Shown here one piece after another: positions 1 through 64,000 of a DNA stretch of 64,000 bases. The notes under the pieces are model-generated. The model made no database searches and was not told where the DNA came from. It saw only the letters and a list, made by a program, of their open reading frames with translations. Numbering within the stretch: the first letter of the stretch is position 1; every line of letters begins with the position of its first letter. Source of the stretch: a virus; IMG/VR virus record IMGVR_UViG_3300024324_000009, positions 62,001 to 126,000 of that record; one strand, 5' to 3'. Both the position numbers and the translations under genes were made by a program.

Positions 1-1
1 T

Positions 2-2983
2 GAAGAGGCTCCGATTCCACCACCGACTGAAGAAAACGGAGGAGGATCGGGAGGTTCTAATCTCCCTCCTGAAGCAGGTATTCCGGGTGATAGTAATAAA
101 GCAGCAACCGGAGGAAACACTCTCACTGAAACACCTATGGACCTTGGTTCTAGTCCAATTAAAAGTGAAAACAGCAGAGGGTGGTATTGTCCTTTAGATA
201 CAGAAAAATTAAAAGGTGGAGATGGAGCCTTATATCTAACCAGTGCAGGCCAGATGAGAGCCACTAGACAAAATTTTTATGCTTCTATAGGATTTAATAT
301 TCCTGCTGGTTTTGCATCATATGACTCTAACTCTGATTCACACTTGCAGAGAGCAAGAAATTTAGCTTGTATTAGAAAAGTATATGTTAAAGGACAAATT
401 AAAGACGTTTCGCCAAGACGCAGAGGAGAAGGTAAGAAGTTTGGATACAATATGATGCACGGCTCTAATCCCATGTGTGTTATTAGTGGCCCTAGTCAAG
501 TTGAACAAAAGGCAGAAGCCAGCGTAACTATGACTATACTGATACAAAAGTTTTTGTTTAACTTTCTAGGTTATCAAGTACCTAAAGAATCTGGATATCC
601 TAGAGCTTGGCAGTATGGGAAAATGATAGTACAAAATGGGGAAGCATGGACACGGGGTGAAGCAGCAGGTGCATTAGAGAAGCAAGCAAAACTTAGAAAT
701 AGTGTCATTAATGGCAATGTAACAGAATCTAATAAAGACGCGACAGCAGATAAACTGGAATTTAATACCGGCATGTGTGCCATTCCCAATTTTGCTGCTA
801 TACCAATTAAATCTAATATTCAGAACTATGGACCTTGGAGTAGTGTTCCCGGTCTAGTAGAAAATATTTTGTTCAATAATCCGAACGTAGGAACCATAGA
901 ACCCTTGAATCAAACGATGGCAGATAATATGGTTGGAGGCATTGAGGTAGACTACCAAGAGAGTGCTGTTCCTTGGAACTTTGGAGGAATAGAGTATTTA
1001 GACTATGCTAAACTAACACTGGCTAGTGCAGCACTTAAAGGACAACAAGGTTTAGAGAAAGGTTCCTTTAGTGTTCCGGGTGTCCTATTGTCAGATGGAG
1101 CCCCTGTAAGCCTTGGTGGCTTAGTAGGAAACAGTGGACCAGTTGTTAATTCTATTAATGTTAGCATTAATGGTAATGGTGGCGTTAAAACCAATTATAC
1201 ACTTAGAACTTGGACAAATAAAGTAGGCTTTTACAATGAGTCTAGAGCCTCAGAAATAGCAGAATTTGGTAAAAGAGGCAATCAAATTAGACAACAAAAC
1301 GCTGACTTGCAAATAGCGGTAGCAAGCATTCCTACTCAGGTTCTTAATGCTGTAGACAGGGCCATGATAGCAAAAGAGGAAAAAGCTAAGGTAGACAAAA
1401 CAAGTCCTGTAGAAGCATTCGTAGGTTCTGCTACTCCTTGTATTAGAGATGGGGCTGAAATTACAGCACAAGCAACCTATGGACCGGGATGGAGTCAAAG
1501 ACCAAGCACAGCATCAGCACAGTCTGGTCCAGACGATACCTATCAGCACATTGCTAGGACCACCTTATACGATAAGGGTGAATTTGCTGCTAAAGAAATG
1601 CGACCAGAAACTTATAACTATCAATCAATGATGAGTTTAGATGGTATCATATCTCCTATCTCTTTTTATCCGACTCCTTATGGTTCTACTTTTTCTATTA
1701 CAAAATATGATAGAGCACACTGTCCCTACTGCAAAGGTGCAGGGCAATATTCATTTAATGTACGAGAACCACAAAGAAACACGGTAGATTTTCCTTCTTT
1801 AGATGAAATACCCGTAACAAATAAGAATGAAAAATGTCAGTTTTGCATCCCTAGTTCAGAGAAGCAGAAAGAAAGAGAACAAGGTGCAGACTTATCAGTA
1901 ACAATTAGACAGCCTCCTTATATTGTAGACTACGGGCCTGATTCTGAAATAGATGCTCAGGGAGACTCATGTAATGATTCAAAAACTTTAATTAACTATA
2001 CGACACTAACCCCTGTGGTTATGTCGTCTACCACTGGAGAATTTGCTGTTTCTGCTAATCGTCAAGATGGAGACTTGTGTGCTCATTCTATTAGGATGGT
2101 AGGGATAGGATGGCTACCTCCTGAAGACGACGAAGACGTTTTTATTGATAGTGCTCCAAATCGTCAGAAAAACTATTCAGACTACGATAATAGTTTTGTT
2201 TCTAATAATTCTAGTAATAACAATGTTGTTCAAGACGGTGAAGGACAACTTACTTCTGATGAAACCTTCAGAGCATCTAACAATGCTAGATTTATGGGAT
2301 TGAGAGGTCCGTTGATGTTACATAGTTGGGGATATGATTTAGACGGTTATCCTGTACCAAATGCTTCTGGTGATCCCAAGTACGATGAAGAAGGCAATAT
2401 ACTAGTAGACGATGGTGGCAATCCCGTTTATAGCAATCAAAAACTTTTGTCAGATGGTACTTATTCTGCACCATTTGCTACTCAAGAGTTTGCAAAAAAT
2501 TGGGCTAGTACTCCTAATACTTGGCCTGTAGGACCGATTGATTTAAGATGGAATGCTGCTGCTAAAGTGTGGACTGTTGGTGTAGAATATAGTGACGTAT
2601 ATGTTGTTCTTGAGAACGATCTAAATGGGACTGATCCTGTTAGAGCAATCTTAAAAGATGCAGCAGACCACACTAATCCTTTGCCAGATGGTTTTAGGAA
2701 GTTAGTTTTTGTACAAGACCCTAATGGAACTTTTTCAGCACCAAGAGGAACAACTTTGTATTCCAAATACAATGTTGACACAGGATACTATAATCCTATT
2801 TACAATACTACTACTTTTACTTCTGGTATAGTAATCGGTAACGGTGCTGCGACAGTTATAGTTAGTGAAGCAGAATATGACGTAGGATATGAAAATCCTT
2901 TAAACATAAATATTGCTGCGGGTAATCCTGCTATTTTTATGTTTATTAATGGACAATGGGTGATTCAATCAACATCGTGCTAA
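2..2983 (+). CDS. Large virion-type protein, 5' end outside the window
   Basis: The reading frame stays open from the first bases through the ATG at 137, and that ATG has no Shine-Dalgarno sequence, so the gene starts upstream and at least 993 residues are visible. The first ~45 residues are a Pro/Gly/Glu-rich linker. The body is rich in Asn, Tyr, Ser and Gly, as in extracellular fibre or tail proteins. Four cysteines in two C-x2-C pairs (the CPYCKGAG and CQFC motifs, encoded near 1720-1850) look like a zinc- or disulfide-held knuckle. No enzyme motif was recognised. It is followed 9 bases later by the 3030-residue gene and probably shares its mRNA. A structural role is inferred from size, composition and pairing. 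Confidence 0.75.
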   Translation, partial: EEAPIPPPTEENGGGSGGSNLPPEAGIPGDSNKAATGGNTLTETPMDLGSSPIKSENSRGWYCPLDTEKLKGGDGALYLTSAGQMRATRQNFYASIGFNIPAGFASYDSNSDSHLQRARNLACIRKVYVKGQIKDVSPRRRGEGKKFGYNMMHGSNPMCVISGPSQVEQKAEASVTMTILIQKFLFNFLGYQVPKESGYPRAWQYGKMIVQNGEAWTRGEAAGALEKQAKLRNSVINGNVTESNKDATADKLEFNTGMCAIPNFAAIPIKSNIQNYGPWSSVPGLVENILFNNPNVGTIEPLNQTMADNMVGGIEVDYQESAVPWNFGGIEYLDYAKLTLASAALKGQQGLEKGSFSVPGVLLSDGAPVSLGGLVGNSGPVVNSINVSINGNGGVKTNYTLRTWTNKVGFYNESRASEIAEFGKRGNQIRQQNADLQIAVASIPTQVLNAVDRAMIAKEEKAKVDKTSPVEAFVGSATPCIRDGAEITAQATYGPGWSQRPSTASAQSGPDDTYQHIARTTLYDKGEFAAKEMRPETYNYQSMMSLDGIISPISFYPTPYGSTFSITKYDRAHCPYCKGAGQYSFNVREPQRNTVDFPSLDEIPVTNKNEKCQFCIPSSEKQKEREQGADLSVTIRQPPYIVDYGPDSEIDAQGDSCNDSKTLINYTTLTPVVMSSTTGEFAVSANRQDGDLCAHSIRMVGIGWLPPEDDEDVFIDSAPNRQKNYSDYDNSFVSNNSSNNNVVQDGEGQLTSDETFRASNNARFMGLRGPLMLHSWGYDLDGYPVPNASGDPKYDEEGNILVDDGGNPVYSNQKLLSDGTYSAPFATQEFAKNWASTPNTWPVGPIDLRWNAAAKVWTVGVEYSDVYVVLENDLNGTDPVRAILKDAADHTNPLPDGFRKLVFVQDPNGTFSAPRGTTLYSKYNVDTGYYNPIYNTTTFTSGIVIGNGAATVIVSEAEYDVGYENPLNINIAAGNPAIFMFINGQWVIQSTSC

Positions 2984-2992
2984 GAGTAAAAT

Positions 2993-5900
2993 ATGAATAA
3001 TAAGTGTTGCAGAATAGTCAATGAAAATTCAGATCGTCCAATCGGTGATGACCCACTATACCTGTATCGTTTTGGGGAATGGCTTTGGAACCGCACATAC
3101 AATAATTTGGATAATGGACATACTCCACCGAGAGGTCATGCTGGATGGATGCCTATTATTATACGTGGTTATGAAGAAAACGTAGCTATTAGACCTTTAG
3201 CCCCTCCAAAAAATACAGGACTTGTAACTTTCGATCCGCTTAATTGTACAAATGATCAGTTTATTACCGATCCTACCAGAGTTGCGGACCCTAAATCTGC
3301 TTCTATAGATTGCCAATATTGTGAAGATTTTGGAAATGCTGTAGGATCACCTAGAGGCATTTCTCAATTAGGTGACGCTAAAAACAATAAAGTAAATACT
3401 GGTAATTACACTTGCTGCAATGGCAACTGTGACGTTAGGACTAATCAAATAGACGTAGATCATAATATTCCTTATGTTTTGCCACAGTATGTTGATCAAT
3501 GGGGAGACGATAAATATGAACTCAAGTGGCCCGATGTTTACAAAGGACTTAGCATAGAATGGGCCGCCTATCAAGGCAGAAAATGTGCATGGGAACTTCT
3601 ACCTACTATGGGTGAAATACCATATGATGCATCTACTAGTCAATACAACAATAAAAGAGACCATGAACTAGCCATAGAAAAAGCCAATATAGCTAACAGA
3701 ATGGCAGGAAACTTTATTGTATTTAAAATAGGTCCAAAAGCACAGTCCTATGATGATAGTGATGAGGCTATAGAGTGGTATAAAGATCAAATAAGGCCAT
3801 GTCTGGGAGAGTTTGGCTATATTAGCAACAGATTCAAAGATACTATTGATGTAGACCTACCAACTCCTGAAGAATTTACGGCTCCTTACGGCTTCAATGA
3901 TGGAACACAAGATAATGTCTTTATAGGAAGAAAGAAAAGAACTAGCTGGTGGAAATGGGATATCGAAGAGGCTCCTGTAGCTTGGTGTCTTAGACAAGAT
4001 AAAGATACTGTCTTAGGGACAGTTAACTATGTAACAGAAGAGGTTTTTAGTGAAGAACTTGGTCGAACAGAAGAAAGAATTACTCCGCAGTGGGATCATC
4101 AGTATTGGATACCTCCCGGTGATATATGGGTTGCTAAAATAGAACCAGACGAACCTCGAAACACCATGAGAGACGGCAAGACTGAGCAAGACGGCCAGCA
4201 GCGTTGTCCTTCCGGTGTCAAATTCATGGAGAGTGGCAATATGTATGTTTTGCCACACGATAGTTATGCTGTATATATTTCTTGTAATATGTATGAAAGA
4301 TTTTATGACGCTTATCAGTCTATAAAAGAAATTCCTACAATCAGACCCGAAGAAAGAATTTGGCAGGCAATGTACGCTGCTACCCATCCTTTAATAGACA
4401 AGGTAACTGTAGACTTACACAAGCCTTATACAATTAATACTGAAATAAAAGAGTACTTTAGTCCGGTAGATGACACAGCTACTCCTGTTAGCAGCGAAAG
4501 AACACAGCTGGGTAATTTTGCTAATCCTTACTATCAATTTATGAACTGGTTTGATAAAAAGTATATGACTAGTAGCAATCTTAATTTAATAGATAGTGAT
4601 ACGGACTTATGGAATACTCTAGTTTCTAAGTATGGTAGTTTTTACGATTCGTATCCAAGTCAATTTATAAAAGACATAACATTTGACAATCAAACACTAC
4701 CTGCGAATACACACTTAGGTGTAGACCTTGTGTACGACTTTCTTGTTGAGTCAGAAAGCGAATTAATACAAGGAAGAAGAAATCAACCTGATGTGCCAAA
4801 CTATCAAAACATGACAAATGCTGGCATAAATAGTACCTTTCAAGTAGGAGGATACACAGGAGCATCTATTGAGATCAATAGTCATTTTATAGAAAGAAAC
4901 AAACTGATTCCTGCAAATTTAGAAGAAGATGGAGTATGCCACAAATTAAGCAACCCCGCATTATTTTCTGATTGGAGAGCATTTAACGATAGTGTTTACA
5001 GAAGTGAATATTTACAGTCTGGGTGGCTATCATACGAAACTTACTATATAAGAAATGGAAACGGTACGAACAACCCTGAAACATACTGTCGTGAATGTGA
5101 TGAATATTCTAGTTATGCCAACTATGCTACAAGCAAATGTACAGAAGTTCAAAATTGTTTTTGCGATGAAGAAAGAGCAGTAGATGCTGGGCCGTGTTCA
5201 GGACAGGCTAAAAACATTGAAGATTGGACAATAAGAGACACTAGATACTATCCTGTTATAAACGATCCTAAAGCTACGCCTATATCTGTGGCTTTCCATG
5301 CTAATGGAGGTATATTTTATAGAGGTGCAAGTGATTCCGGTATAGTAAGATTCGGTGATCAGAACAGTAATATAGGAGAAAGAAAATTTAGGATCACCTT
5401 GGAAATGGAGAGTTTCGGTACTGATGCTGGTCGGACTTCTCCATTGGGTCTTAGGGTATATGCTTGTGATCTGTATGCATTACAGAGTAGTAGTCCAGAG
5501 ACATACCTTTGTCAGAGATTCCCTATAGTTGGACAACTACAAACTCCTACAATCAATACTGACAATGAGTGGCCTATACAAACTTCTCCAGCACAAGGTG
5601 GAAGATGGGAAACTCAACCAGCATATCTTCCGGGGTTAAGCACTAAATATGCTCCTAGCTTAAAAAAATATGGAGGCTTCAATAAAAAGGAAATAGAAGA
5701 AATGTTTCCCTATGGCTATGAGCAAATGGAAGACTACGAAAAAGAAGATAAAGTAGTTAAAGAAACGGTATATAATTATGATTCTAATAAGCCTTTTGGT
5801 TGCGGAAGTAGTGACTCAATGACATTTAAAAATTATGTTGAGACTAACTATGATTTAGAAATACAGACAGCCAGAGGATTGATGGATCATACTATATCTA

Positions 5901-8900
5901 TTTCTGAAGGAGGAACATTTACCGGAAGCAGAACAAAAGAAGACCCATTTGAACCATTAGATGTAGTTGTAAACGAAGACTATAAAAGATTTAAAACCTA
6001 TGTTCAGTATGGTCGGTCTAGTTTAAAAGACGAGAACGGCTATCTACTTAGTGCTGATTCGGATGGTGTCGCATGGGATGGAGGAGGAAATTGGACTTTA
6101 GATTGGATACCAGAAAACTCTAAAGGCAACACATATAATCTATCCGTTAGGTTAGCAAATCCATATTTGAGTAAGCTATTAGACACTGTGGGACACGAAG
6201 GAAATAGAAAATATTACCCGCCTGCATCAAACCCGAGAGCATGGTATGACAACCTAGATTACCTTGGAGGAACTTATGGCTATTGCGACAATCCAGACCA
6301 GTGGTATGATTATGGAGATCAAACTTCTAGGGTTACTGTCGTTGTTAGAGCAACACCTAAGCCTGTTACAGCTAAATTTGCTATGTTCCCACCTTCTCCT
6401 GTAGAATGTTTTGATAGGGTTCAGTTTACTAAAGACGGTCAAGTAAAACCCACTGATGACAAAGGCGTTATTCCTACATCTTACAAAAATCAATTACGAA
6501 GATCGGCTGGTCGATCATTATTACCCAAGTTGACTTTTAACAATATAGTCGATTGGGACAGTGGCCCTTTACCTTATGATCTAAGTGAATCTTTTCTAAT
6601 TAATGAAAAACAATCCAAGTCTCTGTCTTCATTATTTAGAAAAGTAAAAAACTTTACTGAAAACCGTAAATTTAAGATTGTTCTAGCAACTAGAGATGGT
6701 AAATTTTTCCAACTAGATGGCCTTCCAACTAGATATGAATCACAGAAAAAAACTTACGAAGGTTTTGGTCACTTTGTTCAAGTAGTTCGTGACGGCTCTG
6801 ATTATAATACATATTTACCCGGAGCGATACCTTTAGTGCAAAAGAAAACACTGGAAGATGTTACATGGGTGACAAAACCTAACACAAGGTTTACTGCAAA
6901 AATTAACAATACTTTAGAAAACTTTGATCCTAATTGGCCTCTTAATCTTAGGCTAACCACAGGCTATAGAATAGACCCTGTAAACAATACGTTAACATTC
7001 GCCGGAACAAGAATGTTTTTTGCTCTGTTTCCTAAAGTAGAAATTATTACTTTGCCTAGTCCTAGTGATGATATGGAAAACAATCCTCCTGTTGGCAGCA
7101 TAGTTAATTTTTTAAGAGGACCAGTAGGAACTTATTACAAATACGCAGATGCAGACGAAGCACCTTTTTCGTCTAAGTACGTTGTCTTTAATCCTAATGA
7201 TTATACATGGCAAAGATATTCTGATCTGCACTACGACTTTAACAATACTAGTTATATAGGATATGTTTATAACTCAATATTAAAAATCAACCCAATTACA
7301 TTCTATTTCTATCGTGACCCTCTGGGAGACAGAACTAAACAAGCAGAAGCAATTTGTACAGAAATGAGATTGAAGTCTTATTTGGTGGATGCTAGAGGTA
7401 AAAGGGTTTTTCCCGGTACTTTAAATGATCCTTGTATAGATTTATGTACAGACGGTGGGATAACTTTCATAAGAACAGAAACAGAATTAAAGTTTAAAAA
7501 TAATTTAAATGTTGATTGGTATGAGATAGATGATTTAAAAACTGAAATTTTATCTTCACATATCTATAAGCCAGAATGCGTAAATAACGAGAAAGATAGT
7601 TTTCTTAGCAACCGAAAGTATAGGTCTAAGTGGTCTGATCTTAAGGGTTTTGACGGAATTATTCTTGATCACAGCGAAGAAGAACAGTATGCTAGTAAAT
7701 ACTACCCTCCTACTAGATATGACAATGTATTTTATAAGATGCTTGTTGACAATGATAATCAGTCAGAAATACCTACTTCTAGAGGTGAAGAGAGACACCA
7801 CTCTATTGTACCATACGGAAACAAAGGCTCTGCTCCTTTCCGTTTCAACATACATCAAAAATACAATGTAGACTACGGAAATGATTTGGTCAACTCAGCA
7901 GAGATTAGTGGAGTACATAATTATTTCCCTTTCATGGACATCAATGATAAGGATTGGGGTTTAGGATATACCCCTGTAGATAAATTCTTTGTCCCAGAGG
8001 TTATAGAGCAAGATTTTGATGGACTAGTTGAGCCTAATCTTACAGAGGTAAAACAAGGGGCTCTTGGAGAATATCAAAGAACTAGACCCGATAAACAAAT
8101 TATATTAACTATTCCTGCTGATGCAACATTCACACAAACTATAGAATTTGCTACAAAAGCTGATACATATGTAATCTCAGATACTTTAAGAGCAGATACT
8201 CCGTTGTTTTATTTAGGAGAGATAGAGCAAGAAGATACAGAAAACTGTCCGGGTGATCTCGACATCCTTAAACCAGACCCATATCAAGGCAGAAACTATG
8301 GTAAAAATTTTGGAGGCACACTTGATATAGGCAGGCCTTATGATATAAGAAAAGGCACAATGCCTTTAGAGAACTGGAAACCAAAAAGTGCTTTTGCTAG
8401 ATGGACTAGATACTGCGATATTGATGAAGAAACTTGTGAAACTCAAAAGTGTATCACTTCAGGTCGTGGGTCAACAGAACTATATGGGGTTTACAAAATG
8501 TCAAACCCTACGAAACTAACTTATAGAGAACTTGCTGGTCAAGACTTCCTTGCTTTTATATCTTACAATGCTGGAATAGTTAATGGCATGAATGGTGTTA
8601 GGCCTCCAAAAATTTTAAGGTCTATACATAGTAAACAAGAAAACCCAGCCATAAAAAATGATATACTGTACTCTAAAGACAATACAGACCTTTGTAACGA
8701 CAGAGTAGTTCTACCTCCAGAATATCAATATCCTGATTGGGATACACAGGTTAACTCTACATTTTTGCAAGGAGTAAAAGATTTAGAAAAACTAAGTCTA
8801 ACATACGAACCTGCTGAACAACTAATAAAATCAGACCTGCTTGCTGAAGAGATGGTGTTTAGGGCTTTGTACGGAGAAAAAGAATTTGTCAATCGTACAT

Positions 8901-11900
8901 CTTTTAATGGGGACACTCTTTTAACTGCTGATCAAATCTTAAATTATGTAGACCCACAAATTGATGTAGACGAAATGCACAAGCAGATTTTATGGAGTTA
9001 CGACAGAGGAAGCAACAGCGATGTTAGTAGAGTGCAAACACAACACACATTTGGTGTTAATTCTAGATTAAGAGTGGGAGATAGAGCATCAGTTACATGG
9101 GGAGGAGTAAAAGTTGAAGCCGATATTACAGAAAACTCTACTAATACTTGGGAGGGAAGAGTTCTTAATTTAACTATAGAGTCATCACAAGGAACACAAA
9201 ATTATAGCGTTCCTATTTTTATGAGTAATGTAGTTTTTTCTGACATGATCAATGTTCTTGCAGGAGGAGAAGCCCCAACAGTTGATGATAATTCTACTAT
9301 TACATTAGTAGAACAAGGAGCCATAGTTCAACCAGAAAGAAAAACTAGAGTTGTTGATTGCTACAATGGTCAATGTTGCTTTGATCTTGAAGATAATCTT
9401 GGTATTGGAGGCGGCGACTATCAAAAGATTTTATTAACGGAATGCAAAAATATGGGGACTTGGAAATATTTTCTTTTACAAGTTCCGCGTCTACAAAGAT
9501 ACAACTGGAATGACACTTTTAATGTTTGTGAGCCAGATAACTTTATATACGGTCCTGATACATCTGCTTGTAAACCTTACAAATATGGATATTGTAATTT
9601 AACTCCAGAAGAATGTCCTCCTTGTACTGGCGAGCACCCTCCAGAAGAACTTGTTCTTGTAGAGAGTTTGGACAAAGACTATTACGTTACAGAAAACAAA
9701 TGGATTAATAATTATTTAGACACTGATGTAGAGAGATTTACTTATGATTACAAAAGTTGTAGAAACACTATAAGAAGCAATGGACATCTTTACAGACATA
9801 ACTACGAATATGCTGAACAGAAATTTTTTAGATTTGATCTTGCAGCTGAATTTAATGCTGCTGAATATAGATTAGCTATCGCCAATATAGATTGTTTTAA
9901 TTGCGGAGGTGGAGGTTGTCATTGTAGTGATCCGGGTACTGCAAATCGCCCCGGCACCTGCGTTGGGGTATGCGACTATCAACTAGAGGTTACGAGCAAC
10001 GATGAAGGACCGTGTAATACAAAATGCAAATATTCAGAACCTCGTGTTTCACTTGGCAGTGAGTGTTTTTGTAATGGTGCACCTGCATGTCCAAACGGCT
10101 CTGATCCTGATGGTTGCTACCCTTATGGATCAAGTGCTTGCCCTATAAGGTTCTCTCATCCTACTACTTTGACTCCAAACGAAGCCTGTGATAAGGCTTT
10201 CGCATTAGTACAATACGATACTTCATACTGGGGTTATTATGGATACGATTCTGCTGGTCAGCCGAGAGGTTGTGGAAGAGCTTGCTATCCTAGAGGAGAT
10301 TGCGATACTACTTATTTTTGTTTTATACAAGATTGTGAAAAATGCCCACAGTCTAATATGGGAGCAGCAGAATGTTACGACTCGCCACCCGGCCCTCCCG
10401 TTTGGAACTCCGAAGGTTATACATGGGGACGAACAGTTGTAGCCCCTTATGTCTCTTCTTGTGGAATAAGAGGTCAGGGTTTTACTGCTACTCCTTCCAA
10501 CGGCACCACTTGCTCCAGCGACAACTGTCCAGATTATTCTCAAACAGACGTATTTGAAACTAAAACAGTTTGGGAGTACAGTGAACCAGAAGTCGCTTAC
10601 GACACATACTTAAAAGACACTAAATATGGTGGCGGCAATAATAGAATTTGTAATTCAGGATCACAACCCGACTGTGTAACAACCCTGTTTTCTGTGACAC
10701 TAGACAACGATCAAGTACGAGTAAATTTTCCAAGTGGTGATATAGCATGGGCTAGTCAAGGAGGAATTGGTAGTAATGCGTGTGTAGGGCCAAGTCTTGA
10801 AACCACTAATGTGTCGTTGTGTACAGACACTAATTACCGTATAAGTGAAAGTAATTCAAACTTAGAAGTGAATATCTCTGACAATCTTGGCTATATATCT
10901 AACTATAGTAAAACCGATACTGTTGGATGCACAAATAATGTTAAAATAAATATGCCTCCACAAAGTCAAGAATGGGCCGTTAGAGACATAGACGGTCAGT
11001 GTATGGTTGGACACTGGATGGGTCAACATATTAATGAAAGTTTGGTTATCTCGCAAGGACAGAATGCATATGTTGTTTGTCAATCCAATCAGATCGCTGG
11101 ATCAGCTTGTGTTGGAAGATTGGAAATAGCAAATGCGGGTAGTACTTTTAATAGTCCTCCGGGTGGTGAGTGTCCCGAAGAAAAGGCTGAAGCAAGAGTA
11201 TATGGTGTTTGTGAAGGAACTCTAAGCGGTCCAGACTGTAACTCACCAGATGAATGTTCTTGGGGGGAAAGTAGTTGGTTTGAAGAACTAGAAGTATTAC
11301 ACAATGAATATAGAAAGAGATACAATAATGCTAATAGGAGCATACCAACGGAAAATATTATAGAAGGCTTGATTCCGGGCAGTGTCGGACCTTTACTGAC
11401 AAAGACATATCAAATCCCAGAAGGCACAGTAACTAGAGCAAATAAGGGGCCTTATGGAGTAACAACAGAAGATATGTATGCGTATGTTACTGTTGCATAC
11501 TATGACTATAAGTATAGAGCACCGCACAACCTAGATGATACGATCACCGAAACAAGACAGGCACAGGTCGCAGAACAAAACGGAACGGACTCTGTAACTG
11601 CTAGTTGCTACAAAGGTAGGCCTTTTACCAACGATCCAGCATTACAGACGTTGGACCCATTGAGAGGTTATTTTTATCATTGTAATGAGAGCAATACAGG
11701 AGACTGTGGAGAAGGAATTGGCTTTCCTTGGTATATTAGAGGAAGTTGGACATTTATGCCAAGTAGGTTAGCTTACAGATGTATAAACAGGGGTGTTGCG
11801 TATCCTAATTGGTATACTCCAGCAGTTTCACCCCATGGTTGTCGCCCTCAATTCGATGAAAGGTACGGTAGATATGACACTCCACCAACCAATTTTATGA

Positions 11901-12085
11901 GTACCACTCCAACTGTAGAAAGAAAGGCTTGCCAAGGAACATATAGTTGTTATTATAATGATAAACAATGGCCTGCTGGAGAAAATGACTATTATGGCCT
12001 CGCTGGACAAGGAACATTTCTACAATGCCATAAATTTTTAGGCAAGTTTTGGGTATATGACTATTTTAATGAATCACCAATATAG
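2993..12085 (+). CDS. Giant cysteine-rich virion/adhesin-type protein (3030 aa)
   Basis: This is the largest gene in the window. No catalytic domain was recognised. The protein is rich in Tyr, Asn, Asp, Gly and Pro and unusually rich in cysteine. A very dense Cys segment lies around residues 2200-2600, with runs such as CGGGGCHC, CFCNGAPAC and CEKCPQ. This composition suggests a disulfide-stabilised extracellular protein such as a tail, baseplate or receptor-binding component. No signal peptide is seen at the N-terminus (MNNKCCRIVN), so export before assembly is not indicated. The start follows the previous stop by 9 bases with a weak AAGAG ribosome site. The virion role is inferred from length, composition and its equally odd neighbour. 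Confidence 0.8.
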   Translation: MNNKCCRIVNENSDRPIGDDPLYLYRFGEWLWNRTYNNLDNGHTPPRGHAGWMPIIIRGYEENVAIRPLAPPKNTGLVTFDPLNCTNDQFITDPTRVADPKSASIDCQYCEDFGNAVGSPRGISQLGDAKNNKVNTGNYTCCNGNCDVRTNQIDVDHNIPYVLPQYVDQWGDDKYELKWPDVYKGLSIEWAAYQGRKCAWELLPTMGEIPYDASTSQYNNKRDHELAIEKANIANRMAGNFIVFKIGPKAQSYDDSDEAIEWYKDQIRPCLGEFGYISNRFKDTIDVDLPTPEEFTAPYGFNDGTQDNVFIGRKKRTSWWKWDIEEAPVAWCLRQDKDTVLGTVNYVTEEVFSEELGRTEERITPQWDHQYWIPPGDIWVAKIEPDEPRNTMRDGKTEQDGQQRCPSGVKFMESGNMYVLPHDSYAVYISCNMYERFYDAYQSIKEIPTIRPEERIWQAMYAATHPLIDKVTVDLHKPYTINTEIKEYFSPVDDTATPVSSERTQLGNFANPYYQFMNWFDKKYMTSSNLNLIDSDTDLWNTLVSKYGSFYDSYPSQFIKDITFDNQTLPANTHLGVDLVYDFLVESESELIQGRRNQPDVPNYQNMTNAGINSTFQVGGYTGASIEINSHFIERNKLIPANLEEDGVCHKLSNPALFSDWRAFNDSVYRSEYLQSGWLSYETYYIRNGNGTNNPETYCRECDEYSSYANYATSKCTEVQNCFCDEERAVDAGPCSGQAKNIEDWTIRDTRYYPVINDPKATPISVAFHANGGIFYRGASDSGIVRFGDQNSNIGERKFRITLEMESFGTDAGRTSPLGLRVYACDLYALQSSSPETYLCQRFPIVGQLQTPTINTDNEWPIQTSPAQGGRWETQPAYLPGLSTKYAPSLKKYGGFNKKEIEEMFPYGYEQMEDYEKEDKVVKETVYNYDSNKPFGCGSSDSMTFKNYVETNYDLEIQTARGLMDHTISISEGGTFTGSRTKEDPFEPLDVVVNEDYKRFKTYVQYGRSSLKDENGYLLSADSDGVAWDGGGNWTLDWIPENSKGNTYNLSVRLANPYLSKLLDTVGHEGNRKYYPPASNPRAWYDNLDYLGGTYGYCDNPDQWYDYGDQTSRVTVVVRATPKPVTAKFAMFPPSPVECFDRVQFTKDGQVKPTDDKGVIPTSYKNQLRRSAGRSLLPKLTFNNIVDWDSGPLPYDLSESFLINEKQSKSLSSLFRKVKNFTENRKFKIVLATRDGKFFQLDGLPTRYESQKKTYEGFGHFVQVVRDGSDYNTYLPGAIPLVQKKTLEDVTWVTKPNTRFTAKINNTLENFDPNWPLNLRLTTGYRIDPVNNTLTFAGTRMFFALFPKVEIITLPSPSDDMENNPPVGSIVNFLRGPVGTYYKYADADEAPFSSKYVVFNPNDYTWQRYSDLHYDFNNTSYIGYVYNSILKINPITFYFYRDPLGDRTKQAEAICTEMRLKSYLVDARGKRVFPGTLNDPCIDLCTDGGITFIRTETELKFKNNLNVDWYEIDDLKTEILSSHIYKPECVNNEKDSFLSNRKYRSKWSDLKGFDGIILDHSEEEQYASKYYPPTRYDNVFYKMLVDNDNQSEIPTSRGEERHHSIVPYGNKGSAPFRFNIHQKYNVDYGNDLVNSAEISGVHNYFPFMDINDKDWGLGYTPVDKFFVPEVIEQDFDGLVEPNLTEVKQGALGEYQRTRPDKQIILTIPADATFTQTIEFATKADTYVISDTLRADTPLFYLGEIEQEDTENCPGDLDILKPDPYQGRNYGKNFGGTLDIGRPYDIRKGTMPLENWKPKSAFARWTRYCDIDEETCETQKCITSGRGSTELYGVYKMSNPTKLTYRELAGQDFLAFISYNAGIVNGMNGVRPPKILRSIHSKQENPAIKNDILYSKDNTDLCNDRVVLPPEYQYPDWDTQVNSTFLQGVKDLEKLSLTYEPAEQLIKSDLLAEEMVFRALYGEKEFVNRTSFNGDTLLTADQILNYVDPQIDVDEMHKQILWSYDRGSNSDVSRVQTQHTFGVNSRLRVGDRASVTWGGVKVEADITENSTNTWEGRVLNLTIESSQGTQNYSVPIFMSNVVFSDMINVLAGGEAPTVDDNSTITLVEQGAIVQPERKTRVVDCYNGQCCFDLEDNLGIGGGDYQKILLTECKNMGTWKYFLLQVPRLQRYNWNDTFNVCEPDNFIYGPDTSACKPYKYGYCNLTPEECPPCTGEHPPEELVLVESLDKDYYVTENKWINNYLDTDVERFTYDYKSCRNTIRSNGHLYRHNYEYAEQKFFRFDLAAEFNAAEYRLAIANIDCFNCGGGGCHCSDPGTANRPGTCVGVCDYQLEVTSNDEGPCNTKCKYSEPRVSLGSECFCNGAPACPNGSDPDGCYPYGSSACPIRFSHPTTLTPNEACDKAFALVQYDTSYWGYYGYDSAGQPRGCGRACYPRGDCDTTYFCFIQDCEKCPQSNMGAAECYDSPPGPPVWNSEGYTWGRTVVAPYVSSCGIRGQGFTATPSNGTTCSSDNCPDYSQTDVFETKTVWEYSEPEVAYDTYLKDTKYGGGNNRICNSGSQPDCVTTLFSVTLDNDQVRVNFPSGDIAWASQGGIGSNACVGPSLETTNVSLCTDTNYRISESNSNLEVNISDNLGYISNYSKTDTVGCTNNVKINMPPQSQEWAVRDIDGQCMVGHWMGQHINESLVISQGQNAYVVCQSNQIAGSACVGRLEIANAGSTFNSPPGGECPEEKAEARVYGVCEGTLSGPDCNSPDECSWGESSWFEELEVLHNEYRKRYNNANRSIPTENIIEGLIPGSVGPLLTKTYQIPEGTVTRANKGPYGVTTEDMYAYVTVAYYDYKYRAPHNLDDTITETRQAQVAEQNGTDSVTASCYKGRPFTNDPALQTLDPLRGYFYHCNESNTGDCGEGIGFPWYIRGSWTFMPSRLAYRCINRGVAYPNWYTPAVSPHGCRPQFDERYGRYDTPPTNFMSTTPTVERKACQGTYSCYYNDKQWPAGENDYYGLAGQGTFLQCHKFLGKFWVYDYFNESPI

Positions 12086-12100
12086 GACGAAGGAGAGAAC

Positions 12101-12781
12101 ATGCACTGTAAACTAATACCAATAAAAGGGAAATTTTTTAGAGGTAAGCCCGTATACAGTTGCTCATCTTGTGGTTTAACTTTAGGTTTAGAAGACCCGA
12201 ACACTAAAGTCTTATGCAAGGTAGAAGCAGCAAAATCAGACGTTACTGAACTTTTAACAAAAAGAATGTATCATCGTGAAGATAAAGTTGATGCTAATAA
12301 TTTACTGGGAGACAAACCTGTTGAACTTCATAAAGGTATGAGCCTTCGTGACAAAGTAGCTGCTATTTATAAAGACAGACTTATAAATAATGCAAAGCAG
12401 GATGGCAGAATAGCAGATAATAAAGACAATACGGTTGCATATGAAGTTCTTAATCAACAAGCACAGGACTATGCTGAAAATTACATAGCAGAAAAATCAC
12501 AACCGTTTAAAGAGGAACTTAGCGAAGAAGATAAAAAGAAACTAATGTGTACCCAAGAAGAAATAAATCAACGCTTAAGCATTTGTGAAACTTGTGAATA
12601 CTACGAAAATAATACATGTTTACAGTGCGGTTGTGCCATTAGTAGAGCATCAATACATTCTAATAAGTTAGCATTTAGAAATAAAAGCTGTCCTGTAAAT
12701 AAATGGGGGCCAATTCAAATACCAGTAAACGGAGATGAAAGTACTTCAGACGGCTCTGGCTCTGGCTCTGGTTCTGGTTGA
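12101..12781 (+). CDS. Zinc-ribbon phage protein with Gly-Ser tail
   Basis: The 226-residue protein has an N-terminal C-x2-C pair (CSSCG, about residue 20) and a C-terminal cysteine cluster of the type CETCEYY...CLQCGC...CPVNKW. The second pattern is common in small conserved phage proteins and probably binds zinc. The middle is charged and helical. The last ~16 residues are a Ser-Gly repeat that overlaps the 3' end of the convergent gene by 67 bases. A strong AAGGAG ribosome site precedes the ATG, and the gene follows the giant virion gene by 15 bases. Its role is unknown; it may be an assembly or regulatory factor. Confidence 0.7.
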   Translation: MHCKLIPIKGKFFRGKPVYSCSSCGLTLGLEDPNTKVLCKVEAAKSDVTELLTKRMYHREDKVDANNLLGDKPVELHKGMSLRDKVAAIYKDRLINNAKQDGRIADNKDNTVAYEVLNQQAQDYAENYIAEKSQPFKEELSEEDKKKLMCTQEEINQRLSICETCEYYENNTCLQCGCAISRASIHSNKLAFRNKSCPVNKWGPIQIPVNGDESTSDGSGSGSGSG

Positions 12782-13740
12782 GGTTCTAGTAAACTGGACT
12801 TATCGTGTTTGATCCAGAACGTATGCACTCTTTTAGAAGAGTAGTTATTTTTAATAAAATTCACAGAGCCATGAAAAACTTTAGGCTTTTGTCCTTCTTC
12901 TTGAAACAACAATGTATACTTAACATTAGGTATTCTTGTATGGTTTCTATAAAAGTGAACGTATACCCCATATCGTCCCGGTACAAAGTTTTCTAGATAT
13001 ATGTTTTCTACAGCATCATTGGTGTGTGGTTGTACATTCATATCAATATCAAGATGCCCAAATTCTGTTTTCTTATTTTGAAAACAACACATACCCAAAA
13101 ACCATTTACCCTTAACAGGAAGACTTGTGGCTTTAACTAAATGTAAGTCTAGATCGTCTGTTGTGTTCCAGAATAGAGATACCGTAATTTTGCCTCTTTT
13201 TGCACCTAGTCCATTTAGCTTTTGTAACATGCCTCCCACTTCACCATCTCCACCACTTCCACCTTCCATTTGGGTTCCAGCAAGAGGGTTGCCCATATTT
13301 TCTGAATCACTGTTTGATCCCATCCTATCTGTCGCAATACTGCTCAATAAGTCTACAGGATTTACTTCTGTGACGCTCATACTGCCTTTCTGAGGCTCTG
13401 GATTAAAAATAGGGTCTGATATAGGGCTAATATCCGCAGGTTTAAAATCTGGCTCTAGTTTGGTCTTAGCTAGGACTTCTGCGTCTTGCTTTGCTTTCAT
13501 TTCAGCCATCCAATCAAGTATTTCTTGATTTGCATGTGGCTCGTCATCCATCACTATGAGATCATCTTCCCTTTGACCACCCATTTCGATTATGATAGGC
13601 TTCAGTAATTCAGGAGTATCTAGTCCATACAGCAACATGAACAATATCATAAAGGCGTGTATAACCAGACTAAACATCATGCTGGGAGCAGGTTTACGAG
13701 AAACATACACTTGTAGTTCTTTTTTATCTTGAGCATCCAT
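12715..13740 (-). CDS. TonB-like membrane-anchored protein with YfaP/DUF2135-like domain
   Basis: A short cytoplasmic N-terminus precedes one membrane segment (about residues 20-40), then an acidic Pro-rich region, a Gly-rich linker and a C-terminal beta domain. The domain contains WNTTDDLDLHLV, GHLDIDMNV, VENIYLENF and GRYGVYVHFY, which I match to the YfaP/DUF2135-type domain by the DLDLH, LDIDMN and VENI signatures. The overall plan, a TonB-like anchor plus this domain, is familiar from planctomycete envelope proteins. The C-terminus has a Pro-Glu repeat encoded opposite the Ser-Gly tail of the convergent gene. It has its own strong promoter at 13776-13803. The function is unknown; modification of the host envelope during infection is a guess. 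Confidence 0.65.
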   Translation of the reverse strand: MDAQDKKELQVYVSRKPAPSMMFSLVIHAFMILFMLLYGLDTPELLKPIIIEMGGQREDDLIVMDDEPHANQEILDWMAEMKAKQDAEVLAKTKLEPDFKPADISPISDPIFNPEPQKGSMSVTEVNPVDLLSSIATDRMGSNSDSENMGNPLAGTQMEGGSGGDGEVGGMLQKLNGLGAKRGKITVSLFWNTTDDLDLHLVKATSLPVKGKWFLGMCCFQNKKTEFGHLDIDMNVQPHTNDAVENIYLENFVPGRYGVYVHFYRNHTRIPNVKYTLLFQEEGQKPKVFHGSVNFIKNNYSSKRVHTFWIKHDKSSLLEPQPEPEPEPEPSEVLSSPFTGI

Positions 13741-13775
13741 AGTAATATTCCAAAAGTTAAAGTTCCAATACCCAA

Positions 13776-13803
13776 ATTATAGCACACTATTTATGGCTGT
13801 CAA
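13776..13803 (-). promoter_or_regulatory. Sigma70-type promoter
   Basis: On the minus strand TTGACA (13798-13803) and TATAAT (13776-13781) are both perfect consensus hexamers, 16 bp apart. The site overlaps the 3' end of the methyltransferase gene and points at the TonB/YfaP-like gene, giving a leader of about 28 bases. It is the best of a family of similar promoters in the window. Confidence 0.85.
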
Positions 13804-14539
13804 GTAGTTCATCTTCGTTTATTTTTATACAGACGTTTACATCTTGACAATTATTAATTGATCTCCATGCTTCTGCTTCTTGTGATTCAAGATTAAAATA
13901 GGGTGATTGATCTATGAACTTTTTATTCCATTCTAAAGATGTGTGACAACAGCCGTACATCTCTGTTTCTGCATCTATCGAAAGATATTGTTGAAAAGCA
14001 TAGCCGTATTTTCTGTAAGAATTAACAAATCTACCCTTGGCCTCTACAGGAACTCCGTAGTTCGGTTTGTCTTTCATTTTCTCAATATGTAAGGTCGCTT
14101 TTTCAGCACTTGTGGTAAACACTAAGTGTCCATTAGACTTTAAGCAATCAGACAACAATTCAAAAGTATATTCCCATCTATGCTGGGGAAGGTGAGTGAA
14201 CACAGAACCGCACCAAATTAAATCAAAATGATCTCTGGGCAGTTCTTCCTCAGTGTTACATACATCCTGACCTAGTACATCACGGCAGAAAGTTACACAT
14301 TCTTCGATTCTGTCATAAACAGTCACGGTGGCATTTGGAAACTCTTCCGCAAAAACTCTGGAACACCTACCGTAAGCACCACCAAAGTCAAGTATATGTT
14401 TTGCATCACGATTTACTCTTTTGCAAATACGCATGGCACTTTCTGCCCATGCCCAATACTTCTCTGCTAGTACTTCATCGGTAAGGTTCACGTTTGTATA
14501 ATACATACTATCTCTAGGGTGTATAATACGATTTATCAC
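13787..14539 (-). CDS. Class I SAM-dependent methyltransferase
   Basis: The glycine-rich SAM site ILDFGGAYGR is followed by an acidic strand end (VYDRIEE) and by FDLIWCGSVFTHL, the order expected for a Rossmann-fold methyltransferase of the type-11/25 kind. I place the start at the GTG at 14539, where the codon overlaps the upstream stop as GTGA; a longer GTG start at 14560 is possible. The substrate cannot be read from the sequence. Such proteins in phages may modify sugars, small molecules or DNA, and two sugar-modifying islands lie in this window. It is the last gene before the TonB/YfaP-like gene. Confidence 0.8.
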   Translation of the reverse strand: MINRIIHPRDSMYYTNVNLTDEVLAEKYWAWAESAMRICKRVNRDAKHILDFGGAYGRCSRVFAEEFPNATVTVYDRIEECVTFCRDVLGQDVCNTEEELPRDHFDLIWCGSVFTHLPQHRWEYTFELLSDCLKSNGHLVFTTSAEKATLHIEKMKDKPNYGVPVEAKGRFVNSYRKYGYAFQQYLSIDAETEMYGCCHTSLEWNKKFIDQSPYFNLESQEAEAWRSINNCQDVNVCIKINEDELLDSHK

Positions 14540-14874
14540 TTTTTCTTCTTCCCTTCCCACTTATACCAGCCATTATTTTCTAGCCAGTTACCAGCCTCGT
14601 CCTTACGCTTAGGAAAGAGAGTGTCACCCTTCTTATGTTGACCATAAGATAGAACAGCACCGCAGTCCATGCATCTCAGTTCATAATATTCATTGCCTTC
14701 TACATTTCTTACAACAAACTTAATATTATGCGAGCCACAAATACCGCACTGTGCTTCGCTAAAAACTTCTTGGACAACAGAAAGATTTTTAAATAATTCT
14801 TTTTGTCCCGCCCCTTCAATATGAAATTCTAATTTTTCACTGGGCCTAAAAATTGCTTTGCTATTCATTTCCAT
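14536..14874 (-). CDS. Zinc-ribbon protein (possible single-strand DNA binder)
   Basis: The 112-residue protein has a four-cysteine ribbon (C43, C46, C68, C71; CGICG and CMDCG) and a basic lysine-rich end. It overlaps the upstream gene by 10 bases, within GAGGAATC ahead of the ATG. Small zinc-ribbon proteins next to putative annealing or recombination genes are common in phages, so a DNA-binding role is plausible but inferred. Confidence 0.65.
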   Translation of the reverse strand: MEMNSKAIFRPSEKLEFHIEGAGQKELFKNLSVVQEVFSEAQCGICGSHNIKFVVRNVEGNEYYELRCMDCGAVLSYGQHKKGDTLFPKRKDEAGNWLENNGWYKWEGKKKK

Positions 14875-15572
14875 GATTCCTCGTAGCCTAATAAACCTGC
14901 ACCAATATTGGAAGTGTTGGTTTGTAAGGAAGTGAGTTCCTTAACAAGTTTAACAGCATCCTCATGCTTAATATTATAAACACCTTCGGCTACAATGTCA
15001 AGCTGTCTAATAACATTATGTACATTTATATCACATCTTTTAGCTATTACGTCGATAAAGTTAATCTGATTTGACGTAATCTTAGAAACACTGTCGAAAT
15101 CTGGGTTGTCTTCAGCATCTTCTACCAGTTCTTCAGCAGCAACTACTTTTCGTAGCTTTAATGCTCGACGCAAGGCACGGCCTTCTGCTCTAGTTTCTGC
15201 TACAGCCACAGGGTGATTTCTATAGATTTTGTCGCAATTTCCCCAGTAAACATCAGCAGAACCAGTGAAGGATCGTGTTCGTAGACTGTCTTCCATGTCT
15301 TTATCGTTCATAATATATGACAACGTATGGACCACAGTGGCACGTTTCTCGTTGTCTGGAGTCGGAGACTGAAGAACATCAGATAAAGCCTGAACCATTG
15401 TACAATCTAGTGCGATTTCAAATATCCTACGTAGACCATCTGTAGTAGGATTTCCCTCAACCAGTTCATCCTTGTTTAACAATCCTAGTACATGATCAGT
15501 CCACCCGACATCATTAGGTGTTACATTTGTACTTACTTCTTCAACTTTTTCTTCAACTTTTTTTCTTGGCAT
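14865..15572 (-). CDS. Possible Rad52/ERF-like single-strand annealing protein
   Basis: The most telling stretch is residues 122-140, with AETRAEGRALRRAL. It resembles the ETRAxGRALR motif found in several phage annealing families (Rad52, Sak and ERF types). The N-terminus is a Lys/Glu-rich tail, and residues ~155-220 form a second helical region. The zinc-ribbon gene overlaps its end and a Vsr-like nuclease precedes it by 2 bases, which suits DNA recombination. The match rests on one motif, so the family call is tentative; a structure comparison would decide. Confidence 0.4.
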   Translation of the reverse strand: MPRKKVEEKVEEVSTNVTPNDVGWTDHVLGLLNKDELVEGNPTTDGLRRIFEIALDCTMVQALSDVLQSPTPDNEKRATVVHTLSYIMNDKDMEDSLRTRSFTGSADVYWGNCDKIYRNHPVAVAETRAEGRALRRALKLRKVVAAEELVEDAEDNPDFDSVSKITSNQINFIDVIAKRCDINVHNVIRQLDIVAEGVYNIKHEDAVKLVKELTSLQTNTSNIGAGLLGYEESWK

Positions 15573-15574
15573 AA

Positions 15575-16366
15575 TTAGTCCTCTATAGTAATAATCTTAG
15601 TTTTAGTTTTCCCAATATCCTTCAACACACCCACTAATGTTTCTAGTACACGTTGTGACCTAGCATTAGAGTACTCATGTAATTGTGCAATACGAATCAA
15701 CTTATATCCTCTTCCTACTATCAAACCAGACTTTTTCTGGTCATACCTCTTGGCCTTAGCTAAAGCATCCTCTCCCCATACTGGCAAGAAATGTGATAGT
15801 CCATCTACTTCTATCGCTACATTTATAGTAGGCAGGAACAGGTCAAGATGCAAGCGGGTATTTCCTAATAATTGCTCTTTGTGTGGCTCTACTTTAAAAC
15901 CCTCCTTAATAAGACCACTTAGAAGATACCTTTCCATTTTCGATCCTGTTTTGCTGGTTACTCTCACTGCATCTCTAGCAAGCCTGAGACGCTGCTCTTT
16001 TTCCTGTTCTGGTAAAGCGGCCCATAGTTTCTTCGCAGTGTCGCTTCTGCGTTTCAATTCTGCATCAGAAAGCCCTTCCCAAGTTTCCATGAGTGATTTG
16101 CCTATTTTATTTTTAGACTCGTCAGAGTGCTGCTTGCCTTCTGTGGGATGAGTAGCCTTACCAGTTTTAAGAGCATTAGATTGTGCAGAACTTTTATCTC
16201 TCAATTTTATCTCAAACTTAATAGCATCCCTTCTTATTTTATTGGCATAAGTACCCAGTTCGCTTGCTGTATCCGCAAGACTTTTATTTTCTTTTTGATA
16301 CAGACGCAGAATCTCTTTCTTCTTTTCTTTGTCTGTAAGTTTACTATACTTGTGTTTCAATGACAT
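15575..16366 (-). CDS. Vsr-like homing-type endonuclease with NUMOD-like linker
   Basis: Residues 1-55 carry a helix-turn-helix-like region (LADTASELGTYANKI). Around residues 73-92 there is a motif like NUMOD3 (EGKQHSDESKNKIG), a DNA-binding module of homing endonucleases. The C-terminal ~115 residues form a PD-(D/E)XK/Vsr-like nuclease with HLDLFLP and IEVDGLSHF carrying the expected acidic residues and histidine. This architecture resembles free-standing EDxHD-type homing endonucleases. No intron or split host gene is seen next to it; it sits at the border between recombination genes and the first glycosylation island. Confidence 0.7.
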   Translation of the reverse strand: MSLKHKYSKLTDKEKKKEILRLYQKENKSLADTASELGTYANKIRRDAIKFEIKLRDKSSAQSNALKTGKATHPTEGKQHSDESKNKIGKSLMETWEGLSDAELKRRSDTAKKLWAALPEQEKEQRLRLARDAVRVTSKTGSKMERYLLSGLIKEGFKVEPHKEQLLGNTRLHLDLFLPTINVAIEVDGLSHFLPVWGEDALAKAKRYDQKKSGLIVGRGYKLIRIAQLHEYSNARSQRVLETLVGVLKDIGKTKTKIITIED

Positions 16367-16817
16367 TGTTTATTTCCTTTGCTGTGACTGTTGGCATAAC
16401 CGATATTGGCTTCTTCCAACAAATATCTAAAATTTCTGAAGTTGTTTCATCTTTGGCTATAAACTCCACATCTTTAGTGTCGAATAAGCCCTTCCATTGT
16501 CTATAGTGGTCTTGCTGGTTTTCCTTACCCCAAGGTATCGTATCTATATATATTATTTGTTTACTAGGCGTTTTAAAAGTCTGTGTCAAAAGCCTACTTT
16601 TAACATCAAACATAAACAACGTGCCTTTAAAAAATTTAGCATGACTAATATGTAGCATATAATATTTATTGTTAGTAATAATAGCATTTGGAACATTACT
16701 AAAAACCACTATGTTATCCATAGGTCTCAATGTGCATAGTTCATTAATTGCCTCCAGATAACCTGTAGCCTGATGGTTGTTTTGTTCTATGTCTAGTATA
16801 TAAAATCCTATGTTCAT
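16344..16817 (-). CDS. Uncharacterised protein of the first glycosylation island
   Basis: The 157-residue product has alternating hydrophobic and polar strands (GTLFMFDVKSRLL, QIIYIDTIPW), as in a Rossmann-like N-terminal half of a glycosyltransferase. No signature motif is present. An AAGGAAG ribosome site precedes the ATG, and the start overlaps the upstream stop as ATGA, so it is translationally coupled to the glycosyltransferase-like gene before it. A role in sugar modification is inferred from position only. Confidence 0.5.
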   Translation of the reverse strand: MNIGFYILDIEQNNHQATGYLEAINELCTLRPMDNIVVFSNVPNAIITNNKYYMLHISHAKFFKGTLFMFDVKSRLLTQTFKTPSKQIIYIDTIPWGKENQQDHYRQWKGLFDTKDVEFIAKDETTSEILDICWKKPISVMPTVTAKEINNVIETQV

Positions 16818-17599
16818 ATGTTCTTCCTTATGTATGGTAAAACTTCGTGTCTTGTAAAATAATCGTATGTTCTGTTTTCCAACTTGGCTACTGGTGCAAG
16901 TATCTTATTATCCTCTAGGGCTTGTTTAATGTTTCCTGATGAGACATCAATACAGTCGATCCCACAAGCCTGTGCTTCTAATGTAAGGTTACATGAGAGG
17001 TCTATAAACTTTTCGTAAGTGTTTAAAACATTACTGAGTTGAACAGGGTCGAGCATTCCTAGATTTTGATCGGAGACCCAATTATGATCATTGAATATAT
17101 TGATTTTCAGTTTAGTCTTAGGATAGAGCAGTTCATTAATCTGAATCCTATCTTCATCTTGTCCGCTACTCATAACAGCAATTCTGTTATTTCTGCTTTG
17201 TTCACGATTGTTGAATGTGCTTGAGTCATATTTATTGTCGTAGCTTAGGAATTGTGCAGGAATGCCTTGTGCCAGATTCGTATTAGCTATTACTTTAACT
17301 TGTGACTGACACAAAAAGGTCCACAGGTCTGTGTTTTTTTCTCCTAAAGTCTTGTCTAGAAGCAGGAATATATTGATATCTTGTTGGTATTCGTTGATCC
17401 AATCATGTACTTCTTGAGAATAATCACAAATAGATAGAAAAACATTTTTCGGCTTGGTTCTCTCGGCAAAATCAAAAAGCCTACCAAAGACATTCACTGT
17501 TTGTATCTCTAGGTCTTTGTCTTCTACGTTATATAAAGACTGAGAGATGCAACGATGAGGAATGCTCTGTGCTGTATAAAATATATGTAATGTTTTCAT
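16814..17599 (-). CDS. Glycosyltransferase-like protein
   Basis: The 261-residue protein begins with a beta strand typical of a nucleotide-sugar enzyme (MKTLHIFYTAQ). In the second half LTLEAQACGIDCIDV resembles the acceptor/donor loop of GT4 enzymes (E-A-x-A-x-G-x-P/D). Its end has a terminal helix common in this fold. It lies in a run of overlapping sugar-related genes. The motif is degenerate, so the enzyme class is uncertain and the donor sugar cannot be read. Confidence 0.5.
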   Translation of the reverse strand: MKTLHIFYTAQSIPHRCISQSLYNVEDKDLEIQTVNVFGRLFDFAERTKPKNVFLSICDYSQEVHDWINEYQQDINIFLLLDKTLGEKNTDLWTFLCQSQVKVIANTNLAQGIPAQFLSYDNKYDSSTFNNREQSRNNRIAVMSSGQDEDRIQINELLYPKTKLKINIFNDHNWVSDQNLGMLDPVQLSNVLNTYEKFIDLSCNLTLEAQACGIDCIDVSSGNIKQALEDNKILAPVAKLENRTYDYFTRHEVLPYIRKNI

Positions 17600-18276
17600 G
17601 TTTTATTCTTTTCCTTCTTGATAATTACACTGTCGTTATTTTTATTAAGTTTTAAAAATGTCAAAGATATTATATTTTCTTGTATAGCAAGATTTAATAT
17701 CTCAAACATAAACATATTATCATAATACCTATCATCAATATTATTTTTTAAACTTTCCCAATCTTTTTTGCAAAAGTAGATAGCTTCATTCCATACGTAA
17801 TCGCCTATATCGTAAAACATAGATGATATTTCGTTGCTGTTATCTTTCAAAGTAAAACCAATAGGCTCTTGATGTTTTATCTTTTTATTTCTTTTCTTTG
17901 CTAAAACCCATGACTTGTCAAGGTCTTGTGGTTCAAATTTTTTAGGAAGTACGTCTCCATTTAATATAAACAAACCCGGACTATCATCAAGTTTTATTTT
18001 TTGTAATAACATTTTAATTGCATATCCATGATTTTTCTCTAAAAACTTTGAATTATAAATATCTATTACATCCTGACTGTGAACCTTACGCAAAAGTTTT
18101 TCTGCTCCAAAACCAGTACATATATATACTTTGTCTCCAAGGATTTTGGATAATACTTTAATTTGTTTGTTAATTAATTCTGTAGCATTAGGACTTGTTT
18201 TTATTAGTCCAATAGGACCAAAGGATTTCATACCTTTCTTAATCTCATATGCTAGCACACATGATTTTATATTCAT
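17596..18276 (-). CDS. Sugar nucleotidyltransferase-like protein
   Basis: The order of elements follows the nucleotidyltransferase/GT-A fold: a region like the start of the uridylyl-binding loop (SPNATELINKQIKVL), KVYICTGFGAEKL, HGYAIKMLLQ and the metal-site-like LFILNGDVLP. The usual N-terminal G-x-G-T-R-hexad is not present, so the active site may be altered or the protein may be a glycosyltransferase of the same fold. The product is lysine-rich at the C-terminus. It overlaps both neighbours by 4 bases. Confidence 0.5.
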   Translation of the reverse strand: MNIKSCVLAYEIKKGMKSFGPIGLIKTSPNATELINKQIKVLSKILGDKVYICTGFGAEKLLRKVHSQDVIDIYNSKFLEKNHGYAIKMLLQKIKLDDSPGLFILNGDVLPKKFEPQDLDKSWVLAKKRNKKIKHQEPIGFTLKDNSNEISSMFYDIGDYVWNEAIYFCKKDWESLKNNIDDRYYDNMFMFEILNLAIQENIISLTFLKLNKNNDSVIIKKEKNKT

Positions 18277-18680
18277 AGCTTGGTAATAGTGGCTACCGTA
18301 TATATTCCTTCATAGTGCATACTGTCAACTTCGTAACCCGTTTCCTGTACGCTACGTTTAAAGTCGTTTTCTGACCATACAGACTGTATGGATGGTAACA
18401 CAGCAGAGTATTTATCACTTGTTAAGTCTCCACTTCTGATTTGCTTAGGAATTAAATCTAAATTTACAAACCTAATTTGTATTTCGCCTCCTACTTTAGT
18501 CTTTTTGCAGCATTCTGCAAAAACTTTGTTTCTGTCTGATAGAACCATGTTGTCCAGACAATATAGGGACATTTTTTCTACATAGCCATTACTGACTATC
18601 CCTATCTGAGCAACGGGAACATTGTTGACACCTTCGATATTCTGTTCTTCAACCATTACTATATTCATCTCTTTAATCAT
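18273..18680 (-). CDS. Methyltransferase-like fragment
   Basis: The 135-residue product resembles only the second half of a class I methyltransferase. KVGGEIQIRFVNLDL corresponds to the strand after the post-I region, and FKRSVQETGYEVDSMHYEG to the usual C-terminal strand pair. The glycine-rich SAM loop is missing. It has normal ATGA overlaps on both sides, so it is expressed as a normal gene; it may be a trimmed partner subunit or a decayed enzyme. The assignment is tentative. Confidence 0.4.
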   Translation of the reverse strand: MIKEMNIVMVEEQNIEGVNNVPVAQIGIVSNGYVEKMSLYCLDNMVLSDRNKVFAECCKKTKVGGEIQIRFVNLDLIPKQIRSGDLTSDKYSAVLPSIQSVWSENDFKRSVQETGYEVDSMHYEGIYTVATITKL

Positions 18681-19585
18681 GCTATATACGCCTCCTGAAT
18701 TTTGGTGTTAAATAATTCTGTTACTGCCTCTTGGAATTTACCCATATTGTAGTTCTCATCTAAGAACTTTCTACCTTCTTCTATATCTGGTCTGTCTTGT
18801 GTTAGTAGTTCTTCTATCTTTGGTAATATATTGGCACCATTATTTTCTATCATAATCTGTGGAGTGGTCATCTTACAGCTTCCTGTTCCGATAACCTTGG
18901 CTCCTAGTGCTACAGCACATAGACATTCATAGTTTCCATTAATAGTAGTATCTAGATAAACTTTGCAGTTCTTAACTTTTTCAGAGAACTCTTCAAAACT
19001 AGTAAACTGTTGTACTACCTCTACCGTAAGTCCTTTTTGCTGGGCTGCACCGGCTATCTGTTTACCAAGCAAGCTAGTGTCATGCACAAGTAGGTCGGTA
19101 GTCTGCTTGATGTCGTCTGTGGTCAACAGATCAAGAGGCACACCATAATTGATTACGGTAGAATTAGGCATATCTCCCCAAGATTCAGCGATATGCTTAT
19201 TCATAAAGAGTTTAGTTCTGTTAGCATTCTTCTGAGAACTAATGATATAGTCCTCTCTCTTCATATTAGGTGGCCTCATCTGATTAAAAACAACAACATT
19301 GTTCACATGTCTGTACAAAGAATCTTGTGGAGTATTGTCGTTCAGATCGTTGGTGACAGATAGGGCGTAAGTATTGTCATTAAAAAAGGGTTCTAACAAA
19401 GTCAAAGCCGTTCTGCTAGAAGGATTTTTAAATACATGGTTTTGCATAGGTTGCATATAATATCTGAAGTTAGTCTCAAAGATAGCACAATCATTAAGTC
19501 CTCCACTTGCTTTAAATATAATGTTGTGTGTTTTTTTGTGGTTTAATGACGATATAATATTTGTTACTGCTCTTGCTAGTTGCAT
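18677..19585 (-). CDS. GT4-like glycosyltransferase
   Basis: The 302-residue protein has a two-domain GT-B outline. The N-terminal half carries strand-loop segments, and the C-terminal half has KVYLDTTINGNYECLCAVALG followed by AKVIGTG, a weak version of the GT4 donor-site segment E-x7-E. It follows a GT4 enzyme with a 10-base overlap and an AGGAAAG ribosome site. The family is likely from position and fold pattern; sugar and acceptor are unknown. Confidence 0.55.
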   Translation of the reverse strand: MQLARAVTNIISSLNHKKTHNIIFKASGGLNDCAIFETNFRYYMQPMQNHVFKNPSSRTALTLLEPFFNDNTYALSVTNDLNDNTPQDSLYRHVNNVVVFNQMRPPNMKREDYIISSQKNANRTKLFMNKHIAESWGDMPNSTVINYGVPLDLLTTDDIKQTTDLLVHDTSLLGKQIAGAAQQKGLTVEVVQQFTSFEEFSEKVKNCKVYLDTTINGNYECLCAVALGAKVIGTGSCKMTTPQIMIENNGANILPKIEELLTQDRPDIEEGRKFLDENYNMGKFQEAVTELFNTKIQEAYIA

Positions 19586-20694
19586 ATTTTCTTTCCTATT
19601 GTTTGATAGCTAAATTGGTCCATAGATTCTCTACCTATTTGTCTTTTCTCTTCAAGTGTCTTTCTTTCTTTTTTACTCATTTCATATACTGTACGCATAT
19701 GATCAATCATAACATAAATATTAGGACGATACCAATAAGAATTAGCATTATAAATATCAAAGCTATTAGCTAATGTTCTTTGAGCAGATATCACTGGAGT
19801 TTTCTGACTAGAAATAACAAAGCCGTTCTTTTTATTTACAAAATCGGTCATACCTGTATGGTCTGTTACTATAGGAGTCTTACCTAAGACAAGTGCTTCT
19901 GCTGCTGGTCTACAAAATGCTTCTCCATGAGAAGCCATAACGAAACAGTCACAAGCATTGTGTAATCCTATTAAATCCTTATCAGACAGTCTTTCTGTGA
20001 TGACAAACTCATCTCTTGTCTGCCCAATGTTCAACATCTGTTTATGTTGGTTGAGTGCCTGTTTTACTATTCGTTGTCCTTCACCACTACTTTTACCGGG
20101 AACAGAAGTTTTTATAATTAAGGACACATTTTCATTGTCTCTAAAAGCTAGATTAAAAGCCGTAACCACATCAATTAGATTTTTTCTCTCAACAAACTCT
20201 CCAACATGGTAAAACTTAAAACTGCGATCAATAGATTTTTGCATATTAAGTTTATGGTCTGCATTTTCTTTAAGAAAATCTAAGTCCAATGCTCCTGAAA
20301 TAACCTTGCACTTGGTTTTGACTCCTGATTCTTTGACACTTTTAGCTTCCTGCTTGCTTGGCACACAGACTAAATCTAGGTTATTCAAGATATTCTGGCA
20401 AACAGAATCTGAAAGATTAGTGATCTCCATATTAAAAATGCCAACATTCTTTTTTACAGAATTGGTGATGGACATGCTCTGAGGAAGTAGTTCTTGATAA
20501 ATTACATCATATTTCGGATATGTGTTTTTCTCGTACTTAGCAATATCTTCGCTAATCTCAACGGACTGCCCAGTATAGAAATAGGGTCTAGTTGTTATAT
20601 TTTCCGTCTGAGTTGCTATAGACCTAATGTAGTCCCTAGCAGACATTCCCCATCCGTCATCTTGTCTGTATGGCCCTATAAATAGTGAGTTCAT
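19576..20694 (-). CDS. GT4-family glycosyltransferase
   Basis: The 372-residue protein is a GT-B retaining glycosyltransferase. HVGEFVERKNLIDVV is the typical start of the donor domain, and EAFCRPAAEALVLGKTPIV carries the E-x7-E motif that holds the nucleotide sugar. It begins as TAATG on the stop of the upstream GT4 enzyme, so the two are coupled. It probably acts with the other enzymes of this island to build a glycan on a virion, DNA or host-surface target. Confidence 0.8.
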   Translation of the reverse strand: MNSLFIGPYRQDDGWGMSARDYIRSIATQTENITTRPYFYTGQSVEISEDIAKYEKNTYPKYDVIYQELLPQSMSITNSVKKNVGIFNMEITNLSDSVCQNILNNLDLVCVPSKQEAKSVKESGVKTKCKVISGALDLDFLKENADHKLNMQKSIDRSFKFYHVGEFVERKNLIDVVTAFNLAFRDNENVSLIIKTSVPGKSSGEGQRIVKQALNQHKQMLNIGQTRDEFVITERLSDKDLIGLHNACDCFVMASHGEAFCRPAAEALVLGKTPIVTDHTGMTDFVNKKNGFVISSQKTPVISAQRTLANSFDIYNANSYWYRPNIYVMIDHMRTVYEMSKKERKTLEEKRQIGRESMDQFSYQTIGKKICN

Positions 20695-22370
20695 TAAGAT
20701 TGACCTTTCATGTTTGCATAATTTATGAAATCTTCTGGCGTTAGTTTATCTTCATTTCTCTGTGCATGGACTGCAAAGTTATGATTTTTAATATGCATAT
20801 TAAGTTGTTGTACAATATCTTTTTTAGTAATGCCCTTATTTTGCATTCCCATAATCCTAAAACCATAGTCTAGATCATGAATAGCATCAGTAATCACATT
20901 AGAACTTAAAAATTGTTCATTGTTGCCCATATGCATACCCGCTAATTGTGTAACATAGTCGTATGCAGAAGTATCTGCCGGTAGTTCATCTTCTTGAATC
21001 TCTTGTACAGGCTGTAGCTGGACATCCCATCGTCCTTGCAGTCCTGTAAGTTGCACATTGTCAAGACATTTTTCCCACTTTTTGGCAATGTTATCCCAGT
21101 TGTAATGTTTTTCTGTGTTTTGTCTGGTCTCAAACTTCTTAGAATCTTTTAACATATCTGGCATGTTGATATATTCTGTAAGTATCTCTACCAAATGATC
21201 ATTATCAGGATAGACTCTGATTGCTTTAGTCTCTAATTCTCTAAAGTATTGGTTGATTCTAATTGGGAAACCATTTAGCTTCTTAACAACATCTTGCATG
21301 GCACTGTAGTCTACACTGGCTACAGGAACTCCCGCACTTGCAGCTTCTACTTGTGGCATACCAAACCCTTCGCAGATTGCATACTGAACATAAATATCAA
21401 ATAAGTTGATAATAACATTTAGGTCTTGCTGAGAAATACCATTTGCTACATTTGGCATACTTAATGACTTGTTACCACACTTTGGACAAAAAGCCATAGG
21501 ATGCTTAAATCTTGCAGCATGATAAAATCCGCAAACTTTACAGTTGTATGTAAACATAACACGATTGCCTACTTCGTATTCTTTCAGGTACAAAGGAATA
21601 TCCCATCCTGCATCTGGATAACTCGTATGGATATGCAAATATGTTTTTGCTGCTTGTGGGTGATTATCTGCATGTAATTTCTTGACAAACTTATTGAATG
21701 CAGAAAACAACTCTGGTATTAATTTACGTTTCTGATTACGGCAAATTGTGCCTACAATAAAAGCATCCTCTTCTATACCCATTGCTTTTCGAATGTTCTT
21801 GCGTTGCTCTGCTTCTAGGGGCTTAAATACATCTAAGGAAACACCCGGACTAGTAGTATCAATATAATTAATGTGATTATTAGACTGATCAGCTAGTGTG
21901 TCTCTACCAAAATCACTGTAGGTAGTTATTGCGTCAGCGTGTAAGAAAGTGTCGATCCAGCCTTCTTGTTGTGGTGCAGAGTCCACAGTGGGCATAAGAA
22001 TCCAGTGAAAGTAAGGCCTAAAGGGTGTGTGTTGTTGATAAGAGTTCATCCAGTAATCACGGACATCGATCACGATATCTGGCTTGAAATCAATAAGTAC
22101 ACGTTCAAATCTCCAACGACCAAACTGATTTTCTGGAGACTTCATATATGTTTCGTGTCTAGGGTCTCCTTGAGGAACAGCATTTGCGTAATACCTCCAT
22201 TTGATTGTCGAGTCTTTAGGGTCATTTACTTTACCGTAGCAAGCAAATTCTGCAATTTCATACTTGCCTGTAGCATGTAGCCTTGAGAGAATTTCTTTAG
22301 CATATGTGCCAAAACCGGAACTTAAAAAACTAGCCTCAGATACCATCAACACTTTTAATTTTTTTGTCAT
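20694..22370 (-). CDS. GT4-family glycosyltransferase with zinc-ribbon insertion
   Basis: I start it at the ATG at 22370, which has AAGGA 8 bases upstream; the longer frame from 22409 begins inside a terminator hairpin. The ~558-residue protein begins with SGFGTYAKEIL, the acceptor-side signature of GT4 enzymes. The donor site CEGFGMPQVEAASAGVPV carries E-x7-E. Between these, two C-x2-C pairs (CKVCG and CPKCG, about 20 residues apart) form a zinc ribbon not usual in this family. The last ~120 residues are an extra helical domain. It is the first gene of the island after the SSB terminator. Confidence 0.82.
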   Translation of the reverse strand: MTKKLKVLMVSEASFLSSGFGTYAKEILSRLHATGKYEIAEFACYGKVNDPKDSTIKWRYYANAVPQGDPRHETYMKSPENQFGRWRFERVLIDFKPDIVIDVRDYWMNSYQQHTPFRPYFHWILMPTVDSAPQQEGWIDTFLHADAITTYSDFGRDTLADQSNNHINYIDTTSPGVSLDVFKPLEAEQRKNIRKAMGIEEDAFIVGTICRNQKRKLIPELFSAFNKFVKKLHADNHPQAAKTYLHIHTSYPDAGWDIPLYLKEYEVGNRVMFTYNCKVCGFYHAARFKHPMAFCPKCGNKSLSMPNVANGISQQDLNVIINLFDIYVQYAICEGFGMPQVEAASAGVPVASVDYSAMQDVVKKLNGFPIRINQYFRELETKAIRVYPDNDHLVEILTEYINMPDMLKDSKKFETRQNTEKHYNWDNIAKKWEKCLDNVQLTGLQGRWDVQLQPVQEIQEDELPADTSAYDYVTQLAGMHMGNNEQFLSSNVITDAIHDLDYGFRIMGMQNKGITKKDIVQQLNMHIKNHNFAVHAQRNEDKLTPEDFINYANMKGQS

Positions 22371-22385
22371 GTTTTGTCCTTGTGT

Positions 22386-22421
22386 AAAAATGAGAGAGAG
22401 GCACGGCATTGTCGGCCTCTC
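22386..22421 (-). terminator. Rho-independent terminator after ssb
   Basis: Read on the minus strand, GAGAGGC (22415-22421) pairs with GCCTCTC (22396-22402) around a 12-base loop. The downstream arm continues TCTC, then a run of five T at 22386-22390. It lies between the SSB stop and the first glycosyltransferase and would separate replication from sugar genes. Confidence 0.65.
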
Positions 22422-22456
22422 CCTCTTCCGATACTTCTCGCTATTACTACCCCTAG

Positions 22457-22840
22457 TTAAAACGCAGTTACAGAGGCAGTGTCTTCTGCCTGCTCTGTCG
22501 TTTTGATGCGAGACAGTTTAGTAATCTTGGAGAAATTATTGACTCTTACTTTAAGAGTATTGTGCTTTACTCCATCCTTTTCCCAAGAGTCATTACGCAA
22601 CGACCCTTCAACCATTACAAGATCACCCTTTGAGAATGAAGCACCGATGATTTCTGCTCCAGAATCCCATGCTTCACAGGGTACGAATGTAGTAATCTTA
22701 TCCTTTTCTCCATTGGCCTTAGTATATTCGCGTGAAACTGCGATAGTAAAGTTTACAACAGAGGTACTCTTACCATTACTGTTTACTTTGCGAACATCAG
22801 GGTCTCGGGCCAGATTACCACGTAAAATGTTAATATTCAT
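22457..22840 (-). CDS. ssb: Single-stranded DNA-binding protein
   Basis: The 127-residue protein has the OB-fold pattern of bacterial SSB: MNINILRGNLARDPDVR at the start, then VVNFTIAVSREY and KGDLVMVEGSLRNDSWEKDG. It protects single-stranded DNA in replication and recombination. The tail is short and ends in a phenylalanine, like the partner-binding tip of cellular SSBs, but lacks the full acidic DDDIPF form. A promoter at 22884-22911 and a terminator at 22386-22421 make it a separate, probably highly expressed unit. Confidence 0.93.
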   Translation of the reverse strand: MNINILRGNLARDPDVRKVNSNGKSTSVVNFTIAVSREYTKANGEKDKITTFVPCEAWDSGAEIIGASFSKGDLVMVEGSLRNDSWEKDGVKHNTLKVRVNNFSKITKLSRIKTTEQAEDTASVTAF

Positions 22841-22883
22841 ATCAATCCTTCTTCCTTGTTAAAATCCAAAACCAATCTATACT

Positions 22884-22911
22884 ATAATAGGTGAGACACA
22901 ACAAGTGTCAA
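22884..22911 (-). promoter_or_regulatory. Sigma70-type promoter for ssb
   Basis: TTGACA (22906-22911) and TATTAT (22884-22889) are separated by 16 bp on the minus strand. The promoter ends two bases before the stop codon of the polymerase C-terminal gene and drives ssb. Confidence 0.75.
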
Positions 22912-22912
22912 G

Positions 22913-24529
22913 TTAATTTTTTGGTAAATAAGCCTTTTCTACAATAAGGCTATCACCATCCCTATTTTTCGACCCTTGTATAACAATAACATTGTTTTCA
23001 AACAAAATACTACTATAGGTAGAAAATTGTTCAGGAAAGAACACGATACTGTCTATCGAGCCACTACTATCGCTTCCTTCCACAAAAGCCATCTTTGCTC
23101 CGGGGTTTTTCCCCTTTTTAGTCTTAATAACACCGACATTATCTATCTGTAAAGCGACGACAATCTCGTTGAGTAGACTATTATTAAAGTCCTTACATAT
23201 TGTGTTTGTCATAGATACGTCATACATATCTACTTTAGAACACGTTATCGAACAACCTAAATATTCTTCTTCATTATCGGCTATCCACTCTGGGCTATCT
23301 TCTAGCACATAAGGTGGATTGTCTATAGTATTAATGAAACCTAAGAGTTTTTCTTTTCTCTTACTGCTCATTCTTGGCTTTTCTATGACGCAGTATATGA
23401 TATCTTTTAATGAATCATAATTAAGACACGTACTTAACGCATGTTCTTGTTCTTTGGCTGTAAGATCATTTATAAGACCATATTCAAACATCATCTTGGT
23501 TCTAGTAAGCCCAAAATAATCTAATGCACCTGACTGTATCAAAGCCTTGACCGCTGTTGAACTTAGCCTTGTCATAACTCTAAGTACTGTTTGATGCCAA
23601 TTTAAGTCATTGAGATTAATATTATCTTCTTCTAGTATGGTTCTAAGTTTCTTGTACATAGAACCGCCAAAACCCTTTAGGTCTGTCAGTCCGAAATAAA
23701 TTTTCTTATCATGTAGTACAAAATATTCATTCAGCACACGCAAATCAGGCAGATGTACTGTGATCTCCATTTCGCTGGCGTTTTGTACCAGTTGCTTGAT
23801 CTCTACTTTGGGATCAATCTTGTCTTTAGCAAAACGTAAATATGAAGCAAAGAATACTCTTGGGAAGTGAGCCTTCGCGTATGCGGACAGATATGCGTTC
23901 ATAGCATAGGACACAGCATGACTTTTATTAAAACTGTATCTCTGGCTTTTTTCAATCCATCCGAATATCTCTTCTGCCTGTTCTTTTGTGACTAATTTAA
24001 GTTTTGCAGAACCGGAGATGAACTTCTTTTTTAGTTTCGCCATTTCTTCTGGTTGCTTTTTACCAATGGCTTTTCTCAGGTTGTCTGCTTGTTGCAAGTC
24101 AAACCCTGCTACCTCTTTTGCAATTTGCATAGCTTGTTCTTGGTAAATCATTTCACCATATGTACTCTTTAGTGCATTTTCCAACATGGGATGATAATAG
24201 TCTACAGACTCTTGCCCGTTCTTTCTGTCGATATAATGATTAGTAACATTCTTGCCATCTCTGTATGCCTGTAGACATCCCGGTCGTAGAATACTAATTA
24301 ATGCACTTAATTGTTCAATGTTTTCTGGTTTAAGTTTCTTAGCCACAGATTTTCCAAGCCTAGTCTCCAACTGAAAACATCCTTTAGTATTACCATCAGA
24401 TATTAAATCCCAAGTCTTTTGGCAATTCAAATCCAATTCATGGTTTACAGGATCGAAATCAATAGAAGTCTTACCCTCACTCTCTGTAGCATGAAAACTA
24501 CAACCACAACTAAATTTTAATACTGTCAT
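22913..24529 (-). CDS. dnaE: DNA polymerase III alpha, C-terminal part (separate gene)
   Basis: The 538-residue product corresponds to the part of DnaE after the palm. CFQLETRLGK (51-60) and ALISILRPG (76-84) are conserved thumb/fingers segments. YSFNKSHAVSYAMNAYLSA (198-216) is the highly conserved fingers helix. A helix-hairpin-helix region (FGLTDLKGFG) and an OB-like C-terminus follow. The catalytic aspartates are in the separate gene at 25520-27394. The first ~35 residues (FSCGCSF) have no match in DnaE and may form an interface. The start overlaps the exonuclease stop as ATGA, with AAGGA upstream, so it is a real initiation. Confidence 0.88.
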   Translation of the reverse strand: MTVLKFSCGCSFHATESEGKTSIDFDPVNHELDLNCQKTWDLISDGNTKGCFQLETRLGKSVAKKLKPENIEQLSALISILRPGCLQAYRDGKNVTNHYIDRKNGQESVDYYHPMLENALKSTYGEMIYQEQAMQIAKEVAGFDLQQADNLRKAIGKKQPEEMAKLKKKFISGSAKLKLVTKEQAEEIFGWIEKSQRYSFNKSHAVSYAMNAYLSAYAKAHFPRVFFASYLRFAKDKIDPKVEIKQLVQNASEMEITVHLPDLRVLNEYFVLHDKKIYFGLTDLKGFGGSMYKKLRTILEEDNINLNDLNWHQTVLRVMTRLSSTAVKALIQSGALDYFGLTRTKMMFEYGLINDLTAKEQEHALSTCLNYDSLKDIIYCVIEKPRMSSKRKEKLLGFINTIDNPPYVLEDSPEWIADNEEEYLGCSITCSKVDMYDVSMTNTICKDFNNSLLNEIVVALQIDNVGVIKTKKGKNPGAKMAFVEGSDSSGSIDSIVFFPEQFSTYSSILFENNVIVIQGSKNRDGDSLIVEKAYLPKN

Positions 24530-25215
24530 GCAAAAGCGTCCTTAAATGTTATTTTTTGTGCCAAACTTCTATGCAGTCTCATAAATCTTGTAAGCACTGC
24601 TGCTGTGTCCTTAACGTCCTTAATTGCGTCATGAGCACCATCTTTACTAATACCCATATAATCTCTCAGGTTGTCTAGAGTATAACTTTTTAGTTCTGGG
24701 TTATGCTCAAACCAGTAAAAGACTAGATTAAGCATGTCCACCACATCTCTTGGATAAAAGACTTTGCTGTTTCCTTCTTTATTAGTATCTCCGAATTTCT
24801 GAGCGAGCCTATTAACGATGGGTAGATCAAATCTATAAATATTATAGCCTGCTGCTATCGGAGCAGTAAACATACTGTGCTTCTTGGCTTTCATATGGTA
24901 TTTGTCCAGATAGTCTGTAAACATACGCCATGACTGTTCTTGGCTAGGATACTTTTGCCATTCAGCCTTGACCGCTTCCTTTGAGCAACCCTTAACCTTG
25001 GCATGAAAATCTAAGATGTCTGTCTTATATTCATACTCAGGGTCTTTTTCCATGCACTCTGGTTTAAAATTAGCATTAAACTCAGAGTTAGGTATAATTT
25101 CAAGACTGACAGGATCAACCATTACGGCAGCAATTTGTACTGGACTACATTTGCTTGGGTTTACCCCATCTGTCTCAAAATCAAACACACAAATCTTATT
25201 ATAATTAATTCCCAT
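24526..25215 (-). CDS. DnaQ-like 3'-5' exonuclease (proofreading)
   Basis: The 229-residue protein has the DEDDh motifs of the epsilon/DnaQ family. Exo I is FDFETDG (D12, E14); Exo II is YNIYRFDLP; Exo III is AHDAIKDVKDT, with His and Asp. It removes misincorporated 3' nucleotides and probably proofreads for the split polymerase, whose C-terminal gene overlaps it by 4 bases. Its place between the two polymerase genes supports this partnership. Confidence 0.88.
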   Translation of the reverse strand: MGINYNKICVFDFETDGVNPSKCSPVQIAAVMVDPVSLEIIPNSEFNANFKPECMEKDPEYEYKTDILDFHAKVKGCSKEAVKAEWQKYPSQEQSWRMFTDYLDKYHMKAKKHSMFTAPIAAGYNIYRFDLPIVNRLAQKFGDTNKEGNSKVFYPRDVVDMLNLVFYWFEHNPELKSYTLDNLRDYMGISKDGAHDAIKDVKDTAAVLTRFMRLHRSLAQKITFKDAFA

Positions 25216-25246
25216 ATCAAATCCTATTCTATGTCCTGATCAAAAT

Positions 25247-25465
25247 CTAAAGTAACTTACGAACTCTTTCTAGTGGCTTAATGCCAATCAATTTACCTTT
25301 ACTGTCTTTGCAATTAGTAAAGCTACAACAGCTTTTACGAACTTCTTTAACTTTGGTCATTTTATTGTCTAATCCACGAACAAAATCACCTTCTGTTAGA
25401 AATACATCGCCTACACTTAGTTTGCGAAACTGGTGTTGCTCTGTTGCTGGTTTTTCATCTGACAT
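25247..25465 (-). CDS. Small unknown protein between the polymerase genes
   Basis: The 72-residue product is charged, with two adjacent cysteines and one more (SCCSFTNC) and a predicted beta-rich middle (GDVFLTEGDFVRG). CAGGAG lies well placed before the ATG, and its own promoter (25495-25523) lies just upstream, so expression is likely. No family is recognised; position suggests a polymerase accessory role. Confidence 0.6.
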   Translation of the reverse strand: MSDEKPATEQHQFRKLSVGDVFLTEGDFVRGLDNKMTKVKEVRKSCCSFTNCKDSKGKLIGIKPLERVRKLL

Positions 25466-25494
25466 CTTTATTCTCCTGTACTGTACTATATGTT

Positions 25495-25523
25495 ATTATA
25501 CCCGATAATGAATACACCGTCAA
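25495..25523 (-). promoter_or_regulatory. Sigma70-type promoter inside the polymerase cluster
   Basis: TTGACG (25518-25523) and TATAAT (25495-25500) are 17 bp apart on the minus strand. The site overlaps the last codons of the polymerase N-terminal gene. It would drive the 72-residue gene, the exonuclease and the polymerase C-terminal gene separately from the N-terminal part. Confidence 0.75.
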
Positions 25524-27394
25524 GCACCTTCTTTCATAAGATCGCTAATGCACATAATCTTATCTAGCATAGCAACCCCTAGAATATCTAGCTTGATCAT
25601 TCCAAGACTTTCAAGGTCAGCCATTTCCATGCCAGCAATTACCTGTTTGTTTTTACTGTCATAGACCATCGGACAGATACCGGCAAGAGGCTCTGCACTG
25701 ACTGCTATACCAGCAGCATGTTTTGACTGAACCGATTTGGTTCCTTCCAATCTCATAGCTTGTTCAAATCTTTTTGACAACGGACCTTCTAATTGACCCT
25801 TTTTACCTATATGACACCACTGTTTTAGTTTTTCAGGGTCGTTCTCTAGTGTCCATCTAATAATAGAAGACTCTCCTGTTGCCTCTTTCATTTCTTGTAA
25901 TTCATCTGCCACTTTAGACTCTTCAGGAATATTTCTAGTGATATCATTCATTTCTTCAAATGTGATACCTCCAAACACCCTAAGTACATCTTTTAATGCC
26001 CCTCTACCCTTGATAGTACCAAACGTAATCATCTGTGACACCTTATCGTCTCCGTAAGTATCACGAATATACTGAATGACTTTTTCACGTTTGTCGATAG
26101 GTACGTCAACATCAATATCAGGCATAGAGGTATGTTCTGCTGTATTTCTACCAGCATTATAAAACCTATCAAAGATGAGACCGTACTTTATAGGGTCAAT
26201 GGTTGTAATACCAATTAGGTAAGAAACCAAACACCCTGCTGCACTTCCTCGTCCCGGTCCCGGTAGCCATTTGTTTTCACGTACATGATTCACAATGTCC
26301 TGTACAATCAGAAAGTAACTAGATAGGTCTGCACCCTGCAAAACACTTAATTCATACTTGATTCTATCTACATATTTTCCATGATCTTCTTTAGGTATAT
26401 TATTAGCTATCTTATCTCGCCATCCGTCCCTGCATAGTTGACGCAAATACTCTCCGTCATCTTTGGCTTCTGGACAGGGAAACGGAGGCAGATTTGGCTT
26501 ACTTAATATGTCATACTCTTCACACATGTCAGAAACAACATTAGTGTTTGCTAGTTCTTCTTCTGTGTGCAGGGCATTCATTTCTTCTTGATCTAATATA
26601 TGAAAATTATCAGATTTAAAAAAGGCATCCAAACCAATAGACTCGCCATTGGACATCTTCCTATTTACCTCTGAGAAGGTCGTTTTTAAATTATTGCACA
26701 AAAGCACCCTTTGATCAACTGCGTCTGTCTTACGGCAATAATGAGCGTCTGGAGTTGCTACAATCCTATTGCCTGTAATCTTTGCTAGTTCTCTGATACA
26801 GTCTGTGAGTTTGTCCTGTAGAGGAATATTCTCATGATCCATCAACTGTGCTTCTAAGAAGAAGTTTTCTTTACCAAACATATGGTTTAACTTACTGACT
26901 AGTCTAGTGCCGACATTTTTCCAATTCGGGTCTATGTCGTCTCCCTGCACTAAATACCTAGCCAGCGTTGATCCTAGATGACCACATATTCCTATAATAT
27001 TACCATCAATAAAATTAGATAATGTATCTAGGTCTAATCTAGGCTTTCTGTAAAAATGCTCAGGAAGGTTTGCTTCTGATGTTAGTCTAATTAATTGTTT
27101 CCATCCTTTAAAATTTTTAGCCAGCAGGAGGAAGTGACTCAACTTTGCATTATCTTTGTCTTTGATTTTGCAGTCTTGTTCACAGACATAGATTTCTTGT
27201 CCAAGTATGGGTTTTATTCCTTGTTTTTTCATCTCTGAGTAAAACTTGATCGCACCGGCAATGTTACCGTGGTCTGTTAATGCACAGGATGTCGCACCAA
27301 TTTCAATACATCTCTCTGCCATGTCTGCTGGTTTGCTCATACCGTCAAGTAGGCTATACATACTGTGGCAGTGAATCGGTTGGTAAGTTATCAT
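25520..27394 (-). CDS. dnaE: DNA polymerase III alpha, N-terminal PHP and palm part
   Basis: The 624-residue product holds the PHP domain (HCHSMYSLLDG with H8 and H10; TDHGN at 40-44) and the catalytic palm. GPGRGSAAG (379-387) is the DnaE signature. D426 and D428 in PDIDVD and D603 in IKLDILG match the three catalytic aspartates (E. coli D401, D403, D555). The gene stops 21 residues after D603, where normal DnaE continues. The missing fingers, HhH and OB parts are in 22913-24529. No intein motif is visible at the end. GGAG lies 7 bases before the ATG. Confidence 0.92.
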   Translation of the reverse strand: MITYQPIHCHSMYSLLDGMSKPADMAERCIEIGATSCALTDHGNIAGAIKFYSEMKKQGIKPILGQEIYVCEQDCKIKDKDNAKLSHFLLLAKNFKGWKQLIRLTSEANLPEHFYRKPRLDLDTLSNFIDGNIIGICGHLGSTLARYLVQGDDIDPNWKNVGTRLVSKLNHMFGKENFFLEAQLMDHENIPLQDKLTDCIRELAKITGNRIVATPDAHYCRKTDAVDQRVLLCNNLKTTFSEVNRKMSNGESIGLDAFFKSDNFHILDQEEMNALHTEEELANTNVVSDMCEEYDILSKPNLPPFPCPEAKDDGEYLRQLCRDGWRDKIANNIPKEDHGKYVDRIKYELSVLQGADLSSYFLIVQDIVNHVRENKWLPGPGRGSAAGCLVSYLIGITTIDPIKYGLIFDRFYNAGRNTAEHTSMPDIDVDVPIDKREKVIQYIRDTYGDDKVSQMITFGTIKGRGALKDVLRVFGGITFEEMNDITRNIPEESKVADELQEMKEATGESSIIRWTLENDPEKLKQWCHIGKKGQLEGPLSKRFEQAMRLEGTKSVQSKHAAGIAVSAEPLAGICPMVYDSKNKQVIAGMEMADLESLGMIKLDILGVAMLDKIMCISDLMKEGA

Positions 27395-27406
27395 AAGTTC
27401 TCCAAA

Positions 27407-27610
27407 TTAGTATTCGTCTGAAAAGTTTCCATCAAGTTCTCCATCGCTCACAATATCCATTGCACCCAACATGCATATGGTATCCATGAATTCGTCATTG
27501 TTCTCGTCATCGTCGTTTTGTTGATCGTTTTGCTTCTTTGATTTCTCAGCAGGACTGAAAGCACAATATGCACAAAATAAAGCAAGCAAAATCCATAGTA
27601 TCGATTCCAT
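27407..27610 (-). CDS. Small acidic membrane protein
   Basis: The 67-residue product has one N-terminal membrane segment (residues 4-18, WILLALFCAYCAF), a short lysine stretch, then a strongly acidic Asn/Asp/Glu tail. GGAGAATAAATT precedes the ATG. A promoter at 27647-27674 makes it the first gene of the unit that continues into the polymerase. An overlapping frame at 27448-27630 lacks such support. Function unknown. Confidence 0.6.
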   Translation of the reverse strand: MESILWILLALFCAYCAFSPAEKSKKQNDQQNDDDENNDEFMDTICMLGAMDIVSDGELDGNFSDEY

Positions 27611-27646
27611 AATTTATTCTCCAAAAACAATTCAAAGTTCTCTTCT

Positions 27647-27674
27647 ATTGTAACACATTCTGACTACTTGTCAA
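27647..27674 (-). promoter_or_regulatory. Sigma70-type promoter before the polymerase N-terminal unit
   Basis: TTGACA (27669-27674) and TACAAT (27647-27652) lie 16 bp apart on the minus strand and overlap the stop region of the RecB-like nuclease gene. It reads into the 67-residue membrane protein and the polymerase N-terminal gene. Confidence 0.75.
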
Positions 27675-28714
27675 GTAGAACCCGGAGCACGATATTTAGC
27701 TACGTTGTATCCATCGACTTGATATACCTTTACAGCTTCTTTGATGCCGTGCATACGAGTATCATGCTTAACTTGCTCACACATCGTCATAACTTCTCCT
27801 ACAGGAGTAACCTGATCTTCTCTGTATTCTACAAGAGGTTCGTGCTTGGTGCCAGCAAATGTCTTTTTACCGAAATCGCATAGTTTTGTACACTTCCATG
27901 TTTTCTTGAGAGGTGGACGCTTACAGTTTTTGATATCCTCGAAAGTTTTACGCAGCATCATCTCAACTTTAAATAAATCTCCTTTTTCAAAATTTATAGA
28001 AAATATGCCGCCGTCATTAATAAAATTAATCGTAACTATAATATGTTTTGCTTGAGGATACAAATGTTGAATAGCATAGTAATACAGCATTAGCTGTGGG
28101 TCTCTCTGTAACTTAGCTATGGTCTTCTCTTCACCTGTGGCCCAATCCAAACGCCTTCCTGTTTTATAGTCAGTAATCTCATATGTATCATCGTTAATTT
28201 TTGTGATCAAGTCGATTGTACCTTTAATCGCCAACTGTCCTTTGACATGGTTGCCTTCTGCGTCAGTAAAGTCATACCAAGCCCAAGGCTTATCAATAGT
28301 AATATCAAACCGTTGTTCAGGCTGGATGATATGCTGATTTCTGGGGTCTAACATACCATTGTTCTGCTCTAAACATTTTTGTATCCATTTTCTACAATCT
28401 CTGTAGTCTACGTCAGTCCATTTATGGTGTGTAAACGCACTGGTATAATAATCATAGACTTTTTGCGTTAAATCATCTATGCTATAATTATGTACATTGA
28501 CATATCCTACAATATCATCCTCAAAGCTACCTTCTTTGTTTTGCAGTCCTAACTGTACGAAAGCAAGTATCTCCATCACCTTATGAACGATGGTTCCTTT
28601 GTCTGCTTTCTTATTAGAATCTCCATTGTGTCCTAATACATACTGGAAAAAGTATTGTTGATTACACATTTTCCATGTGCCTAGTGAACTACTTCTAATA
28701 TATGCTATATCCAT
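27671..28714 (-). CDS. RecB/Cas4-like PD-(D/E)XK nuclease
   Basis: The 347-residue protein starts with SSSLGTWKMCNQQYFFQY, the usual entry of the PDDEXK_1 (RecB/AddB/Cas4) family. The core has GTIVHKVME, the acidic D in IKGTIDLI, YEITDYKTGR (catalytic D-x-K) and the QLMLYYYAI motif. One cysteine near residue 17 and two near residues 290-295 (CTKLC) could be part of an iron-sulfur site, as in AddB/Cas4, although only three are evident. It probably processes DNA ends in recombination. AGGAG precedes the ATG. Confidence 0.85.
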   Translation of the reverse strand: MDIAYIRSSSLGTWKMCNQQYFFQYVLGHNGDSNKKADKGTIVHKVMEILAFVQLGLQNKEGSFEDDIVGYVNVHNYSIDDLTQKVYDYYTSAFTHHKWTDVDYRDCRKWIQKCLEQNNGMLDPRNQHIIQPEQRFDITIDKPWAWYDFTDAEGNHVKGQLAIKGTIDLITKINDDTYEITDYKTGRRLDWATGEEKTIAKLQRDPQLMLYYYAIQHLYPQAKHIIVTINFINDGGIFSINFEKGDLFKVEMMLRKTFEDIKNCKRPPLKKTWKCTKLCDFGKKTFAGTKHEPLVEYREDQVTPVGEVMTMCEQVKHDTRMHGIKEAVKVYQVDGYNVAKYRAPGST

Positions 28715-28722
28715 AAAATCTC

Positions 28723-29796
28723 CTATCGAGTTAAAACGCCACCATCCCTTGAAAGCATTAGTTTATCCCATGCAGACAAGGCATCAGGAGCCGTACTGGG
28801 CAGCACCTCAATGTTGTTATTAATAAAATGTGTTGATCCATCAACAAATACCACACCAACTCCACCGGGATGTAGACTTCTAGAAGTTGCTTCATTGTTA
28901 GTTAAATTAAAACAACTCATCCCTTGTGCGTTCATGTCGTAGCTTTGTTGTAAAAGGTTGCAGTTTATTACATTGTCTGCACCTGACGAGGTATTAGCAT
29001 TTGGCCCAGCAGCATCTAGACTCACCCCATCATAAGTTAAGCCGCCATGACCCCATAACGCACTACTGCCAGCACCAGCCATAGCCCAGCAACCTCTAGA
29101 ATCTCGTTCGTCGATACCTGCACGAATTTCTGCTAATAAACAAGTATTAGAAGTTCCATCAGTTATATGTCCGAACTGACTACTCGCTCCATACCCCATG
29201 ACTCCTCTAAGCATAGGGTCGTTCCAGTTCTTGCCATTATTGCCCAGAGCATTAAATGGAGGATGTAAAGTCAAAGAGAACATACCTAGGCCTGCGTTAG
29301 CAGCATAGTTACCTCTAGCCCAGTTATCACCCCATTGTGCAGACCTAGAAGCAGAAGTGCCATTAAATGGCTTCCTATTATATGGGTCACTAGCACAAAG
29401 CATAACACTAAGTTCTGTAGAACGCAACGCCTCATTGCTTGGTGCTGATACAGTAAACCTAGAGTCGCTTTCGTCGTGTAGAGACTTTACTGTGCTTTGC
29501 TCTACATAGTCTAGGATGTCAATTACCCAATTCTTTGTTCTGGTATATGAACCAATGCCATCTGGTGGCAAGTTAGGATCGTTTGATGAAATCTTATGAC
29601 TAGCATACGGAAATCTACGATGTGCAGACTCGTAATTGTGACACGCTAGCCCTAACTGTTTCATATTGCTGGCACAAGACATACGTCTTGCAGCCTCTCT
29701 TGCGGATTGCACAGCAGGCAACAACAAGCCAACAAGCACACCGATGATGGCAATAACAACAAGTAGTTCGATTAAAGTAAATGCTTTCTTATTCAT
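28723..29796 (-). CDS. DUF1559-type pseudopilin (planctomycete signature)
   Basis: The first residues, MNKKAFTLIELLVVIAI, form a class III (type IV pilin-like) signal. Prepilin peptidase would cut before F6, with Ala at -1, and the hydrophobic helix runs to ~residue 28. The sequence after it (AREAARRMSCASNMKQLGLA) and the C-terminal HPGGVGVVFVDGS, an H-x9-DG motif, are hallmarks of DUF1559, a family found in great number in Planctomycetes. The protein would be anchored in the inner membrane or built into a pseudopilus. It starts as ATGA on the kinase stop with GGAG upstream, so it belongs to the replication operon. Its presence in a phage is unusual. Confidence 0.92.
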   Translation of the reverse strand: MNKKAFTLIELLVVIAIIGVLVGLLLPAVQSAREAARRMSCASNMKQLGLACHNYESAHRRFPYASHKISSNDPNLPPDGIGSYTRTKNWVIDILDYVEQSTVKSLHDESDSRFTVSAPSNEALRSTELSVMLCASDPYNRKPFNGTSASRSAQWGDNWARGNYAANAGLGMFSLTLHPPFNALGNNGKNWNDPMLRGVMGYGASSQFGHITDGTSNTCLLAEIRAGIDERDSRGCWAMAGAGSSALWGHGGLTYDGVSLDAAGPNANTSSGADNVINCNLLQQSYDMNAQGMSCFNLTNNEATSRSLHPGGVGVVFVDGSTHFINNNIEVLPSTAPDALSAWDKLMLSRDGGVLTR

Positions 29797-30374
29797 AGTA
29801 ATTTCTCCAAAGTTAAAAAGTTGTCCAATTCATTCAAAGTCTCTTGTACCGTCTTATTAGTATTGTCAATAACTAAATCGAAGTTATCTATTGAAAAATA
29901 AGTGTGATCTAATGCAGTCTCACTGGCATGGTTACTATTATACACGTTCCGTTCCAGTTTGACAACCACCCCGCCAGCATTTTTTATACATTCTACTTCA
30001 TTAGGGAAACGACAGTCTGCTACAAGTGCCAGAAAAGGTGAATCTTTTTCTATGCGACCTATAGTTGCTGCTGACCATACATCATTTTTAATAGTACGAA
30101 ATATATCTGTTCCTACATACTGCATTACTTCTCTAGCAGTCATGTTTTTCCCATGTCTCTTACATTCTGTCAAAGTGTTCTTTGCAGCATCGTCGCCGTA
30201 ACACTGGGTATATGTCAAACCTAAAACATCCATACATACAGTGCGTTTTAGTGGATCAGCAAAATTATATACTTTGCATACTTTATCTCCTGTACACTTA
30301 GACGCAAGGTGTTCTGCACAAGTTGTTTTACCAGACTGTTTTCTGCCAGCAAATGCAATAATCTTAGTTTTCAT
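29793..30374 (-). CDS. Deoxynucleoside monophosphate kinase
   Basis: The 193-residue protein has a P-loop GRKQSGKTT (10-18) and the layout of phage dNMP kinases (T4 gp1-like): YNFADPLKRTV, TAREVMQYVGTDIFR and LVADCRFPNEVE. It phosphorylates dNMPs to dNDPs for DNA synthesis. It lies next to primase and upstream of a class II reductase gene on the same strand, so it is part of nucleotide supply. It starts at the primase stop by a 4-base overlap. Confidence 0.88.
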   Translation of the reverse strand: MKTKIIAFAGRKQSGKTTCAEHLASKCTGDKVCKVYNFADPLKRTVCMDVLGLTYTQCYGDDAAKNTLTECKRHGKNMTAREVMQYVGTDIFRTIKNDVWSAATIGRIEKDSPFLALVADCRFPNEVECIKNAGGVVVKLERNVYNSNHASETALDHTYFSIDNFDLVIDNTNKTVQETLNELDNFLTLEKLL

Positions 30375-31540
30375 ATAACGTCCTTTATATACTGTTTGAT
30401 TTCCTTGTCAATTTCTTCACTAGTCATTTCACCAATGTCACCCTTAGATATTTCTGGTATAAATACCCTGTAAGTGTTTTGGCATTTGTTCTTAATCTCT
30501 TGTGCCGCCTGCTTACCAGCCTCATCATTATCGGTCAATACTATTATAGCCATTGCTCCCGAAGAGTCCAGTAATATTTTCTGTCTATCGCTCAGATTAC
30601 AGCCAAATATAGCTACACTATTATGTATGCCATTCTCTTCTAGTCTCCATACATTGCCGGGACTCTCTACGATAATAGCTACATGAGACTGCTCTATATG
30701 CTCTTTGGCAAAACCTTTCCAATAGTTGTACAAATTATTCTGACTTTTAAAATCTGCACTATGTTTCCATTTAGAGTAGGCCCATCTATATTCTGAATCA
30801 GGACAATCTTGGTTGGGGTCATGGTAAGCACCACATTTAGGACAAGCCTCAAATATGCTGCGACCAGTACAGCCTACCATATTATCATATTCTAGATTGT
30901 ATATGGGTGCTACTACACGATTATTCATAGGCTTGCCTTTAGAGGCACACAAACCAACGTCATACCTGTCCAATACTTCCTGTGAATATCCTCTATTTAT
31001 AAAGTATTCAGCAGGATAAATTAGTGAACTTCTAACTTGTTTTCTGGTAATCTTAGAGGCTTGAACTTTGTCTTCTTCCCTTATATGATTAATTGCATTG
31101 GTAAAGTTAGACTTATTGCGATTGACCTTTGTGATCTTAATATCTTTCATGTCTTTGTTGACAAACTTTTCTAAGAAAGTTACTGCTTCTTTAAAGGTTG
31201 CCATCTTATCGCCTTGCTTATACCACTTATATTTTCTGTGTGATATAATACCTCTTACGAAACCTATTAGTGAACCCCTAAAGCACTTTTGACAACCATG
31301 AGTCCTACACTTCCAGTTACCCTTATAATTATCGTAGGCATCATCACCCACATGATAAATGTTCAGTGCGGAGTCATTGTCTCCACCGTGTATGGGACAA
31401 GGCATACTATACATCTTGCCTTTATCTTTATATTCAAGATCAAAGTAGTCAAACAATGCTTCTATGTCATCACACGCCATATCGCATAGTATTTTTAACT
31501 TTTTCTGATCACTCGAATGGGATTTGTTCGCTGTCTTCAT
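30371..31540 (-). CDS. DnaG-like primase
   Basis: The 389-residue protein has an N-terminal zinc-binding region (C48, H51, C78, C83, C86 around CPIHGG and CRTHGCQKC), related to CHC2 primase fingers. A TOPRIM core follows, with IIVESPGNVW (acidic E) and IVLTDNDEAG (DxD-like). It makes RNA primers and works with the helicase gene that overlaps it by 32 bases. It is shorter than bacterial DnaG and has no helicase fusion. Confidence 0.87.
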   Translation of the reverse strand: MKTANKSHSSDQKKLKILCDMACDDIEALFDYFDLEYKDKGKMYSMPCPIHGGDNDSALNIYHVGDDAYDNYKGNWKCRTHGCQKCFRGSLIGFVRGIISHRKYKWYKQGDKMATFKEAVTFLEKFVNKDMKDIKITKVNRNKSNFTNAINHIREEDKVQASKITRKQVRSSLIYPAEYFINRGYSQEVLDRYDVGLCASKGKPMNNRVVAPIYNLEYDNMVGCTGRSIFEACPKCGAYHDPNQDCPDSEYRWAYSKWKHSADFKSQNNLYNYWKGFAKEHIEQSHVAIIVESPGNVWRLEENGIHNSVAIFGCNLSDRQKILLDSSGAMAIIVLTDNDEAGKQAAQEIKNKCQNTYRVFIPEISKGDIGEMTSEEIDKEIKQYIKDVI

Positions 31541-32978
31541 TATTTTCCTCTACCAAAAAGCCATCTGATTCTTGTCCACGATTATTCATTACTTCTAATT
31601 TAGTTTTACCTTCGGTAATCTTTGCACACCAACCTTTCATGTTGCAGTTGATGTAGTCGTTATCGTCTAGTCCTCCACCATGACGACTAATAAGAGGAAC
31701 TAGCTTACGGTTGCCGTTGTCTGCACCATCTTCAGCAATCTCTTCAGACGACTTGCGTTTAAAGATACTGAAATTGCTACAGAGCCATACGATTCTATCT
31801 GAGCCGCTAGCCGTATCTGTGCTCTCTTTTGTTATACCGTCACGGTTTAGCTGAATAAATGCCATGATAGGTATTTTATATTTTGTTGCGAAGTTATGTA
31901 GTTGTGTCATCATAAATCCCAACAGTTGATACTCTTTCATATCCGCACTCATGCCTTGCGTATCCATCAATTTTAGGTAGTCATAGAAGATAACACAGTC
32001 TTTTGCTGTGCCGTCATCATTTAGTCCTACTTCTTTTACGATCCATCTACGCACAATAGACATTTGATCTTCAAAACTTTTACCAGCAATAGACTTATGA
32101 TAATACGGTGTCTTTTTAAGTTTAGCCATTGCTTCTATTATTTTTGTTTTGTTTGCGGGTGTGCCAGCAAACCTTCCGGTTTCTATATCATTTATCTCAA
32201 CCTCTGTCATCATAGCCAGAACACGATTGATATGGTCTTCTTTAGTCATTTCAGTATCCATATTTAATACTGGGATACCGAGTTCACTAGCTATATAAAA
32301 GCCCATATTGTCTGATAATAAAGTCTTACCAGTTTTTGGTCTAGCAGCAATCACGTTGACTGTGGACTTTCTTAGTCCCCCACCTATAGCCTGATCGTAT
32401 GCAGGGAAGCCAGTAGAAATACCTACTTGGTCAACTTTATTTTCTACAAGGTCTTTGACATACGCATCTATATCGCTTCCGATAGTTTCTGGTTTACCAT
32501 CAGAATCATTCAACACGTTCGTAAAATCAAAAACAGCATCTTCAGCTACAGCCAGAATAGAACCAATGCTCTCTGTGCCAGTGACATCCAACAGTTTGTC
32601 TCCAGCCCCTTCTAATTGTTTCTTTAGTAGTCTAGCTATTTCTAGTTTGCGAATTTTTGCTGCAAACTTTCTGACGTTATCCAGATTCACGGGGAAATCT
32701 ATTACGGCTTTGAGATGCTGAACCTCATCCTTTTTCTGAATAACTGCACCAAGAGTTAACTCTTCAGCAGCAGAAAAGATAGATGCCACATCAATAGATG
32801 TTTGTACCTCTTCTTTATCAAAAATAGTCTTCAGGCATTTAAACAGTATCACATTACTGTCTACAGTAAACGTAGATTCGGTTACAATGTCTGCTATATC
32901 TAACCAGCCGTCATGACCATACTTGCACAATCCTGCAAGCACTGCTCGTTCTGCTGATGTGTCGCTTAATACTAACAT
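31509..32978 (-). CDS. dnaB: DnaB-type replicative helicase
   Basis: The 489-residue protein has a DnaB-like N-terminal helical domain (residues 1-110) and a RecA-fold motor. Walker A is RPKTGKTL (213-220); LNMDTEMTKEDHINRVLA follows, then CVIFYDYLKL (Walker B-type) and AFIQLNRDG (sensor/H4). It unwinds DNA at the fork as a hexamer with the primase. It begins as TAATG on the upstream stop. Confidence 0.9.
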   Translation of the reverse strand: MLVLSDTSAERAVLAGLCKYGHDGWLDIADIVTESTFTVDSNVILFKCLKTIFDKEEVQTSIDVASIFSAAEELTLGAVIQKKDEVQHLKAVIDFPVNLDNVRKFAAKIRKLEIARLLKKQLEGAGDKLLDVTGTESIGSILAVAEDAVFDFTNVLNDSDGKPETIGSDIDAYVKDLVENKVDQVGISTGFPAYDQAIGGGLRKSTVNVIAARPKTGKTLLSDNMGFYIASELGIPVLNMDTEMTKEDHINRVLAMMTEVEINDIETGRFAGTPANKTKIIEAMAKLKKTPYYHKSIAGKSFEDQMSIVRRWIVKEVGLNDDGTAKDCVIFYDYLKLMDTQGMSADMKEYQLLGFMMTQLHNFATKYKIPIMAFIQLNRDGITKESTDTASGSDRIVWLCSNFSIFKRKSSEEIAEDGADNGNRKLVPLISRHGGGLDDNDYINCNMKGWCAKITEGKTKLEVMNNRGQESDGFLVEENNEDSEQIPFE

Positions 32979-33370
32979 TAACCACTACCCTTTGAGCATG
33001 AGTTGCATTTATATCTAGCTTCGCCCTCATATAACAGACTAGCACTGACTTCCTCTGATTTGCCGCATATACGACAAGTTGCTTTTACCATAGATACACT
33101 ACGATTTCTAGGAACAGGAGGATACTGTGATAGCTTTTTCTGCAATTCTGTATCCTGCTTGTGCAGTTTATTTTCCATCATTTCATCAAACTTATTATAG
33201 TGCTTGCCAGTTCTATACGAAGGTCCAGCATCCTTAATAGGAGTATTGGGATTGATCAGTGGGGAGACATCTGTTTTGACTGCCACTGCTTCTTCTTTGT
33301 CTTCTGGAAGCATGGCTTTTAACATGCCAATCATTTGCTTGATCTGTGCTGGACTTAATTCTTCAGCCAT
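32978..33370 (-). CDS. Zinc-ribbon protein of the replication operon
   Basis: The 130-residue protein is helical and charged over its first 95 residues and ends with a C-x2-C...C-x2-C ribbon (CRICG and CNSCS). It is coupled to the helicase (TAATG) and overlaps the upstream gene by 8 bases. It may be a helicase-loader or DNA-binding accessory protein, on position only. Confidence 0.6.
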   Translation of the reverse strand: MAEELSPAQIKQMIGMLKAMLPEDKEEAVAVKTDVSPLINPNTPIKDAGPSYRTGKHYNKFDEMMENKLHKQDTELQKKLSQYPPVPRNRSVSMVKATCRICGKSEEVSASLLYEGEARYKCNSCSKGSG

Positions 33371-33851
33371 TTTTCACCATGCCCTTTGCTCTTTGAATGT
33401 TAATTAAAATATCCGATAGGTTTTTCAATGAACTAGACAAGTAAGTTAGTCTGTCTAGTCTCTGCGTTGCATACTTCTTTATCATGTTTAATTTGAATGC
33501 TTTCTCATTGTGTTTAATTGCTTGGTATGATTTTTCAAGATATCCGTATCCTTTGTAGCTGTTGATTTCATCAGCAATTACAATCTTGATTTCATCGTCA
33601 GCCCAATTAATTCTTGCCTGCTCACGGTTTATAGTTCGCTGTAGATGGAAACCAAATTGTCCAAGTCTAAAAGCGATCTCTGCACAGTGAGTTATATCCA
33701 TCTTTTCTAACACATCTCTCGTCATTGTCAAGTACTCATTTAATTCTTTTTCTGGTAGGCTATCGCCTTTATATGATGGCATACCTAGACCATGTTCATA
33801 TTCGTCTAGTACTGTATCCCAATATTCTATTTGTTCTTTAGCAGTTTTCAT
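33363..33851 (-). CDS. Conserved-type phage helical protein of the recombination module
   Basis: The 162-residue product is almost all helical, with two long amphipathic stretches (ELNEYLTMTRDVLEKM; TQRLDRLTYLSSSLKNLSD). No catalytic motif is seen. It is coupled to a Vsr-like nuclease (ATGA) and close to RecA, so a recombination or replication accessory role is plausible. Confidence 0.55.
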   Translation of the reverse strand: MKTAKEQIEYWDTVLDEYEHGLGMPSYKGDSLPEKELNEYLTMTRDVLEKMDITHCAEIAFRLGQFGFHLQRTINREQARINWADDEIKIVIADEINSYKGYGYLEKSYQAIKHNEKAFKLNMIKKYATQRLDRLTYLSSSLKNLSDILINIQRAKGMVKNG

Positions 33852-34258
33852 CCTAATATCCTTTTACGCCATTGTTCTAAGTCTTCGCTGTATGGTAACT
33901 CAATATATTCTATTCCGTTTAATTCGCACCATTCTATTTTTTCTCTGTCTCGTTTCTTATGTTGTGCAAAATTCATTGGTGTTTGATGGAAGTGAGGTAT
34001 AAACTTATAGTGTTGTTCGCCATGAACCTCAATACACTTGCTATTAAGAGGTAGGAAAAAATCTAGATATACTCTCTGACCTTTCTTAATCGGTATTGTA
34101 ATCTCTTCACATATTTGTAAAGTAGGAAAACATTCTTTAATTAAATCTCTCGCTGCTGTATGATATTTTGACTTACCTGCCCTAGTTGCTCTAGAAAGAC
34201 CTTGTGCGATGTTCAATTTTATTTGGTTGCCATCTAGATCGTATACAGTTTTACTCAT
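33848..34258 (-). CDS. Vsr-like PD-(D/E)XK endonuclease
   Basis: The 136-residue protein holds the compact Vsr-like core: VYLDFFLP (acidic D), CIEVHGEQHY (E and H), then a helix with DREKIEWC and YIELPYSED. This fits a single-domain endonuclease related to that at 15575-16366 but without its DNA-binding linker. Overlaps of 4 and 8 bases tie it to the recombinase, suggesting repair or recombination rather than homing. Confidence 0.7.
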   Translation of the reverse strand: MSKTVYDLDGNQIKLNIAQGLSRATRAGKSKYHTAARDLIKECFPTLQICEEITIPIKKGQRVYLDFFLPLNSKCIEVHGEQHYKFIPHFHQTPMNFAQHKKRDREKIEWCELNGIEYIELPYSEDLEQWRKRILG

Positions 34259-35270
34259 CTACTTCCAATCCTAGCATTGCCTTTAATTCTTTGTCTAATT
34301 GTTTGGCATGGTCAGGGTTTTCTAATAGATACAGCCGTACCTTCTCAGCACCTTGAAATTTAGGCTTGTCTTTAATAGACTCAAGCGTGTACCATGCACC
34401 ACCTTTTTTAATAACACCCAAGTCGCTGCATAATTCGACCAACTCAGACATCTTATCAATTCCTTGTCCATATCTTATAAAACTGATACTCTTTACTCCC
34501 GGTGGTCCAAGAGCAGAGGTGATCGTCTTCCAAGTGACTTTCTGGCCGACTTGTGGCCCTGTTGCAGGAATGTGCCATGCTTCTACTTTTTCAGCCCATA
34601 GCTTCACATCTGTCTGATATGCTACAGCTTGTCCTGATTTTTCTTTGAACTCTTTTCCATAGCCGGTAGGATTACCCATAAGATGAGTAATACCAATAAC
34701 AATATTCTTATTGACAGGAATAACATTGGCTACCTTTCTACAAAATTTAGCAAGCAATTTAGCACCGTCAGCCCTTTGCATTTTATTCATCTCAGAAGTT
34801 ATCTCTGCTTCTGTACAAAGTGCTGAATAAGAATCAATAATTAAAATAGAACCGGGAATCTCATTGATGATACGTTCTGCAATAGCAAGATATTCTTCAC
34901 CATGTAGAATCTTACCTTGTTGAGAGCCTACAATTTCAAACCTGTCTAAGTCTAGTCCTTCAATCCCTTTTAAATCCCGTTGCTTTAATCTACCTTCTAT
35001 GTTTAGGTAATACGCCTGTCTTGGTTTCTTTAGGTCTCCCTGATATTCTGGTCTGAGTGCTGTGGAGCAAAAGTCTAGAGACGATGTAGTCTTGCCGCAT
35101 TTAGGTTGTCCAGTGAAGATGATGAAACTACCTTCTGGTATTCCTCCTCCTAGACCCAAGTCTAAAGCTGGACTAACTGGTATAATAACTTGCTTTTGAT
35201 CGACGACAGCATTTGCTGACACTACAATTTCATCACCAAATTGTTTTTTAATATCTTCCTTTAATGCCAT
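34251..35270 (-). CDS. recA: RecA/UvsX-type recombinase
   Basis: The 339-residue protein has Walker A GQPKCGKTTSS (54-64), the Walker B strand SILIIDSYSAL, and a long RecA core with KNIVIGITHL. It forms filaments on single-stranded DNA and performs strand exchange. It begins with SD GGAG upstream of the ATG. Length and lack of an acidic C-terminal tail fit phage UvsX-like recombinases. Confidence 0.88.
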   Translation of the reverse strand: MALKEDIKKQFGDEIVVSANAVVDQKQVIIPVSPALDLGLGGGIPEGSFIIFTGQPKCGKTTSSLDFCSTALRPEYQGDLKKPRQAYYLNIEGRLKQRDLKGIEGLDLDRFEIVGSQQGKILHGEEYLAIAERIINEIPGSILIIDSYSALCTEAEITSEMNKMQRADGAKLLAKFCRKVANVIPVNKNIVIGITHLMGNPTGYGKEFKEKSGQAVAYQTDVKLWAEKVEAWHIPATGPQVGQKVTWKTITSALGPPGVKSISFIRYGQGIDKMSELVELCSDLGVIKKGGAWYTLESIKDKPKFQGAEKVRLYLLENPDHAKQLDKELKAMLGLEVDE

Positions 35271-35678
35271 TTAATCTAACTCCCTAAGTTTACTGATAAT
35301 GTTGTCTTTAGTCTTATGTTTTGTATAAGTTGGTTTTTCTATTCTCTCTATGTCCTTACGCATCTGTGTGTTCTGTGCTGCAAGTTTAACTTCTTCCTCT
35401 TCTATTATAGCCTTGAGGTGTGGTGCTCGCAAGGAAAAAATTCTTAGACCGGCATTAGTATTTAACGCATTAATTATCGCCCTTGGAGAAAACTGCTTAC
35501 ATAACCTATTTGCAGTTGGTATCTGATTCCTGAAGTATTTATTCCACTTGTCACTGAGCCAGAAACGATGGTGTAAATCTTGCTTTTCTTTTTTGGCTTT
35601 GCGTTCGCATATCATCTCTGTGATAAACTGAGCCGGTGTTATCTCTTTATTTTGAAAATATTTAGATGGGTATTTCAT
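35271..35678 (-). CDS. Unknown basic protein upstream of RecA
   Basis: The 135-residue product is basic and helical, with FWLSDKWNKYFRNQI and a C-terminal charged coil. It begins as TAATG on the upstream stop and ends one base before the RecA gene. No family recognised; possibly DNA binding, on composition and context. Confidence 0.55.
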   Translation of the reverse strand: MKYPSKYFQNKEITPAQFITEMICERKAKKEKQDLHHRFWLSDKWNKYFRNQIPTANRLCKQFSPRAIINALNTNAGLRIFSLRAPHLKAIIEEEEVKLAAQNTQMRKDIERIEKPTYTKHKTKDNIISKLRELD

Positions 35679-36115
35679 TATGCTTCGTTCGATTTCTTTT
35701 TTTCCAATTCTTTTTCTATATTAACATACGAAGCATCAAGAGATTTGTCAAGTGTTTCTATGAAATCTTTTGACAGATTTACTGGGTCTATTCCGGGCTT
35801 GACTACTACATGATAATCTACACTATTAATTTGCTGTATATTTGTTAACTCTGTACACTCATCATTCATGTGGTGTAACTCTGACTTGACATTAATAAAA
35901 AGATGTGTAATGCCTTCAGTAACAAATTCAGGATGAGCATCCCCATAATAGTATCCTGCTTCATCTATAGGGTTCTCACTTTGGTTTGTTCGACCGCTTG
36001 CTGCCGCTTCCATTTTTTTCTTTAGCCTATGATACTCTTCAATTTCTTCTGGGCTAATAAGTTCTAAAAAACTCTTAACTTCTTCGTCTATCTTTATTTC
36101 TTCTTCGTTCTTCAT
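35678..36115 (-). CDS. Unknown acidic protein
   Basis: The 145-residue product is rich in Glu and Lys at both ends, with a beta-like middle (HLFINVKSELHHM, VDYHVVVKPGIDP). GGAG precedes the ATG. Its 5' end overlaps the small membrane-protein gene at 36075-36221 by 41 bases in another frame. Function unknown. Confidence 0.55.
   Translation of the reverse strand: MKNEEEIKIDEEVKSFLELISPEEIEEYHRLKKKMEAAASGRTNQSENPIDEAGYYYGDAHPEFVTEGITHLFINVKSELHHMNDECTELTNIQQINSVDYHVVVKPGIDPVNLSKDFIETLDKSLDASYVNIEKELEKKKSNEA
35723..35751 (-). promoter_or_regulatory. Possible weak sigma70-type promoter before the RecA unit
   Basis: TTGACA (35746-35751) is perfect, but the -10 is TATGTT (35723-35728), 17 bp away, and the whole site lies in the coding end of the upstream gene. 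It would drive the 135-residue gene and RecA. The weak -10 keeps this tentative. Confidence 0.3.
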
Positions 36116-36221
36116 TTCTGTTCTCCAATACTGCTAATATAAATGCTAGAACAACTCCTGCTGTTGCTAGCCAGACAAAAAATCTAATTAAAAATTCTAT
36201 CGCCGGTACGCCACCCATCAT
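36075..36221 (-). CDS. Small single-span membrane protein (48 aa)
   Basis: The frame MMGGVPAIEFLIRF... has one clear membrane segment (residues 8-32) and a very basic tail (RRRNKDRRRS). The start overlaps the stop of the HTH gene as ATGA, and its 3' end runs 41 bases into the next gene. The membrane helix followed by positive charge, together with the tight overlap, argues for a real gene, although the ribosome site is weak. Function unknown. Confidence 0.5.
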   Translation of the reverse strand: MMGGVPAIEFLIRFFVWLATAGVVLAFILAVLENRNEERRRNKDRRRS

Positions 36222-36562
36222 TCTGGCCTAAAAATAAAGCCGGAAGTATCTCTACTCTCTCCGGTTTCTTTAGCCTTTTTGACGGCTTCATCTGCCTGCA
36301 TAGACGCTGCTTCTGTCATTACAGAAACATTGCTCTTGCCACTTGCAGTATCATGACTCATCAAATCTCTAACACCTGTTACGGGAGCCTGCTTTGTTTT
36401 TACAGCAGATTCTTTTTGTGCTGGTTGAGGATGATGCTTTTTGACTACACCTCTAACTTGTGCAGGAGTAAGGCCTAGTTCTTCAGAAACCTGCGAAGTA
36501 GTTTTCCCTTCACTGATCAAGTGCAAAACAGCATACGTTTGTGTCTGTGTAATCTTTGCCAT
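36218..36562 (-). CDS. Helix-turn-helix protein
   Basis: Residues 5-40 (TYAVLHLISEGKTTSQVSEE, then LGLTPAQVRGVVKK) form a helix-turn-helix like those of sigma region 4 or small regulators. The rest is Ala/Lys/Thr-rich and probably disordered. It may regulate transcription of the phage, but no target is visible. It begins as TAATG on the stop of the upstream gene. Confidence 0.65.
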   Translation of the reverse strand: MAKITQTQTYAVLHLISEGKTTSQVSEELGLTPAQVRGVVKKHHPQPAQKESAVKTKQAPVTGVRDLMSHDTASGKSNVSVMTEAASMQADEAVKKAKETGESRDTSGFIFRPE

Positions 36563-36963
36563 TATTCTATCTCTCTTTCTGCGTTAAGTAAAAATGCTTT
36601 GTTCCTAGTCTTTAAAAAATCAATATACATTGTGAAGGCTTTAAGATTTACTTCCCTGAATCTGTCATTAGAACGGCACACCCGATCCAAAAAGTCCTCG
36701 TCTTCTTTCATTCCATAGATACTTAGAGCATCAAATAGCTTTCCTGTCTGTGCAGTTTTAACCAAATATTTGTTGCTACCGTCTTTCCTGATCATTGTTT
36801 TAGCATACACCCTATTGTCGTCCGACTCTCTACGTGGATAGTCGTCCTGATCATTAAAGTCCTGATGACCTGCCATCGTATAAAAAGCCACACCCTTTTC
36901 AGTGTTTTCTTTTCTGATAGTTTTCTGTTCTTTGTATACGCTTTTTGGGTTAAATATTGACAT
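36562..36963 (-). CDS. Unknown phage protein
   Basis: The 133-residue product has a charged N-terminus and a conserved-looking core (RVYAKTMIRKDGSNKYLVKT), then a helical end. It sits between the FmdB-like and HTH genes with 0-8 base spacing. No function can be given. Confidence 0.5.
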   Translation of the reverse strand: MSIFNPKSVYKEQKTIRKENTEKGVAFYTMAGHQDFNDQDDYPRRESDDNRVYAKTMIRKDGSNKYLVKTAQTGKLFDALSIYGMKEDEDFLDRVCRSNDRFREVNLKAFTMYIDFLKTRNKAFLLNAEREIE

Positions 36964-36971
36964 ATGTTCTC

Positions 36972-37340
36972 CTAGTCTTTAGTCCATTTAGTTTTAGTTT
37001 TGGGTCTTTCTATCCTGCTCATGCCTGCTGGCAACTGTTCATCTAGTACTTTCCTAGCGTCTTCTTTTTGTTTCTGGTCATAATGCTTGGCTTCAATGGA
37101 TTGCTTTTTGTCTTCGCTAAACCTTCTGCCATTACGCTCTGCTAGATGACCTAATGTAATTTCACTGTCTCCCTTTATTACACTGACTAAAGGCAGATCG
37201 TCTTCATATGAACGACACACATGCTTTTTCTTTTTACATTTAGGACAATCTGGTTGACTATCATATTCTGAGATTGATACAGTCAACTCAAAGTAAATGT
37301 TGCAATTTTTGTCTTCGCAGCAATATGTATATGTTGGCAT
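36972..37340 (-). CDS. FmdB-like zinc-ribbon protein
   Basis: The start MPTYTYCCEDKNC, followed by CPKCKKKKHVCRSYE, is the FmdB-type zinc ribbon (M-P-x-Y-x-Y, then C-x2-C). The C-terminal 70 residues are charged. Such proteins are often encoded near phage structural or packaging genes and may bind nucleic acid. Only one base separates it from the HNH gene. Confidence 0.7.
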   Translation of the reverse strand: MPTYTYCCEDKNCNIYFELTVSISEYDSQPDCPKCKKKKHVCRSYEDDLPLVSVIKGDSEITLGHLAERNGRRFSEDKKQSIEAKHYDQKQKEDARKVLDEQLPAGMSRIERPKTKTKWTKD

Positions 37341-37341
37341 C

Positions 37342-37923
37342 CTATAAGTAACCTTTGAGATAATTGTTCCATTGACTTGGTATCCTATCCTTTATTATAT
37401 GCAGTTCATGGGTGATTGGCAAGTACCTATTTGATTTTTTTGGACGAACTGGCTTTTTACGCAGTTTTAAGTCTGTTTGATTTAACATTTTATTAGATTT
37501 TCTGCGATTGCATTTTATGCAGCAGGTTACGATATTTTCCCAAACAGTAGGAGAACTTGATTCTTCCCATTTGGACTTAGGAATAACATGGTCGTAAGTT
37601 AATTGATTTACACTTGGTAAGGCCCCACAGTATTGACAGCTATAATCATCTCTAATAAATATATTTTTTCTAGAAAAAACAACATGGTGAGTATTATATA
37701 TATTAAAATACTTAGCTGTTTTAATAACAGAAGGGACTTGAACAGTGTTCTTGGTGCCTTGTATAAAATCATCAGTATAATATTCTATAATTTCAATAGA
37801 AGGCTTTTCATGCATAGAATACTGATATTCCCAAACGATGGCTTTTCTCCAACTGATAATGCCAATCGGAGAAAAGTCAGCATTTAATATTAAGCACTTT
37901 TTATGATCTTCTATTGTTTTCAT
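37342..37923 (-). CDS. HNH endonuclease
   Basis: The 193-residue protein has the HNH fold: a CQYCG knuckle, LTYDHVIPKSKW (D-H), ENIVTCCIKCNRRKS (N and CxxC) and the final H/N region. It cleaves DNA. It overlaps the PhoH end by 23 bases. It could be a homing endonuclease or a helper of DNA metabolism; no intron or interrupted gene is visible next to it. Confidence 0.82.
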   Translation of the reverse strand: MKTIEDHKKCLILNADFSPIGIISWRKAIVWEYQYSMHEKPSIEIIEYYTDDFIQGTKNTVQVPSVIKTAKYFNIYNTHHVVFSRKNIFIRDDYSCQYCGALPSVNQLTYDHVIPKSKWEESSSPTVWENIVTCCIKCNRRKSNKMLNQTDLKLRKKPVRPKKSNRYLPITHELHIIKDRIPSQWNNYLKGYL

Positions 37924-38617
37924 GATTAGATAGCCTATCTACAATATCAGCGATAATTGGATTTCTAACTATATCTATGTCTTCTAGTCTTTGACATCCT
38001 ACGCCATAAACATCTTCTAGTATATCAGACAGTGCATAAAAACCACCTTGTTGCTGCCTCATAAGATCAGACTGCTCTACGTCTCCCGTTAAGATCATTT
38101 TGCTATCCATGCCAATTCTAGTCAACAGCATTTTAAGTTGGTCGTAGGATGCATTCTGGCACTCGTCAGCTATGATAAAAGCATTGTGGAAGCTACGACC
38201 CCTCATTAAAGCTAGAGGTACAACTTCAAGTTTTTTCTTGGCTTTTAGCATACCTATATGAGTAGGCATTAAAAAGTGACTTAGTTCATCAAACAAGGGA
38301 AGTAGATAGGGGTGCAGCTTCTCTTCTGCTGTTCCCGGTAAGAAGCCTAGTTTTTCTCCAGCTTCTACTACTGGTCTAGTAATAACTATTCTTTCAACTT
38401 TCATATCTAATAGATATTCTAAGGCCATTCCTACTGCAATATGAGTCTTACCAGTACCTGCTGCACCTTGGCAAAAAGTAATAGTATTCTCAGCTACAGA
38501 ACGAATATAATCTTTCTGATTAATTGTTTTAGGTTTTAACCTGTTTTTAAATCCAACAATAATCTCTTCAGGCTTTTCAAGCCTGTTAGTACCAGTGTTC
38601 TTTTTTTTCTTTCGCAA
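37901..38617 (-). CDS. phoH: PhoH-like ATPase
   Basis: The protein has the PhoH P-loop GAAGTGKTH, followed by VERIVITRPVVEAGEKLGFL and the Walker B-like AFIIADECQNAS; ILTGDVEQSD closes the core. PhoH proteins are NTPases/RNA-related ATPases common in marine phages. The start is not an ATG: I favour the TTG at 38617 (GAGAGG 7 bases upstream; product starts MRKKKKNTG); the frame is open to a TTG at 38674 inside the reductase gene, and a TTG at 38659 follows an AGGAGG too closely. The choice is uncertain. Confidence 0.8.
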   Translation of the reverse strand: MRKKKKNTGTNRLEKPEEIIVGFKNRLKPKTINQKDYIRSVAENTITFCQGAAGTGKTHIAVGMALEYLLDMKVERIVITRPVVEAGEKLGFLPGTAEEKLHPYLLPLFDELSHFLMPTHIGMLKAKKKLEVVPLALMRGRSFHNAFIIADECQNASYDQLKMLLTRIGMDSKMILTGDVEQSDLMRQQQGGFYALSDILEDVYGVGCQRLEDIDIVRNPIIADIVDRLSNHENNRRS

Positions 38618-38646
38618 AATAATACCTCTCGGTAAAGGGTTAGAGT

Positions 38647-40848
38647 TTAAATTAGACAAGCACCTCCTGCACAACTAATTTCCTCTATTCCTGTCGTATT
38701 ATCCTCTGTTTCTAAGAGTTGTGTATAATCAACTTTAATAAAACTGTCGTAAAGGTCTTTATACCTTTTCCAGTTATATACGTCTTTCATACAGTATGTT
38801 AGACGTTTTTCATCGCCGTCAAAATAGCTGGCGGCAAATCTATGCATCTTTACAGCAAAAAGTTTTTTATCATCAGGGTCACTATCAGCTTCTTGCTTCA
38901 AAGTAATATAGTCACATGCGGCCCATAAATTTAAATCAAAAGCATTCAGGCCTAATTCGATTAAACCAGAACACCATAAGGCAGCATCGCCATATTCTTT
39001 CACAATCTCTCTAGGAGTATAGACTGTAGTAAATGGTGCTTGAGGATAATCCTTGTCACCACTCTGAGGAATCAAACTAATTCCAGCAAAGAACTTTCTA
39101 TTATTATATATATATTTAGTTACGGATTCCCATTCTTCGGGCTTTACAGTAACAGTGTTGCTGACGTTGTGACTAAGAAAGTCCTGTGTACATAACGATC
39201 TATTTTTACCAGATTGTACCCAGTTTCTTTGAGCGTCTTTTACAACACCCAGCATTTCTACAGCAGGTAACTGATTCTTTAGCTTAGAACCGTCAGGAAC
39301 TTCTATAGGGAATTTTACAACCTCATCTGTATCATTAGCAGACCAAGAAGATTTTTCGCAGGCCTGTGGGTTATAACTCTTAAAGTGTTGAAAAGGGGCT
39401 TCCAGAATATTCGCTTGTACATGTCTAATGTATCTCTTAGCATGGTGAGGATGAATACCGGAACTTGTACCAAGCATAGAACTTGAGGTTCCTTCTGGTT
39501 TCAAGCAAGTTACTCTAGCTGCCTGATTAATATTAATTATTTTAGCAATCTCTTTGTTTGTATCAACAGCAATCTTAGCACCTTTTTTGAGTACTTTCTC
39601 TGTCAATACTAAATCATGTTTTTCCATTATTCCTGTTAAAGAGACACCTAGCAATGCTTCTCTTTCAAAGATAGCATTGGTGACATCACCTAGATATTCT
39701 AGGTTTGTAAAGCCTGCTTGCAGAGTTCCAATAATAGCAGCAGCCCGACATCTTTCGTAAAAGTCTTCTTCGTCTACTACAGAAGAGCAATTAATCGTAG
39801 AAAGATTACAACCTTGCCAACCAGACTTACCTGTTTTCTCATCTACAGGCCACATGCCTACTTCTACGCATGGGTTAAATGTCATCTCTGTGGAGTCGCT
39901 CCAGATAAATCCGGGTTCACCGAACTCTTTGACTGAATCCATCAGATTCTTAAATTGTTCGTATGTAGTCTCGTCTTTCAGAAGTAGAGCGGAGTTGTTA
40001 CTTCTGGCTCGCTGTGGATTATCTATGTACCAGTTGCCCGTTTTGGCTTTAGCCATTTCTTCATCATCTGCACTAAATAGTGCTAAGGACGCACTTCTGC
40101 GAACACCACCAGATAGTACAGCATCGCTTGAGTGCATAATAATATCATAAGCATCAATCGGTCTGAGTTTTTTGGTCTTATTTTCAACGCATTTCTCCAA
40201 CAGCTCTCTAATTTTTTCTAAGCCATTTTGTAGAGGCTCGAAACCGGGAGCCTTACCTACGCCGGAAGAAAGCACAGCACCTTTCTCACGAATGTTACTG
40301 TAATCAAAGACAATGTACTGATCCTTATATTCTTTAAATTTTTCATCTGTAGGCTTAGTAAAGTACGAACTAAGCAACACGCCTAAAGCATCAGACCAGC
40401 CTTCGATACTATCTTCTATTTTATACTTTACACCTTTTCGCTTATCTTTTTTAGTTTGTATCAATGAAGGAAGTTTAGCTACGTGATGCTTTTGGACACT
40501 AAAGCCCGTTCCGCTACCGCATAATAACAGCCAGAAACATTCTTGAAAGAATCTTGGACGATCACAATAAGAACTGGTACAGTTATAGATTTTGGCATGT
40601 CGTTTTAATATAGGGTCTCCACCGAACTGCAATGCTCTTTGACTGCCTAGCACTTTCTTTTTATGCATCATACTATAAGCCCAGTTGATTTGATCTGCTA
40701 GGCTTTCTATGCTTCCATATTGAGTATGCATCATTCCTTGTACACGCTCTACTGCTTCTTTCCAAGTCTCTCTTCTGTTTTCTGATTCTACCCAACGTGC
40801 GTACTTGCTAACAAAAGTATAGTTCTGTAATTCATTTAACGCCGACAT
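38647..40848 (-). CDS. nrdJ: Adenosylcobalamin-dependent ribonucleotide reductase (class II)
   Basis: The 733-residue protein matches the monomeric class II ribonucleoside-triphosphate reductase in length and motifs. These include QRALQFGG, NCTSSYCDRPRFFQE, LCGSGTGFSVQ and the radical-site FNPCVEVG. The C-terminal CAGGACLI carries the redox cysteine pair. It converts ribonucleotides to deoxyribonucleotides and needs vitamin B12, independent of oxygen. CAGGAG precedes the ATG. With dCMP deaminase and dNMP kinase it forms a nucleotide-supply set. No riboswitch was seen in the short gap upstream. Confidence 0.92.
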   Translation of the reverse strand: MSALNELQNYTFVSKYARWVESENRRETWKEAVERVQGMMHTQYGSIESLADQINWAYSMMHKKKVLGSQRALQFGGDPILKRHAKIYNCTSSYCDRPRFFQECFWLLLCGSGTGFSVQKHHVAKLPSLIQTKKDKRKGVKYKIEDSIEGWSDALGVLLSSYFTKPTDEKFKEYKDQYIVFDYSNIREKGAVLSSGVGKAPGFEPLQNGLEKIRELLEKCVENKTKKLRPIDAYDIIMHSSDAVLSGGVRRSASLALFSADDEEMAKAKTGNWYIDNPQRARSNNSALLLKDETTYEQFKNLMDSVKEFGEPGFIWSDSTEMTFNPCVEVGMWPVDEKTGKSGWQGCNLSTINCSSVVDEEDFYERCRAAAIIGTLQAGFTNLEYLGDVTNAIFEREALLGVSLTGIMEKHDLVLTEKVLKKGAKIAVDTNKEIAKIININQAARVTCLKPEGTSSSMLGTSSGIHPHHAKRYIRHVQANILEAPFQHFKSYNPQACEKSSWSANDTDEVVKFPIEVPDGSKLKNQLPAVEMLGVVKDAQRNWVQSGKNRSLCTQDFLSHNVSNTVTVKPEEWESVTKYIYNNRKFFAGISLIPQSGDKDYPQAPFTTVYTPREIVKEYGDAALWCSGLIELGLNAFDLNLWAACDYITLKQEADSDPDDKKLFAVKMHRFAASYFDGDEKRLTYCMKDVYNWKRYKDLYDSFIKVDYTQLLETEDNTTGIEEISCAGGACLI

Positions 40849-40907
40849 TGCATCTCCTGATCAAAATGAAAGTATAATAAATTATTTGTTTGTCCTTGTG
40901 ATATCAC

Positions 40908-41366
40908 TTATATACACCGCTTTAACCAAGATATATCTGCTTCTTTATATAAAATTTTCATTCCAGAATTTTTTATAAAAAAATCAAAACGATTTTTGGC
41001 TTCTTCGTCAAATAAATGTGTACCATGATTTTTTGCCATAACTACGGTTTCTACGCCTTCTTGCCAAAGGGCCATAATACAGTCGTTACAACATTGTCCG
41101 GTCACATAAGCAATTCCTTTATCTGGTCTAATTACACAGTTTGAGAGTGCATTTCTTTCAGCATGAATCATCCACGGATACTTCTCAGGACGAGTAGTAG
41201 GCAGAGATGAGTCATCCATTCCTCTAGGGAATCCATTGTATCCTACTCCTATAATTCTATGATCAGCATCTGTAATGACACAACCGTGTTGAGTTTCAGT
41301 ATCGTGACTCCGTTGAGCCACAACCTGTGCTATTCCTAAAAAATAATCATCCCACTCTGGTCGCAT
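40908..41366 (-). CDS. dCMP deaminase
   Basis: The 152-residue protein has the zinc-site motifs HAERNAL and CCNDC of the cytidine/deoxycytidylate deaminase fold. It also has the usual VAQRSHDTETQHGCV and GYNGFPRG segments of phage dCMP deaminases. It converts dCMP to dUMP for thymidylate synthesis. It has its own promoter at 41406-41433. Confidence 0.9.
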   Translation of the reverse strand: MRPEWDDYFLGIAQVVAQRSHDTETQHGCVITDADHRIIGVGYNGFPRGMDDSSLPTTRPEKYPWMIHAERNALSNCVIRPDKGIAYVTGQCCNDCIMALWQEGVETVVMAKNHGTHLFDEEAKNRFDFFIKNSGMKILYKEADISWLKRCI

Positions 41367-41405
41367 CTTTATTTTACCTATTTTGAAAAGAGTTAGTACC
41401 TACCT

Positions 41406-41433
41406 ATTATAGTTAAAATCGTTATGAAGTCAA
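41406..41433 (-). promoter_or_regulatory. Sigma70-type promoter for dCMP deaminase/reductase
   Basis: TTGACT (41428-41433) and TATAAT (41406-41411) lie 16 bp apart on the minus strand. It overlaps the end of the sulfotransferase-like gene and leads to the dCMP deaminase gene about 40 bases on. Confidence 0.8.
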
Positions 41434-42017
41434 GAAGGATTATAATTTTTTGAGTAGTCTCCAACAACAAAATCCATATAGTGATAGTAATATATAATGT
41501 CTTGCTGTCTCTGAGTTAACGCTATAGATTTTTTAATTAGGCTTTTATTAGTATGCGGAAAGTTGTTAAGTATATCAAACCTTTCTGGACCATCACCGTG
41601 ATATATGTCTTCATTGTTTAAAAATTCTTCAATGATATTTTCACATTTTATTAGATGTGTATATTGCGGATATACTATGCTGACAGGCATTTGTACTGCT
41701 TGCTTAGAGTGTAACATTAACCACTCATCAAATGATATGGCATCATTTTCCATTTGTATATGCCACTTCCATTGACTAATAACTCTATCATATGGGTTTC
41801 TAATCGGTAAATATCTTTTCCAGCCTTCTTGCATAACTAGTTCAGGAACCGTGGCTGAATGCGGATTTGTCCATAGTGTAGGCTCCCAGCTATAGTGTGG
41901 ATTGCTACCCAGAAACCTAGTATAGCAATTCCATTGATTAAAGAAGTCTATTATACTACTAGAATAATTTTTAAAAGGCGTATAAATACAAAATCTCTTC
42001 TTACGGTTTACTATCAT
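41430..42017 (-). CDS. Sulfotransferase-like protein
   Basis: The 195-residue protein begins with KRFCIYTPFKNYSSSIIDFF, a variant of the PAPS-binding loop of the sulfotransferase family 2 fold. It has YLPIRNPYDRVISQW, the 3'-phosphate-binding signature. It would transfer sulfate from PAPS to a sugar or other acceptor. It overlaps the GT4-like gene (ATGA), so sulfation of the glycan made by this island is likely. A strict test of activity needs the substrate. Confidence 0.65.
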   Translation of the reverse strand: MIVNRKKRFCIYTPFKNYSSSIIDFFNQWNCYTRFLGSNPHYSWEPTLWTNPHSATVPELVMQEGWKRYLPIRNPYDRVISQWKWHIQMENDAISFDEWLMLHSKQAVQMPVSIVYPQYTHLIKCENIIEEFLNNEDIYHGDGPERFDILNNFPHTNKSLIKKSIALTQRQQDIIYYYHYMDFVVGDYSKNYNPS

Positions 42018-43405
42018 AAATCACCTATCTGTGGTTCGCTGAAGTTACTTATTATATAGTTTTGATTCTTATTAGTTTTATTAAATTCATTATCCAGTTC
42101 TAGGCCAGTAAATTTCTGTACAATAGTTTTTTCATTAAGTTTATGGTCTTTAATTAAAATTACATTTTCTAGTTCTTCTATTGGATGTTCGTATCTAATA
42201 TTGCCTTCTAATAATATTATCTTGTGATTCATTAATAAAGATTCTAATACTACTACAGGACAAGGGTCACGGTTACTAGTTAACATAAAATAGTCTAATT
42301 TTTCTAGTTGTCTATACGGGTTTTCTGTTACAGGCAGGCAGGAAAGATTTGCTTCATTATGCGGAAATTCTCCTCCTATCCAAATGAAATCATATTCGGG
42401 ATTATTCTTTGCTAGTAAAGCAAATAATCTGGGATTTTTGCGACTACATACAGTACCGCACATTCCTATTTTAATACGTTTGTTTTTTCTTGTTCTTTTT
42501 TTAGTTTTTAAAATTTTAGCTTGACGAGTAGGATGTATAAATTCTGGAACCAGTTTACATTTTTCTTTAATCTCTGGTGGTAAATTAAAGTTTTGCATTA
42601 TTTTATCTGCTACAAAATACGTAGATTTAAACTGTGATATCAGTGTTATAATTTCTTTTCTGTTTGAGCCAAAACATCTGTATAGATCATTATAGGTCTC
42701 ATGGAGATGTAATATTGTACGACTTAGATATTTTTCAAAAACTTTATAGTCTTTAGTTATCCTAGTCATAGAGTTTGAGTAAATCAATCTGGGTTCATTA
42801 GCATCTAATATGTCTTTAAGTATATTGGTATTGCCAAAGTAGTATAGCTTTTGTATAGATTTGTGTAATTTGAAACAGTTTGAGGGGAAAATATCTAACC
42901 ATACAACTTTCTCTCCTTTATCAACAAGCCAATTAGCTAAATCTTGTAAGTAAAAAGGAGCACCTGTTCTGCTAGTATGGTGATTCACTAGAACAATAGC
43001 ATCATCGTCAAAAAATATTTCTTGCTCTATTAAAAACTTATTTAGTTCTTGATAAGACATGCCTATATCCCATAATCTACCTTCTCCATAACCATGCTGC
43101 ATGAAGTGGGAACTAGGACATTTTAGCCTCTTTATCTCCGGGTTAATAAATAAATATATATCAGAATCGAAACTACTAGGTAATTCAAGAAGTGTCTTGT
43201 GATACAGATTTTTAGTAGACCTGTTTTCTTTTTGTCCCGACATTAAATAGTGCAGATATAAATCAAATTTATTAAACAGTAGGTTCTCTTGCAGGTCTGG
43301 GTTTACGTCTAAATACTCTATATGATTAAAGTCCGGCTCCAGTGTCCTCACAGATTTATAGAGGATGGACTGCTCGTCGATACATTTTTTGAAATGTTTT
43401 CGCAT
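42014..43405 (-). CDS. GT4-like glycosyltransferase with sugar-binding-type N-terminus
   Basis: The 463-residue protein has an N-terminal repeat-like region with YLDVNPDL and HYLMSGQKENRS, and later HFMQHGYGEGRL. These are motifs found in front of glycosyltransferases in surface-polysaccharide clusters. The C-terminal part has IKIGMCGTVCSRKNPRLFA and PVVVLESLLMNHKIIL, the GT-B donor domain. The 3' end of the RmlC-like gene overlaps its start by 58 bases. Confidence 0.7.
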   Translation of the reverse strand: MRKHFKKCIDEQSILYKSVRTLEPDFNHIEYLDVNPDLQENLLFNKFDLYLHYLMSGQKENRSTKNLYHKTLLELPSSFDSDIYLFINPEIKRLKCPSSHFMQHGYGEGRLWDIGMSYQELNKFLIEQEIFFDDDAIVLVNHHTSRTGAPFYLQDLANWLVDKGEKVVWLDIFPSNCFKLHKSIQKLYYFGNTNILKDILDANEPRLIYSNSMTRITKDYKVFEKYLSRTILHLHETYNDLYRCFGSNRKEIITLISQFKSTYFVADKIMQNFNLPPEIKEKCKLVPEFIHPTRQAKILKTKKRTRKNKRIKIGMCGTVCSRKNPRLFALLAKNNPEYDFIWIGGEFPHNEANLSCLPVTENPYRQLEKLDYFMLTSNRDPCPVVVLESLLMNHKIILLEGNIRYEHPIEELENVILIKDHKLNEKTIVQKFTGLELDNEFNKTNKNQNYIISNFSEPQIGDL

Positions 43406-43893
43406 GATTTTTTATCTCTTTGTGATATAACGCTAGGCGTTGCCACAGGCCAAATAATATTAAATGCAGGGTCACACCAGCAATGCCCCATATCGTGCTT
43501 AGGTTCGTATACAGAATCTTGTTGATGGTAAAGTTTACAACTTTCCTGTACAAAAAACCCATGACCACAATTTGGAGGAATGTAAATACTGTTTAATTTT
43601 TCAGAATCAATAGTGGTTCCAAAATATTGATTGTATGTTTCACTCTCTGGTCTTAAGTCTACACATACAATATACACCTTACCGGCAAGACAACTAATTA
43701 ATTTTCCATAAGGAGTCTGGTGTATTCCAGAAATTGTACCGACTGTAGCTTCTTCATAATTTGTTTGAAATGCAACAAATTGAGGTAGAGCACAACGCTT
43801 GTACATTTCTGCAAACACTCCAAGGTGTCTCTGCTTTATCTCTGGATACATTACTACGCAGCCTAAAATAAAAGTGTCTCTAATCTCAATCAT
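43348..43893 (-). CDS. RmlC-like dTDP-sugar 3,5-epimerase
   Basis: The 181-residue cupin protein has the family features GTISGIHQTPYGK (catalytic His), KVYIVCVDLRPESETY and IYIPPNCGHGFF. It epimerises dTDP-4-keto sugars on the way to dTDP-rhamnose or a related sugar. It lies next to a GalE-like enzyme, so a nucleotide-sugar pathway is encoded. No RmlA, RmlB or RmlD is in this window; they would have to come from the host. Confidence 0.75.
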   Translation of the reverse strand: MIEIRDTFILGCVVMYPEIKQRHLGVFAEMYKRCALPQFVAFQTNYEEATVGTISGIHQTPYGKLISCLAGKVYIVCVDLRPESETYNQYFGTTIDSEKLNSIYIPPNCGHGFFVQESCKLYHQQDSVYEPKHDMGHCWCDPAFNIIWPVATPSVISQRDKKSCENISKNVSTSSPSSINL

Positions 43894-43894
43894 T

Positions 43895-44884
43895 TTAATT
43901 TTTCCAGTAAGAATAAATATTTTTATCTATTTCATAAAAAGGCCAAATGAACCTTTCACGTTTAGGTTGCTTTTTAGCCCAATCCCACATATCAACTAGA
44001 CCTTCTTTTAGATCGGTCTTGTGTTCAAAATCTAATAAGTCTATAGATTTTTGGTAAGTAGCGAAAGCATGTTTTACTTCGTGTCTACTCTCTAAATGTT
44101 TTTTAGAACCATCTCCTATGATATTTAACAAAGTGTCACAGGCGAAATTTATAGAAAATTCTTTCATTCCTCCTAGATTAATAATTTGCTTAGATGCTCT
44201 GGAGTCAACCGCTGATTTAAATAGTGGTTCTACGCTGTCATTAATATGGCTGAATGCTCTTGTCTGATGACCATCTCCAAATATAGTCATAGGTTCATTG
44301 TTTAATGCCTGATACATCCATATTCCTAATACGTTTCTGTATTTATCCCAAATGTTCTGTTTGCGACCATAAACATTATGGGGTCTAATAACACACCAAT
44401 CTAAACCGTGTTGCTCTCCTGCTATGCGTATATCGCACTCAGCAGCATATTTAGCGACTCCATATGGATCAATAGGCATAGGCTGCATATCTTCATCGAA
44501 TGGTGCTTCTAAGTTACCATATGTAGCCATAGTAGAAGTAAATACAAGTCTCTCTACTCCATTCATGATACAGCAGTTGACCACATTTGCGGTTGCCTTG
44601 AGATTATTTTCATAATTAAAACATCTAATAAAAGGACTCAATCCTTCCGCTGCATAAGCGGCTAGATGAAATACATAATCCGGTTTAATTCTAGCAAAAT
44701 AGTTCTTAAAGTCAGAGTGGTTGCAACTAATTTTATTATGGTTTACGCGAGGGTCTATATTGTTTTCATATCCTCCACTCATATCATCAGCACCATAGAC
44801 TATCCAATCTGTACTATCTAATATATAGTCTGCTAAGTTAGAGCCTAGAAGTCCAGCATTACCAGTTATTAAGCATTTTGTCAT
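43895..44884 (-). CDS. NAD-dependent sugar epimerase/dehydratase (GalE-like SDR)
   Basis: The 329-residue protein has GNAGLLGSN (8-16) for NAD binding, FHLAAY, FTSTMATYG and the catalytic YGVAK pair with S/T upstream. It belongs to the extended SDR family of UDP-sugar epimerases and dehydratases. The exact reaction is not fixed. It probably supplies a nucleotide sugar to the transferases beside it. Confidence 0.82.
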   Translation of the reverse strand: MTKCLITGNAGLLGSNLADYILDSTDWIVYGADDMSGGYENNIDPRVNHNKISCNHSDFKNYFARIKPDYVFHLAAYAAEGLSPFIRCFNYENNLKATANVVNCCIMNGVERLVFTSTMATYGNLEAPFDEDMQPMPIDPYGVAKYAAECDIRIAGEQHGLDWCVIRPHNVYGRKQNIWDKYRNVLGIWMYQALNNEPMTIFGDGHQTRAFSHINDSVEPLFKSAVDSRASKQIINLGGMKEFSINFACDTLLNIIGDGSKKHLESRHEVKHAFATYQKSIDLLDFEHKTDLKEGLVDMWDWAKKQPKRERFIWPFYEIDKNIYSYWKN

Positions 44885-44892
44885 TGTTGCCT

Positions 44893-45663
44893 CTATATCA
44901 TTTTAGAATTATTTATTGGGTTGTGCTTCGGTTGATTTTGCCATTTAGTAGCAAAAAACTTTTTACATTCTGCCTCTATCGACTGCTCTTTAACTTTAGC
45001 TTCTGTACTCTTTCTGCTTACTGAAACGAAATGATAAAAGGCACATTCATAAGTTCTTAGCATTTTCCATCCGTTGAGTTCACACTTTAAGAAAAAATCC
45101 CAATCAGTGTATGAACCTGTTAAGGTAGGATATTCTATATCAAAACCTCCACAAGACATATAATTCAACCTACTCATATATATGGGATAGGTAGAGCCTG
45201 TGTCTTCAATCAGGTCTTTCCTTTGGGACTTTTCAAACTTCCAAAAACCTTCTAGGTCAAATTTTGCTGGGTCTTTACCACAGTCCTTAATAATAAACTG
45301 ACTAAACATACTGTTGTAAGGTTCAATCTGGTTAGGTGCTATGACTGAATTTGTGACATCTAGCTTTCCCAAAATAGTGTCCCATTCCTTGGGGAAAACA
45401 TTGTCATCATTTGTAATAAGCACACGCTTATTTTTAGCTAAAGACACTCCAAGGTTTTGTGCTCTGGTCATTCCAACATTGTTAGGTAGGACGACAGGGT
45501 GTATTTGGCTGTAGTATTTACTGAGAACATCTGTATTGACCTCAAGGGTTCCATCAACAACAACTAATATCTCGTTGAGTTTTTCCTGTCCTTCAATAAC
45601 AGACCGTAAACATAAGTCTAATGCTTGAGGAGTCTTAAATGTTGGTATAATTACACTAATCAT
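44893..45663 (-). CDS. GT2-family glycosyltransferase
   Basis: I place the start at the ATG at 45663, since GT2 enzymes begin at ISVIIPTFK and the longer frame from 45708 needs a GTG. The protein has the GT-A core: SVIIPTFKTPQALDLCLRS, EILVVVDG and NDDN as the metal-binding variant of DXD. An AGGAG lies 14 bases upstream and the start overlaps the preceding stop region. It transfers a sugar from a nucleotide donor. Confidence 0.8.
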   Translation of the reverse strand: MISVIIPTFKTPQALDLCLRSVIEGQEKLNEILVVVDGTLEVNTDVLSKYYSQIHPVVLPNNVGMTRAQNLGVSLAKNKRVLITNDDNVFPKEWDTILGKLDVTNSVIAPNQIEPYNSMFSQFIIKDCGKDPAKFDLEGFWKFEKSQRKDLIEDTGSTYPIYMSRLNYMSCGGFDIEYPTLTGSYTDWDFFLKCELNGWKMLRTYECAFYHFVSVSRKSTEAKVKEQSIEAECKKFFATKWQNQPKHNPINNSKMI

Positions 45664-45994
45664 ATTGTCTGTAGTATTCTCCTGTGTCAATAGTTTTCTT
45701 AGAGACACTAAACTTCATTGACATACTGTCTGTGAAAGGTACGCAAAAAACAGATTCATTTTTAGTGTACCAGCCATATTCGCATTCTGTAGGCTCCCCT
45801 ATTATAAATACAGGCTTAGAGTCTACCACTATTGCACCCAGATATAAAGGCCTAACACAAACCTGTACAAAGTTGTCAAATAGTTCTATAAAATCTTCTG
45901 TGTCTGCCCAGTTGTTCAGAGATTCCTCCGACTTATATTCTGAGGATTCTTTACAAAAGGGGAACATATGTATTATGTAGCGTAACTTATCCAT
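45656..45994 (-). CDS. Unknown protein of the second glycosylation island
   Basis: The 112-residue product has mixed strands and three cysteines (CVRPLYLG, ECEYGW). It begins directly on the stop of the upstream GT2 gene (start position 45994 shared). No motif recognised. Confidence 0.45.
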   Translation of the reverse strand: MDKLRYIIHMFPFCKESSEYKSEESLNNWADTEDFIELFDNFVQVCVRPLYLGAIVVDSKPVFIIGEPTECEYGWYTKNESVFCVPFTDSMSMKFSVSKKTIDTGEYYRQYD

Positions 45995-46626
45995 TATCTT
46001 TTAATGCTTTCATATAATTCGTTTTGTTGGCGTTGCTTATTAATCTCTTTACTATGTATTAATGCACATTGTGGATTTTGCGGAAACCCTCCCATTTCTT
46101 TGTATCCTACAATTTGTTCGTGGACGTTACCTTCCCATCTAATGTTGCCGTTATTTTTAAATATTCTTGGCTGATAGTCAGGCCAGTTAATCCATCCGTT
46201 TTCATTGATGTTCCAGCTATATTTCTTAACGTCTTCTTCTGTGTGGCCTTCTACTGTATTGATACGAGGAACATATAACATGTCAACTTCTTCTGTTAGT
46301 TGACTTTTCCATATTTCGATTGTTTCCACAGAAGCGTATTCGTCTGCATCGAAATTTATAATCCAATCTTTATTAGCTAATCCATTGGTAAAATTTTTCA
46401 TTTCAGCAAACCTTTTATCAAAATGATACCTCATGTATGTATCTGCTACTTGCTGTGAGTATTGACGGATATCTACATCTAAGTTTGTCTGTTTTTCTTT
46501 TTCTTCTCTAAAAGTATGCACGATAATTATTTCATCATTATGTGACCTAACCTGTTTGAGAAGTGGAAGGAGAGTCTTTAGTTCTTTTAACTCGTTATAA
46601 ACTGTTACAGTGTACGATATGCTCAT
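45994..46626 (-). CDS. GT2-like glycosyltransferase (copy A)
   Basis: The 210-residue protein starts with MSISYTVTVYNEL and has FDADEY as the DXD metal site. It ends around QPRIFKNNGNIRWEG, the small GT2 form related to lipooligosaccharide/teichuronic transferases. It is a tandem paralogue of the next gene upstream (identical first five residues, the same GWINWPD segment). It probably acts in the same glycan pathway. Confidence 0.7.
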   Translation of the reverse strand: MSISYTVTVYNELKELKTLLPLLKQVRSHNDEIIIVHTFREEKEKQTNLDVDIRQYSQQVADTYMRYHFDKRFAEMKNFTNGLANKDWIINFDADEYASVETIEIWKSQLTEEVDMLYVPRINTVEGHTEEDVKKYSWNINENGWINWPDYQPRIFKNNGNIRWEGNVHEQIVGYKEMGGFPQNPQCALIHSKEINKQRQQNELYESIKR

Positions 46627-47225
46627 TGATTCCTCTTATGGTTTACGGTAGCTAATCTTGGGTCTGGCGTTAAAGCCCCTGACTTTTTAGCCCCTTTAAT
46701 TGAGATGCCACTTTCCTGCTGCTCCCAGATAAGACCAGAACTTTTTTTAATAATTCTAGGCTGATTATCAGGCCAGTTGATCCACCCCTTTTCATTAAGT
46801 CTTAATCCGTATCGTTCTTCTTTTTCTTTTTGACTAATTGTATCATCAATATTTACTCTGGGAGTCCAAAATATATCGTATTCGGGCTCATTCTTGATTA
46901 CATTGTTCCATAGGGCAAGTGTCTGTGCAGTTAAAAATTCATTGGCATCTAACAAGAAAACATAATCTTTAGTAGCTAAGTCACAAACATAGTTTTTTAA
47001 GTGAGTTATATCATTTTTATTTTTATAGTTACAATATGTGTCAAAATTATCCATCAGATATTCTTTGATCTCTACATGGACAGAATCATTCATTTCGTGG
47101 TCTTCACGGTAAAGATGCACAGCTATAGTCTCATCTTGAACCTTTTTGCAGACTTCTAAAGTATAGTGAAGTCTTTTGACATCATTCAACTCATCTTGTA
47201 CAACTACAGTATATGATATGGACAT
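46623..47225 (-). CDS. GT2-like glycosyltransferase (copy B, DXD altered)
   Basis: The 200-residue protein is a paralogue of the 45994-46626 gene, sharing MSISYTV and WINWPDNQPRI. Where copy A has FDADEY this one reads LLDANEF, so the second Asp of the DXD metal site is Asn. It may be a weaker or inactive enzyme, or have a different metal need. A promoter at 47256-47283 starts this unit. Confidence 0.65.
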   Translation of the reverse strand: MSISYTVVVQDELNDVKRLHYTLEVCKKVQDETIAVHLYREDHEMNDSVHVEIKEYLMDNFDTYCNYKNKNDITHLKNYVCDLATKDYVFLLDANEFLTAQTLALWNNVIKNEPEYDIFWTPRVNIDDTISQKEKEERYGLRLNEKGWINWPDNQPRIIKKSSGLIWEQQESGISIKGAKKSGALTPDPRLATVNHKRNQ

Positions 47226-47255
47226 TGGCTTATTTCCTTGATAGTAGATATACTT

Positions 47256-47283
47256 ATAATAGGCTTATTCTGCTGTTTGTCAA
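47256..47283 (-). promoter_or_regulatory. Sigma70-type promoter of the second glycosylation island
   Basis: TTGACA (47278-47283) and TATTAT (47256-47261) are 16 bp apart on the minus strand, just past the stop of the beta-helix-type gene. It leads into the tandem GT2 genes. Confidence 0.75.
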
Positions 47284-47288
47284 GTATT

Positions 47289-48950
47289 TTAAGGCTCAGG
47301 AAAAGGTGGTAAATCAGGGCTATAATAACCTGAAATTACAGACCCCGGGTTGCCTTCACCGGGAAGTTCACCGTACCATTCATCTACCTCTATAATACAG
47401 TCAGTGACAACGATAGTATCATAAGCATATACCTTGTTGATTTTACCGTTTGCTCTTAGAAATGTCCCATCAGCTTTTTCATACAGTGTTCCTATTCGGA
47501 AAGCATCCTGATCTCTGATATCACAGTTGCCGATAAAGGTGCCAAAATTTACCGTATTATTACTGAAAAGTTCACACTTACCACGAAAAGTTCCTATGTT
47601 AATACTGGAGAATATAGTATATAATGTGTTATCTAAATATAAATTTAAAGAATCAGCCTTAATATTGGAGTACCTAGCGGTAATAGTGCCTCCCACAATA
47701 AGATCATTATTAGCGTTTTCTACATTTAAAGTTGAGCTCACTAAGTTACATCCATTATAAATCAGGCCTCCTAGGCCTCCTACAGTAATTGTACTGTCGT
47801 GACATTCTATGTTTTGACAAACAAGTTCACCACAAGACAATGCTGATATTTCGTTCATAACGATGTCATCATCCACATAAATAGTTTGAGGTGCGGAGAC
47901 TTTGGTATCATACAATTCAAGACTTGGGAAAACTAGATATCCTGCACCTCCTGCTGGTAGATCATAAGCCTTTATGTTGCTGTGGCTATACACGCAGTTT
48001 GTACTCATGCTGTCGTAATCAAACACTGGCTCCTGTAGATCAGGCCTTTTTACGGGTGGTGCAGACAACTTGGGCCGGTCCTGAGTACCGACCTTGTCAT
48101 AGGAAACTAAATCCATTTTATAAACTTCAAGGTCTTGAAATGTAAGCCTGTACGCTAGCGGTTGTACAAAGTATGCGTGATACCATTGTTCTTCAGCAGT
48201 CAAGGTGTTATTAATAAATCTAATTTTTTGGTTCATTACTGTTTGCTCTACAGGAATACCATCTTCTCTATTTGGTATTTTACTTCTGTCTTGACCATCA
48301 ATTATTAAATAGCATCCATAGTTTCGTGATTCCATAGGGTTTTCAAAGCTAGCAAAAAAAGCGGCATCCTCTTCTTCTACTGGAGGTGGAGAATCCAAGT
48401 TGATTGCAAAAAAGTTCATATTATTACAAAGTATAGTCCCTCCATTCACCCAAGAACATATATATGCTTCTCCTTTAGGTAGACCATAAAAACTTATTTC
48501 GCATTCATCTAGGATGTTAGTGTAAGATATGTTGTTATTTATGGCGTTCACAGCGTCCCAATATTCATAAGACTTGCTGTCTTCATAGTCTGATGCAGGT
48601 TCCCACTCACTACTTGTCTGTACTTCTCCTAAAGTCTCTGGGTCTGAAATACCAAACAACGTACTTGCTTGTGCCTCTGTTCTTAATTCTTTAGGAGTGT
48701 CTGATTCTTCTCCGTTTTCATCTTCTTCATAAACACATGATGGTACTGGAAACAACTTTTCCATAAAAGTTACACATGCTTGACTATTAGAAAGCCTATA
48801 TTTGTCTGTAAACGTAACAGACCCTCCTTGTATAAAACACCTATTTAAGTCTACAAGATCAAACTCTGATTTTACAGGAAGTGAGAAAGTGCAGTCCTGA
48901 TCTACCAAGTCTGTAACTGTGGTAAAATTTTCTACTTCAAATCTATCCAT
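47289..48950 (-). CDS. Probable beta-helix virion/fibre protein
   Basis: The start is the ATG at 48950, which overlaps the upstream stop as TAATG; a longer frame from 48959 has less support. The ~553-residue protein has a C-terminal half with short repeated strand-turn units (NIGTFRGKC, NFGTFIGNC, RIGTLYEK), typical of right-handed beta-helix tail spikes. The N-terminal half is acidic, with Pro-rich stretches. No active site is evident. It is coupled to the papain-fold paralogue and probably belongs to the virion. Confidence 0.6.
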   Translation of the reverse strand: MDRFEVENFTTVTDLVDQDCTFSLPVKSEFDLVDLNRCFIQGGSVTFTDKYRLSNSQACVTFMEKLFPVPSCVYEEDENGEESDTPKELRTEAQASTLFGISDPETLGEVQTSSEWEPASDYEDSKSYEYWDAVNAINNNISYTNILDECEISFYGLPKGEAYICSWVNGGTILCNNMNFFAINLDSPPPVEEEDAAFFASFENPMESRNYGCYLIIDGQDRSKIPNREDGIPVEQTVMNQKIRFINNTLTAEEQWYHAYFVQPLAYRLTFQDLEVYKMDLVSYDKVGTQDRPKLSAPPVKRPDLQEPVFDYDSMSTNCVYSHSNIKAYDLPAGGAGYLVFPSLELYDTKVSAPQTIYVDDDIVMNEISALSCGELVCQNIECHDSTITVGGLGGLIYNGCNLVSSTLNVENANNDLIVGGTITARYSNIKADSLNLYLDNTLYTIFSSINIGTFRGKCELFSNNTVNFGTFIGNCDIRDQDAFRIGTLYEKADGTFLRANGKINKVYAYDTIVVTDCIIEVDEWYGELPGEGNPGSVISGYYSPDLPPFPEP

Positions 48951-51049
48951 TAAAAACACCCTTTTCCTTCTAAGTGAATTATGTGATATCCCGGTGGTTT
49001 TGCCACATTAACTTTAAGATAACCTAGATATGGTTCCCATTGTATATTTATGGTCGCGTTGTTCTCCGAGTCCAGACAGTTTATTGGTATGGCAGATGTC
49101 TCTATGTCTTGATGTGCCGTTGCATGTTTATGTGCTCTTTTCTTAAATGCTCTGTCCTTGTACATATTACCTTCAAGACGATCTAGTTCTCCTTCATTAT
49201 TAAAGGCTTTACCCCAACCCCATATAAATTCTAAATCTAAAGGTAGATAGCAGTCTCCTTCAAAGTCCTCGGCCTCACATTCATCGTCTCGTTCATGAGA
49301 AGGTATTTTGCAATAAGCCTTACTCTCTGAAAGCAAATCTGCTGTAACATGAGTAGGGATATTTTGAGAATAGTGCAACAAATCATCTCCCTTGTTACTT
49401 TGGGTGAAACGAGGATTAAGAGAGAGAGCAAATAACATACCGAAAGCACTTTGTCTTTCAGCACAAAAGTAAGGTAGACAGTTGGGATAAATAGGAACTC
49501 CTTGACATCCCTCATACTCTAGTATAACAAAAGGATCAGTACAGTCTATTCCTTCGTTGGCTGGGCAAACAGTTTGCCTACAGGCATAATAGTCGCTACC
49601 ATTCATGTATCTAATCATGTCTTTCAAAACGGTTTCGGTAACTAAAAACGAACCGTCTGGTAATGGCCCCCAGTTTGGTTCACCTCCAGTAATCCAATTT
49701 CCTAATGGACATTGTAGAACATACACACATTCGTCAAACTCTAGTCTTCTATCGTCATAGCCTATAATGCTATACATGGTATACCATATTCTATCTGGAT
49801 ATGCTAAACCTTGACTATCTCTTCTATTGGGAAAACCTACGTTAGTAAACAAAGCTACGCCTTCTCCGTTCCAGAGTAGTTGCTTTATTGTTCTAAGATA
49901 TGCTTCGTAGTCACTGGATGAACTTGGCATTCCTGCTTTGCCGTTTACGCTTACATCTAGCATAAGAGGTACTGTAGCCCTTATTCTTTCTATCTTTTCT
50001 TCTTGTTTTAAGTTGGGACTATCAGGATCAGTAGTCTTTGGCTTCATTGTTTGATAGTTCCAGCCGTTGCGTTCCTGTAGCCATTCAAAGAATAGGCCTT
50101 TATCAATAGTGTTTAATCTATCTGCTTGATTGTTTCTGAGGTTGCATATACCTGAATATTCTCTTCTTTCTAAAACTCCTATGTGATACATTTTTTCATC
50201 TTGTCTACCTGATAATAAGTCTCCTCTCTGCGAACCGTCTTGAGAAGGAACCCAGTATGCGAACTGTATATATCTACCCTCAAATGTAGCAGTTCTATCA
50301 AACCCACAACACTCACTATAGTATTCTGGAGTTCCGGGTTTACAGCAAGGGTCATTTTCAGGAGGTGGGTCTATTGGTGGGCAGCAGCCACACGATCTAC
50401 ACTTTGGCTGGTCTTCACCAGCACATGTTACGCATGAATGTGCGGCTCCCGGCACACCTTGGGCTCCGGGCCAACAACTCATTACTCCTACTGTAGGAGA
50501 CCTTACTTCAAGTACGTCTTGTGGTTCTAGAGTTTGTCCTACTTCTTCTGCTGATATTAAATCTGGCCCCATCATCAACATATTGTCTGGTATGCTGTTC
50601 CATCCCCAGTATGTCATGTATTCAGTAGCCATTCTGTGAAAACTTTTTGAGAAATTGTTATCTCCTACATAGTGACAAGCCCTCATAGTGTCCGCAGAGT
50701 TCCTGAAAGCATGTGCTACTGCGGCTTGTGGGATTGAGCAACATTCTTTATAAGCCCCGCCATCTAATTGTTCTAAAAATTTAAATGGCAATACTAATTG
50801 GTATTCATGGTCATTATTAGTTGCACTGTATAGTGTAGAATCTGCTGCGGCACTAAAGCAAGGATATTTTAAAATAGATACTGCATCAACAATTCTAGCT
50901 AGCCAGTAAGCAGCAGAAACTCCCTGTGGATAAGTACCGAATACTTCAGAGTTGCTGTTGTCTGCAAAGTAATCAATTTTTCTAGGCGATGTTGGGCTAG
51001 GATCACAAGGGTTTCTTGTAAGTGCCTCATATAGTTCATCTGGAGTCAT
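48950..51049 (-). CDS. Papain-fold pseudoprotease, large Cys-rich paralogue
   Basis: The 699-residue protein starts MTPDELYEAL, like LTPDDLYRLY of the papain-like protein at 53887-54813. It shares two more blocks with it: AVAHAFRNSAD (111-120) against VSHSTRNAVD, and GFPNRRDSQG...WGPLPDGSFL (405-469) against GFSNKRDSKG...WGPIPDGSFL. The catalytic Cys, His and Asn are replaced by A110, T424 and C447. A Cys-rich insert (about 185-300) lies between the blocks. It cannot act as a cysteine protease and is probably a structural or binding protein, perhaps in the virion. Confidence 0.78.
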   Translation of the reverse strand: MTPDELYEALTRNPCDPSPTSPRKIDYFADNSNSEVFGTYPQGVSAAYWLARIVDAVSILKYPCFSAAADSTLYSATNNDHEYQLVLPFKFLEQLDGGAYKECCSIPQAAVAHAFRNSADTMRACHYVGDNNFSKSFHRMATEYMTYWGWNSIPDNMLMMGPDLISAEEVGQTLEPQDVLEVRSPTVGVMSCWPGAQGVPGAAHSCVTCAGEDQPKCRSCGCCPPIDPPPENDPCCKPGTPEYYSECCGFDRTATFEGRYIQFAYWVPSQDGSQRGDLLSGRQDEKMYHIGVLERREYSGICNLRNNQADRLNTIDKGLFFEWLQERNGWNYQTMKPKTTDPDSPNLKQEEKIERIRATVPLMLDVSVNGKAGMPSSSSDYEAYLRTIKQLLWNGEGVALFTNVGFPNRRDSQGLAYPDRIWYTMYSIIGYDDRRLEFDECVYVLQCPLGNWITGGEPNWGPLPDGSFLVTETVLKDMIRYMNGSDYYACRQTVCPANEGIDCTDPFVILEYEGCQGVPIYPNCLPYFCAERQSAFGMLFALSLNPRFTQSNKGDDLLHYSQNIPTHVTADLLSESKAYCKIPSHERDDECEAEDFEGDCYLPLDLEFIWGWGKAFNNEGELDRLEGNMYKDRAFKKRAHKHATAHQDIETSAIPINCLDSENNATINIQWEPYLGYLKVNVAKPPGYHIIHLEGKGCF

Positions 51050-51962
51050 TCGTAACCTTTGTTATTGTGTTCTCAGAAGTCTTTTTGTATATCTCTTTTT
51101 TTCTAGGTCTTTTATGTTTCCATATGATAGCCAACTGATCCAAATTTTCTTCTACTATATTGCCACAGATTGAACTGTCGCTATGACAATAAACTTCATT
51201 ATTTTTAGTAACCACTATTTGTTTAGGAGAATTAATTCCGTTCACGGTAATAGTAGACATAGTTATAGGATATAGGTTTCCTAAATAGCCAAAAATTCTT
51301 TCTAAAGCATGAATATAAGTTGCTACACAAAGACCATGAACATCCTGATCTTTGACTGTTCGACCAAGCTCTTTATTATCTATCATAAGCCCTTCTATAT
51401 AATCTACAACCTCTTTATTAAAATATTTTAAATATGTTTCAGAACAGCCTGCAAACATAGTGCCTCCAACAAAATGACTATAATTATCGAAAGGTATGCC
51501 TAGTTCATCCATGAGGAAGTGTATATAGGGTTTGTGGCATCTATCGTGGTTCATCAGCATGGAAAGAGGGCCTATACTATCTATAAAAGGATTATCCAAC
51601 AATAGACAGTTTTGTCTTAGTATTTTTGGACTACCTAATAGTTCATATACTAATATTTCTTTCCAGTGGCAGAATCTATGGAGTAGGCTTTTTTTACTAT
51701 GTATTTTAAAGAAATACTTATAATGCGATGCATATTTTACTAGACTTCTTAGAAAGGGCAATATGTCTCCACCGACATTATCTACGTAATCAATCTGAGG
51801 ATTCAAGTCACTTAACATGGTTACTGTAACATCACAGTCTACTGAATCAGGCAGTGTGATATATATATCTACCATGTCTTTAATAGGGAAGAGGTAGTCG
51901 TAAAAATATTTTGCTTGATCTTGATGATACAGATGTAAAAATACTGCTGTTTTATTTCTCAT
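51036..51962 (-). CDS. RgpF-like rhamnan-synthesis protein
   Basis: The 308-residue protein has the RgpF-family pattern: FLHLYHQDQ, VDIYITLP, NVGGDILPFL, YFFKIHSKKS and WKEILVYELLGSP. RgpF proteins take part in rhamnose-glucose polysaccharide assembly. It lies 3.7 kb from the second island, between two virion-type genes, so it may glycosylate a virion protein. Both neighbours overlap it by 10-14 bases. Confidence 0.75.
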   Translation of the reverse strand: MRNKTAVFLHLYHQDQAKYFYDYLFPIKDMVDIYITLPDSVDCDVTVTMLSDLNPQIDYVDNVGGDILPFLRSLVKYASHYKYFFKIHSKKSLLHRFCHWKEILVYELLGSPKILRQNCLLLDNPFIDSIGPLSMLMNHDRCHKPYIHFLMDELGIPFDNYSHFVGGTMFAGCSETYLKYFNKEVVDYIEGLMIDNKELGRTVKDQDVHGLCVATYIHALERIFGYLGNLYPITMSTITVNGINSPKQIVVTKNNEVYCHSDSSICGNIVEENLDQLAIIWKHKRPRKKEIYKKTSENTITKVTNDSR

Positions 51963-52200
51963 TTAATTTATTATACAGTACTAACGCTAGTACACTACCT
52001 GCTACACCAGCAAAAATACCTGCTGGTTCTATGACAGAATATGATCCTAGCATATATAATCCTGCTCCTCCCATATATGATCCTATGACTCCTAAAGCTA
52101 CAGTTTTAATAAATCCAAAGTTTTCTTCGCCGGGAACTATAGTTTTAGCTATTGATCCTACAAAAATACCGTATACCGCCCATATAAATAAACTAAACAT
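51952..52200 (-). CDS. GlsB/YeaQ-type small membrane protein
   Basis: The start is the ATG at 52200, with GGAGG 6 bases before. The ~82-residue product has three membrane segments and the glycine pattern IFVGSIAKTIVPGEE...GVIGSYMGGAGLY. This matches the GlsB/YeaQ/YmgE (transglycosylase-associated) family. Its place among other small membrane proteins suggests a role in the envelope or lysis, but this is inferred. Confidence 0.7.
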   Translation of the reverse strand: MFSLFIWAVYGIFVGSIAKTIVPGEENFGFIKTVALGVIGSYMGGAGLYMLGSYSVIEPAGIFAGVAGSVLALVLYNKLNEK

Positions 52201-52576
52201 TTGAGGCCTCCAGTAAAGCAATAAGGTCTTCCTCTTTCATAGTTGCTGCTTCATCCAATATAGCATTAACTAGAGAAGCTGAATTTTTTTTATAATCTTC
52301 AGGCTTGAGTTCTCTCCTTAGTACTCGTTTAATTTTCATCTTTGTAAACCAGCCTCGTCTCACACTAAAGTTTCTGACACGATTGGCATAAAACATTTTA
52401 TCTTTATCTTTATTGCACTCTTGTATAATTCTAATAAGAGTAAGCATCACGCTAATAACCATGATTACAGCTATTACGCTACCATGTTCATCAGACTCTA
52501 CATTATCATCGGATTGATAGTTCGCCTTTTCTAAAACACGGGCAGCGATTTCTTTAAGTTTTTCTTGATTTTCCAT
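52193..52576 (-). CDS. Small membrane protein with coiled ends
   Basis: The start is the ATG at 52576 (frame MENQEKLKEIAA); the frame is open further upstream but that part overlaps the preceding gene. The ~127-residue product has one membrane segment near residues 36-52 (VIAVIMVISVMLTLIRII) and basic helical regions. It is coupled to the GlsB-type gene by an 8-base overlap. Function unknown. Confidence 0.6.
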   Translation of the reverse strand: MENQEKLKEIAARVLEKANYQSDDNVESDEHGSVIAVIMVISVMLTLIRIIQECNKDKDKMFYANRVRNFSVRRGWFTKMKIKRVLRRELKPEDYKKNSASLVNAILDEAATMKEEDLIALLEASNV

Positions 52577-52595
52577 TATGTTCTCTATACTGGGT

Positions 52596-52829
52596 TTAAG
52601 GTTCACAATACTGACAGTTAATTTTTGCAATTCCATCACCGCTCCAGTACCAGCCTTTGCCCTCACAAACGGGACAATCTTTTCTTTTGTATTTTTCAGC
52701 TATCTCTATTGATTGAGAAGCCTTTATAACGGCACCTACTAATGTAGTAACCGCAGTTGTGCTGTATTTGGGTAGTGTAGATACTGCAACCATAGAAGCA
52801 AGTACACCGCATAAAATAACTCTACTCAT
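52596..52829 (-). CDS. Small membrane protein with zinc-finger-like tail
   Basis: The 77-residue product has a hydrophobic N-terminus (VILCGVLASMVAVS), which may be a signal or membrane segment, and a C-terminal CPVCEGKGW...CQYC motif like the DnaJ-type CxxCxGxG finger. AGGA precedes the ATG. Its role is unknown; in a run of membrane genes it may be an envelope or lysis factor. Confidence 0.6.
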   Translation of the reverse strand: MSRVILCGVLASMVAVSTLPKYSTTAVTTLVGAVIKASQSIEIAEKYKRKDCPVCEGKGWYWSGDGIAKINCQYCEP

Positions 52830-52918
52830 TTGTTCATCCTATCTTTCTTGTTAAATAAAATAACGCCACTCCCTGAACTTTGTATCAGTTTTGATAATGT
52901 CGGGAGGTATGATCCACC

Positions 52919-52946
52919 TTAATATAAGGACAAAATTATTTGTGAA
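52919..52946 (-). promoter_or_regulatory. Possible promoter with overlapping dyad in the 52830-52964 gap
   Basis: In the longest non-coding stretch of the region (52830-52964), TTCACA (52941-52946) and TATTAA (52919-52924) are 16 bp apart on the minus strand. The -10 overlaps a 13-bp dyad (52917-52929, CCTTA/TAAGG arms), possibly an operator. A GG.GG/CC.CC inverted repeat follows near 52902-52918. Nothing else is recognised in the gap. Confidence 0.35.
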
Positions 52947-52964
52947 CCAGACTGTTTAGTGACG

Positions 52965-53126
52965 TTATTCTTTCTTAAAAATATTTTTTAGTTTGTCTAT
53001 AATTGGTCTTTTTTTCTCAGGTTTTGTTATGTCGTCATTAGGCTGAAACATTTTTAGCAAAGCCAATATAAAGTCGCCAATAATTTTAATTAATCTATTC
53101 ATAGCAATTTTATCTATGATACTCAT
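52965..53126 (-). CDS. Small unknown protein (53 aa)
   Basis: The frame starts on the stop of the upstream gene as TAATG and encodes MSIIDKIAMNRLIKII..., an amphipathic/hydrophobic first half (about residues 14-26) and a lysine-rich end. The stop-start coupling favours a real gene. It may be a small membrane-associated protein of this block. Function unknown. Confidence 0.55.
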   Translation of the reverse strand: MSIIDKIAMNRLIKIIGDFILALLKMFQPNDDITKPEKKRPIIDKLKNIFKKE

Positions 53127-53875
53127 TAGGTCACCTTTGTATAAGTTACGGAACTTCCTGTTAAAAGAGCAATGCTGTCATTTCCAACAAAATTATGATT
53201 TGTAACTATCTCTAGTTGTAGAGTTAAGTCTCCACCAGAATCATTCTTTACATAGAACTGTTGTTGTGAAGTGACTGTGCATGGTACATTAAATATAGAA
53301 GACGGATTATTTCCAAAACTAACCCAAGTACCAGTATTTGCAATTTGCTGAGTAGCGTCCTGATGGAGTTCTAGGTGCTCTTTTGATATTGCTTCATAAT
53401 GCACCCAGTTTCCTCTTGTAATAAATTGGTCACTATCAAGTCCTCCACTTATAGCAGATTGTTGAGTACTAGTCAAACCGTTTCCTATATTAAAAACAAA
53501 ATGAGTGCTTACCATATACTGAGTACCATCAGCAATGGTTTGTGCTAATTCTAGTGGCGTAATAATGGTATTCTGTGCAAGAGAGTAGTTTTGTGTGGCT
53601 ACCTTGATAGGAAATATGTCTTGACCAATGGTGTCCGTAGCAGCAGATATAGTTACTGTCTCAGGACTGTCTGCATCTGGTGCAGCATTTGTTGTCAAAG
53701 TTACACCGTCTCCTTGTACCAGTAAGTCACTTGGTTTGACTGACTGTGCAACAAAACGATTGACATCAACCTTCATAGTTTCTGGTACATCACTAACTCC
53801 TGTTACTACACAGAGCAAGTCATCTGTAGCTATAGTAGGTGCTTCAGGCAATTCTGTAATCTTAGCGTCTGCCAT
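53126..53875 (-). CDS. Tail-fibre-type virion protein
   Basis: The 249-residue protein opens with AKITELPEAPTIATDDLLCVV, the sort of N-terminal attachment segment common in phage tail fibres. The rest is rich in Thr, Ser, Asn and Gln with beta-like segments (DSGGDLTLQLEIVTN). No enzyme motif. It lies between the papain-like protease and the small membrane genes. Confidence 0.65.
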   Translation of the reverse strand: MADAKITELPEAPTIATDDLLCVVTGVSDVPETMKVDVNRFVAQSVKPSDLLVQGDGVTLTTNAAPDADSPETVTISAATDTIGQDIFPIKVATQNYSLAQNTIITPLELAQTIADGTQYMVSTHFVFNIGNGLTSTQQSAISGGLDSDQFITRGNWVHYEAISKEHLELHQDATQQIANTGTWVSFGNNPSSIFNVPCTVTSQQQFYVKNDSGGDLTLQLEIVTNHNFVGNDSIALLTGSSVTYTKVT

Positions 53876-53886
53876 AATTTATCCCT

Positions 53887-54813
53887 TTATAGATATGTGT
53901 CAAAACCGTAATCTGGTAATTCTTGTGGTGGAAAGCCGTTAAAGGAACTGAAAGCATAAGCACCATTACCTCTAAGCATTCCTGCTGCAATGTCAGCATG
54001 TATCAGGAATGAACCGTCTGGTATCGGACCCCATTCAGGATGACCTCCGCTGTTAAATTTCCCCCAACTATTTTGTACAAGAAATGCTGGCTCGTTACCT
54101 GTGTCGTCACAAGCCGTCCATGCCATTGCGTGATTCCAGCCTCCACTTTTTCGGGCGAACCCCTTGCTATCTCTTTTGTTAGAAAATCCATAGCCACTAC
54201 ACACACTTAAACCATACCCATTGGCTAGTGCATCTCTTGCCTCTTCTACAGTTTTAACAAGTGAGACTGTTTTAATTTTGTGTTTTTCTGCTTCGTCAAT
54301 TACTTTATCTGGAAGGCCTCTGCTTCCCCATCTTGCTCCCATGCTTCCATTGTATTTACTAAAGTCAGCAACACCGGGATAGTTTTTACGAACAAGAACA
54401 CCACCGCTTTGACTGACAAATGTTGCAGCACGACTACAACTCATACCTTGTCCACCATGACCTCTGCATCCATATATTGCTTCCGTCGCTCCTCTAGCAA
54501 CCCAGCTTTCGGGTTCTCCTTCTACATGCATTTCAACTGCTCTGGTTACATCAACAGCATTCCTAGTAGAATGTGAGACACAATCTCCAGTGGTTTGCCT
54601 TTCGATATAGCAGTTCTTATCAAAACTTAGAGCAGAACGAAACGGAGTAGATAACTTCCCTTTCCCACTATTCTTAATTTTTTTTGCACCATCTTTAAAA
54701 TATGCATACTTAGAACTTTCTATGAGTTCTTCAAACACATGATTCTCCCAAAGTGTTCCGGGCATACCTTCACGATACAATCTATAAAGATCATCAGGGG
54801 TTAACCTTGGCAT
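53887..54813 (-). CDS. Papain-like (C1A) cysteine peptidase
   Basis: The 308-residue protein has a complete papain triad: C78 in TGDCVSHS, H228 in GGWNHAMAW and N248 in VQNSWGK; Q73 may serve the oxyanion hole. The C-terminal WGPIPDGSF is also typical. Residues 1-60 (LTPDDLYRLY...) form an unusual N-terminus shared with the pseudoprotease at 48950-51049. No signal peptide is seen. It might cleave virion proteins, or the host S-layer or cell wall proteins at entry or lysis; neither can be chosen from sequence. It begins as TAATG with AAGGGAG upstream. Confidence 0.88.
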   Translation of the reverse strand: MPRLTPDDLYRLYREGMPGTLWENHVFEELIESSKYAYFKDGAKKIKNSGKGKLSTPFRSALSFDKNCYIERQTTGDCVSHSTRNAVDVTRAVEMHVEGEPESWVARGATEAIYGCRGHGGQGMSCSRAATFVSQSGGVLVRKNYPGVADFSKYNGSMGARWGSRGLPDKVIDEAEKHKIKTVSLVKTVEEARDALANGYGLSVCSGYGFSNKRDSKGFARKSGGWNHAMAWTACDDTGNEPAFLVQNSWGKFNSGGHPEWGPIPDGSFLIHADIAAGMLRGNGAYAFSSFNGFPPQELPDYGFDTYL

Positions 54814-55316
54814 TACTTGCTCCCTTCATAAAAAGCCCATGACAATGCATTAAAGGCTTCGACACTTTTGGCTCTGAGGTCATCATCCAGTACTACTTCA
54901 TCTTTGCCTATGCTTGACGCAACAAGATCACCGGCAGCTTCTGCAAGACCATCGTACTTGCCTTCAATATCAAGTTTAAGCATTTTGCCTGCAAGGACAT
55001 TAGCCTCTCTGATACTAGCAGTATCTTTAATGACTCCTTCTTTACCGTCTAAGCTAATAAGAACTCCCATGTCTTTGTATAAAGAAGAAAGTTTGAGACA
55101 GTCTTCTCTTTTACCAGAAGCATTTGACTCACGCAACAAATCTACAATAACAGTACCTTTTTCAAGAAGCACTTCATCTTCTGGTGCGTCAACTGTTGGT
55201 ACAGTAACTACTATATCCGGTCTTCCTATGCTAGGAATTAGACTACCAAGATCAGGCTGAAAGAGTCCGAACAAAATTAATATGGCTCCTATTGCTAGTG
55301 CAACTTTTTCTTTCAT
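54813..55316 (-). CDS. Small membrane-anchored protein
   Basis: The 167-residue product has one N-terminal membrane segment (residues 5-22, VALAIGAILILFGLFQP) and a soluble, acidic helical domain that would face the periplasm. AGGAG precedes the ATG. It is coupled to the papain-like protease. Possibly a lysis or envelope factor. Confidence 0.6.
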   Translation of the reverse strand: MKEKVALAIGAILILFGLFQPDLGSLIPSIGRPDIVVTVPTVDAPEDEVLLEKGTVIVDLLRESNASGKREDCLKLSSLYKDMGVLISLDGKEGVIKDTASIREANVLAGKMLKLDIEGKYDGLAEAAGDLVASSIGKDEVVLDDDLRAKSVEAFNALSWAFYEGSK

Positions 55317-55325
55317 TGTATTCTC

Positions 55326-55739
55326 CTAGTGTAATGTACTGACTGAGGCTGTTGTTACTGGCGAAGGGGTTTCTTCGTCACATACTGTTGGGCTTAGGTA
55401 AGGAAACATTTGATCTGCAACCTCTACGGCTTTATCGCAACCGCTTTGAACTGCAAGGTCTCTTGTTTGTTTCCAAGACACAACTAGATCAAAGAAAATA
55501 TCTTCGTCATTTCCTGATACTTCTTTGCGACTAGGAACGGGTCTGACTACTACAGTCTTGTCCCCTACTTTGCCAAGTAGCTGTTTAACCTGATCTACAA
55601 ATTGTAAAACAAGTTTTTGTACTGGACTAAGTTTGTCTTTAAATAAAACCCAAAGGACAATACCTATTCCTGCGTATAAAGCCAAGTCTGTTGGCCCTAC
55701 GCTACTGCTAAACTCATTGAATGTCTGAGTGTAATCCAT
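55326..55739 (-). CDS. Small membrane protein
   Basis: The 137-residue product has one membrane segment near residues 18-32 (LALYAGIGIVLWVLF), then a positively charged stretch and an acidic Thr/Ser tail. GAGG lies before the ATG. Function unknown. Confidence 0.55.
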   Translation of the reverse strand: MDYTQTFNEFSSSVGPTDLALYAGIGIVLWVLFKDKLSPVQKLVLQFVDQVKQLLGKVGDKTVVVRPVPSRKEVSGNDEDIFFDLVVSWKQTRDLAVQSGCDKAVEVADQMFPYLSPTVCDEETPSPVTTASVSTLH

Positions 55740-55754
55740 TTTTGACCGCCTCTC

Positions 55755-56189
55755 TTATTTAACGTATGATACTTCTAGTGTTTCGGGACTGTATGGGTTT
55801 GAGTCTACTTTATTTTTTAGGAAGACTCCGATTTCTCTGAATGTAGTTACAATGGCATCAATGCCAGCACTGGCAAGACCCATTACAAACTTTTTGACGT
55901 AAGAATGAAATAATGGTTCAAACACGTTAGGAATAAAAGGCAGATCGACAGCCTTGAAAACACTATCATAAAATCCTGATAGTAGATTCATAGCCAGTTC
56001 TTTCTTTTCTGTACTAGACAAGTCTGTTCCTATTTTTTCGATTAACATTACTAACTCACCGATAACAACCTGCATGACTTTCCATGCTTCTTTAATTGCT
56101 AATCTTTTTACTTCTCCGAGGCTTGCGAGTACGTCCTCTTTTACCTTGTCGAACTCTACGCCTATCTGATCTTTCGTTGCTTCGCTCAT
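55755..56189 (-). CDS. Unknown helical protein
   Basis: The 144-residue product is mainly helical with hydrophobic faces (MQVVIGELVMLIEKIG). AAAGGAAG precedes the ATG. Its first 98 bases overlap the last 32 codons of the holin-like gene in another frame. Function unknown; the setting suggests a lysis or membrane role. Confidence 0.5.
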   Translation of the reverse strand: MSEATKDQIGVEFDKVKEDVLASLGEVKRLAIKEAWKVMQVVIGELVMLIEKIGTDLSSTEKKELAMNLLSGFYDSVFKAVDLPFIPNVFEPLFHSYVKKFVMGLASAGIDAIVTTFREIGVFLKNKVDSNPYSPETLEVSYVK

Positions 56190-56478
56190 TGGTATCTTCC
56201 TTTATGGGTTGTTGTTCAGGTTCTGGTTCTGGTTCATTCAATGGTTCTGGAGGTGTAGGCTCCGCTACAGGCTCAGGTTTTCTAGTCTTTAAATATCTTG
56301 ATAAAATTCCAAATTGTCCGGCTATAAGTATAATAGATTCAACTGCGTGGGTGACAACACTGGTTAGTTCGTCTTTCTGATCAATGTCTCCTATAATCCC
56401 TGCTAGGAAAAGTCCGCTAAAAATGAAACTGACTAATGTGAACCAAAATTCACTTGTTTTATATCCGGGTTTTTGCAT
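56092..56478 (-). CDS. Holin-like membrane protein
   Basis: The 128-residue product begins KPGYKTSEFWFTLVSFIFSG and has two membrane segments (about 11-28 and 44-60). Phage proteins starting with this Y-K-T-S/T-E-F-W pattern are often annotated as holins or lysis-linked. The tail is a Pro-Glu repeat followed by a very basic end (RRRVRQGKRGRTRKPRRSKK). GGTGA lies before the ATG. The holin call rests on topology and this start pattern. Confidence 0.55.
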   Translation of the reverse strand: MQKPGYKTSEFWFTLVSFIFSGLFLAGIIGDIDQKDELTSVVTHAVESIILIAGQFGILSRYLKTRKPEPVAEPTPPEPLNEPEPEPEQQPIKEDTNERSNERSDRRRVRQGKRGRTRKPRRSKKISN

Positions 56479-56546
56479 AATGTCACCTACTTATATTTAC
56501 ACCTAAAAGTCAGAAGAAAATCTAAAATCTTGATAAAATGGCTATT
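56479..56546 (-). promoter_or_regulatory. Candidate late-type leader with shared AT-rich element
   Basis: Read on the minus strand, this gap has AAAATAGCCATTTTA just after the upstream stop, then TTTTAGATTTTC and TAGGTGTA before the ribosome site. AAAATAGCC and TAGGTGTA recur in the gap at 60431-60513, and TTTTAGATTTT recurs before the sigma gene near 63760-63785. None of the three has a sigma70 consensus. Confidence 0.35.
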
Positions 56547-57362
56547 TTAGTATGTTTCTAGCCTTTTGTGGTTTGTGGGGCTGGCTACTTGATACAAAGT
56601 GCTGTTTTTATTGTACATTACCTGTCTAGCAACACTACTGTTCCAACTGGTACTGATATCCCAGTTTGTGTCTTTATAAAGTGTTGGTCTCACATTCCAT
56701 ATATATGAAGTCAAAGTTTGAGAACCTGATCCATGATTAGCATACATTTGAAAAGCAAATCCTCCCCAGTATAAATCATTGTTTTTTACATAATTAGCGT
56801 CTGATGCTTTTATCTGATAGCATGTCCAGTAGTTTGTGCTTTGACTGCTTCCAGCGGTTCCTATAGTAAGACCAAAAACCTTTTGATTGGCTTCTATCCT
56901 GTAAGTTCTTCCACTAGCATTTGCATAAAGCAAAATACACCTCTGAGGATAAGATGATTTGCTTGCACTGTGAGCACCACTAGAAGAATAATTCCAGCAT
57001 AAACCATTAACATTAGAAGGCCAACAACCGTCAGACGATGTACCAGTACTTGTACTACTTAGCATATTAAAACTATATGTGCAAGCAACAATGTATGTAC
57101 TGCTATATTTTCCTGACCTGCCAGAATACAGCCCATTGCCTCTGCTGTTGGCGTAAGGATTTCCACTGAAGCCGATATCATCACCTGCTCTACCATCAGT
57201 AGTAATGTTATTGCCATTTCTTATGCTGTAACTGGCGTTTTTAGGAGCACTATGAAGTGTAGTGTCACTGTATGCGATATTATCATGACCTAAGTTAGCC
57301 AAATCAGTTGTTTGTGAACTGCCAGCATAGTTAGGTGGGATAGTTATTAATTTCTTTGCCAT
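56547..57362 (-). CDS. Ser/Asn/Tyr-rich tail or adhesin protein
   Basis: The 271-residue protein is unusually rich in Ser, Asn, Tyr, Gly and Trp, with many short strands. Such composition is common in phage receptor-binding tips. It is coupled to the Mtd-N-type fibre (TAATG). No enzyme motif was seen. Confidence 0.6.
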   Translation of the reverse strand: MAKKLITIPPNYAGSSQTTDLANLGHDNIAYSDTTLHSAPKNASYSIRNGNNITTDGRAGDDIGFSGNPYANSRGNGLYSGRSGKYSSTYIVACTYSFNMLSSTSTGTSSDGCWPSNVNGLCWNYSSSGAHSASKSSYPQRCILLYANASGRTYRIEANQKVFGLTIGTAGSSQSTNYWTCYQIKASDANYVKNNDLYWGGFAFQMYANHGSGSQTLTSYIWNVRPTLYKDTNWDISTSWNSSVARQVMYNKNSTLYQVASPTNHKRLETY

Positions 57363-59014
57363 TATGGAACCCAGTATAAGGTGCTGCCACTTTTGTAAAA
57401 ACTGCCAGAAGTACTACTTGTACTACTTTTAACTACTTGATCACCCGGACTGAAACTTGAACCAGCCGATGGAGTTTTCCATGCAGGTGCTCCCGTTGTT
57501 CCATTGCTTGTTAAAACTTGTCCAGAGGAGCCGCTCGATCCACTAATTTGAAGGCGACCCGTCATATTCATTGATACGCTATTCGTAAATTTTGTTGTAC
57601 TACTAAATGTCTTTTCGCCAGCAACAGTCTCGTCCCCGGTAAGGCCAACGTAATTAGTTGAGGCATTTGCATTTATAAGAGATATCACAGAAACTTTGGT
57701 TTGTATAGATGAACTATCGTCTGTTCTACCTAAGTATTGGATAAAACTATTATTGTTTGAACCACCGTTGTAATGATAGTCTTTAAAAATAATCTGATTT
57801 TCACCATCCGCAGTCTTACCCCTAAGTATAAATGAGTTAAAGTTGTTTGAACGCTGGGTACGGTCCACTGTAGTATTAAAATAACCTGCGTCTTTAATAT
57901 TATATCCACGACAATCTATCTCAGGAATTACATCAACACCATTATAATCTGTACCTTGATACAGTTTAAACTGAGAGTTCATCTGAACAACGGTATTACC
58001 CCATTTCATCCTAACGCCATTGGAGGTATCATTTGTGCCGTATGCTAGTGTTCCATTTGCACCGAACTCAGCAGTAATTCTACGATCACCGTTTATAATA
58101 ATATGATCTTGAAATGTATTCTTTGCAGTAAATGTATTAGCACTACCCCTTAAAGCACAGAGATCAAACAGTTGATCTACATACGCTATATCTGCTTTAT
58201 CACTAACGTCTACATCAGGAAAAACAAGACAGTCATATACGTCTCCGTCGTCTACTGTACCATTGCTTATAGCACTTTGCATAGTTACATCTAACTTCAC
58301 CCCACTGGCTAATTGATTGACTGTTTCTATCTGAAATCTGACAGAAACATCCTCATCGTTTTCTTCTCTAAAATTAAATGTGTCACCAGAGGCAAGAGAA
58401 ACAAAGTTGTGTAATAGTCCGTTTTTATCTACAAAACTAAGAAAGATTTCGTTGATTGTTACAGGGTTGTTTGTAACAGTACCATTAAAACCTACATAAC
58501 ATGCAGAAGGTGCAGGTGCATCACCATATACTTCACTGCCTTGAGGCGATCTAATAATATATTCAATATCAAAAGTTGATCTAGCCTCTAAGCCTGATAC
58601 TTTAATATCTAGTATCTCAATGTCTTCTTCAACCTCATCCATTCTGTCGTCTAGGTCGGCAATACCTGTCGCATTAGCATCTACACGACCATCTAGAGTA
58701 GTAAGGTCTGACTGTAGTGCAAGTCCTGTGGCAGATATTTCATAGACTCTTTCGCCAGAGAAATAAGTCATCTCTATACCAAAGCCCGGATCGAGAAACT
58801 CATCAAGTTTAGCAATTAAAGAATCGTCTGGATAAATAGCATTTGCATAGGGTAGTGCGTCCCAAACTAAAGCACCATCGCCTATTTTAAAAGTGTTATA
58901 AGTAGTATCTAAACCGAGTTCACCGGAATACAAAACGGGATTCTCTAAAGACCAGTTGGCTTCTGTGTCTCTACGTAGTTGCATTTTATAATATTTTGTT
59001 GAGTCGAGGCCCAT
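57362..59014 (-). CDS. Tail fibre with Mtd-type N-terminal domain
   Basis: The 550-residue protein starts with YKMQLRRDTEANWSLENPVL and LYSGELGLD, TFKIGDGALVWDAL, the N-terminal domain shared by phage tail fibres and tropism determinants (Mtd_N). A heptad stretch (LDGRVDANATGIADLDDRMD) at about 105-135 suggests a trimeric coiled coil. The C-terminus has a Ser/Gly-rich region (QISGSSGSSGQVLTSNGTTG) like the repeat tips of fibres. GGAG lies before the ATG. It probably attaches to the virion and binds the host. Confidence 0.8.
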   Translation of the reverse strand: MGLDSTKYYKMQLRRDTEANWSLENPVLYSGELGLDTTYNTFKIGDGALVWDALPYANAIYPDDSLIAKLDEFLDPGFGIEMTYFSGERVYEISATGLALQSDLTTLDGRVDANATGIADLDDRMDEVEEDIEILDIKVSGLEARSTFDIEYIIRSPQGSEVYGDAPAPSACYVGFNGTVTNNPVTINEIFLSFVDKNGLLHNFVSLASGDTFNFREENDEDVSVRFQIETVNQLASGVKLDVTMQSAISNGTVDDGDVYDCLVFPDVDVSDKADIAYVDQLFDLCALRGSANTFTAKNTFQDHIIINGDRRITAEFGANGTLAYGTNDTSNGVRMKWGNTVVQMNSQFKLYQGTDYNGVDVIPEIDCRGYNIKDAGYFNTTVDRTQRSNNFNSFILRGKTADGENQIIFKDYHYNGGSNNNSFIQYLGRTDDSSSIQTKVSVISLINANASTNYVGLTGDETVAGEKTFSSTTKFTNSVSMNMTGRLQISGSSGSSGQVLTSNGTTGAPAWKTPSAGSSFSPGDQVVKSSTSSTSGSFYKSGSTLYWVP

Positions 59015-59037
59015 TGTTATTCTCCAAGAAGTTTAGA

Positions 59038-59382
59038 TTAAGGAATTGGTGTGCCGGGAATAGTGTCCGAAAACCCTCCATCAACTAAGTAACCTTCTGA
59101 AGAACCACCACCGCCACCACCATTACATGGTTCGCAGTTGTCAAAACGATTGCCTAATGTTTCATCAAATACTCCGCTGCCACCAGTAGGTGAAATAACT
59201 TCTGCATTAGGATTGTCTAAAGTGCTACCATAAGGATTACAGCAACAGTCGGCTAAATCTAATTCAGGATGGTAGTTACAACCTCCACAATAATAACTTG
59301 TATAGCCTGTAACTTTTGTACTCATGGCTCCACAACCATTGAGTACTGGATTCCCTGATATTGCTGGGTGGATGACTGCCAT
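59038..59382 (-). CDS. Small cysteine-rich virion-type protein
   Basis: The 114-residue product has ten cysteines in clusters (CGGC, DCCCNPYG, CEPC) and a Gly-rich run. It resembles in style the large Cys-rich proteins of this window. GAGG precedes the ATG. Possibly a virion or adhesion protein. Confidence 0.55.
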   Translation of the reverse strand: MAVIHPAISGNPVLNGCGAMSTKVTGYTSYYCGGCNYHPELDLADCCCNPYGSTLDNPNAEVISPTGGSGVFDETLGNRFDNCEPCNGGGGGGSSEGYLVDGGFSDTIPGTPIP

Positions 59383-59395
59383 TTTAAAACCTCAT

Positions 59396-59719
59396 TTATT
59401 GTTTGGGTAAGTGATCGATTCTCTCTTCTAGATTAGTTAAAGTATTGCCAAGAGTTGCAATTTGAATTTTTAATTCGTTCATTACTTCTGCATTTCTCCA
59501 AAGTGCTTTAGAGAACTGCTCTTGCATATCTTTATTCTCTTCTAGTCTTTGCATTATTAATGATCTATCTCTAGTATACTGACTTTGATTTTCTATAATA
59601 TTAGCTACTTCTTGTTTAGTAACCATATGACGAATGAAAGTTGCCCAGAAACCAAGAAGAGTGATAATTATGCCCACTGAAGTTGATGCTACATGAGCCC
59701 AAAAATTTGTCGCTTCCAT
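59396..59719 (-). CDS. Membrane protein with coiled coil
   Basis: The start is the ATG at 59719 (MEATNFWAHV) with GAGG 8 bases upstream. The ~107-residue product has one membrane segment (about residues 9-28) and a coiled coil (about 40-105) that may face the outside. This plan is common for spanin-like or XhlA-type lysis factors. It lies downstream of a strong terminator. Confidence 0.6.
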   Translation of the reverse strand: MEATNFWAHVASTSVGIIITLLGFWATFIRHMVTKQEVANIIENQSQYTRDRSLIMQRLEENKDMQEQFSKALWRNAEVMNELKIQIATLGNTLTNLEERIDHLPKQ

Positions 59720-59756
59720 ATTGTTTACCTCGTTTGCAAAAAAAAGAAAACTAGTC

Positions 59757-59788
59757 AAAAAAAAGCCAGTGAAGCGAACTTCACCGGC
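59757..59788 (-). terminator. Strong Rho-independent terminator with UUCG loop
   Basis: On the minus strand GCCGGTGAAG, loop TTCG and CTTCACTGGC form a 10-bp stem (one G-U pair) directly followed by eight T (59757-59764). It is the strongest terminator seen and ends the transcript of the 59828-60430 gene. Confidence 0.93.
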
Positions 59789-59827
59789 TCCTATATTAAA
59801 TACACAATTTAGAATGAAAAGTGCAGA

Positions 59828-60430
59828 TTACCATACGGTTTTTGCATCATAGCATTCTGAAACTGGTAGTTTACCACCGGGGCCAAGATAGACCAACTTA
59901 CCGGGACAGGCCTGCGTAGGCTGGGCTGCAACGTCCGTTGAAGTGGCACTAGAGCCATCAACTGGCGACCAGAATGGATCGTCAGAGACAGTGACCGCTG
60001 GATCAAACTCGCCTAGATAGGCATTCCACTGACCAGCACGAATTGCTGTTGCAATTTGATAAGTGTAAGTTTTCTCACGCTTTGCTGGGTTACGAATCCA
60101 TGATGGATCGTCATTGATGTGTGTCAAGAAATCATTGGCTACACCACCGATTGTGTCACTGACGCGAGCAGCAACCATCTTGTAGACACGACCTTCTGAT
60201 TTGCCTTGACCCATATTGTAAGCAAATTCACCTGCTGAAACTGCCTTATCAGCATTCTCACCTTCTACAACAGTCGAAGCAAAAACTCCGTTTTGTAGAG
60301 GACGCAAAGCTGAATTGACATTATCCAGAAGATAAACTTTTTCATTCAAAGGATTACCAAGATCAACAGCAGAACCGTGATTGTTCTGTACTGCTTCGCT
60401 TGATACTGCCTTTTCTGTAGTAACTATCAT
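59828..60430 (-). CDS. Isolated, probably abundant virion-type protein
   Basis: The start is the ATG at 60430 with GGAG upstream (a frame from 60466 is less likely). The ~200-residue protein (MIVTTEKAVSSEAVQNN...) has no known motif. It is Gly/Asn/Ala-rich with a C-terminus like PVSECYDAKTVW. It is a single-gene unit between a dyad-bearing leader and the UUCG terminator, and its DNA looks richer in G+C than its neighbours. This pattern is typical of a strongly made structural or decoration protein. No capsid family is recognised. Confidence 0.65.
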   Translation of the reverse strand: MIVTTEKAVSSEAVQNNHGSAVDLGNPLNEKVYLLDNVNSALRPLQNGVFASTVVEGENADKAVSAGEFAYNMGQGKSEGRVYKMVAARVSDTIGGVANDFLTHINDDPSWIRNPAKREKTYTYQIATAIRAGQWNAYLGEFDPAVTVSDDPFWSPVDGSSATSTDVAAQPTQACPGKLVYLGPGGKLPVSECYDAKTVW

Positions 60431-60513
60431 AATTTTCTCCATGAAGTTAGGGAACTGTATATACAATCATTGTATACACCTACAAAGGAGAAAATAAGCA
60501 AATTAAAATACGG
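60431..60513 (-). promoter_or_regulatory. Leader with dyad and late-type element
   Basis: The leader has AAAATAGCC and TAGGTGTA on the minus strand, as in the gap at 56479-56546, and a near-perfect dyad at 60457-60477 (GTATACAAT/ATTGTATAY arms). No sigma70 consensus is present. It could be a phage-sigma promoter with an operator or RNA hairpin. Confidence 0.4.
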
Positions 60514-61188
60514 CTATTTTGAGGATGAGGTGGATAGAAAATTAACTATTTTTTCAAGAGAGTGCGGATTTGTACACTTATAACCTTTAATCTTATCTTT
60601 ATTATTGAAAAGTATCTCTAGCTGCCTGTCTGTCCATGCTGGGCCACCAGCCATAATATCAATATTAGCCACTTTTTGATTGGTCAATATACAAGCAAGC
60701 ATGTGATCTGCTATACAGTCTAGAAGATGGGACGTTGACACATAAATAGTTTCTATATTAAATCCAGCTAGTATTTGAGCACACTTGTACATAAGTTCTG
60801 CACTCATAATTCTGTACTCTAATATATAGCGACACTCTACCGCATTTTGATTACATATATTTCTACAGGCGTTTATATCCTGTCTAAACTTATCGTATTT
60901 CCTGTTGCCACACATAGTTAAAGGTGCTACAACTTCTATGATATCGCAACCGTTATTAATACATGTTTCTACTTCGTTGACACGAGAATCAGTGCTAGAC
61001 AAACCGAAAGGATAATCTATTACTGTACTAAGTTTAGTACTATCAGGTATTAGATTTTTTACTCCCTTGATGTAATAAGGAAGCACTGATATTACATCTG
61101 GCTTTAAATGTTTTATATTTGCTATGTCTGCTTTAATTTCAGAGTCATTAGACCCTAAATCATAATTAGCGTATTCTATTTCACACAT
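60514..61188 (-). CDS. DeoC-like aldolase fold lacking both active-site lysines
   Basis: The 224-residue protein follows the deoxyribose-phosphate aldolase pattern: TVIDYPFGLSST, CINNGCDIIEVVAPL, STSHLLDCIADHM and IDIMAGGPAWTDRQ. The Schiff-base lysine (E. coli K167, in KTSTG) is V150, and the second lysine (K201, in KPAGG) is I178. So the usual aldolase reaction is not expected; the protein may bind a sugar phosphate or have a new function. It sits beside a ClpP-like protease. Confidence 0.75.
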   Translation of the reverse strand: MCEIEYANYDLGSNDSEIKADIANIKHLKPDVISVLPYYIKGVKNLIPDSTKLSTVIDYPFGLSSTDSRVNEVETCINNGCDIIEVVAPLTMCGNRKYDKFRQDINACRNICNQNAVECRYILEYRIMSAELMYKCAQILAGFNIETIYVSTSHLLDCIADHMLACILTNQKVANIDIMAGGPAWTDRQLEILFNNKDKIKGYKCTNPHSLEKIVNFLSTSSSK

Positions 61189-61192
61189 TTTA

Positions 61193-61876
61193 TTATCTCT
61201 TTTTTTTAGATTTACTAAGAGCAGATTTTATTGTGTCTATGTTAGGAAACTGTCTACTACCAAGTACACCATCTGCGAATCCATAGTCAACACTTTCTTC
61301 TGGGTCTAAAATCCAATCGCTCTTGCTATCTAATTGAGAAACAATGTGCCTTTTGACCATCATTTTTTTCCATTTTTTTGATTCTGCTAAAGGACTTCCC
61401 ATACATTTGTCCGTAAATATATTTATCATTTTTTGTGATTCTCTTTGCGACCAAGCAAATGTAGCTATTGCCGCTTTATGTTCTGCTTCCAAAGCCAAAG
61501 AGCCGTAATGTATTAGCATGTTAGCATTAGGCATCATAACTCTAAGAGGTGCAGATTGAAATAGTATTCCGCTAGCAGATTCCACTTTAGCATAGGCGAG
61601 AATAGCTATTGGTGCTTTACTGTATGTTACTGTATCATATATAGCCATACAGTCTTGCCAATCGCCGCCGGGAATATGCATATGCACTAAAATAGGTTCT
61701 AGAGACAAGTGATTAAGATGACGGACATTTTTTTCAAATGCTATAGCAGACCTGTACTCCACGCCACTTTCTTCATCGTAGTCTGTTGGTGAATGCAAAA
61801 ATATTTCTCTGTTCTTTATGTCTATACCGTGGTTGTGTAAAGTGCTTACATCATGGTCGCTATTATTTCCCACCAT
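61193..61876 (-). CDS. ClpP-like serine protease
   Basis: The 227-residue protein has the ClpP/SDH layout: ILVHMHIPGGDWQDCMAI, a serine in the KVESASG turn, and PNANMLIHYGS with the catalytic His. A downstream acid (DPEESVDYGFADG) could be the third residue. In phages such proteins often mature the head; without capsid genes in this window the target is unknown. It overlaps the upstream gene by 14 bases. Confidence 0.7.
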   Translation of the reverse strand: MVGNNSDHDVSTLHNHGIDIKNREIFLHSPTDYDEESGVEYRSAIAFEKNVRHLNHLSLEPILVHMHIPGGDWQDCMAIYDTVTYSKAPIAILAYAKVESASGILFQSAPLRVMMPNANMLIHYGSLALEAEHKAAIATFAWSQRESQKMINIFTDKCMGSPLAESKKWKKMMVKRHIVSQLDSKSDWILDPEESVDYGFADGVLGSRQFPNIDTIKSALSKSKKKR

Positions 61877-62387
61877 TATTAGAGTCTACCTCTTTGCTTT
61901 CTAAGTATGCTAAAATTCTATTGTTAATATCTGCCATGACATCTCGTTCTGTAAACAACTTACCTATCCCTACCCTGAAACGATAGCGTGTAAACACATC
62001 CAAGCATTCTGTGCCAGCACAATATTCTATTATGCTTGCTATTGGTTCAGTAATGTTGAAGTTTGTATGACCTATCCAGAAATTAAAAATTTTACCTGAA
62101 GCAGTTTGTTCTGCATAGGGGATAATTCCCATAGGAGTGTTAATTGCTTTTATTGGAGCAGGAGAGAAAGTATCTTTAGGCATGTCTGGTTCTTCAACTT
62201 CTTCTTCATCGTCATCATTTTCAGCGGCCTCTTCTAAATGCTTACGAAAATGTTCAAAAGACTCAATTCCCATTTCTTCTAAAAATTGTTCTTCAGCATA
62301 CTGTTGATTGTCCATGATCTCTTCTTTAAGATCGTCATCTCCAAAAGGATCACGCCACTTCTCCCATACTAGTTTGTGTTTATTCAT
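61863..62387 (-). CDS. Conserved-type phage protein, acidic N-terminus
   Basis: The 174-residue product has a strongly acidic first half and a C-terminal domain (GKIFNFWIGHTNFNIT, YRFRVGIGKLF) with the look of a conserved phage-specific fold. It has its own promoter at 62421-62448. It is adjacent to the ClpP-like gene. Function unknown. Confidence 0.6.
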   Translation of the reverse strand: MNKHKLVWEKWRDPFGDDDLKEEIMDNQQYAEEQFLEEMGIESFEHFRKHLEEAAENDDDEEEVEEPDMPKDTFSPAPIKAINTPMGIIPYAEQTASGKIFNFWIGHTNFNITEPIASIIEYCAGTECLDVFTRYRFRVGIGKLFTERDVMADINNRILAYLESKEVDSNNGGK

Positions 62388-62420
62388 AAGGGGTCTCTGG
62401 GTTATGTATGTGTACCTATT

Positions 62421-62448
62421 ATTATAGACGCAAGGTTCGTGAGGTCAA
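62421..62448 (-). promoter_or_regulatory. Sigma70-type promoter
   Basis: TTGACC (62443-62448) and TATAAT (62421-62426) lie 16 bp apart on the minus strand, at the end of the upstream gene. It drives the 61863-62387 gene and probably the ClpP- and DeoC-like genes. Confidence 0.75.
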
Positions 62449-62450
62449 CC

Positions 62451-62843
62451 CTATTTGAAGGCTTCTCTGGGTTTTATAATAGGGGTATTTTGGCCTTTTA
62501 ATTGATCTTGCATCATATTGTCCATATTTGCCCAAGCTCCTACAGTAGTATCCACAAACACCTTATCTGTAGTATTAAAACATTCATAGCTAATTAACGT
62601 ATCTACCATATCTTTACTTAAAGCCCCGTTCGTTAATGTAAATAAAGCCTGAGCCAAACTAGTAGCAATTAATTTGGCTGACGCTTGATTATCCGGGGTC
62701 CAATCAGGCCAATCATATATTAGGTCTGTGGTATTGTCTACGTTTACATTAATTGTAAAACTAGCCATTTTTTTGGCAGACATAAGATCATCTTCACTCA
62801 GAACTTTTTTCCTACTAAATAAAGACTTCAACTTTTCTAACAT
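62451..62843 (-). CDS. Unknown phage protein
   Basis: The 130-residue product has a basic N-terminus and a mixed core (TINVNVDNTTDLIYDWPDW). GGGAGTC precedes the ATG. It overlaps the upstream gene by 29 bases. No function assigned. Confidence 0.55.
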   Translation of the reverse strand: MLEKLKSLFSRKKVLSEDDLMSAKKMASFTINVNVDNTTDLIYDWPDWTPDNQASAKLIATSLAQALFTLTNGALSKDMVDTLISYECFNTTDKVFVDTTVGAWANMDNMMQDQLKGQNTPIIKPREAFK

Positions 62844-63168
62844 ATTCTGACTCCCTTGCTATTGACTTTGGTATTAAGTAATATTTTTCTGGTGGATTAA
62901 AATCAGGAGATAATTTAATATAGAATATTATTTCTATACAGACTCCTGTTTTATTTAACCCACAGAACGATGAATGAAGTTGATTGGAATCCATATCCAA
63001 CTTGCCCGATACGTACTGAGCCAGAGCAAATTTTAAGTTTACGTCTGACTCTTGTAGCGTATAAGTAATAGGAGAAAGGAAGTTAGAAGTACCATCTGAC
63101 AGAAAGTATTGTTGTACTTCATCAGTATTTAAAGTACTTATAACTGCTTTTAGTTCAACCTTAAACAT
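62815..63168 (-). CDS. Unknown phage protein
   Basis: The 117-residue product is mostly beta-like (VCIEIIFYIKLSPDF) without a known motif. It begins inside the last codons of the sigma gene and ends in the next gene, so it is coupled on both sides. Confidence 0.5.
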   Translation of the reverse strand: MFKVELKAVISTLNTDEVQQYFLSDGTSNFLSPITYTLQESDVNLKFALAQYVSGKLDMDSNQLHSSFCGLNKTGVCIEIIFYIKLSPDFNPPEKYYLIPKSIARESEYVRKVEVFI

Positions 63169-63745
63169 AAGCCCTGATCCTCTTTAGTCCTTTCTGAATA
63201 TTCTGACGAATAGCTTCTCTAGTAACGCCAAATATATTACCTATTTCTAATAAAGTTTTATCTTCAAAGTAATACATCTTAATTTGCTGACGCTGCTTAT
63301 CTGTCAACAGATCAGAAGAAATCAGACGGTTCATAATTGACTTCAAATTATCTGACTGTTCTTTTTCTGATACCAATACATAAGGATCATTAGAACTATT
63401 ATCATGTAGAGACTGTGCAAATGTACTGCCTTCGTCATCTGTAATGACACTATCTAAAGACAGGTTACAATTCTTCTTCTTATACTTTTGACTAATATAA
63501 GTCTTTATAGCCCAGATAGCACACTGGTTTCTGTATGAGTATTTACTCTTACTTCTACCTTCATGGCCTTTACGGTTAGCGTCCCATTTCCAATCCGCTT
63601 GCATGATAGCATGAGCAACGTCCGATACTGCATCGTCATTGTTCAGCAGTTCCATTCGTAAGCCTGAATAAAACTGCGGAGCAAATTTAGAAATAGTCTT
63701 TTTAGCAAGACCTAAGTACACACTGAGATTCTCGTATTTTTCCAT
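63161..63745 (-). CDS. Phage sigma factor (sigma70 family)
   Basis: The start is the ATG at 63745, 6 bases after AGAGG; an ATG at 63751 touches that site. The ~194-residue protein has an N-terminal region-2-like stretch (KSKYSYRNQCAIWAIKTYIS) and a clear region 4: LLTDKQRQQIKMYYFEDKTL and the helix-turn-helix EIGNIFGVTREAIRQNI. It is short, like the late sigma factors of large phages. It would direct the host RNA polymerase to late promoters, perhaps those with the elements noted at 56479-56546 and 60431-60513. Confidence 0.82.
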   Translation of the reverse strand: MEKYENLSVYLGLAKKTISKFAPQFYSGLRMELLNNDDAVSDVAHAIMQADWKWDANRKGHEGRSKSKYSYRNQCAIWAIKTYISQKYKKKNCNLSLDSVITDDEGSTFAQSLHDNSSNDPYVLVSEKEQSDNLKSIMNRLISSDLLTDKQRQQIKMYYFEDKTLLEIGNIFGVTREAIRQNIQKGLKRIRAYV

Positions 63746-63794
63746 AATCATCCTCTTTCCTAAAAGTTAGTCGTCCAAAATCTAAAACTGTTAT

Positions 63795-63989
63795 TTACTT
63801 CTTTTTCTTCTTCTTATCTTCCGAAGGAGTCTGCGACTTCTTCAGAGCATCTTTAGTTGGCCTATCTGGGTCTCCCGGTTTGGCAGGTCGATAGTTTTTG
63901 CCTTCTCTTTCTTTCTTACGTCGAATGTTTTCCCACAAACCGGGACGGTCTGCCCCTTCTGTAGTATCGTCATCTGACGGATTGTACAT
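63795..63989 (-). CDS. Small conserved-type phage protein
   Basis: The 64-residue product has GLWENIRRKKEREGK and AKPGDPDRP, a motif seen in many small virion-linked phage proteins, and a polylysine end. It begins as TAATG; the last codons of another gene end here and continue beyond the window. Function unknown. Confidence 0.6.
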   Translation of the reverse strand: MYNPSDDDTTEGADRPGLWENIRRKKEREGKNYRPAKPGDPDRPTKDALKKSQTPSEDKKKKKK

Positions 63990-64000
63990 TACAAAATCAT

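Follow-up and report, generated by a model that had tools for sequence, protein, structure and literature searches.

A papain-like protease with a pseudoprotease paralogue in large phages of probable planctomycete hosts

Introduction

It has been debated for decades whether protein or peptidoglycan is the foundation of the planctomycete wall. Phages must solve this wall problem in order to leave their hosts, and a phage group that lacks the common endolysin families and carries a conserved papain-like protease is therefore a direct test of the matter. The locus considered here poses the question in a particular form: why should a large virus keep two genes of papain descent, one with a full catalytic triad and a longer one without it? 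The locus belongs to an uncultivated virus record of 171,040 bases, part of which, a stretch of 64,000 nucleotides referred to throughout as the window, was analysed. The sequence-only reading of the window had taken the two proteins for an active protease and a triad-less relative, and had proposed that a duplication was followed by loss of catalysis and reuse of the fold in a structural or receptor-binding protein. A papain-like protease with a pseudoprotease paralogue is a known kind of pair; what is unusual here is its setting. Elsewhere in the window, DNA polymerase III alpha is apparently split between positions 22913-24529 (PHP and NTPase part) and 25520-27394 (finger and HHH part).

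The paralogous pair

Both open reading frames lie on the minus strand where they had been placed, encode 308 and 699 residues and stand 2.8 kb apart (Table 1). The N-terminal motif TPDxLY is present in each, as TPDDLY in the small protein and TPDELY in the large one, and the gap-free block at the His position is longer in BLASTP alignments than the 29 residues originally counted. The two sequences match by BLASTP with an E-value of 9e-16, their profiles align in hhalign with a probability of 100 (E 9.4e-48, 283 columns), and a profile built from small proteins alone scores the large protein at 79.6 bits. Judged by these comparisons, the proteins are true paralogues, with homology beyond chance.

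The small protein carries the reported triad of C78, H228 and N248, together with Gln73, and all four residues are invariant across 60 distinct small-protein sequences. An AlphaFold2 model (pTM 0.71, pLDDT 68) bears out the expected cathepsin-like fold: the best 50 PDB matches listed by Foldseek are all papain-family proteases, with a best E-value of 2.6e-5 and moderate TM-scores of about 0.33-0.54. The Pfam family PF00112 reaches only 14 bits, under its cut-off of 20.7, and the protein is therefore filed as papain-like, outside the curated family. Strong constraint is evident from dN/dS values of 0.017-0.064 in two pairs of small genes. Furthermore, the active site has received intein-like insertions, with intein or homing-endonuclease signatures, in two relatives, one immediately after His228 (L092:6707-8725; PF14890) and another inside the NSWG motif (L090:4995-6941; LAGLIDADG). 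Inteins favour essential enzymes, and we count these insertions towards the small protein being an active enzyme. Its residues and predicted fold thus describe an apparently active papain-like protease, whose activity and substrate are read from sequence and gene context.

In the large protein, alignments place Ala (A109 or A110), Thr (T424) and Cys (C447) at the positions of the catalytic Cys, His and Asn, as had been observed. A one-residue insertion near the nucleophile site is put before it by MAFFT and after it by hhalign, leaving the register ambiguous; because A109 and A110 are both Ala, loss of the nucleophile in the window copy is independent of that choice. The Cys-rich insertion is smaller than the 300 or so residues first estimated: since the distance from the Cys to the His site is about 314 residues in the large protein and 150 in the small one, the net gain is about 164, and the remaining additional length comes from a C-terminal extension of about 200 residues. 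The protein contains 30 Cys (4.3%), of which 11 are invariant in 16 aligned relatives, and its copies range from 515 to 750 residues with very large lineage-specific insertions. A second intact active site elsewhere in the protein was considered and rejected, as the small protein matches it at a single place and Pfam returns nothing, so that no second papain unit was found.

Structure prediction was less telling for the large protein than for the small. Its AlphaFold2 model has a pTM of 0.75, with low confidence for residues 574-699, and the first five PDB matches in Foldseek are cathepsin L and bleomycin hydrolase at non-significant E-values of 0.08-0.55, such that the resemblance to cathepsins is weak and it is mainly the sequence profile alignment that points to a papain core. 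No family in Pfam or PHROGs was matched, the best E-value against PDB sequences was 9.1, and a BFVD fold search gave no significant match; known fibre or receptor-binding families and folds were likewise missing from the Pfam, PHROGs and BFVD results.

Table 1. Positions within the window of the two paralogues, their catalytic or equivalent sites, and neighbouring genes
Feature	Position	Strand	Basis or remark
Small protein, papain-like (C1A-type) cysteine protease, 308 aa	53887..54813	-	ORF, invariant residues, predicted fold
Gln73 of small protein	54595-54597	-	oxyanion Gln
Cys78 of small protein	54580-54582	-	catalytic Cys
His228 of small protein	54130-54132	-	catalytic His
Asn248 of small protein	54070-54072	-	catalytic Asn
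Large protein, paralogue without catalytic residues, with Cys-rich insertion and C-terminal extension, 699 aa	48950..51049	-	homology, tree, dN/dS
A109/A110 of large protein (nucleophile site)	50720-50725	-	alignments
T424 of large protein (His site)	49778-49780	-	alignments
C447 of large protein (Asn site)	49709-49711	-	alignments
556-aa protein downstream of large gene, 10-base overlap	47289..48959	-	counterpart of the long, mostly repeat-rich (beta-solenoid-like) neighbours elsewhere
308-aa RgpF-type (rhamnan synthesis F) protein	51036..51962	-	PF05045, 4.4e-13; cluster 21
89-aa membrane protein, Transgly_assoc (GlsB/YeaQ-like)	51952..52221	-	PF04226, 25.6 bits against a cut-off of 25.3
157-aa conserved protein, one transmembrane segment	52193..52666	-	
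77-aa conserved protein, N-terminal membrane segment, CxxC...CxxC motif	52596..52829	-	
249-aa fibre-like protein between the paralogues, N-terminal MADxKITELPxA-type motif	53126..53875	-	cluster 7
167-aa protein, one N-terminal transmembrane segment, start/stop overlap with small gene	54813..55316	-	conserved neighbour
137-aa conserved cassette member, one predicted transmembrane segment	55326..55739	-	holin-like by architecture only; no Pfam family
144-aa conserved cassette protein, no clear transmembrane segment	55755..56189	-	
128-aa protein, two predicted transmembrane segments and a charged tail	56092..56478	-	holin-like by architecture only

An ancient duplication and the loss of catalysis

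Over 200 relatives of the small protein (219 confirmed) are present in IMG/VR, 80 of which were fetched. The large protein is represented by 23 distinct copies across the loci retrieved, all from uncultivated phages. Neither protein was matched in 50,697 annotated phage records, and the family is therefore invisible to sequence-based annotation. In a tree of 22 large, 18 small and 15 planctomycete-type sequences, the large copies form one clade (support 100) that is sister to the small clade (99), and the two are joined at 100 apart from the planctomycete homologues. On this topology the duplication is ancient, single and common to many phages; a recent event private to the window genome was rejected, as the split predates the diversification of the phage small proteins in the tree.

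There is good support for the proposed sequence of events, a duplication and then the loss of catalysis: the large clade is monophyletic and not one of its 23 copies has a complete triad. The nucleophilic Cys is clearly missing from 22; the remaining copy (L005) has a Cys that can be placed at the site in one register, and lacks both His and Asn. Both of these residues are kept in 15 copies, Asn alone is lost in three and both are gone in five, with all such losses confined to the branch to which the window belongs. The order of loss was nucleophile first, then Asn once, and then His several times. The pair thereby presents an ordered series of pseudoenzyme evolution, in which the dead form has been retained in many lineages.

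Survival of His and Asn in so many copies gives some room to an enzyme that persists with another nucleophile, such as Ser in copies with SGT or SGS or in those of L066 and L067, and performs cleavage or transfer. In most of the 15 copies in question the nucleophile site or a residue adjoining it is Ser, and serine variants of the papain fold do exist (SERA5, silicatein). The helix register, however, puts Gly at the nucleophile position in most copies, the residue at the site varies (S, A, G, H or C) and the window copy reads Ala, Thr and Cys, making continued catalysis highly improbable.

Neither is the large gene a pseudogene, a reading rejected on its open frames in relatives and on dN/dS values well below 1: six pairs of large genes give 0.10-0.36, with 0.18 for the window copy against that of L002, indicating purifying selection. 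One TAA does fall within an extended profile match in record G703, and a locus of the same record (L124) has an open frame of 527 residues. Homologous to a protease with an intact triad, devoid of its nucleophile and under purifying selection, the large protein has the marks of a pseudoprotease.

The search for the pair in related phages, which the sequence-only reading had suggested, was informative about its arrangement. In 20 of the 23 large loci a small gene precedes the large one on the same strand, at a distance of about 1.1-9 kb and with several genes between; the other three run out of upstream sequence. In the opposite direction, the association is looser: among the 58 small loci whose downstream sequence extends for 9.5 kb or more, six have the large gene, and it is missing from seven of 14 related large records in which the small gene is present. 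Such patchy occurrence fits an accessory surface protein.

Tandem papain-like paralogues of which one is active and one has lost its nucleophile have a precedent in the malaria parasite, where SERA5 is a dead paralogue involved in egress (PMC5500368, PMC4671257) and SERA6 an active egress protease (PMC8167364). By analogy, the large protein could be a regulatory pseudoprotease that binds the protease or its substrates or partners and controls when, or how far, the envelope is broken down. The consistent order of the genes on one strand and the conserved papain core of the large protein would suit such a regulator. It is a live rival, but nevertheless unlikely, given that half of the related large records manage with the small gene alone, that the large gene is tied to a long downstream gene and not to the small one, from which it is separated by kilobases and several genes, and that its insertions are so large and lineage-specific.

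Gene neighbourhood

The gene that follows the large one encodes a long, mostly repeat-rich protein of 359-1328 residues in 19 of the 22 loci examined, with a gap of -101 to +17 nt between them. In the largest cluster of these neighbours a periodicity of 15-16 residues with echoes near 32 suggests a beta-solenoid-like structure; homology among the three clusters is marginal, and the 556-residue neighbour in the window has only weak periodicity. The members represented by L118:4780-7689 and its relatives, encoded directly behind the large gene, are 900-1330 residues long, with 15-16-residue repeats and a conserved N-terminal WCD...W motif. In the window's branch, the gene directly upstream of the large one is of RgpF type. 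The recurrence of a long, mostly repeat-rich neighbour suits a surface or fibre role for the large protein.

Adjacent and often overlapping genes could also be expected of a chaperone or attachment factor and its client, with the large protein serving the long protein encoded directly behind it. Phage fibre chaperones are usually small, in contrast to a protein of this size, and three loci (L066, L067 and L098) keep the large gene without the long neighbour; a chaperone is accordingly very unlikely, and a surface or fibre component remains the preferred reading of the large protein.

Around the small gene, the genes for small membrane proteins are conserved and the fibre-like genes are variable. 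Several planctomycete loci likewise have a counterpart of the 167-residue protein ahead of the papain gene. None of the cassette's membrane proteins matched a holin or spanin family. The 249-residue fibre-like protein between the paralogues belongs to no Pfam or PHROG family, and has relatives of up to 2064 residues in other loci.

The probable host

The host of the phage is probably a planctomycete, because the window contains a DUF1559 gene and because homologues of the small protein occur in planctomycete genomes, matches in Bacteroidota being weak. The DUF1559 protein (PF07596; positions 28723-29796) has a prokaryotic N-methylation motif and belongs to a family apparently restricted to Planctomycetes (PMC10632474), with 26-87 copies in three planctomycete MAGs and none in 14 control genomes. 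A second phage DUF1559 was seen in virus record G005 (L008). Homologues of the small type scoring at least 56 bits were found in 13 of 392 planctomycete genomes, and the best score in Bacteroidota, excluding one probably misbinned contig, was a weak and generic 28.8 bits. That contig (L101), binned in a Flavobacteriales MAG, encodes a small protein with 79% identity. A Flavobacteriales host was considered on this account and rejected, as the MAG has no DUF1559 and other genomes of the phylum match weakly, pointing to a misbinned viral contig.

Chromosomal homologues and the question of lysis

Several of the homologues on planctomycete chromosomes have an N-terminal membrane anchor. In two genomes (G350, locus L178, and G132, L179) genes for a membrane protein, the papain-like protein, a thioredoxin-like protein, terminase and portal stand together, and in a third (G344, L180) this order is shared as far as the terminase; this syntenic element would be a prophage remnant or a gene-transfer-agent-like element. 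Such an arrangement recalls a lysis region with packaging genes behind it, the papain-like gene occupying the position expected of an endolysin. The papain-like gene on a Pirellulaceae MAG contig has a gene for a subtilisin-type protease (L102:6445-7398; PF00082, 3.3e-48) just upstream.

Seven common peptidoglycan hydrolase families (PF00959, PF01510, PF01464, PF01551, PF00877, PF05257 and PF08291) went unmatched in 14 related virus records, each 159-231 kb long (G000, G005-G011 and G698-G703), which may be incomplete, and absence of these seven does not amount to absence of any peptidoglycan hydrolase. The planctomycete wall has been characterised as proteinaceous (PMC2754498), and in one planctomycete species the majority of genes for peptidoglycan synthesis are reported to be non-essential (PMC10632474); according to later work cited in the latter paper, planctomycetes do possess peptidoglycan. 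A search of the literature returned no planctomycete phages with papain-like lysis proteins. Because of the membrane-gene setting, the absence of the seven endolysin families and the anchored homologues beside terminases, the small protein may serve as a protease in lysis or at the envelope. From the gene order, the missing families and the reports of a proteinaceous wall, we infer that it cuts envelope proteins, most likely for release.

A protease in or acting on the tail, serving virion maturation or entry, with the large protein as a structural partner in the same fibre module, would account for the fibre-like genes that flank the small gene (the 249-residue one and another at 57362-59014 with Mtd_N; clusters 7, 27 and 34). 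Yet it is the membrane proteins among the neighbours that are conserved and the fibre genes that vary, and the chromosomal homologues, with their membrane anchors, membrane- or lipoprotein-like partner and nearby terminase, are arranged as lambda-like lysis genes are. A virion or entry protease is for these reasons rather unlikely, and an envelope protease acting at release is preferred.

Discussion

Homology, triad conservation, loss of catalytic residues, a single duplication, purifying selection and gene order were all computed from the sequences. The explanation that best accommodates them, an active small protease of lysis or the envelope and a dead large binding protein at the surface or in a fibre, is tentative as a whole, and we give it a probability of roughly 0.42. 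Large phages, probably of planctomycetes, would carry two papain-fold genes from one ancient duplication. The small protein would be an active C1A-type protease that acts late, as infection ends, together with the adjacent membrane proteins. Most likely it would cut proteins of the envelope or cell wall such that the host opens, and so stand where other phages have an endolysin that cuts peptidoglycan. The large protein would have lost its nucleophile early, with Asn and His following later in the window's branch, and would have acquired a C-terminal extension as well as a Cys-rich insertion with probable disulphide bonds. Paired with its long, mostly beta-solenoid-like neighbour, it would have been retained for binding or for a structural task without catalysis, probably as part of the surface or of a fibre with a hold on the proteinaceous host envelope.

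Of the original interpretation, then, duplication and lost catalysis stand, and the structural or receptor-binding role is plausible, in view of the long neighbouring gene, the patchy occurrence and the Cys-rich composition. A bolder proposition would be that this group of planctomycete phages opens hosts whose load-bearing envelope is protein by means of a papain-like protease in place of an endolysin, with the dead copy, turned surface protein, gripping the very envelope proteins that it could formerly have cut; we consider it unlikely.

Comparison with known systems

With the C1A proteases (papain and cathepsins B, L and S), the small protein shares the order Gln-Cys-His-Asn, the NSWG motif around the Asn and the predicted fold. 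The spacing from Gln to Cys is 6 in papain and 5 in the small protein, which further differs in falling under the Pfam cut-off, in its short N-terminus without a signal peptide and in being encoded by a phage. Among PDB sequences, the one that the small-family profile matches best is Cwp84 (4d59 and 4ci7; E 0.002), likewise of C1A fold, an S-layer-processing cysteine protease that cleaves SlpA (PMC4414356, PMC4089489). The match is weak and limited to residues 174-276, and Cwp84, unlike the phage protein, is host-encoded and has a lectin-like domain.

The Plasmodium pair SERA5 and SERA6 resembles the phage pair in that papain-like paralogues are clustered, one being active in egress and the other a pseudoprotease whose nucleophile has been exchanged. 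The likeness does not imply that the two pairs share ancestry. The site is Ser in SERA5 and Ala or Gly in the phage protein, and SERA5 is processed by SUB1. Finally, the small gene resembles those of canonical phage endolysins in its genomic position, beside genes for small membrane proteins, with its planctomycete homologues next to terminase genes; it departs from them in its predicted activity, which is proteolysis and not the cleavage of peptidoglycan.
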